Virus record (IMG/VR): IMGVR_UViG_3300034095_001665 | Location: 1 to 22,748 of that record | Strand: one strand, 5' to 3' | DNA length: 22,748 bases | Origin: a virus | In this document: positions 1-22,748 of the stretch, piece after piece | How the letters are laid out: each line of letters opens with the position of its first letter | Numbering within the stretch: the first letter of the stretch is position 1 | Program-made: the position numbers and the translations under genes | The notes under the pieces: model-generated | What the model saw: only the letters and a program-made list of their open reading frames with translations | Databases searched by the model: none | What the model was told of the DNA's origin: nothing

Positions 1-359
1 GTGGTTCCAGAGGTTAGAGCGCCGGTAACAACGGCGGAGGCAAGCGTCGAAACACCCGTCACACCCAGCGTCGTCCCCACCGTAGCCGCGCCGGTGATGG
101 CGGCGGAGCCAGCGGTGACGAGTCCGGCAACGGTCAGTGCATCAGTTGTCTTGTTGTAAACCAGACCGGCATCGCCTGCCAGATTCGTTCCGCCATCATT
201 GAAGATGACCTGAGTCGTCGCACCGGGAAGACCAACGCCGCCTCCAAGAGCCGTGTACAGCTCCGTAAAGTTCTGGTTGGTATAATCGAACGAGGTCCGC
301 AGCGGCGTCCCTGTTCCGTCGTTCGGCGATGCGCCGATATTGATGGTTTGCTTTGACAT
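1..359 (-). CDS. Tail fibre/tail-spike-like protein, N-terminal part (truncated by window edge)
   Basis: An open frame starts at ATG 359-357 and runs leftward off the window without a stop, giving 119 residues. It opens MSKQTINIGASPNDGTG, then has LRTSFDYTNQNFTELYTALG. This opening is typical of phage tail-fibre or neck-appendage proteins. From about residue 65 it is Gly/Ala/Thr/Ser/Val-rich with loose repeats (ITGAATVGTTLGVTGVSTL), as in fibrous shaft regions. No Shine-Dalgarno sequence is visible upstream. It follows two other small virion-like genes on the same strand. The virion role is inferred from family resemblance; the receptor-binding end would lie outside the window. Confidence 0.75.
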   Translation of the reverse strand, partial: MSKQTINIGASPNDGTGTPLRTSFDYTNQNFTELYTALGGGVGLPGATTQVIFNDGGTNLAGDAGLVYNKTTDALTVAGLVTAGSAAITGAATVGTTLGVTGVSTLASAVVTGALTSGT

Positions 360-386
360 ATATGACTAAATGAATGTTTCGTTGAC

Positions 387-596
387 CTACAGAAATTCGG
401 TCATGTCCGCCGTGATGATCGTCACGTCCGCGCTTATCACCGTATTATCCGCCGTGATATCCGCCATTCCGCCAAGCGTCGCCGCCTCCCAGAGTAGGCC
501 AATCTCCAGCAGAATACGTTCACGCGGACTCATGCACGAAGCTCCCTGAGCCTCCGCAATTAGTGTGGCCGCATCGGCGCAAGAAATGTTTGCCAT
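387..596 (-). CDS. Small virion-associated protein with CADAATLI N-terminal domain
   Basis: This 69-residue protein begins MANISCADAATLIAEAQGA. Its first ~40 residues align with those of the gene just upstream (603-1040): both have I-[ST]-C-x-[ED]/[AD]-AATLI near the start and a C-x-SP motif around residues 21-24. The tail is a short repeat built from ITADNT, ISADVT and ITADMT units. It lies 6 bases after the upstream gene's stop, so the two are probably co-transcribed. The pair appears to share an N-terminal docking module, perhaps for attaching to the virion; that is inference. Exact function unknown. Confidence 0.6.
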   Translation of the reverse strand: MANISCADAATLIAEAQGASCMSPRERILLEIGLLWEAATLGGMADITADNTVISADVTIITADMTEFL

Positions 597-602
597 GATA
601 TT

Positions 603-1040
603 TTAGAACGGATGCGAAGTGATGAACCAAGCCGTACCGTTCGAAATGATGGTAATCGAATTCCATTGCGGGGACAGCGCATGTGTGGCCGCTCCGTCAA
701 TCGTCTCGGACGCGTACGCATCGACCGTCACCGTATTCGCGCCAGCATTGATGCGCTTGAAAACGTAGATACGACCAGCAACCAACGCCGCCGGGGGCAA
801 TGTCAGCGTAATCGCGCCAGCCGTCGCATCGCAGGCCAAGAAGTAATCGCCGCTCACCACGCTGCCGCTCGTCGTCACCGACCGATACGCACCGCGTGTC
901 GCGCCGCCGCCCTGAAGATACGTCGCAATGCGGTTCTCAAGGGCCAGCTTGGCCAACTCAACCTCCCACGGTGAGCGACATCCCAGCGACGCCGCCTCGT
1001 TGATGAGCGTTGCCGCCTCGTCGCATGTGATGTTTGGCAT
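603..1040 (-). CDS. Tail fibre/decoration-like structural protein
   Basis: This is a 145-residue protein. Residues 1-40 (MPNITCDEAATLINEAASLG) are paralogous to the start of the neighbouring 387-596 gene. Residues ~55-145 form a beta-rich domain with the pattern ACDATAGAITLTLPPAA, then FKRINAGANTVTVDAYASE, then ETIDGAA and a C-terminal ITIISNGTAWFI strand. This beta-repeat layout is common in phage tail fibres and capsid/tail decorations. The context is a minus-strand virion gene block. The name 'structural protein' is well supported; the specific part of the particle is not. Confidence 0.7.
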   Translation of the reverse strand: MPNITCDEAATLINEAASLGCRSPWEVELAKLALENRIATYLQGGGATRGAYRSVTTSGSVVSGDYFLACDATAGAITLTLPPAALVAGRIYVFKRINAGANTVTVDAYASETIDGAATHALSPQWNSITIISNGTAWFITSHPF

Positions 1041-1061
1041 ATCGTTCTATTGGAAAATCGG

Positions 1062-1346
1062 TTATCGTGCCATCGGACCAGCGCCGCGCTGCATCACCTC
1101 GGCGATAAATCCACCGCCGCCGGGAGTCGCACCCTCCTCTACCTCCATCTCCTCCTCCTCACCGCGCTCGGCCAGCTTCTTGCCCTTGGACTTCTTCTCG
1201 TATCCGGGAATGGCCACGCCATCAATCTCGATGACCTCCGCCTTGCCATTCTTACCAAGAACGATGGTCGCCATAGTCTGGAACGCTTCGCCCTCCGCAA
1301 GGTTCTCGGGGATTTCTACGCCTTTTGGAATCGTAAATGACGGCAT
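1062..1346 (-). CDS. Small acidic/charged hypothetical protein of the virion block
   Basis: This 94-residue protein starts at ATG 1346. The first half is a small beta-like segment (MPSFTIPKGVEIPENLAEGE, later ATIVLGKNGKAEVIEIDGVAI). A highly charged linker rich in Lys then Glu follows (KKSKGKKLAERGEEEEMEVEE), ending in a Gly-rich tail. It sits between the capsid gene with its terminators (upstream) and the tail-fibre-like genes (downstream). No family was recognised. A virion accessory or chaperone role is possible from location only. Confidence 0.55.
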   Translation of the reverse strand: MPSFTIPKGVEIPENLAEGEAFQTMATIVLGKNGKAEVIEIDGVAIPGYEKKSKGKKLAERGEEEEMEVEEGATPGGGGFIAEVMQRGAGPMAR

Positions 1347-1402
1347 ACGGGGAGCATTACGCGACCTATTGGGATGTCAATGTCTAAGCGATAACGGGCA
1401 AT

Positions 1403-1439
1403 AAAAAACCCGCCACTAACTTTTCGGGCCAGTGACGGG
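1403..1439 (-). terminator. Rho-independent terminator downstream of capsid gene (distal)
   Basis: Read on the minus strand, arms CCCGTCACT (1439-1431) and AGTGGCGGG (1417-1409) pair over 9 bp with one G-T wobble around a 13-base loop, followed at once by six T residues (1408-1403). This is a standard intrinsic terminator for transcription coming from the capsid gene, 128 bases past its stop. Confidence 0.85.
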
Positions 1440-1511
1440 GTGCCTCACAATAAGGCGATTTACAAGACATTCAACCTATTGATTCAACCGAGGCAACGAT
1501 GTCCCAAAAAG

Positions 1512-1541
1512 AAAAACCCGCAAGCATTTTCACGCCTGCGG
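1512..1541 (-). terminator. Rho-independent terminator downstream of capsid gene (proximal)
   Basis: On the minus strand, arms CCGCAGGC (1541-1534) and GCTTGCGG (1525-1518) form an 8-bp stem with one G-T pair and an 8-base loop, followed by GTTTTTC (1517-1511). With the 1403-1439 hairpin it makes a tandem pair, implying that transcription of the capsid gene is deliberately stopped before the downstream fibre genes. Confidence 0.8.
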
Positions 1542-1566
1542 ATCTTTCGTGTGAGATTCTGATCGA

Positions 1567-2805
1567 TTACGAGCAGATGATCTGGGTTAAACTGCCTGTG
1601 CAACGTCGGAATATGATGGTCATTCCTTGGTTTGTGAATATTGGCTCACTTGCGTGAACGAACTCAGCGTAATGCTGACCCTTCTTCTCCAGCGGATCGG
1701 CGCAATCCACATCGAGCTTGTAGGCACCAGTCACCCACTGCCACTCGCCCATGTAGTTGGTCGGCATCCAGCTCAGATCGCCAACCCGATTGACGGGCCG
1801 CACGATGTGCGACTTGAATACATACGGAGTCACGATGAACGCAGCCTCGTACGGAGCAGTCGTCCAGCTCGAATTGACGCTGAACACAGTACCCTTCGTT
1901 CCGCTCGCGCTAGTAAACGGCTGCACCAGCGTGTACTTGCCACCGGCATAAGTGAAGCGGGGCGGGAACAGATTCGGCACATGGCGATAGTTCTTAATCA
2001 CCCGGTTCGCACCAATCCGCTTGAGCAACTCCGCGCCAGCGCCACTGCCCTGATCAGCGAAGCGCAAGTCATCGCGGAACGCCGGGTTGTTCTGAGCGAT
2101 ACGCTGCGAAGCCTCCAAGCCGATATATAGCGGAAATACCGGACCATCGCTGCTGTACGAGATGAAACCGGAGCTATCAGGATTCGTCGCACCGTTACGG
2201 ATCAGCGTAGCAGCCGCGACATCCAGCATCTCCTGAGTCAACTCAGAGGTGGACTGATTGAGCGCCTGACCAACCGATCCGGTCTGAATCCACGGGAACT
2301 CATTCACGCCAGACGGAATCGTCTCGACCTGAGTAAAGGACGAGTCGGCCACAGCCTTGATCGCGAACTTCGCGAACGTATTCTGATAGCGAGTCTCCCA
2401 TGAACGCTGTGCGCGGATCGAGAGCTTCTCCAAGTACACACGCAAGAACGCCTCGACGCGGTGGTCATAGGTCAGGTCATCCTTACACAGCAATGGGCCT
2501 TTCAGCGCGAAACGCTCAGGACTCCAAGTGACGGAATTAAAACCAACCGGAACCTCGCTGTAAGTGACATCGCAAGCGCCGCCGTTGTCGCCACTGGCGA
2601 GCGTGATGGCCGACCACTCCTCAGCCGAAGTCGGCTCGATGCTGGTCGTGTTGTACGAGGTCTGGGTCAAGCCAGTACCTTGAGGATACTCTCCGCGCTC
2701 AATCATATTGAGCCACATCGAGCGATACGAGGCGCGTTTATAGACGTCCTGCGCGAGCGACTCAGTCGCTACGGCGAAGGCGTTGAAGACATTGGGACAA
2801 GCCAT
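1567..2805 (-). CDS. Probable major capsid protein
   Basis: This is a 412-residue soluble protein with no signal peptide or membrane segment. The N-terminal ~60 residues are helical (MACPNVFNAFAVATESLAQD). The middle is helix-rich with aromatic and polar strands (FLRVYLEKLSIRAQRSWETR). The C-terminal third has beta segments ending YMGEWQWVTGAYKLDVD and EPIFTNQGMTIIFRRC. Length, composition, isolated high-value terminators downstream and position between terminase-like and tail genes fit a tailed-phage major capsid protein. I recognise the general type but no diagnostic motif proves it; another abundant virion protein is the main alternative. It has an AT-rich leader without SD. Confidence 0.6.
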   Translation of the reverse strand: MACPNVFNAFAVATESLAQDVYKRASYRSMWLNMIERGEYPQGTGLTQTSYNTTSIEPTSAEEWSAITLASGDNGGACDVTYSEVPVGFNSVTWSPERFALKGPLLCKDDLTYDHRVEAFLRVYLEKLSIRAQRSWETRYQNTFAKFAIKAVADSSFTQVETIPSGVNEFPWIQTGSVGQALNQSTSELTQEMLDVAAATLIRNGATNPDSSGFISYSSDGPVFPLYIGLEASQRIAQNNPAFRDDLRFADQGSGAGAELLKRIGANRVIKNYRHVPNLFPPRFTYAGGKYTLVQPFTSASGTKGTVFSVNSSWTTAPYEAAFIVTPYVFKSHIVRPVNRVGDLSWMPTNYMGEWQWVTGAYKLDVDCADPLEKKGQHYAEFVHASEPIFTNQGMTIIFRRCTGSLTQIICS

Positions 2806-3003
2806 ATTGAGAAAAAATTAAACCGACGTTATCTGCATTTGGTAGGCCATTCTATCCATGCCACACGACGTGGATTCGCGGCCTACGCGCTGACCGATGC
2901 GGAGCGTCATTGCCGCTTAGACAGTTTTGCGATGGCTGACCAAGCCTCCGCCTTGCTTAAGGTCGATAGCCGGACTGAGACACACTGGTGCCTTACGCGT
3001 CAA
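2806..3003. other. Intergenic leader of the capsid gene with a nested hairpin
   Basis: This 198-base gap precedes the capsid start. It holds an inverted repeat GTAGGCC (2842-2848) / GGCCTAC (2880-2886), with an inner CCAC (2861-2864) / GTGG (2870-2873) stem around ACGAC. A promoter was not identified. A 30-codon minus-strand frame (2910-2818) exists but lacks support. The hairpin could be a 5' untranslated structure of the capsid mRNA. Confidence 0.35.
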
Positions 3004-3540
3004 TCAGAATAAGTCTTGCTCGGGAATACCGTCGATGAGTTCGCTCTGATCCGCCATGTACGTTTTGTATCCTTTGATGAGCGTTCCGATTCTGTGCGGC
3101 TGGATGATATGCTCCTTCGCGATGAAGCCTCGGAACGTATACGGACCGGGGAATTGACCCGTCATCAGCGCGTAGAAATCCACGCCATCGGTCTTGGAAC
3201 CTTTGCGCGCATCGACCAGTAGCTTCCCATTCTCGTATTTGGTCGTCTTCACATCGATGCGAATGCCCGGTGGGATGGGTGGGATAATCGCGTCGTAGAG
3301 CGGGTGCGGAGGCTCACGATCCGTGTCGATGTCGGGATAGACATTGAATAGCTTACAGAAGGCTATCTCGCCGCAGATGCCCTCCAGATCCACCGTCGCA
3401 GGGTCATCCGTGCTTATCTTCAAGTTCGTAGTGTTGAAATGACGGTTATTGCCGTTGCGATTCTTGGCTACGAAGTGGGCCAACTTCCTCTCAGCTTGAT
3501 TGAGAGAAATAACTTGACCAATTTTAATTTTACTTAACAT
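3004..3540 (-). CDS. PD-(D/E)XK nuclease-like phage protein
   Basis: This is 178 residues from ATG 3540; a TTG two codons earlier (3546) is possible but less likely. A candidate nuclease core is visible: Glu58 in a helix (GICGEIAFCKLF), Asp83 in LYDAII, then Asp96-x-Lys98 in RIDVKTTKYENGKLLV. This order (helix Glu, Asp, D-x-K on a strand) matches the PD-(D/E)XK fold. The following VDFYALMTGQF and FRGFIAKEHI strands are also typical. No DNA-binding domain is apparent. It sits between a small-terminase-like gene and the capsid gene. Possible roles are packaging-associated cleavage, host DNA degradation or recombination; the exact substrate is unknown. Confidence 0.55.
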   Translation of the reverse strand: MLSKIKIGQVISLNQAERKLAHFVAKNRNGNNRHFNTTNLKISTDDPATVDLEGICGEIAFCKLFNVYPDIDTDREPPHPLYDAIIPPIPPGIRIDVKTTKYENGKLLVDARKGSKTDGVDFYALMTGQFPGPYTFRGFIAKEHIIQPHRIGTLIKGYKTYMADQSELIDGIPEQDLF

Positions 3541-3669
3541 GGTCAAAAAGACGGAAAATTTTTGAGGGGGGTATCGTAAACGAAGCCCACCCGCAAAGGG
3601 GGTGCCAGGTCCTACCCCATAAACTGTGCCAAGCCTAGGAAAAAGAATCCTTTTCTGTCGTCTGTTAGT

Positions 3670-3728
3670 CCCCCCCCCCTAGGACATAAAATGTCCGACT
3701 ATAGTCTGATAATATGCATTATCAGACT
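3670..3728. repeat. C10 tract followed by two perfect hairpins
   Basis: A run of ten C (3670-3679) is followed by GGACAT-AAA-ATGTCC (3682-3696) and, six bases later, a perfect 11-bp hairpin AGTCTGATAAT / ATTATCAGACT with a 4-base loop (3703-3728). The larger hairpin overlaps the last codons and TGA stop (3722-3724) of the small-terminase-like gene. No T tract follows on the minus strand, so it is not a standard intrinsic terminator. Candidates are a pac/cos-type recognition region, an origin element, or an mRNA 3'-end structure. Confidence 0.7.
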
Positions 3729-4177
3729 GTGGACACAGCCTGCGTTCCGTGGACTACGACTTCCGCGAACCGGTCCGGCATTGAACCAAGCAAGTTAATT
3801 GACACGCTGGTCGCTTCTCCAGCTTCACTCCAGCCAAACACAAGCGCCGATCGCTTCGCAACGCTCCCAAGGATTTGCTCCCGTGTTGATTCGTCCTTGA
3901 TGCCGTCAAGGTCGTAACTGTTGACGCGTTCAATCGTTGAGGCCGCATCTTCCGCCAGTTTGCTCCGAACGATTGCGGACAGGCTTTCTATACTTTGAAT
4001 TTCTTTAGTGGAAACTAAGCTTCTCATTTCTTTCTTAACCTTCGTCAAACCTTCGATGGACGCTCTCTGCGCTAAAGTCTTCTTAGATATCTGCAAATCG
4101 TTTGCAATTGCGTCCCAGCTTTGCCCCGCAAAGTAAAGAGCTTTGGCTCTTTCCCAGTCTTCCTTTTTAATTCTCAT
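3722..4177 (-). CDS. Probable terminase small subunit (HTH DNA-binding)
   Basis: This is 151 residues from ATG 4177 (MRIKKEDWERAKALYFAGQS). The frame is open 23 codons further upstream, but that extension is hydrophobic and out of character. Residues 3-40 form a helix-turn-helix (WDAIANDLQISKKTLAQRAS), followed by a Lys-rich helix and a helical central domain, with a C-terminal strand segment (VSINLLGSMPDRFAEVVV). This matches the layout of many phage small terminases: N-terminal HTH for packaging-site recognition, then an oligomerisation domain. The large subunit is not next to it, so the call is tentative; a transcriptional regulator is the main alternative. Confidence 0.5.
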   Translation of the reverse strand: MRIKKEDWERAKALYFAGQSWDAIANDLQISKKTLAQRASIEGLTKVKKEMRSLVSTKEIQSIESLSAIVRSKLAEDAASTIERVNSYDLDGIKDESTREQILGSVAKRSALVFGWSEAGEATSVSINLLGSMPDRFAEVVVHGTQAVSTV

Positions 4178-4183
4178 TCTTAA

Positions 4184-4200
4184 GCTTTGTCCCACAAAGC
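4184..4200. promoter_or_regulatory. Perfect 7-bp hairpin or operator just upstream of the HTH gene
   Basis: GCTTTGT-CCC-ACAAAGC is a perfect inverted repeat whose near edge lies 6 bases upstream of ATG 4177 on the minus strand. Its position suggests either an operator bound by the HTH protein itself or an mRNA hairpin occluding its start. Both are inference. Confidence 0.4.
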
Positions 4201-4440
4201 ATGCCAAGTGTCCAAACAAAAACACCACAACCTGTAGTGTACCCAAAACCAGGACACCACTACATCTTGTACGCCACTTTATCGTTAAAATTCGGGCTTT
4301 GATTTGAAAGTAAGGTAAGGACAGCGGGCCTTTTCACTTCGCTTTTCTTCACTTTTCTTTCGATTTATCTTGCTTTCCCTCTGTCTTCCGTGCCTTCCAC
4401 CTGTCCTTCCAAAGATTCTCAAAATAAATCGAAATAAATC

Positions 4441-4469
4441 TTGCAACCGACAGGCTTTTACCCCATAGT
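4441..4469 (+). promoter_or_regulatory. Weak candidate promoter for the rightward block
   Basis: TTGCAA (4441-4446) and CATAGT (4464-4469) are separated by 17 bases; each matches 4 of 6 positions of the sigma-70 consensus. The next gene starts at 4478, so transcripts from here would be nearly leaderless. Suggestive only. Confidence 0.2.
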
Positions 4470-4477
4470 GTCCCCAG

Positions 4478-4708
4478 ATGAAATTCACTCCTATCCTCGA
4501 TTTGTGGGACAACGGCGTTCAGGATTCCCTTTACTCCGGCGCGCTCCGTTTGCAACGGGGGCAATGGGTAAAATGTGGCAAAGCTTCCCGTCCTTCCCGA
4601 TTCGTGCGCGCTACCAAATCATCTATTTGGTGCGTTCACTACAGCTGCAATCAAACAAAAGCTTTTGCCGAGGTTTGCGCCATCTTCAAACGCAAAGGAC
4701 TAAAGTGA
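4478..4708 (+). CDS. Small basic hypothetical protein, first gene of rightward block
   Basis: This 76-residue protein begins MKFTPILDLWDNGVQDSLYS. It is basic, with two Cys in the second half (IWCVHYSCNQTKAFAE) and a Lys-rich end (IFKRKGLK). The start context CCCCAGATGAAA resembles other starts here. Its stop overlaps the GTG of the next gene by 4 bases (GTGA, 4705-4708), which supports the frame over the longer overlapping frame beginning at 4441. No family was recognised; a small regulatory or nucleic-acid-binding protein is plausible from charge alone. Confidence 0.5.
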   Translation: MKFTPILDLWDNGVQDSLYSGALRLQRGQWVKCGKASRPSRFVRATKSSIWCVHYSCNQTKAFAEVCAIFKRKGLK

Positions 4709-4812
4709 AACACATCACCCTAAAACGACTCGTCATTGCAGCTTCAATTGTCGCACTAGTCTTAATCCAAGCCTATCTCGAATCATCCGCCGGTTTCACC
4801 CCTAACCACTAA
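4705..4812 (+). CDS. 35-residue single-pass membrane peptide
   Basis: It starts with GTG at 4705, overlapping the previous stop by 4 bases. After a basic N-terminus (MKHITLKRL) comes one hydrophobic segment, VIAASIVALVLIQAYL, then a short polar tail. The layout predicts a single transmembrane helix, N-in by the positive-inside rule. Roles such as a superinfection or holin-like accessory are possible, but nothing specific is shown. The coupling overlap and clear membrane pattern are the evidence that it is real. Confidence 0.5.
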   Translation: MKHITLKRLVIAASIVALVLIQAYLESSAGFTPNH

Positions 4813-4816
4813 TCCC

Positions 4817-5485
4817 ATGAAAGTTCACCTAACCTTAGTCTCTTCAAACGTCAAAACCGGACCAATTCCGGTGTCAACCTCGTCGGCCGCCACATGCTCC
4901 GATGCATGCCCTTTCAAGAAAGATGGCTGCTATGCCGACTCTGGACCGCTTGCGTTGCATTGGTCAAAAGTGACAAGCGGTCAACGCGGTTTTGATTGGG
5001 CCGCTTTCTTGGGCAAGATTAAATCTTTCCCAGCTGGTCAATTGTGGCGGCATAACCAAGCCGGAGATTTGCCGGGTGTCGGCGACAATATTGACGCAAC
5101 CGCACTAGATGAACTTGCAACCGCAAACATGGGCAAACGTGGGTTTACCTACACCCACAAGCCGTTGACACCCGATAATCTGTCCGCACTACGGTCCGCC
5201 AATGAACGCGGTTTTGTTGTCAATCTGTCCGCCAACTCCGTTTCACATGCCGACACACTTGCTAAGCTCGGTCTTCCGGTTGCGGCCGTTGTCCCACAAG
5301 ACAGCGCGGACCGATTCACAACGCCGGAGGGCAACCGTGTGGTCATCTGCCCCGCACAACGCGTTGACGGTATTTCCTGCAACACCTGCCGCCTATGCGC
5401 CAAAGGAAACCGTAGATTTATTGTCGGCTTCAAACCGCATGGAACGGGTGCCAAACGCGTTCAACGCATCACAACGGCCGGTTGA
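4817..5485 (+). CDS. Conserved phage Cys-rich protein (radical-SAM-like Cys motif, function unknown)
   Basis: This 222-residue protein has a conserved-looking N-terminus (LTLVSSNVKTGPIPVSTSSA), then Cys27, Cys31 and Cys38 in ATCSDACPFKKDGCYADSG. Four more Cys follow at 178, 188, 191 and 194 (CNTCRLCAKG). The middle contains GQLWRHNQAGDLPG and FTYTHKPLTPDN. I recognise this as a recurring phage family of unknown function. The C-x3-C-x6-C-Y-A arrangement recalls the radical-SAM C-x3-C-x2-C-Y motif with an insertion, so an iron-sulphur or zinc site is likely; enzymatic activity is inference. It starts 4 bases after the membrane peptide and ends before a strong hairpin. Confidence 0.7.
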   Translation: MKVHLTLVSSNVKTGPIPVSTSSAATCSDACPFKKDGCYADSGPLALHWSKVTSGQRGFDWAAFLGKIKSFPAGQLWRHNQAGDLPGVGDNIDATALDELATANMGKRGFTYTHKPLTPDNLSALRSANERGFVVNLSANSVSHADTLAKLGLPVAAVVPQDSADRFTTPEGNRVVICPAQRVDGISCNTCRLCAKGNRRFIVGFKPHGTGAKRVQRITTAG

Positions 5486-5494
5486 CGGTCCGCT

Positions 5495-5521
5495 TCAATC
5501 TATCGGCCGTCGGTAGGTTGA
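5495..5521 (+). repeat. 11-bp RNA hairpin after the Cys-rich gene
   Basis: TCAATCTATCG and CGGTAGGTTGA pair along all 11 positions around the loop GCCGT, using G-U pairs that would be mismatches in the opposite-strand RNA. The structure is therefore on the plus-strand transcript, 9 bases past the stop at 5485. No T run follows, so it may protect mRNA ends or attenuate rather than terminate intrinsically. Confidence 0.6.
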
Positions 5522-5557
5522 CGCGTCCCTTCAATCCATCAAATCAAATCAAACCAC

Positions 5558-5752
5558 ATGAAAGAAAACTACCCATCGAATCAAACCGAAAAACTCGAAT
5601 GCGCCTTGCGCCTTTTGCTGTCCGCATTTGACAAGAAACTGTCCGACGGCCGCGCCGTCAATCAAACGCTGTCCTTGGAAGCAAAGGAAGTTTTCTACGG
5701 GCCAGTACTTGCCGCACGCCTCGCTTTGCAATCCATCAAACCCAACGAATAA
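5558..5752 (+). CDS. Hypothetical small helical protein
   Basis: This 64-residue protein is largely helical: MKENYPSNQTEKLECALRLL, then LLSAFDKKLSDGR and EAKEVFYGPVLAARLALQSI. It has no membrane segment and no recognised family. Its start lacks an SD and follows an ATCAAATC-rich leader. It ends 6 bases before the next gene, indicating one transcript. Function unknown. Confidence 0.55.
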   Translation: MKENYPSNQTEKLECALRLLLSAFDKKLSDGRAVNQTLSLEAKEVFYGPVLAARLALQSIKPNE

Positions 5753-5758
5753 AATAAC

Positions 5759-6178
5759 ATGGCCACACTATCAAACAACGGTTTCGAAACCGCGCGGTTC
5801 AATCAATTGAAAGCTTCGTTTTCCGTGCGCTCAAACGGTAAAGTTCTCAAAAACGACGGTTTCGGATGGAAGGTTTTCCATTTAAAGCCTGAACACACGG
5901 CCGAAACCTTTCGCGCGCATTACGAGGCTATCGAATCGAAGCTTTCGCAGCCTTACAGGATTTACCGCGCGGCCGTACAGGCGGAGTTTCCGCTCCCGGT
6001 TCGTTGGCAATATCTCATCCTTCGGGATTTATTGGGCGACGATATTGACGGGATTTATTCGGATTTACAGGACCGACATATTTACACTGATTTAGATACG
6101 CTCCAAGAACTTCACGAATTGCATAAAACCTATCGCGCGGAATACGAGGCGCGCAAATCAGGAAAGGTTACCGCTTGA
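5759..6178 (+). CDS. Hypothetical phage protein, helical C-terminal half
   Basis: This is 139 residues. The first ~45 residues look beta-rich (ARFNQLKASFSVRSNGKVLK, then GFGWKVFHLKPEHTA). The remainder is helical and rich in Tyr/Arg/Glu, including DLLGDDIDGIYSDLQDRHI and TLQELHELHKTYRAEYEARK. No catalytic pattern was seen. The stop overlaps the TTG start of the next gene (TTGA). Function unknown; likely a cytosolic early protein. Confidence 0.6.
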   Translation: MATLSNNGFETARFNQLKASFSVRSNGKVLKNDGFGWKVFHLKPEHTAETFRAHYEAIESKLSQPYRIYRAAVQAEFPLPVRWQYLILRDLLGDDIDGIYSDLQDRHIYTDLDTLQELHELHKTYRAEYEARKSGKVTA

Positions 6179-6357
6179 AACTCGCAGAATTTATCCGCCT
6201 CCGTTCCTTTGAAGATCCGTTTATGCTCTCCGGCGAAAAGTGGCAATTCGTCACCGTCAAACGCGCCGACGGACAGGAAGATATCGGCGTCTATCGCTTC
6301 TCAACGGACCTTTGCCACGATTACGCAGACTTTCGCGCCATGTTCAACCTAGCCTAA
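6175..6357 (+). CDS. Hypothetical small protein, TTG start
   Basis: This 60-residue product begins MKLAEFIRLRSFEDPFMLSG when TTG at 6175 is read as the start; this gives a 4-base TTGA overlap with the preceding gene. The sequence alternates charged and aromatic residues (EKWQFVTVKRADGQEDIGVY), suggesting a small alpha/beta fold. No family was recognised. The unusual start is supported mainly by the coupling geometry. Confidence 0.5.
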   Translation: MKLAEFIRLRSFEDPFMLSGEKWQFVTVKRADGQEDIGVYRFSTDLCHDYADFRAMFNLA

Positions 6358-6371
6358 ACCCAACGCATCCA

Positions 6372-6584
6372 ATGAAATCAATCCAACGCATAGCAACGGC
6401 CGTCGATAACCTGTTAAACGGTAACCTCACGCACGCACGCAAGTCCGCACGCGGCCTGACATACTCTGACATATTTGATTGGCTGACTGGCCCAGTCGGA
6501 TGGCCAGAAAACCGTTCCCGCGCATGCGCGGACTATCTGATCGGCCGCATAGACTACCGCACCTATTGCAACGCGGACCGTTGA
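6372..6584 (+). CDS. Hypothetical small protein
   Basis: This is 70 residues from ATG 6372; the open frame extends upstream but that part is the shifted frame of the preceding gene. It begins MKSIQRIATAVDNLLNGNLT and includes a Trp/aromatic central segment (TYSDIFDWLTGPVGWPENR). The end is DYLIGRIDYRTYCNADR. The stop is immediately followed by a structured RNA element. Function unknown. Confidence 0.55.
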   Translation: MKSIQRIATAVDNLLNGNLTHARKSARGLTYSDIFDWLTGPVGWPENRSRACADYLIGRIDYRTYCNADR

Positions 6585-6640
6585 CCTATCCTCCGCGCCT
6601 TATTCGAAAGAGTAGGGCGAAAGGGTAGGCCACTCTATCC
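6585..6640 (+). ncRNA. Structured mRNA element with GAAA tetraloop and alternative pairing
   Basis: Directly after the stop codon, CGCCTTATTC (6596-6605) and GAGTAGGGCG (6610-6619) form a 10-bp stem capped by GAAA, a GNRA tetraloop. An outer CCTATCC (6585-6591) / GGGTAGG (6623-6629) stem adds 7 bp. GGGTAG can instead pair with CTATCC at 6635-6640, so two exclusive folds are possible. G-U pairs place it on the plus-strand RNA. It lies 22 bases ahead of the next start. It could be a switch, processing site or stabiliser; no known class matches. Confidence 0.5.
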
Positions 6641-6661
6641 GCAACAAACCAAAAGCATTCA

Positions 6662-6877
6662 ATGAAAACCGTCTCAATTAAACTGGCGAACTACGCCAGT
6701 GCCATGAACTGCAACATTTTACCCAACAACATTGGTGACTTGTGTCTTCTCGAAAGGTATCGAGACGACGAAGGAAAGATGATCGTTCGCCTTTCGCCGC
6801 ATCCCGGCGACTACCATGCGGAAGAGAAATGGCTGGAAGGGATAGCCTCCGGCGAAGCTGCAAAAATGATCCTCTGA
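6662..6877 (+). CDS. Hypothetical small protein
   Basis: This 71-residue protein opens MKTVSIKLANYASAMNCNIL, has a central LLERYRDDEGKMIVRLSPHP and ends AEEKWLEGIASGEAAKMIL. It looks like a compact alpha/beta protein. No motif or family was recognised. It follows the structured element at 6585-6640, which may influence its expression. Confidence 0.55.
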   Translation: MKTVSIKLANYASAMNCNILPNNIGDLCLLERYRDDEGKMIVRLSPHPGDYHAEEKWLEGIASGEAAKMIL

Positions 6878-6883
6878 AATCCC

Positions 6884-7057
6884 ATGAAATATTCCCTCTT
6901 CGATCATTTCAATATGCGCACAATATCGCGCCATCGTTCCTTCGAAACCGCATCCCGCGCACAGATCCGCCATTCCCGCGCCCTTAAACGGACGCACGGA
7001 AAGAATTCCTATCTTCCGACGGTCGTAATGCTCAACGGTCAAATCACTCTCAAATAA
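6884..7057 (+). CDS. Small basic protein (57 residues)
   Basis: The frame starts at ATG 6884, six bases after the previous stop, with the CCC-ATG-AAA context seen at other starts here, and ends 8 bases before the next gene. It begins MKYSLFDHFNMRTISRHRSF and is very basic (many Arg, His and Lys), ending in the hydrophobic VVMLNGQITLK. It fills the gap between two genes exactly, which supports it. Nucleic-acid binding is possible from charge only. Confidence 0.5.
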   Translation: MKYSLFDHFNMRTISRHRSFETASRAQIRHSRALKRTHGKNSYLPTVVMLNGQITLK

Positions 7058-7065
7058 TCCGAATC

Positions 7066-7668
7066 ATGAATCCAAAATTGCTCCCTGTCCTTGAAAAGCT
7101 CATCTCCCGCGACGTTATCCTGCAATTCTTCAAACCGGACAACCTCCCGCAATCCGCGCTGGCCTACATCCGCCATACCTACGCTATGTGTCGTAGCCTG
7201 TCATGGGAGGAGCATGACCTCATCGAAACTCTCGCGCCTTTCGCGGACCACATAGCAGACTCTTTCCGCGCCGGAACCGCGCCGGACGATTCCGTGTACC
7301 ACCTATTTGACGACGGCTCCCTGTGGCTCAAAACGAACGCCTACAGCTCCGTCTGGGCGGACGCTACCGACTTTGCCGTGGAAATCCTGCTCCCGCGCAT
7401 GGAATTATCCCGCATGGACGCGCAATTGCTCCGCGCTATCGAAATGGGCGACGCGGTCGAATCCGTTCTCGCTGACTTTTATTCATCCTTCGCGCATATC
7501 CTTAACCGCGATTGCGGAATCCCGCATTGCGACGCACGCGAACATTGGAGCGCCTATTCGCGCCAGTTAGGCGAAAGAGAACGCGAGGCAGCGGAACTTG
7601 GCGGCTCCGAATCAGGCCGCGCGGAAGGCATTCGTTTCGCTTCGGAATACACTGTCACCAACGCATGA
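7066..7668 (+). CDS. Hypothetical phage protein, 200 residues
   Basis: A helical, acidic protein beginning MNPKLLPVLEKLISRDVILQ. It has aromatic-rich central segments (VYHLFDDGSLWLKTNAYSS, then ATDFAVEILLPRMELSRMD) and a charged C-terminal helix (GEREREAAELGGSESGRAEG). No signal peptide or membrane segment is present. The stop overlaps the ATG of the next gene (ATGA), so the two are translationally coupled. No family was recognised. Confidence 0.65.
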   Translation: MNPKLLPVLEKLISRDVILQFFKPDNLPQSALAYIRHTYAMCRSLSWEEHDLIETLAPFADHIADSFRAGTAPDDSVYHLFDDGSLWLKTNAYSSVWADATDFAVEILLPRMELSRMDAQLLRAIEMGDAVESVLADFYSSFAHILNRDCGIPHCDAREHWSAYSRQLGEREREAAELGGSESGRAEGIRFASEYTVTNA

Positions 7669-7850
7669 AAACCAAACAGCCAACCTATCGCGAACTTTAC
7701 CTGCGCGCCTATGCGGCCCACGCACGCGAAGAGGGCAAATATCAGCGACTGCTTTTCATCACGCGCAAGATTGCGAAAGCGATTCCCGCAGGGCATAAAG
7801 TCCTGAAAGACTGGAAAGACTGGGAACAACAAATTAAAGAGAACGAATAA
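7665..7850 (+). CDS. Small basic helical protein
   Basis: This is 61 residues from ATG 7665, overlapping the previous stop by 4 bases. It is almost wholly helical and basic: TYRELYLRAYAAHAREEGKY, LLFITRKIAKAIPAG, then KVLKDWKDWEQQIKENE. It may bind nucleic acid or act as a small partner of the upstream protein. No family was recognised. Confidence 0.55.
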   Translation: MKTKQPTYRELYLRAYAAHAREEGKYQRLLFITRKIAKAIPAGHKVLKDWKDWEQQIKENE

Positions 7851-7854
7851 AATT

Positions 7855-8115
7855 ATGCCAAGACATTACCTTAAAGATCCAAGCGACGGACCATGGAAGC
7901 GTACCCTAGGCTTATACACCGGATGGGAAATCATGGATTCCAATGGCCATATCATCGTGCGAGTAATCGACAACACCCACGGCAAGCCAAACGCCATTCT
8001 GATTGAATCCGCCCCCGATCTTCTCTCCGCCCTTGAACGTCTCGCGCACCCAATGGCCGACGACGACGACCTAGACTACGCTCGCGCCATCATCGCGAAG
8101 GCGAAAGGGCTTTAA
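7855..8115 (+). CDS. Conserved small phage protein (PDLLSALE type)
   Basis: This 86-residue protein has an N-terminal beta portion (GWEIMDSNGHIIVRVIDNTH), followed by the motif ESAPDLLSALERLAHP and a terminal ARAIIAKAKGL helix. The A-P-[DE]-L-L-x-A-L-E plus A-R-x-x-I-x-K-A pattern recurs in many small phage proteins of unknown role. It starts 4 bases after the previous stop in an AATAAAATT leader, with no SD. Function unknown, but the family resemblance makes the gene secure. Confidence 0.7.
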   Translation: MPRHYLKDPSDGPWKRTLGLYTGWEIMDSNGHIIVRVIDNTHGKPNAILIESAPDLLSALERLAHPMADDDDLDYARAIIAKAKGL

Positions 8116-8142
8116 GCCGCTCCGGTTATCCGGTAAACCCTG

Positions 8143-8188
8143 TCCGCGCATCAAATCCCACGAATAAACCGCATCCGCGCATCAAATC
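8143..8188. repeat. Two 15-base direct repeats before the lysozyme-like gene
   Basis: TCCGCGCATCAAATC occurs at 8143-8157 and 8174-8188, 31 bases apart (about three helical turns). The second copy abuts the ATG at 8189. A small CCGG-TTAT-CCGG hairpin lies just upstream. The spacing suggests paired sites for a DNA-binding protein or a recent local duplication. Confidence 0.6.
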
Positions 8189-8578
8189 ATGCATCCATTG
8201 CTTTTATCCGCGCTCATCCAGATCGAATCCAGCGGAAATGATCTTGCCCGTGGCCGTCACGGCGAACTTGGCGCGCTTCAAATCAAGCCGGTCATGGTCC
8301 GCGACGTTAATCGCATCATGGGGACGCATTACGCGCACGCCCAAGTCACCAACCGCGCCGTCGCGACGTTCATCGCCCACGCATACCTAAGCCATTACGG
8401 CAAACATCTCTCCGACGAATCGCTGGCGCGCATCTGGCAAGGTGGGCCAAAAGCCCTCAAGCGGTCATCTTCCCGCGCCTACGGTCGTCGCGTTATGCGC
8501 GAATTAGAACGTCGAACCGTCAAGGATTCCCTGACAGTTGCGACTCGAAACAAACCCCAGACTTTCCCAACAAAATGA
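8189..8578 (+). CDS. Lysozyme/transglycosylase-like cell-wall enzyme
   Basis: This is 129 residues. Residues 8-30 contain the probable catalytic Glu in LIQIESSGNDLARGRHGELG, followed by ALQIKPVMVRDVNRI and, later, ARIWQGGPKALKRSSSRAYG. This order (IE-S-x-[GN], G-x-L-Q-I, W-x-GGP) is typical of SLT-type transglycosylases and goose-type lysozymes that cleave peptidoglycan glycan strands. No signal peptide is present, so release would need a holin or the enzyme could be carried in the virion. The C-terminal basic tail (RRVMRELERR) may aid wall binding. Its stop overlaps the next start (ATGA). Confidence 0.75.
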   Translation: MHPLLLSALIQIESSGNDLARGRHGELGALQIKPVMVRDVNRIMGTHYAHAQVTNRAVATFIAHAYLSHYGKHLSDESLARIWQGGPKALKRSSSRAYGRRVMRELERRTVKDSLTVATRNKPQTFPTK

Positions 8579-8808
8579 AACTAACTATTCAATCCAAACA
8601 GAACGCCCAGACCATCGTGGACCTGTTCAACGCAATTCTAACGGGCGAGGAGCAAGAATCCGGCGCGACACCGCTCTCAATCTACGACGACAACAAGCAT
8701 ATCTGCTCCCTCATCGCGAAGGATGGCACGCAAATCCTTGAACTCATCATCGAACGCGAGGACGGCGATAAGCTCTGCCCCGGTACACCTGATCTGGAGA
8801 CGCTATGA
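8575..8808 (+). CDS. Hypothetical small protein
   Basis: This 77-residue protein is coupled to the lysozyme-like gene by an ATGA overlap. It begins MKLTIQSKQNAQTIVDLFNA and contains LSIYDDNKHICSLIAKDGTQ then LELIIEREDGDKLCPG. Alternating strands and helices suggest a small alpha/beta protein. Coupling to a wall hydrolase might hint at a lysis accessory, but no motif supports that. Confidence 0.6.
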   Translation: MKLTIQSKQNAQTIVDLFNAILTGEEQESGATPLSIYDDNKHICSLIAKDGTQILELIIEREDGDKLCPGTPDLETL

Positions 8809-9071
8809 TGAACCGAAATATCCCGCTCGATGAGTTGGCCAAACAACTTGAGCTGATGGCCGATGATTTTAAGAATCCTTTCATCGCATCCGCATCAACC
8901 CGTCTCGCGCACGTCGCCGCCGCGCTCACCTGCCTTCAGGACGCGCTTTTCTACGTCAGGATGTATAAGTGCGCGGATACGACTGGCGAAGGCGAGAAAC
9001 GAAGGCAGCAACTCATCGACGATTCGGAGACGATCATCAGCGTCATCCGCACGGGAGGACTGTATCCATGA
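8805..9071 (+). CDS. Hypothetical helical protein
   Basis: This is 88 residues, starting at ATG 8805 within an ATGATGA overlap. It is strongly helical (IPLDELAKQLELMADDFKNP, LAHVAAALTCLQDALFYVRM) with a charged end (EGEKRRQQLIDDSETIISVI). No family was recognised. GGAGA lies about 8 bases ahead of the start, so this coupled gene has a weak SD, unlike most upstream ones. Confidence 0.6.
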   Translation: MMNRNIPLDELAKQLELMADDFKNPFIASASTRLAHVAAALTCLQDALFYVRMYKCADTTGEGEKRRQQLIDDSETIISVIRTGGLYP

Positions 9072-9313
9072 GCCGCAACCTGTTCGCGAAGCCAGTCTAT
9101 AAGGTCCAGCTAAGCGGCGCGATTGGCTGGTCCGACATGAAGGAGAAGGTCGTCAGCTACCGCACGGTCGAATTCTCCTCGCGCAAGGATGCGGAACGGG
9201 CGGCGCGTGAGCTAAATCCCGGCGAGTACACGCAAGGGCGGATTCGCGTCGTCCCGGTCGAACTCAGCGAGGACTACGATATCTATCCCACCGCAGAACG
9301 ATCCAAGCCGTGA
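9068..9313 (+). CDS. Hypothetical small protein
   Basis: This is 81 residues from ATG 9068, preceded by GGGAGGA at a good SD distance and overlapping the previous stop by 4 bases. It is beta-rich: VYKVQLSGAIGWSDMKEKVV, then YRTVEFSSRKDAERAARELN and RIRVVPVELSEDYDIYP. No family was recognised. Its TGA overlaps the GTG at 9310 that opens the frame overprinting the methyltransferase. Confidence 0.6.
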   Translation: MSRNLFAKPVYKVQLSGAIGWSDMKEKVVSYRTVEFSSRKDAERAARELNPGEYTQGRIRVVPVELSEDYDIYPTAERSKP

Positions 9314-10110
9314 ACCCGCCGTGCATCATCATCCCGTCAATCTTGTCGAGTTCTGCGCCGGATATTGCGGCATTGGAATTGGACTCAAGTCGGCTATCCC
9401 GCATCTACGCACTGTCGCTTACGTCGAAAGGGAAGCATACGCCGTCGCAAATCTGGCTGCGAAAATTGAAGAGGGACGACTGGATGCAGCACCTATCTGG
9501 ACGGACCTGCTCGCCTTCCCATACGCAAAATTTCGAGGACTGGTGGATATCGCGGCTGCAGGTATCCCTTGTCAGCCCCATAGCCACGCCGGACTCCGCA
9601 AAGGTGGAGCCGATGAAAGATTTCTCTTTAACGACTGGCTCATTGGACTCCAGCAAATGCGTCCGCGCTGCATCCTCATCGAAAACGTCGAAGGCTTGCT
9701 TACCAGTCTTATGCCAGACGGAACTCTTTGCATCCGATGGACGCTGGAGAGATTGGAGCGCATGGGCTACCGCGTTGCGAGCGGACTATTCAGCGCGGAA
9801 GAATGCGGCGCGCCACATATTAGGAAGCGGGTCTGGATTCTGGCCTACGCCGACAGCGAACGAGGACAAGGATCAGAATGCTTCCTTCGCGACGCTTGCG
9901 CGACTGGACCGGGGGGGGCGTATCTTGCGACGGATAGCGACATTGACGATGCGTGGAAATGGCCCAGTGGACCAAATGAACCTCAGCGATGGTGGGAACC
10001 GGCGCGAACGCTTGAATCCAGCTTGGGTCGAAAGTCTGCTCGGTCTGCCGTTATCTTGGACCGCTTGCGACTCCTCGGAAACGGAGTCGTTCCCGCAACC
10101 GCCAATCTAG
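9310..10110 (+). CDS. Overlapping ORF on the methyltransferase gene (WPTPTA/LNPxWVExL-type phage protein)
   Basis: A 266-residue open frame, offset from the methyltransferase frame, covers nearly all of that gene. GTG 9310 overlaps the previous stop in the GTGA geometry used across this window. It is Ser/Thr/Arg-rich. It carries GFWPTPTANEDKD at about residues 176-188 and RLNPAWVESLLGLPLSW near the end, followed by SETESFPQPP. These match motifs I recall from phage proteins of unknown function found near C5 methyltransferases. The motif DNA is also the methyltransferase's own motif DNA in another frame (LAYADSE; LGNGVVPATA), so conservation could be imposed by the enzyme. Expression is unproven. 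Confidence 0.4.
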   Translation: MNPPCIIIPSILSSSAPDIAALELDSSRLSRIYALSLTSKGKHTPSQIWLRKLKRDDWMQHLSGRTCSPSHTQNFEDWWISRLQVSLVSPIATPDSAKVEPMKDFSLTTGSLDSSKCVRAASSSKTSKACLPVLCQTELFASDGRWRDWSAWATALRADYSARKNAARHILGSGSGFWPTPTANEDKDQNASFATLARLDRGGRILRRIATLTMRGNGPVDQMNLSDGGNRRERLNPAWVESLLGLPLSWTACDSSETESFPQPPI

Positions 10111-10145
10111 CATTCCGCACTCTCGCACGAGAAATCCTCGGATAA
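9321..10145 (+). CDS. DNA (cytosine-5) methyltransferase
   Basis: This is 274 residues, with GTG 9321 as the probable start just ahead of motif I (VEFCAGYCGIGIGL, AdoMet binding). Further motifs appear in order: PCQ at 83-85 (GIPCQPHSHAG, catalytic Cys84), ENV at 121-123 (motif VI), RKRVWILAYAD at about 168-178 (motif VIII) and LLGNGVVPATANLAF near 250-265 (motif X). The target-recognition region is short, and the protein is smaller than typical Dcm enzymes (about 330-470), as often in phages. It should methylate cytosine at C5 in a specific site, most likely to evade restriction; no cognate nuclease is adjacent. Sequence specificity cannot be read. Confidence 0.85.
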   Translation: MHHHPVNLVEFCAGYCGIGIGLKSAIPHLRTVAYVEREAYAVANLAAKIEEGRLDAAPIWTDLLAFPYAKFRGLVDIAAAGIPCQPHSHAGLRKGGADERFLFNDWLIGLQQMRPRCILIENVEGLLTSLMPDGTLCIRWTLERLERMGYRVASGLFSAEECGAPHIRKRVWILAYADSERGQGSECFLRDACATGPGGAYLATDSDIDDAWKWPSGPNEPQRWWEPARTLESSLGRKSARSAVILDRLRLLGNGVVPATANLAFRTLAREILG

Positions 10146-10189
10146 CTTTTCGCCGGATAAAAAGTAGGCCAATAAACCTCATTCGCACC

Positions 10190-10456
10190 ATGCCATTTCA
10201 TCGATTCGATTCTAGCGCGGACACACGCGAAACCGTCCGTAGAGCCGCCAAACAGCTTACGAACGCTCTACGGGGCATTTCTGATCGATTGCGAGGCATT
10301 CCCGCTGACCTATATGACCGACAAAGCGACAATAACACTTCACATATCCTTTTCCGAAACGGAAGCGGCACCGCCCCCAAAGGCGGAGCGCAAGCATTCC
10401 GTTTTCGGAATAAGCCTCTCCCCTTTTTTAGAAAGGGGAGGCTTATCTTTAGATGA
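10190..10456 (+). CDS. Hypothetical basic protein whose 3' end lies in an inverted-repeat block
   Basis: This is 88 residues. The first ~50 look like a genuine helical protein (STRT-type start MPFHRFDSSADTRETVRRAA, then ALRGISDRLRGIPADLYDRQ). The last ~35 residues are encoded by the large inverted repeat and terminator at 10352-10450 and are low-complexity (FRFRNKPLPFFRKGRLIFR). Either the gene really ends in the terminator, or the stop has been lost or shifted and only the 5' part is meaningful. No family was recognised. Confidence 0.4.
   Translation: MPFHRFDSSADTRETVRRAAKQLTNALRGISDRLRGIPADLYDRQSDNNTSHILFRNGSGTAPKGGAQAFRFRNKPLPFFRKGRLIFR
10352..10410. repeat. Nested inverted repeat (cruciform-capable)
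   Basis: Outer arms TTCCGAAACGGAA (10352-10364) and TTCCGTTTTCGGAA (10397-10410) are complementary apart from one bulged base. They enclose CCGCC (10371-10375) / GGCGG (10382-10386). It lies immediately upstream of the hairpin at 10411-10445, making three stems in a row at the end of the accessory block. Confidence 0.65.
10411..10450 (+). terminator. Strong hairpin, probable terminator closing the accessory block
   Basis: TAAGCCT (10411-10417) pairs with AGGCTTA (10439-10445), and CCCCTTT (10420-10426) with AAAGGGG (10432-10438), with a 2-base bulge and a 5-base loop. The 14-bp stem is followed by TCTTTAG, only a weak T run. It separates two gene blocks and precedes a new candidate promoter. 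Confidence 0.6.
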
Positions 10457-10504
10457 GCTAGGTAGACCAAGGGTAACTTAGAAGGAGCCATTGGTAGATT
10501 TACG

Positions 10505-10533
10505 TTGACTAGACGACAAAAGAGACTTATCTG
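10505..10533 (+). promoter_or_regulatory. Weak candidate promoter for the recombination block
   Basis: TTGACT (10505-10510), 17 bases, then TATCTG (10528-10533). The -35 is good (5 of 6), the -10 poor (3 of 6). It follows the terminator at 10411-10450 and precedes ATG 10543 by 9 bases, again implying a nearly leaderless mRNA. Confidence 0.25.
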
Positions 10534-10542
10534 TTTTCCACC

Positions 10543-10986
10543 ATGAGTTACTTATCAAATGGCTCCACGCTTCGGTCCACGTTTCGAGAAATGCCTCCGA
10601 AGAGGCACAATCTGAATTCGGAAAAGTCCGAGTTGTTGGCCTACATTGTCGAGACGATTGGCGGTGGGTTGGTCGAGGCTAATCGAGCGTTTGGCTCGAT
10701 GCGGAACGTCAAGAGTCAGGTCTTGGTTTTTGATCGAACCCATCGAGTCTGGCATGGCTGCGATTGGAAGCCGTCCGATGAGGAGGCTCAGAAGGATCTT
10801 GAGTCGCGCAAGCTCTCGGACCTCCGTCGCGAAATCGCCCAGATTTGGAAAGCTATCAACGCGCTTCGCAAGGGAAAGCAGCGCAAGAGGAAGCAGAAGG
10901 AAAACCAGCCAGCTTCAGCCGATCCAGAAACCTCTTCGGCTGATGATCTGACCGCAGACCTGAAGGAAATTTTCGGAAACCTGTAA
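10543..10986 (+). CDS. Hypothetical protein with basic coiled-coil C-terminal half
   Basis: This is 147 residues. The N-terminal half includes LLAYIVETIGGGLVEANRAF and VLVFDRTHRVWHGCDWKPSD. The second half is a charged helix (SRKLSDLRREIAQIWKAINA) followed by a Lys/Arg patch (RKGKQRKRKQKENQ) and an acidic tail ending LTADLKEIFGNL. It is the first gene after the terminator and before the RecT region. A DNA-associated role is possible from the basic patch; no family was recognised. Confidence 0.6.
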   Translation: MSYLSNGSTLRSTFREMPPKRHNLNSEKSELLAYIVETIGGGLVEANRAFGSMRNVKSQVLVFDRTHRVWHGCDWKPSDEEAQKDLESRKLSDLRREIAQIWKAINALRKGKQRKRKQKENQPASADPETSSADDLTADLKEIFGNL

Positions 10987-10998
10987 ACCCTGACAACT

Positions 10999-11427
10999 AT
11001 GGAAACAAACCAGCAATTCGTTACCGCAGAAAAATTCGACAAGCTCGCAAAATTTCTTGAGAAGATATCGAAGCGTCTCAATGAAATTGAGGCTTCGAAC
11101 AAGAAAATCATGGAGCAATTGGAATCCGGTGGCGACAGCGACGACAGCGCATGGGAAGGCTTTGGCCCGAAGCCAGAGAAAACGCCCATCAATCCGAACG
11201 CTGAGCAGTACACTCTGGAACTCCATCATGGTCCGTACACGATCTATCGCCACGATGGCGAGTCAGACAAGGAATGGCAGCGACGCAAGGACCACCTGAT
11301 GGATCAACGTATCACGTTCCTCAACGGCAGCGGCCAGAACGGAACACCGGAGCAAGTGGCCTACCTTCAGAGAATCGAAGAACGCCTCGGTCGAAAAGTT
11401 TTCGAATATCCTCTTGCAACGACTTGA
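10999..11427 (+). CDS. Hypothetical coiled-coil protein
   Basis: This is 142 residues. Residues 8-45 form a predicted coiled coil (AEKFDKLAKFLEKISKRLNE, then EASNKKIMEQLE), followed by a Gly/Asp/Ser linker. A C-terminal domain follows with TLELHHGPYTIYRHDGESDK and VAYLQRIEERLGRKVFEY. It lies 12 bases after the preceding gene, so they share a transcript. The layout suggests an oligomerising adapter; no function can be assigned. Confidence 0.6.
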   Translation: METNQQFVTAEKFDKLAKFLEKISKRLNEIEASNKKIMEQLESGGDSDDSAWEGFGPKPEKTPINPNAEQYTLELHHGPYTIYRHDGESDKEWQRRKDHLMDQRITFLNGSGQNGTPEQVAYLQRIEERLGRKVFEYPLATT

Positions 11428-11454
11428 GACAACTGCAAAGCTACGTCCGCAACA

Positions 11455-11652
11455 ATGACCAATTTTCTGCAATCAGACTTAGAGCGCGAAGAGAACTCGC
11501 GACAGGGTGTTAGTGGATTTTCGCCCGTGACTGAACACCTGATTGCAGCCCCTTTTCAGCGTTCGGGCATAGAGCGGAGCGAGAGGCTTCGACGGGTTTA
11601 CTCAGTGGTTTCCCAAGTTAACACCCGAACGCTGTCGATTTCTATCAAGTGA
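11455..11652 (+). CDS. Doubtful 65-residue ORF within a structured RNA region
   Basis: The frame runs from ATG 11455 and its TGA overlaps the GTG of the HTH gene (11649), the geometry used by true genes here. Against it, the protein (MTNFLQSDLEREENSRQGVS...) has no recognisable pattern, and its DNA contains long perfect helices that better suit an RNA. Both could be true. I consider the RNA explanation somewhat more likely. Confidence 0.3.
   Translation: MTNFLQSDLEREENSRQGVSGFSPVTEHLIAAPFQRSGIERSERLRRVYSVVSQVNTRTLSISIK
11467..11634 (+). ncRNA. Candidate structured RNA with a three-way junction and a long closing helix
   Basis: Perfect helix P1, CTGCAATCAG (11467-11476) / CTGATTGCAG (11539-11548), encloses P2, CGCGA (11485-11489) / TCGCG (11497-11501), and P3, GTGTT (11507-11511) / AACAC (11534-11538), giving a three-way junction. 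Eight bases later, P4 pairs CAGCGTTCGGG (11557-11567) with CCCGAACGCTG (11624-11634), a perfect 11-bp helix. The block sits in a 221-base gap before the HTH gene. I know no named class that fits. A cis-regulator of the HTH-RecT-RecE operon or a phage small RNA are both plausible. Confidence 0.4.
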
Positions 11653-11912
11653 AAGTTTATACAGCCAAGGCCACAGCAGAGATGCTCCAGATATGCACCG
11701 AAACGCTACGGCGGATCGTGCGCCATGACGGCGTCCAGCACAGGAGGATTGGCCGACGAATCTTGTTCACCGAGTCCGACATCGCCGCGATTCTAACGAG
11801 TCGAGCGACAACCGGAGCAGTGAACCCATACGCAAGAAAAACAAAGAAACAACAAGAGAATACAAATGAGCAGCAACCAATTAGCGACAACGCAACCGCC
11901 AGTCAGTCCTGA
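11649..11912 (+). CDS. Excisionase/MerR-type helix-turn-helix DNA-binding protein
   Basis: This is 87 residues starting at GTG 11649. Residues 4-55 form the compact winged HTH of the excisionase type: YTAKATAEMLQICTETLRRI, then RHDGVQHRRIGRRILFTESD and IAAIL. The rest is a polar, Gln/Asn-rich tail (KKQQENTNEQQPISDNATAS) that overlaps the start of the recT-like gene by 47 bases. It probably binds DNA as a local transcription regulator. An excisionase role is less likely because no integrase is visible in the window. Confidence 0.75.
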   Translation: MKVYTAKATAEMLQICTETLRRIVRHDGVQHRRIGRRILFTESDIAAILTSRATTGAVNPYARKTKKQQENTNEQQPISDNATASQS

Positions 11913-12663
11913 CTTCTACGACCGCATCGACAGTCCGATGGACGCGGTTAAGACGATGGGCGACTGGATCGCACACTCCGGCATGTTTGGATGCGTGAAA
12001 CCTGAGCAGGGCTATGTCTTAGCTTTGGAATGCATCGCCAGCCGGATGACTCCGCTGAGCTGGAAGCGCGAGAATCATTTGATCAACGGCAACATCACCA
12101 TGAAGAGCGAATCGATGCTCTCTGGCCTGATGACCGCCGGTTGGGACATCGACTGGATTCAGTTCGACGCAATCGCGGCCATCGCCGACTTCTCGAAAGG
12201 CGTGAAGAAGGTCCGCGTGGCTTTCACCTCCGACGACGCGAAGCTGGCCGGATTGCTCCCCGCGAAGGCTGGCAGTGGATGGGCAAAGTTTCCCGCCGAA
12301 ATGCTCAGAGCGCGTGTCATCAGCAAGGCGACGCGCATGCTCGATCCGCGAATCACGCAAGGTCGCTACACGCCCGAGGAAGTGGCCGACTTCTCCAACC
12401 CTTCACCAGCACCCACCGTCACCGCTACGACGCGCCAGACGGTCAATGTGACGCCGGAACCAGCCTTCTCGCTCGTTGAGAAGTTGGAGCAGATCCTTGA
12501 GCCACATTCTGATATCGCCAACGCGTTCCTCATCAGCAAGAACCTCATCAAGGAAGGCCAAAACTTCCGCGATGTATCCACCAAGGTGGCCAACATGATC
12601 CTCGCTGATGCGAGTGGTTTCATTACCAAAGCAACCGCGTTCGCTAACCCGCCCACCGAATGA
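11866..12663 (+). CDS. recT: RecT-like single-strand annealing recombinase
   Basis: This is 265 residues. The RecT-type core is seen in KPEQGYVLALECIASRMTPL, then HLINGNITMKSESMLSGLMT (substrate-recognition region), and WAKFPAEMLRARVISKATRM followed by ITQGRYTPEEVADF. The C-terminal ~80 residues are a separate helical part. RecT proteins bind single strands left by a 5'-3' exonuclease and anneal them to complementary DNA. The gene overlaps the next by 4 bases (ATGA), and that gene encodes a RecE-type nuclease, which strongly supports the assignment. It acts in phage recombination and replication restart. Confidence 0.8.
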   Translation: MSSNQLATTQPPVSPDFYDRIDSPMDAVKTMGDWIAHSGMFGCVKPEQGYVLALECIASRMTPLSWKRENHLINGNITMKSESMLSGLMTAGWDIDWIQFDAIAAIADFSKGVKKVRVAFTSDDAKLAGLLPAKAGSGWAKFPAEMLRARVISKATRMLDPRITQGRYTPEEVADFSNPSPAPTVTATTRQTVNVTPEPAFSLVEKLEQILEPHSDIANAFLISKNLIKEGQNFRDVSTKVANMILADASGFITKATAFANPPTE

Positions 12664-13454
12664 GCATTCTCAATCAACACGTCAATCTCGACATGCCAGC
12701 GGCTCAGTATCACGCCGTTGACGCTCTCTCGAAGAGCATGATGAGCAAGATCCTCAAGTCCCCGGCGCACTATCGGGCCGCGCTGGAAGAGCATCAGGAG
12801 CCGACGAAGAGTATGCAGATGGGTACGGCGATTCACACCGCTGTCCTTGAACCGCAACTGTACTCGCAAGTCGTCGCTGTTGTTCCGCCGGACATCGACG
12901 GACGTACGAAGGAAGGCAAGCAGTGGAAGGAGCAGCACAAGAGCCGCATCCATCTGACGCACGCTGAAGACATCGATGTGCAAGGAGTGGCCAACTCTGT
13001 CCGTCGTCATCCCTTCTGGGACATCATTCATCTGCCGCATAGGATCGAGGCGAGTGTGTTCGCTCAGGACGAGGAAACCGGCATCGCTCTCAAGGCGCGT
13101 CCCGATCTGTGGATCGAAGGTCATACGCTCGTTGACATCAAAACGACCGACGACGCATCGCCCGAAGCGTTCCTGCGAACTATCGCATCATTCGGTTACC
13201 ACATTCAGGCCGCGCACTATCTGGAGATGACTGGCGCTGATAGCTTCATCTTTGTAGCGGTCGAGCGCAAAGCGCCATACGCCGTCGCAATCTACAAGTT
13301 GGATGCCGAATGGCTTCAGGCTGGCGCGAATCTGCGACGCAAAGCAATCTCGACGCTGCACGAATGCCGCGCACTGGACAGTTGGCCAGCCTATCCAACC
13401 GCTACGCAAACCCTTTCATGCCCTAAGTGGGTGCTGAATAAATCCGAAAACTAA
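12660..13454 (+). CDS. RecE-like/PD-(D/E)XK exonuclease
   Basis: This is 264 residues, coupled to recT. RecB-family nuclease residues appear in order: His59 in MQMGTAIHTAV, Glu130 in HRIEASVF, Asp149 in KARPDLW, Asp159-Ile-Lys161 in LVDIKTTDDA, and Gln183-x3-Tyr187 in HIQAAHYLEM. These match the active site of RecE C-terminal/DUF3799-type exonucleases, which resect double-stranded ends 5'-3' to feed the annealase. Length fits the stand-alone catalytic domain rather than full E. coli RecE. Confidence 0.85.
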   Translation: MSILNQHVNLDMPAAQYHAVDALSKSMMSKILKSPAHYRAALEEHQEPTKSMQMGTAIHTAVLEPQLYSQVVAVVPPDIDGRTKEGKQWKEQHKSRIHLTHAEDIDVQGVANSVRRHPFWDIIHLPHRIEASVFAQDEETGIALKARPDLWIEGHTLVDIKTTDDASPEAFLRTIASFGYHIQAAHYLEMTGADSFIFVAVERKAPYAVAIYKLDAEWLQAGANLRRKAISTLHECRALDSWPAYPTATQTLSCPKWVLNKSEN

Positions 13455-13468
13455 CCACCGAATAAATT

Positions 13469-13906
13469 ATGTTCCAAGTAAACCGCCGAGATGCTGGAGG
13501 CCGATACATCGATGCCGAAGGCGACTACACCGTCACTGTCGCCAAGGTCGAGGAAACCTTAGACGCCAAAGGCCGCGAGGTCTGTAAGGTTACGTTCAAG
13601 ACTGAAGATGGCGCATCCATCACTGACCGCTTTATCAATCAGGAGAATGTCTGGTTCCGCGTCAATCAGCTTGTCGCAGCGACGAAGCACAGTGTTCCCG
13701 ATGGAACCGAGTACGACTTCCTTGGGGTCAAGGGCAGTTACGCAGCGTTCCTCAAGTCGATGACTGGCTTGGAGCTGCTCATCACCGCTCGCTTTGAGGA
13801 GTATATGGTCAACGGCGAGACGAAGAAGACGCTCCGCATCAAGAACATGCGCGAGGTTCCGATTGCCGAGGTCGATGGCGACGATCTTGATCCGAAGCCG
13901 TTCTAA
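13469..13906 (+). CDS. Single-strand DNA-binding-like protein (DUF669 type)
   Basis: This is 145 residues with an OB-like beta domain: EGDYTVTVAKVEETLDAKGR, VCKVTFKTEDGASITDRFIN, and later LLITARFEEYMVNGETKKTL. It ends in an acidic tip, DGDDLDPKPF, strikingly like the SSB C-terminal tail that recruits partners (acidic residues then Pro-Phe). It follows the RecT/RecE pair by 14 bases, as DUF669 proteins often do. It probably coats or hands off single-stranded DNA. A second SSB-like protein is at 17867-18223. Confidence 0.7.
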   Translation: MFQVNRRDAGGRYIDAEGDYTVTVAKVEETLDAKGREVCKVTFKTEDGASITDRFINQENVWFRVNQLVAATKHSVPDGTEYDFLGVKGSYAAFLKSMTGLELLITARFEEYMVNGETKKTLRIKNMREVPIAEVDGDDLDPKPF

Positions 13907-13922
13907 AACGCATCACGGAGGG

Positions 13923-13945
13923 GAGCGTATTCCGAGATAACGCTC
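13923..13945. repeat. 6-bp hairpin after the SSB-like gene
   Basis: GAGCGT (13923-13928) and ACGCTC (13940-13945) are perfectly complementary around an 11-base loop, 17 bases past the SSB-like stop. No T tract follows. A weak mRNA-end or leader structure for the next operon is possible. Confidence 0.35.
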
Positions 13946-13978
13946 GAAACTAAGACCCAAGAATTAAAAAACGTATCT

Positions 13979-14134
13979 ATGAGCGACAGGATCAAAAGCT
14001 TAATTGATGGCGGTACCGGAGTGTACAGCATCAGTAAGAAAGAGGCTGGAGAAATCCACAAAGCTGCCAAGAAGATCAAAAACTACGAAGTCAGTTATTG
14101 GACAAGGAACCGTAAGAATAAGGAATCGAAATGA
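13979..14134 (+). CDS. Small basic protein heading the 14-16.5 kb gene chain
   Basis: This is 51 residues from ATG 13979; its stop overlaps the next ATG (ATGA, 14131-14134). It begins MSDRIKSLIDGGTGVYSISK, then has a Lys-rich helix (KEAGEIHKAAKKIKNYEVSY) and a basic end (WTRNRKNKESK). It fills the gap after the SSB-like gene and uses the same coupling as the genes that follow. DNA binding is suggested only by charge. Confidence 0.6.
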   Translation: MSDRIKSLIDGGTGVYSISKKEAGEIHKAAKKIKNYEVSYWTRNRKNKESK

Positions 14135-14481
14135 ACATCGAAGAAACTAAAGAATGCATCCGCGTGATGCAGGCATTTGTGGATGGTAAGGACCTAGAGG
14201 TCTTGGGTCCTGTTGGAAAATGGGAACCATTATATTTCCCTCGGTGGGGCTGGGACGACACAAAGTACCGCATCAAACCCACCTATGTCCTCCGCCCATG
14301 GACTGCGGATGAGGTTCCGCTGGGAATGCAGGCGAGGAATTGTGAATACCCCAAAACACGTTGGTTGATCGACCGCACATCTAGCGAAGAGAACAGAAAG
14401 GATTGGTGTGAAAAATACGAACATTCAATCGATGGTGGCAAAACATGGCTCCCGTGTGGAGTGATGGAGGAATCCAAATGA
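14131..14481 (+). CDS. Hypothetical phage protein, paralogue of 15240-15635
   Basis: This is 116 residues. Its first ~50 residues (ECIRVMQAFVDGKDLEVLGP, then WGWDDTKYRIKP) match the start of the gene at 15240 (NAANVMIAYANGKKVG, then WNWEQKEYFVIP): a VM-x-A helix, G-K, and a W-x-W-x5-Y-x-I-x-P strand pair. The C-terminal part contains an HSIDGGKTWLPCG hairpin. No activity can be assigned. It overlaps its neighbours by 4 bases on both sides. Confidence 0.65.
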   Translation: MNIEETKECIRVMQAFVDGKDLEVLGPVGKWEPLYFPRWGWDDTKYRIKPTYVLRPWTADEVPLGMQARNCEYPKTRWLIDRTSSEENRKDWCEKYEHSIDGGKTWLPCGVMEESK

Positions 14482-14720
14482 ACGATCATATTCCTGACGC
14501 CACGAAAATGATCAGCGACACCCCAAGAATGCAATCAGCACTCCTAGACGCTCCTGATGCTGGATTTGCCAATATCTGGAAGGTAGGTTGCGACATCGAA
14601 CGCGAACTCAACGCGGCCAATGAACGCATCAAGCGGCTGGACGAAACATTGGAAGCTGTTACCGATAAAATTGATAATGCGTGGGGAATCTACATGAAAT
14701 TTAAGGAGGCCAAGCCGTGA
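14478..14720 (+). CDS. Small coiled-coil phage protein (SDTPRM / RELNAANERIKRL family), copy 1
   Basis: This is 80 residues, with GGAGG at SD distance before ATG 14478. It contains KMISDTPRMQSALLDA, then the heptad segment IERELNAANERIKRLDETLE and a C-terminal FKEAKP. The SDTPR start and ERELNAANERI helix are widespread in small phage proteins of unknown role. It is one of four related copies in this chain. Its 3' end carries the 18-base repeat that serves as RBS and start for the next gene. Confidence 0.65.
   Translation: MNDHIPDATKMISDTPRMQSALLDAPDAGFANIWKVGCDIERELNAANERIKRLDETLEAVTDKIDNAWGIYMKFKEAKP
14703..14720 (+). promoter_or_regulatory. Repeated RBS/start junction AAGGAGG...GTGA, copy 1
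   Basis: AAGGAGGCCAAGCCGTGA encodes the KEAKP end and stop of the upstream gene, a perfect SD (AAGGAGG), and the GTG start of the next gene with 7-base spacing. It recurs exactly at 14990 and 15618. Confidence 0.8.
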
Positions 14721-15007
14721 GTGATACACCGAGGATGGACCTTGCGCTTCGTAAGGCACAGGAAGATTGCACTGAATCATATCTATTAACTGAAGGCCTG
14801 AAACTCGAACGCGAACTCAACGCCCTGACTAAGGAGCGCGACATCGAAAGCGAACGTGCGACGCATTATCGCGACAAGTGGCAATCCGCAGAAGCCCGCA
14901 TTAAGCGGCTGGAGGAGGCGGGCGATGGTCTATGTTGCGGAGGTGTTAACATGAGCTGGAACGATAGAGTTGATAACTGGCGCAAAGCCAAGGAGGCCAA
15001 GCCGTGA
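14717..15007 (+). CDS. Small coiled-coil phage protein (SDTPRM family), copy 2
   Basis: This is 96 residues with a GTG start inside the repeated junction. It opens MSDTPRMDLALRKAQEDCTE, followed by LKLERELNALTKERDIESER and AEARIKRLEEAGDGLCCGG, and ends KEAKP. Predicted to be mostly coiled coil with a short Cys-Cys-Gly turn. It is clearly paralogous to its neighbours. A scaffold or protein-interaction role is plausible; unknown experimentally. Confidence 0.65.
   Translation: MSDTPRMDLALRKAQEDCTESYLLTEGLKLERELNALTKERDIESERATHYRDKWQSAEARIKRLEEAGDGLCCGGVNMSWNDRVDNWRKAKEAKP
14990..15007 (+). promoter_or_regulatory. Repeated RBS/start junction, copy 2
   Basis: An exact copy of the 18-base junction at 14703, giving SD AAGGAGG and GTG start (15004) for the next gene while encoding KEAKP-stop of the previous one. 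Confidence 0.8.
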
Positions 15008-15243
15008 CAAATCAAAACAGCAAAAGCCTTTTCGATCAATTGGTCGAAGCTCAAAAGCGAATCATTGAGCTGGAAAACGAAGTGAACATGAAGCACACGC
15101 ATCATGTTGTTGTAAAACTTAAGAACGAACTGAACCAAGCAAACGACAGAATCAAAACGCTCACGGCAGCAGGAGACATCATGGAGCCGTACGCTACTGA
15201 ACAATCCGCTAAACTGTGGGCAAAAGCAAAGGAGACGAAATGA
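15004..15243 (+). CDS. Small coiled-coil phage protein, copy 3 (divergent)
   Basis: This is 79 residues from GTG 15004. Heptad-like segments are LFDQLVEAQKRIIELENEVN and VVVKLKNELNQANDRIKTLT, followed by AAGDIMEPYATEQ and KAKETK. The ELNQANDRIK core and the AAGD turn match copies 1 and 2, but the SDTPR opening is gone. The stop overlaps the next ATG, preceded by GGAGA. Confidence 0.65.
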   Translation: MTNQNSKSLFDQLVEAQKRIIELENEVNMKHTHHVVVKLKNELNQANDRIKTLTAAGDIMEPYATEQSAKLWAKAKETK

Positions 15244-15635
15244 CAAAACAAGAAGTGCTGAACGCTGCAAACGTGATGATTGCATACGCAAACGGAAAGA
15301 AGGTCGGAACTCGACCTACAAGATCAATGGAACCGTTGTTGGAAATTCTGTACGTCCCAACATGGAATTGGGAACAGAAGGAATACTTCGTGATTCCTGA
15401 CGATTGTTCCAAAGAACTGGAAAACGATGATCAATCCAAAGCGCACAAACTTACAGAAGAAGAACAACGAATCCTTTTCCTAGCGGAGTCTCCCGATTGC
15501 AACCATCCACGCGAACTCCGCGCAATCGCCTTTCAGGTGCGAAAACTGGAGGATCGGATCAAGCAACTCGAATCCGAGAACGATGCACTCCGCGCTGATC
15601 TGTTGCTGTGGGAGGAGAAGGAGGCCAAGCCGTGA
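15240..15635 (+). CDS. Hypothetical protein: 14131-type domain fused to a coiled coil
   Basis: This is 131 residues. Residues 1-55 are paralogous to the gene at 14131 (VMIAYANGKKVG, YVPTWNWEQKEYFVIP). The C-terminal half is a coiled coil (IAFQVRKLEDRIKQLESEND, then ALRADLLLWEEKEAKP) resembling the SDTPRM-family helices next door. It looks like a fusion of the two local families. It ends in the third exact junction repeat. Confidence 0.65.
   Translation: MTKQEVLNAANVMIAYANGKKVGTRPTRSMEPLLEILYVPTWNWEQKEYFVIPDDCSKELENDDQSKAHKLTEEEQRILFLAESPDCNHPRELRAIAFQVRKLEDRIKQLESENDALRADLLLWEEKEAKP
15618..15635 (+). promoter_or_regulatory. Repeated RBS/start junction, copy 3
   Basis: The third exact copy of AAGGAGGCCAAGCCGTGA, supplying SD and GTG start (15632) for the next gene and the KEAKP end of the previous one. 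Confidence 0.8.
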
Positions 15636-15835
15636 GCGCACCAATCAACGACGGGCCAGCGTTTCCAACACCAGTCGGAGTACAGCACAACGATGGCATG
15701 ACCCTGCGTGACTACTTCGCGGCGGCGGCGTTGCCAGTAGCGTGGAAAGTATACGAGTCTTGGGATGTTAATGCTATTTCCAAAGCCACCTATCAACTAG
15801 CCGACGCAATGCTCAAAGCGAGGGAGTGTAAATGA
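15632..15835 (+). CDS. Conserved small phage protein (GMTLRDYFAA type)
   Basis: This is 67 residues with a GTG start at the repeated junction. It contains DGPAFPTPVGVQHNDGMTLR followed by DYFAAAALPVA. The F-P-x-P ... G-M-T-L-R-D-Y-F-A-A pattern is very common in small phage proteins of unknown function. The C-terminus (KATYQLADAMLKARECK) is helical. GGGAG precedes the next ATG, which overlaps its stop. Confidence 0.75.
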   Translation: MSAPINDGPAFPTPVGVQHNDGMTLRDYFAAAALPVAWKVYESWDVNAISKATYQLADAMLKARECK

Positions 15836-16077
15836 GCGAAACCCCCATCTCGGACAGCACCGCTCACAACATAGCCGAGCTGGGTATGCTATGCAGGAGG
15901 TTGGAACGCGAACTCAACGCAGCCAATGAGCTGAATGAGAAGATCAATAGTCTTATAGAAGCAGGCAACGAACTCCGTGATTGTGCATCTCGTATCGGAA
16001 CAGTTGCGTCTGGAGAAGGTTCAGTAATTCGTCGTACTCAAGAAGCCATCCAAGCGTGGGACAAGGAGTCCAAATGA
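15832..16077 (+). CDS. Small coiled-coil phage protein (SETP/RELNAAN family), copy 4
   Basis: This is 81 residues. MSETPISDSTAHNIAELG, then the helix RRLERELNAANELNEKINSL and IEAGNELRDCASRIG. The ERELNAAN core is shared with copies 1 and 2 at both protein and DNA level. It is coupled at both ends by ATGA overlaps. Probably oligomeric; role unknown. Confidence 0.65.
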   Translation: MSETPISDSTAHNIAELGMLCRRLERELNAANELNEKINSLIEAGNELRDCASRIGTVASGEGSVIRRTQEAIQAWDKESK

Positions 16078-16271
16078 GAGACTGCGCCTTCATCTACGTA
16101 AACAAAACCAACGGCATGATCCGTGTTGACAGTATTGATACAGCTCGAAACGTGGATGGCAATCCAGAGTGGAAACACGTTAGCACGGTGAACCCTCACG
16201 TTGTTCTGGAACAAATCCTCCGAGCGACAATCAAAGACAGGAACCTAATCATCAAACACCTACTGACATGA
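16074..16271 (+). CDS. Hypothetical small protein
   Basis: This is 65 residues from ATG 16074, preceded by AAGGAG, overlapping both neighbours by 4 bases. It begins MRDCAFIYVNKTNGMIRVDS (beta-rich) and ends in a helix (VVLEQILRATIKDRNLIIKH). No family was recognised. Confidence 0.6.
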   Translation: MRDCAFIYVNKTNGMIRVDSIDTARNVDGNPEWKHVSTVNPHVVLEQILRATIKDRNLIIKHLLT

Positions 16272-16456
16272 AACACCTTCACGAACTACCTGAAGACGAC
16301 CGGCTGAGGAATGTGGCGCTCAAGGACATCGATGTCAGAATCCGCTGCCGTCACACCAAGATGACCCGCGATCCGCGTACTTGGAAGATCAAGGGCGATA
16401 CCTACAACCGCCTCGGCGACAACTGGAAGATCAACTTCGACTTCATCATTCAATGA
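16268..16456 (+). CDS. Hypothetical small protein, last of the coupled chain
   Basis: This is 62 residues, starting at ATG 16268 in an ATGA overlap. It is basic and beta-rich: LKDIDVRIRCRHTKMTRDPR, then TWKIKGDTYNRLGDNWKINF. Such Trp/Arg-rich sheets sometimes bind nucleic acid, but nothing specific is seen. A 64-base gap follows, so the chain ends here. Confidence 0.6.
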   Translation: MKHLHELPEDDRLRNVALKDIDVRIRCRHTKMTRDPRTWKIKGDTYNRLGDNWKINFDFIIQ

Positions 16457-16520
16457 CCTACTCACAAGCAGGCCAATCACGACCGACACCATTTACACCT
16501 GCGAATAAATATTTCCCCAC

Positions 16521-16712
16521 ATGAAGAAAACAGCCAAATACACAGTTATCACCATCGACTCGGCGCTCCACGAAGAGGTTCGCAAACATTGCGACGAGAA
16601 TGGTTTGAAGATCGGATTTTTCGCCAATCAAGCGTTAAGGAAGTTGCTGAACAAGAAGTGCGCCACGACGCAATCGAGCGCGCTTTCTACCGACAGTACA
16701 ACGAACGAATGA
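16521..16712 (+). CDS. Small ribbon-helix-helix-like protein
   Basis: This is 63 residues: a beta strand (KKTAKYTVITIDSALHEEVR) leading to helices (KHCDENGLKIGFFANQALRK, then LLNKK) and a polar tail. The strand-helix-helix order fits MetJ/Arc-type RHH proteins, which bind operators as dimers. It precedes the helicase operon, so autoregulation is plausible. Its start context, TCCCCACATGAA, is shared with queC. Confidence 0.55.
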   Translation: MKKTAKYTVITIDSALHEEVRKHCDENGLKIGFFANQALRKLLNKKCATTQSSALSTDSTTNE

Positions 16713-16789
16713 CGGCGAATCGCACCGTGTGGTGCGGACAACACCCTTCGCTCGCTATGAAGCAGTGGGCGGAGGGGCAAATTTCCTAA
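16709..16789 (+). CDS. 26-residue mini-cistron
   Basis: ATG 16709 overlaps the previous stop (ATGA), and the frame stops 4 bases before the helicase start. The peptide MTANRTVWCGQHPSLAMKQW plus EGQIS has a Cys and two Trp. It exactly fills the gap between two genes, and its overlap matches the local rule. It could be a leader peptide coupling helicase translation rather than a functional protein. Confidence 0.35.
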   Translation: MTANRTVWCGQHPSLAMKQWAEGQIS

Positions 16790-16793
16790 AATT

Positions 16794-17870
16794 ATGAATC
16801 TAAGAGAATACCAACAAAAAGCAGTAGAGTGGGCCAAAACTAGCGATGGACTGATCATCGCCCCCGCCGGTAGCGGTAAGACATGGATTGCCGCGAGCAT
16901 CATCAAGCATTACGCCACGCTGAATCCAACGTGGACGTTCGGATGGACAGCGCCAACGATTGAAACCTGCCAGCAAGGAAGAGTTTCCTTAAGGGTGGCT
17001 GGTGTGCCGGACGAGAAGGTGGATATCCGGTGTCCGCATGAATCTGTGGACTTCAGTAAGAAGCAGCTTCTGATCGTCGATGAGGCAAAAAGGAGCGCAG
17101 CGAAAGTCCTGAAAGGCATCATCGAGTCCTGTAACGGACTGCGTTATGGCTTCGACGCCACGCCGTGGGGCGACGATCCAGACCGGAACACGGTAACACG
17201 AACGCTCTTCCACAACCGCACCTACGAAATCAAGCGCAGCGACATTGGCGATTCATTGGCCGACGCTTACCTCGAAATCAGCCACGCCACGGACCTTAAC
17301 ATCCAGCAGAAGATCGACGACAACATCGACCGGCTCTTCAACACTCGCGTCAAGTACATGCGGATCAGGGAGGATGAACTCAAACGGATGTGCGCTTGGG
17401 AATCGATTGTCGATATCGGCATCTGCCAGAACCGCGAGCGCAACAACTACGCCATCAATTACGCGGTCGAACATCTCGACATGCAGACCCTCATCCTCAT
17501 TCCGCGCATCACGCTGGGCGAGGACTACGAGAAACGGATTCCGAATTCTCTGCTCGTTCATTCCAAGATTGCGAAGAAGCAGCGCAAAGCCGCGATGGAA
17601 GAATTCAAGGCTGGTAACCTGCGGACTATGATCGCCACAAGCTTGGCCGACGAAGGATTGGATCTGCCCAACGTCGAACTGCTCATCATGGTCAGCGGCG
17701 GTCGGTCGTCGCAGAAGACTATCCAACGAGCGAGTCGGGCATTGCGGAAAACAGAAACCAAGAACTGCGCGACAATCGTAGATTTCTCTGACAAATTCCA
17801 TCCCATCGGAGCGTTCCATGCTAAGAAGCGCATGACCTGCTACCGTGAACTAGGTTGTATTTTCCAATGA
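16794..17870 (+). CDS. SF2 DEAD/DEAH-like helicase (DEAK variant)
   Basis: This is 358 residues. Walker A, APAGSGKT, is at 23-30; motif II reads VDEAK at about 95-99 instead of DEAH/DEAD; motif III-like FDATPWGDD is at 120-128; motif VI-like QRASRALRKTETK is near 310-322. Between lie RecA-fold helices including the LVHSKIAKKQRKAAMEEFKA segment typical of domain 2. SF2 enzymes of this kind translocate on or unwind nucleic acids with ATP. The start uses an AAAATT leader, and the stop overlaps the SSB-like gene, suggesting joint work at replication or recombination forks. Confidence 0.8.
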   Translation: MNLREYQQKAVEWAKTSDGLIIAPAGSGKTWIAASIIKHYATLNPTWTFGWTAPTIETCQQGRVSLRVAGVPDEKVDIRCPHESVDFSKKQLLIVDEAKRSAAKVLKGIIESCNGLRYGFDATPWGDDPDRNTVTRTLFHNRTYEIKRSDIGDSLADAYLEISHATDLNIQQKIDDNIDRLFNTRVKYMRIREDELKRMCAWESIVDIGICQNRERNNYAINYAVEHLDMQTLILIPRITLGEDYEKRIPNSLLVHSKIAKKQRKAAMEEFKAGNLRTMIATSLADEGLDLPNVELLIMVSGGRSSQKTIQRASRALRKTETKNCATIVDFSDKFHPIGAFHAKKRMTCYRELGCIFQ

Positions 17871-18223
17871 GTGTATCCACGACAGCAAACGAAACATCCA
17901 CGCCCACCGAGAACGTAGTCTATCTGATCGGCGAACTGCGCGGCATAAGTCGGCAAACCGAAACCAAAACCGGCTCGCTCATGGTGCGCCGCGTTATATC
18001 AATCGCCCGTCATTGGACTGACAACGAAGGGCGCTTCCACGAAGACTTCGATGAGTTCGAGCTGTCCTCATGGGGACAAGTTGCAGAGAAGATCATCGAG
18101 ATTCAGAACGGCGCTCTGGTGCGCGTAAAAGGCCGTGTGAAGGTCGAGAAGTGGAGCGAGGGCGGAGACACGAAATCAGCGGTTCGAATCGCTGCCGAGC
18201 AGGTTACTATTTTGTGTTACTAA
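17867..18223 (+). CDS. ssb: OB-fold single-strand DNA-binding protein
   Basis: This is 118 residues from ATG 17867, coupled to the helicase. An SSB-type OB fold is seen: VVYLIGELRGISRQTETKTG, MVRRVISIARHW, FDEFELSSWGQVAEKIIEI, NGALVRVKGRVKVEKWSE and VRIAAEQVTILCY. It lacks the usual Gly/Pro linker and acidic D-x-x-P-F tip, so partner recruitment may fall to the other SSB-like protein (13469-13906), which has such a tip. Role: coating single-stranded DNA at phage forks. Confidence 0.7.
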   Translation: MSVSTTANETSTPTENVVYLIGELRGISRQTETKTGSLMVRRVISIARHWTDNEGRFHEDFDEFELSSWGQVAEKIIEIQNGALVRVKGRVKVEKWSEGGDTKSAVRIAAEQVTILCY

Positions 18224-18231
18224 AAATAGTA
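18205..18231. repeat. 9-bp AT-rich hairpin at the ssb-queC junction
   Basis: TACTATTTT (18205-18213) and AAAATAGTA (18223-18231) pair perfectly around a 9-base loop that contains part of the ssb stop codon. No T tract follows. It could be an operator or a structure limiting read-through into queC; not a recognised preQ1 riboswitch. Confidence 0.5.
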
Positions 18232-18254
18232 TTGAGCGAATGAAAAATCCCCAC

Positions 18255-18815
18255 ATGAACAAAAAAATTATCCATCTCCTATCTGGCGGACTCGACAGCG
18301 TAACGATGATGTACGACCTATTAAATCAGGGGCATCAACTGCATGCGCTGATGTTCGATTACAAGCAGCGTCACAGCCAAGAATTGCTGTGCGCCAAGTA
18401 TCATGCAAAGCTTGCTGGAGTAGTCTTCACTGTTGTGGATCTTCCTCCGCTTGGTGGACTTACCGAGCAATCGTGGGTTGTCCCGAATCGCAACGCCATC
18501 TTCCTCAGCGTTGCCGTCAACTTCGCTTGTGAGTCTGGATCTGACACCGTGACGATTGGATGCAACAAAGACGATGAAGAGCAATTCCCAGACTGTCGGC
18601 GTGGATTCATTGACGCTATGCAAAAGACAGTCAACGAATCCGGCTACAGCGTCGAAATATGCGCTCCGTACATCGACAAGCGCAAATGGGAGATTGCCGG
18701 AATCGCCAGAGACATGGGCATCAACGGCTCAAACATCTGGACTTGCTACAACGGAGGATTGAAACCCTGCGGAGTCTGTCCCGCTTGCTTGAAGCTCAAC
18801 GATTCCGGCTTATGA
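18255..18815 (+). CDS. queC: QueC, 7-cyano-7-deazaguanine (preQ0) synthase
   Basis: This is 186 residues from ATG 18255; the in-frame ATG at 18240 is possible, but 18255 has the TCCCCACATGAA context also found at 16521. SGGLDS at 10-15 is the PP-loop ATP site. VVPNRNAIFLSVAV and TIGCNKDDEEQFPDCR are diagnostic QueC segments. A zinc site is formed by four Cys in IWTCYNGGLKPCGVCPACL. QueC converts carboxy-deazaguanine to preQ0 with ATP and ammonia. In phages this feeds deazaguanine insertion into DNA. Its stop overlaps the DpdA-like gene, making that use likely. Confidence 0.9.
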   Translation: MNKKIIHLLSGGLDSVTMMYDLLNQGHQLHALMFDYKQRHSQELLCAKYHAKLAGVVFTVVDLPPLGGLTEQSWVVPNRNAIFLSVAVNFACESGSDTVTIGCNKDDEEQFPDCRRGFIDAMQKTVNESGYSVEICAPYIDKRKWEIAGIARDMGINGSNIWTCYNGGLKPCGVCPACLKLNDSGL

Positions 18816-19405
18816 TCGTCATGCTGGATACATCCACAGACTTCGATCTGTGCGAGAGTGAATTGGGAGTTCAGGTTGAGCAGTTGTTTACTCCGCTTAC
18901 GGGTCTGAACCCAAAGCGTCCCAATGGGAGGTTTGGAATCGACAATGGAGCCTTCAGCAAGTTCAACGCTGAAGCTTTCATGCGGACGCTCAAAAAGCAT
19001 GAACCCAGAAAAAATCTCTGCCGGTTTGTAGCTGCACCGGATGTTGTCGGTTCTGCGATGAGAACTCTGGAGTGCTTCCAGCGTTGGAGTCCAAAGTTGA
19101 CCGGCTGGCCGATTGCGCTCGTCTGTCAGGATGGACAAGAGAATCTCTCAATTCCTTGGGATGAAATCGACGCGATCTTTATCGGTGGATCAACCGAATG
19201 GAAGATTTCCCGTCACGCTGCTGCGATTGTCAAAGCGTCTAAAATTCTTGGAAAGTGGTGCCATATTGGGCGAATCAATACTCCCGGCAGATACGAATAC
19301 TTTGAGGAACTCGGAGCCGACTCATGCGATGGAACTGGACTGGCGAAATATTCGCACATGAGAGAATCAATCAAGCGGTCTATTGAAAATCCAAAATTAT
19401 TATGA
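18812..19405 (+). CDS. DpdA-like (TGT-family) DNA deazaguanine transglycosylase
   Basis: This is 197 residues from ATG 18812 (ATGA overlap with queC). Recognisable segments are RFGIDNGAFSKFNAEAF, CRFVAAPDVVGSAMRTLE, ALVCQDGQENLSIPWDEIDA, IFIGGSTEWKIS, CHIGRINTPGR and GADSCDGTGLAKY. These match a phage family related to tRNA-guanine transglycosylase, in which Asp residues and the GG-x-x-E-W-K loop shape the base-exchange site. It is about half the length of bacterial TGTs. Adjacent queC supports a role in replacing guanine in DNA with preQ0 or a derivative. The catalytic assignment is inference. Confidence 0.7.
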   Translation: MIVMLDTSTDFDLCESELGVQVEQLFTPLTGLNPKRPNGRFGIDNGAFSKFNAEAFMRTLKKHEPRKNLCRFVAAPDVVGSAMRTLECFQRWSPKLTGWPIALVCQDGQENLSIPWDEIDAIFIGGSTEWKISRHAAAIVKASKILGKWCHIGRINTPGRYEYFEELGADSCDGTGLAKYSHMRESIKRSIENPKLL

Positions 19406-19863
19406 AATCAAACCAAACAATCGTTGCGGTCGATCCGGGTGTGGGCGGCGGATTCGCGGTCAGCACCGCTGAAGGAATACTGCTCTTTCCAATGCCAGAG
19501 TCTTTGCCAGACACGGCGCAGTTACTAAGCGGATTCAAAGTCAGCGACTCTCATCTATGGGTCGAGAAAGTGCCAAAGTTCGTCAGCAAACTCACGTCGT
19601 CGGCCAGCATGGCGACGCTCCATGAGAACTACGGGATTGTGCAGGGGCTAGGCTACGCGCAAGGCTACGCACTTCACCGTGTTGAACCCAAGATTTGGCA
19701 AGAACCACTTGGACTCGGAGGACGTAAATCATGCGAAACCGGACCAGAATGGAAGCGAAAGCTAAAAAGCAAAGCTCAGGAACTGTATCCGAATCTGGAC
19801 GTCACACTCAAAAACTGCGACGCCCTTTTGATCCTCCACTACGCGATGGGCGGTGGCCGGTGA
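19402..19863 (+). CDS. RuvC-like Holliday junction resolvase
   Basis: This is 153 residues. An RNase-H-type active site is visible: Asp11 in TIVAVDPGVGGGFAV, Glu55 in HLWVEKVPKF and Asp140 in LKNCDALLILHYA. VEPKIWQEPLGLGG resembles the RuvC segment preceding the substrate loop. Length is close to cellular RuvC (about 170). It would cleave branched DNA before packaging or during RecT/RecE recombination. The start overlaps the DpdA-like gene (ATGA) and the stop overlaps a GTG. Confidence 0.8.
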   Translation: MKSNQTIVAVDPGVGGGFAVSTAEGILLFPMPESLPDTAQLLSGFKVSDSHLWVEKVPKFVSKLTSSASMATLHENYGIVQGLGYAQGYALHRVEPKIWQEPLGLGGRKSCETGPEWKRKLKSKAQELYPNLDVTLKNCDALLILHYAMGGGR

Positions 19864-19979
19864 TACATAAAGCCAATCGTCCGCCCTCGCCCGAGGAGTT
19901 GAAGCAATTGCTCATCATGGCGTTCGGAATGGGGATGGTCGTCGCCAGCGCATACTTCCTTCTCTTCGTCGTCAAATGA
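19860..19979 (+). CDS. 39-residue single-pass membrane peptide
   Basis: GTG 19860 overlaps the resolvase stop (GTGA), and the end overlaps the next ATG. After a polar N-terminus (MIHKANRPPSPEELKQ) comes one hydrophobic helix, LLIMAFGMGMVVASAYFLLF, ending VVK. Predicted to be a small membrane protein. A holin-like or superinfection role is possible but not shown; coupling at both ends supports reality. Confidence 0.6.
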   Translation: MIHKANRPPSPEELKQLLIMAFGMGMVVASAYFLLFVVK

Positions 19980-20170
19980 GCGAGAATATCAAACCCATGT
20001 CCGAAGAAACGGACGTGGAGACATTGCGAGCGGCCATCGCAGAATACCAATGGTTGGCCAGCATACTTTTCAAATCTCTCGGGTGCGGATGCAACGGAAC
20101 TCAAGACCTTTGCTGGAACTGCACCCAAGCCGAGCGACACTACAAACACACAATCGAGACATACAAATGA
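19976..20170 (+). CDS. Small protein with a Cys cluster
   Basis: This is 64 residues. A helix (DVETLRAAIAEYQWLASILF) is followed by GCGCNGTQDLCWNCTQAERH, where Cys-x-Cys and Cys-x2-Cys could bind zinc, and a terminal helix. Coupled at both ends by ATGA. Function unknown; a small zinc-binding protein is plausible. Confidence 0.6.
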   Translation: MSENIKPMSEETDVETLRAAIAEYQWLASILFKSLGCGCNGTQDLCWNCTQAERHYKHTIETYK

Positions 20171-20361
20171 TCAGCGCAAACAAAATGCCCATTATGCGGA
20201 TAGCAGAAGCAGATGAATCACCCGAAAAGATTCACTTCGCTTACATCGACCAGAAGTACAAGGAGTGGCTGATCCGACGCGGATTCGTCAACGAACTTGG
20301 TCAGGAACCCGGGATGAGAAAAGCAGGCGGATGGCGCGGAAAGACGGCTAAAAAAGGTTAA
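20167..20361 (+). CDS. Hypothetical small basic protein
   Basis: This is 64 residues from ATG 20167. MISANKMPIMRIAEADESPE, then IHFAYIDQKYKEWLIRRGFV and a basic Gly-rich end (MRKAGGWRGKTAKKG). No family was recognised. It overlaps the previous stop; the next gene starts 4 bases on with an AT-rich leader. Confidence 0.6.
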   Translation: MISANKMPIMRIAEADESPEKIHFAYIDQKYKEWLIRRGFVNELGQEPGMRKAGGWRGKTAKKG

Positions 20362-20364
20362 TTT

Positions 20365-20568
20365 ATGGAAACTCAAATCACTAGAGAACAGTTATTGAAG
20401 GAAGCGCCAGCACTCATCGACCATGCGATTCTTCGAGGTTGGATGACTAAGCCCAAACCAAAGGCGCAAATTGTTGACGGCGTTTGGCATGCGGCTGGTA
20501 CAGGACATCTCGATAACGCCTCAGAAGATGAAATTCAAAAACTCAGGAAACAGTACGGTGCAGGTTGA
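20365..20568 (+). CDS. Hypothetical small protein
   Basis: This is 67 residues from ATG 20365, leader TTAATTT without SD. METQITREQLLKEAPALIDH then AILRGWMTKPKPKAQIVDGV and a helical end (SEDEIQKLRKQYGAG). No family was recognised. The 3' end overlaps the next gene. Confidence 0.55.
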   Translation: METQITREQLLKEAPALIDHAILRGWMTKPKPKAQIVDGVWHAAGTGHLDNASEDEIQKLRKQYGAG

Positions 20569-20716
20569 AGTCATTTCCGACGACGTAGAGATACGAATCG
20601 GGGAAATGAAATGGGTGGGGATAGCCTACACCCGTGACGGAAAACCCAAGGTGTACGTTCGAACGAAGGCCGAATTCAAGGCCAAGTTCACCCCGGTCAT
20701 TGAACAAGCACCCTAA
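20558..20716 (+). CDS. Hypothetical small beta-rich protein
   Basis: GTG 20558 is chosen because AGGAAA lies at SD distance and the conserved-looking domain begins here (VQVEVISDDVEIRIGEMKWV, then TRDGKPKVYVRTKAEFKAKF). An in-frame ATG at 20528 would add ten residues. The protein is 52 residues and overlaps the previous gene by 11 bases. Function unknown. Confidence 0.5.
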   Translation: MQVEVISDDVEIRIGEMKWVGIAYTRDGKPKVYVRTKAEFKAKFTPVIEQAP

Positions 20717-20927
20717 ACTCTACATCGCAGCACAAGAGCAGCTCTTTGCGAAGTTTCAGTCTCGCTCCATACCAATCCAACACTGGAGCAAGTACCTGAT
20801 GACTCCCAAAGAGCTGTCTCTCCTTTTCGCAAAGTTCGAAGAATCAAAGTCGGTTCTCCAGCAAATCGCCTCGAATGATCTGGGCGAAAGCGGGGACATA
20901 GCGCGTAAACAACTTGGAATCCAATGA
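20700..20927 (+). CDS. Hypothetical small helical protein
   Basis: TTG 20700 gives 75 residues (MNKHPKLYIAAQEQLFAKFQ...), overlapping the previous gene by 17 bases; ATG 20799 would give only 42. It is helical and basic, with MTPKELSLLFAKFEESKSVL in the second half. Its stop overlaps the primase-helicase ATG, so it is probably co-translated with it. No family was recognised; the start is uncertain. Confidence 0.45.
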   Translation: MNKHPKLYIAAQEQLFAKFQSRSIPIQHWSKYLMTPKELSLLFAKFEESKSVLQQIASNDLGESGDIARKQLGIQ

Positions 20928-22748
20928 ATCAATCAAATATCGACCGTGCCAGAGCATGGCTTCGTAACACCCCCGGAGCCGTCAGCGGACAGGGCGGTCA
21001 TAACGCAACCTTCGCAGTAGCTACCGCTCTGGTGCATGGATTCGAGCTGTCGCGAGGATCGGCTGAAGCACTGCTATCCGAGTACAACGAGAAATGCTCT
21101 CCACCGTGGAATGCCTATGAATTGGCCCACAAGGTGAATCAGGCAATGACCGTGACGCACGACAAGCCGCGTGGCTGGCTCTTATCCTCTCAGTCAGGCA
21201 TTGGTCAGGGCGGCAATCCCATCTCGCCCACCGGCAAGTTCGTTGTTCGCACGATCCAAACGATGCCGGAACCTCCGTCGCCGTTTACGACAATCGACTT
21301 CCTGAAAGCCTGCTTCGAGTCGGACGAAGTTGTCTGCATCTGCAACGACATCATTTTCGACGAAGAGGGTCGAGGTAGGCCAGCCTCCAAAGGTACGTTC
21401 CTCAAGCGCGACGAATGGATTAAGAACCACTTCACGCCGCCCATCAGCGCCATGTGGAATGGCAGCGATAGCAAGGGTGCATACGTCCGCATCAATCCAT
21501 GCTTCGACGAGAGCGGATCGGACTCTGGCGTGGCGAACTTCCGCCATGTCCTAGTCGAGATGGACGAGAAGACGAAGGACGAGCAATGGACAGCGTTGAA
21601 GGAGTCAAAGCTCCCGCTATCTGTCGTCATAGATTCCGGCGGCAAGAGTCTGCACGGCTGGGTGCGCGTTGAAGCGGCCAATAGAGAGGAGTGGAACGAG
21701 CGCCGCGACGTCGTCTATCGCTACCTCGAAAGCATCGGCATCGATCCAAAGAATAAGAACGCGAGCCGGTTCAGTCGGTTAGCCGGTGTGATGCGCGATG
21801 GCAAGGAGCAGAAGCTCTTAGCCGTCAATGTGGGCGCAGTGAACTGGGAAGCGTTCAAGGACGACATGGACGCGCAGGACATGCCGATGGAGTTCTCGAT
21901 AGACAGCATCATCGAGTACGATCCGCAGAATGATCCTGACAATTTGATCGGCGATAGGTGGGTTCGGCGCGGATCATCCCTTCTCTTTGTCGGTCAAAGC
22001 GGATGCGGCAAAAGCTCGATGGCCGCGTATCAGGGTCTGAAGTGGGCGTCCGGCGAAGCTTGGTTTGGCGTCAAACCCGTCCGTGCGCTAAAAGTAGCTT
22101 ACATTCAGGCGGAAAACGACATCGCCGATCAGCATGATGCGCTCAAGGGCGCTGCTCAGATGACCTTCGGCAAGGAGAACTGGGAGCGAGGTCTTCGGAG
22201 CGCGAACATGTTATTCTTCCGCGAGACGGTGAGAACGGGTTCCGACTTCGCGACGATGCTCCGCCGCCTTGTTCGCAAGACTAAGGTCGATGTGGTTTAC
22301 ATTGATCCACTGCTCTCCTACATGGGCGGCAATCCATCGGATATCGAGGTCTGCGCGAACTTTACGCGGCACTTGCTCCAGCCGATTATGATGGAGACGG
22401 GCGTAGTCCTGATTCTCGTTCATCACTTCCCAAAGCCCAAAGGTCGAGACGACAAACCGGAGAGCGTGGCAGAGATGGCCTACTCAGGATTCGGATCGTC
22501 GGACCTAACGAACTGGGCCAGAGAAGTGATTGTGATGAAGGAAGTTGGTTTCAATCAACCTCGACAATTTATGCTCGGAATGGCGAAGCGAGCGGATCGT
22601 TCCGGCATGACTGACAAGGAAGGAAAAGTCACCGGATCGATTATGATCCAGCGTGGTACGGGCGGCGACATCTCGTGGAACTACGCAGATCCACAGAAGT
22701 TCGTCGTCGATAAGGAGTCGGCCAAGAAGCCGTACGTCAAAGGACGAT
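20924..22748 (+). CDS. Primase-helicase (PriCT-like, AEP-type primase and RepA-like ATPase), truncated at window end
   Basis: More than 608 residues from ATG 20924, open to the window end. Residues ~1-85 resemble PriCT-type domains (AVSGQGGHNATFAVATALVH, then LLSEYNEKCSPPW). Residues ~205-305 look like an archaeo-eukaryotic primase core: FRHVLVEMDEKTKDEQW, then VVIDSGGKSLHGWVRVEA and NASRFSRLAGVMRDGKEQK. Residues ~355-510 form a RecA-like RepA ATPase: Walker A FVGQSGCGKSSMA at ~355-367, Walker B VDVVYIDPLLSYMGG near 455-469, and VLILVHHFPKPKG near 494-506. It should prime and unwind DNA at phage replication forks, ending a block with ssb, helicase and resolvase. Confidence 0.8.
   Translation, partial: MNQSNIDRARAWLRNTPGAVSGQGGHNATFAVATALVHGFELSRGSAEALLSEYNEKCSPPWNAYELAHKVNQAMTVTHDKPRGWLLSSQSGIGQGGNPISPTGKFVVRTIQTMPEPPSPFTTIDFLKACFESDEVVCICNDIIFDEEGRGRPASKGTFLKRDEWIKNHFTPPISAMWNGSDSKGAYVRINPCFDESGSDSGVANFRHVLVEMDEKTKDEQWTALKESKLPLSVVIDSGGKSLHGWVRVEAANREEWNERRDVVYRYLESIGIDPKNKNASRFSRLAGVMRDGKEQKLLAVNVGAVNWEAFKDDMDAQDMPMEFSIDSIIEYDPQNDPDNLIGDRWVRRGSSLLFVGQSGCGKSSMAAYQGLKWASGEAWFGVKPVRALKVAYIQAENDIADQHDALKGAAQMTFGKENWERGLRSANMLFFRETVRTGSDFATMLRRLVRKTKVDVVYIDPLLSYMGGNPSDIEVCANFTRHLLQPIMMETGVVLILVHHFPKPKGRDDKPESVAEMAYSGFGSSDLTNWAREVIVMKEVGFNQPRQFMLGMAKRADRSGMTDKEGKVTGSIMIQRGTGGDISWNYADPQKFVVDKESAKKPYVKGR

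Follow-up and report, generated by a model that had tools for sequence, protein, structure and literature searches.

What is the role of a locus in an uncultured virus where a small-terminase-like gene ends and two perfect hairpins and a run of ten cytosines crowd around the stop codon? The locus lies in a 22.7-kb virus contig, here called the window (the whole stretch of DNA that was analyzed). Its minus strand carries, in order of transcription, the gene for an HTH protein (P0001), a hairpin-bearing gap of 180 bp, the gene for a nuclease-like protein (P0002), and the gene for a 412-aa protein (Table 1). A first-pass annotation had proposed the hairpins and the C10 run as a packaging signal. 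The neighborhood it singled out stands, with a gene resembling that of a small terminase (TerS) and a probable site just downstream, but the hairpins and C10 do not hold up as the element itself. Instead, the gap is probably a cos-like site at which an uncultured phage group begins to package its DNA, and its essential part would be a 35-base core located closer to P0002.

Table 1. Features of the terminase-nuclease region, in window coordinates.
Feature	Position	Strand	Basis or remark
Probable major capsid protein, 412 aa	1567..2805	-	Sequence character and position
P0002, PD-(D/E)XK nuclease-like, DUF5843, 178 aa	3004..3540	-	PF19161
Invariant core GGCTTCGTTTACGATACCCCCCTCAAAAATTTTCC, proposed cos-like packaging site	3553..3587	-	35 bases; conservation
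17-mer CCCCCCTCAAAAATTTT, common to unrelated phages beside terminase genes	3555..3571	-	Pattern search
C-run / T3-4 / G-run element, here CCCCCTTTGCGGG	3590..3602	-	Alignments
Variable module, two TGGCA boxes	3603..3632	-	113 distinct versions in 150 relatives
Conserved AAAAGGATTSTTTT block	3641..3654	-	Alignments A2, A3
C10 (G10 on - strand), private to window contig	3670..3679		Relatives have 2-5 G
Second hairpin, 6 bp, GGACAT-AAA-ATGTCC (dyad GGACA-N5-TGTCC)	3682..3696		
11-bp perfect palindrome, 4-nt loop, across P0001 stop codon	3703..3728		Arms 3703-3713/3718-3728
P0001, HTH protein, small-terminase-like, 151 aa	3722..4177	-	Weak profile matches

Among phage records P0001 has no relative, and the same holds for the 412-aa protein and for the region as a whole; the group therefore appears to be uncultured. 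The 412-aa protein is probably the major capsid protein, judging by its sequence and its place in the gene order; it is ~90% identical among relatives and has no family match in PHROGs, Pfam, or phage records. No gene for a large terminase subunit (TerL) was found inside the 22.7-kb window. TerL is present in related contigs of 43-48 kb, in a block that by inspection also holds a probable portal gene. There it lies far from P0001 and on the opposite strand, which counts against the packaging reading. Elsewhere in the window, a QueC-like gene (18240-18815, + strand; PF06508, 2e-45) suggests that the phage may use DNA or RNA modification of the 7-deazaguanine type (queuosine pathway). The DNA helicase of the relative G005 (oriented coordinates 42188-44305) has an intein-like insertion of ~345 aa that is absent from the window's 358-aa version (16794-17870).

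P0001 is likely to be the TerS of this group, an assignment drawn from its context. Its match to the TerS family phrog_1206 is weak (E=0.0023), and among 56 members of the P0001 family there are further weak TerS matches, to phrog_2606 (3e-5), phrog_51, and phrog_509. Other HTH families are weakly matched as well, and no sequence match was found in the PDB. The structural model, of low confidence (pLDDT 62.5), predicts an HTH followed by long helices, and its top Foldseek matches are chains of 2AO9 at a non-significant E=0.26. The 2AO9 protein is counted among TerS nonamers (PMC7672466). That the TerS likeness comes from weak profiles and a non-significant fold match also counts against the packaging reading.

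The downstream neighbor, P0002, is clearly a PD-(D/E)XK-type nuclease by its motif, as even homologues of ~30% identity retain residues E58, D83, and D96-x-K98. The fold is suggestive only, since the best E value is 0.009, although all 18 of the top 18 Foldseek matches to the predicted structure are restriction or Hjc-type nucleases (NaeI, Hjc, HincII, DpnI).

The hairpins are real and statistically striking. An 11-bp hairpin had been judged rarer than one per window by chance, and this was borne out: one was observed against 0.017 expected, counting perfect stems of at least 11 bp with loops of 3-8 nt in dinucleotide-shuffled windows. Runs of C10 or G10 have an expectation of 0 in the shuffles, and the sole other C/G homopolymer of at least seven bases in the window is a G8 run at 9911. 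As single-stranded DNA, the 101-nt hairpin region folds better than all 200 of 200 shuffles (z = -7.3). Other points made at first sight were also correct, namely that the palindrome overlaps the stop codon of the HTH gene (3722-3724, on the minus strand), that the 6-bp hairpin and C10 sit beside it, and that a terminator T tract is missing after the stem.

A different picture emerges from the comparison with relatives that the first-pass annotation had suggested. From 80 loci encoding P0001 relatives, together with many more loci found by pattern, 178 distinct versions of the gap were assembled, many of them through searches keyed on the core or half of it. Neither hairpins nor C10 proved to be family-wide. 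The palindrome is present in 23 of the 178 and missing from the other 155, while the ten-base run occurs in a single version, that of the window. Since other relatives have 2-5 G at the same place, the run has either expanded in the window alone or arisen as an assembly artefact, and it was rejected as a functional tract. Relatives without the palindrome carry a different, nearly invariant array in its place (CTNAT-N7-ATNAG-N5-CTNAT). Its half-sites CTNAT, ATNAG, and CTNAT (alignment A3, columns 54-80) have a free middle base and resemble a protein-binding array.

Within the palindrome class (17 aligned sequences), the inner arms of the palindrome are invariant, as are the arms of the GGACA-N5-TGTCC dyad, the spacer of which varies. 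Some outer pairs of the palindrome are broken where the coding arm changes, and not one stem pair has changed on both sides. With no covariation and no Rfam match, a conserved RNA structure was rejected. For the hairpins alone, a rather doubtful explanation is that the palindrome has no part in packaging and instead terminates transcription of the terminase gene or stabilizes its mRNA as a 3′ hairpin. The stem is stable and extends, in the sense orientation, across the stop codon, but it is absent from most relatives and does not covary. An intrinsic terminator in particular was rejected, as no T run follows the stem and the terminator scan made no call there. A hairpin of this kind would be compatible with the core serving as the packaging site.

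The core tells a more consistent story. It lies on the minus strand, with the palindrome ~85-120 bp upstream of it, and comprises CTTCGTTTACGATA and then CCCCCCTCAAAAATTTT, in which an A/T tract comes immediately after a C-run. Because many gap versions came from core-keyed searches, its conservation was counted only in loci found by protein. With P0001 as the sole criterion, 58 distinct loci were selected, and 56 of them carry GGCTTCGTTTACGATACCCCCCTCAAAAATTTTCC without a mismatch; in the same comparison, third codon positions of an invariant stretch of the P0001 gene are only 0.50 identical. Four further contigs have C5 in place of C6. The core is also single-copy, with one occurrence in each of 14 of 14 records searched (three mismatches allowed), and TCAAAAATTTT, a part of it, occurs once in each of five genomes.

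Several other lines of evidence on the core were tried and set aside. A dyad within it, at 9 of 15 pairs, equals the usual maximum for a 200-nt stretch; it is thus no better than chance and was rejected as a cosN signature. Contig ends near the core were rejected as evidence of a cut, being scattered 42-158 bp upstream with no single-base pile-up; only one contig begins exactly at the first C of the core. Both results count against the packaging reading. Weak matches of the A/T half to Listeria and gut-phage sequences were likewise discarded (the Listeria ones resemble part of a coding gene by inspection), and IKe/Erwinia filamentous phage matches (E=4) were taken as chance. One contig that carries the core and a 90%-identical P0002 (L235, CAILVZ010000353.1) is binned with an Akkermansiaceae MAG, a weak hint of a verrucomicrobial host, or else a binning error.

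If the core is where the DNA is cut, the hairpins could be the part to which the terminase binds, in the manner of cosB. This is a sub-version of the packaging reading, with which its probability overlaps, and it is unlikely. The hairpins do adjoin the core, and the replacement of the palindrome by another repeated array in other relatives is what binding arrays might show. Against it stand the 155 versions without a palindrome and the pattern of variation in P0001. The HTH of this protein (residues 1-55) is diverse, at ~52% identity among relatives versus 82-90% in alignment columns 81-140. In permutation and Mantel-type tests, this diversity showed no correlation with the palindrome, the TGGCA module, or adjacent DNA modules, and coevolution of the HTH with palindrome or TGGCA module was rejected. 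The lack of covariation with flanking modules is counted against the packaging reading in general. Of the parts of P0001, only the C-terminal tail shows a clear association with palindrome class (columns 141-169; 0 of 500 permutations), while columns 1-20 and 121-140 gave permutation counts of 11 and 8 of 500 with identity differences of only 0.02-0.03. The data favor hairpins that are not essential in most of the family.

The part of the core that reaches farthest is its 17-mer. A search for CCCCCCTCAAAAATTTT preceded by any base but A, and so outside the main form, returned 16 contigs versus 3 for a reversed-pattern control. The 16 include relatives of the window and members of separate lineages, and in four of the latter lineages the 17-mer adjoins TerS or TerL genes. 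For instance, Streptococcus phage Javan207, a prophage of Streptococcus equinus JB1, has the exact CCCCCCTCAAAAATTTT upstream of HNH, TerS (phrog_2343, 3e-31), and an annotated TerL, and contig L224 shares the same surrounding sequence. In L226 and L408, a TerS-like gene begins 130 bp downstream of the 17-mer and is followed by TerL (in L408, phrog_51 at 4e-4 and phrog_38 at 8e-98, respectively). TerL lies ~1.8 kb downstream of the 17-mer in L219, L223, and L409 (phrog_9, 1e-9, in the latter two), and a Terminase_2 TerS gene (PF03592, above cut-off) ends ~60 bp upstream of it in L227. A further lineage comprises L220, L222, L229, L231, and L232. A small HNH-type gene lies within ~0.8 kb of the 17-mer in L220, L222, L231, and L232, and is profile-confirmed in the first two and in the record of L231; in the record of L229, TerL is ~5.6 kb away, which counts against the packaging reading. 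As a separate observation, a DUF7227/GP88-family gene occurs within ~0.2-1.5 kb of the 17-mer in three different phage lineages; the contigs concerned are the window (4817-5485, + strand), L225, L220, L222, L407, L219, and L223.

In one sub-lineage (L221 and L225), the 412-aa protein is 89% identical and P0002 is absent from the records. The 17-mer is kept there, in L225 along with the TerS-like gene, and the element is therefore not tied to the nuclease gene. Overall, the linkage of the 17-mer to terminase genes is suggestive of a packaging role. It does not amount to formal proof, as the independent lineages are few and in any phage genome considerable space is taken up by terminase genes.

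The same observations bear on the two remaining alternatives. It is quite improbable that the core acts as a replication origin, or as another replication signal that just happens to neighbor the terminase gene. An origin would fit a single-copy, intergenic element with an A/T tract beside dyads, but not the recurrence of the 17-mer beside the terminase genes of several unrelated phages, and a GC-skew switch at the core was not consistent among four genomes. Least probable of all is a promoter, leader, or operator controlling the nuclease-capsid operon at the level of transcription or RNA: P0002 and the probable capsid gene do follow immediately after the core, and the gap RNA folds somewhat better than shuffles (z = -2.9), but the element is not repeated before other operons, has no sigma-70 or Rfam match, and its 17-mer is kept without P0002 and in unrelated phages with other downstream genes.

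For the packaging reading, an analogous architecture is found in phage HK97. The minimal site of HK97 TerS, which is experimentally defined, covers 15 bp with an A-tract among them and begins 15 bp away from the cut (PMC11331095). On the left end this site reads CTAACCCGATTTTTT, a C-run and then an A/T tract. The HK97 site adjoins TerS and the proposed site of the window adjoins a TerS-like gene, with a nuclease gene close by in each case. The likeness is one of architecture, with no homology of the site sequences beyond the C-run and A/T tract, and there are differences. HK97 has an HNH protein where the window has a PD-(D/E)XK protein, and its site is upstream of TerS whereas the proposed site of the window is downstream of the TerS-like gene. 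By this analogy, we infer that the terminase would recognize the C-run/A-T tract of the core and cut nearby, most plausibly within CTTCGTTTACGATA. The hairpins and C10 would then form a lineage-specific flank of the site where the terminase gene ends, and may be an accessory protein-binding dyad or passengers of the gene end.

Two other phages invite comparison. Javan207 shares the exact 17-mer, placed before HNH-TerS-TerL, but differs in flanking bases, gene order, and host, and its record has no mapped cos site. Pseudomonas phage PaP3 (~45 kb) has a 20-nt cos containing GGCCCCTTT (PMC3488191), which resembles a GGCCCCCTTT element in some relatives of the window. About 2 kb separate the PaP3 TerS from the end, TerL is nearby, and the gene order differs; identity with its cos was rejected since the exact PaP3 cos is absent from all other loci compared.

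A broader proposal can be put forward tentatively, and with more doubt than confidence: CCCCCCTCAAAAATTTT may be an undescribed, widespread terminase recognition or cleavage word, common to otherwise unrelated tailed phages. These would include the uncultured group of the window, the Streptococcus phage, and phages with large terminases of the phrog_2, phrog_9, and phrog_38 types. An exact-string search of open-licence papers did not find the 17-mer. If the word is indeed shared, the ends of Javan207 particle DNA would be expected close to ATCCCCCCCTCAAAAATTTTCG.

Packaging sites are poorly conserved, and finding them from sequence alone is for that reason normally hard. If the packaging reading is right, footprinting should not start with the conspicuous hairpins. 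The core would give a large uncultured phage group a packaging site that can be tested directly, as well as a sequence word with which packaging sites could be located in unrelated phage genomes from sequence alone.
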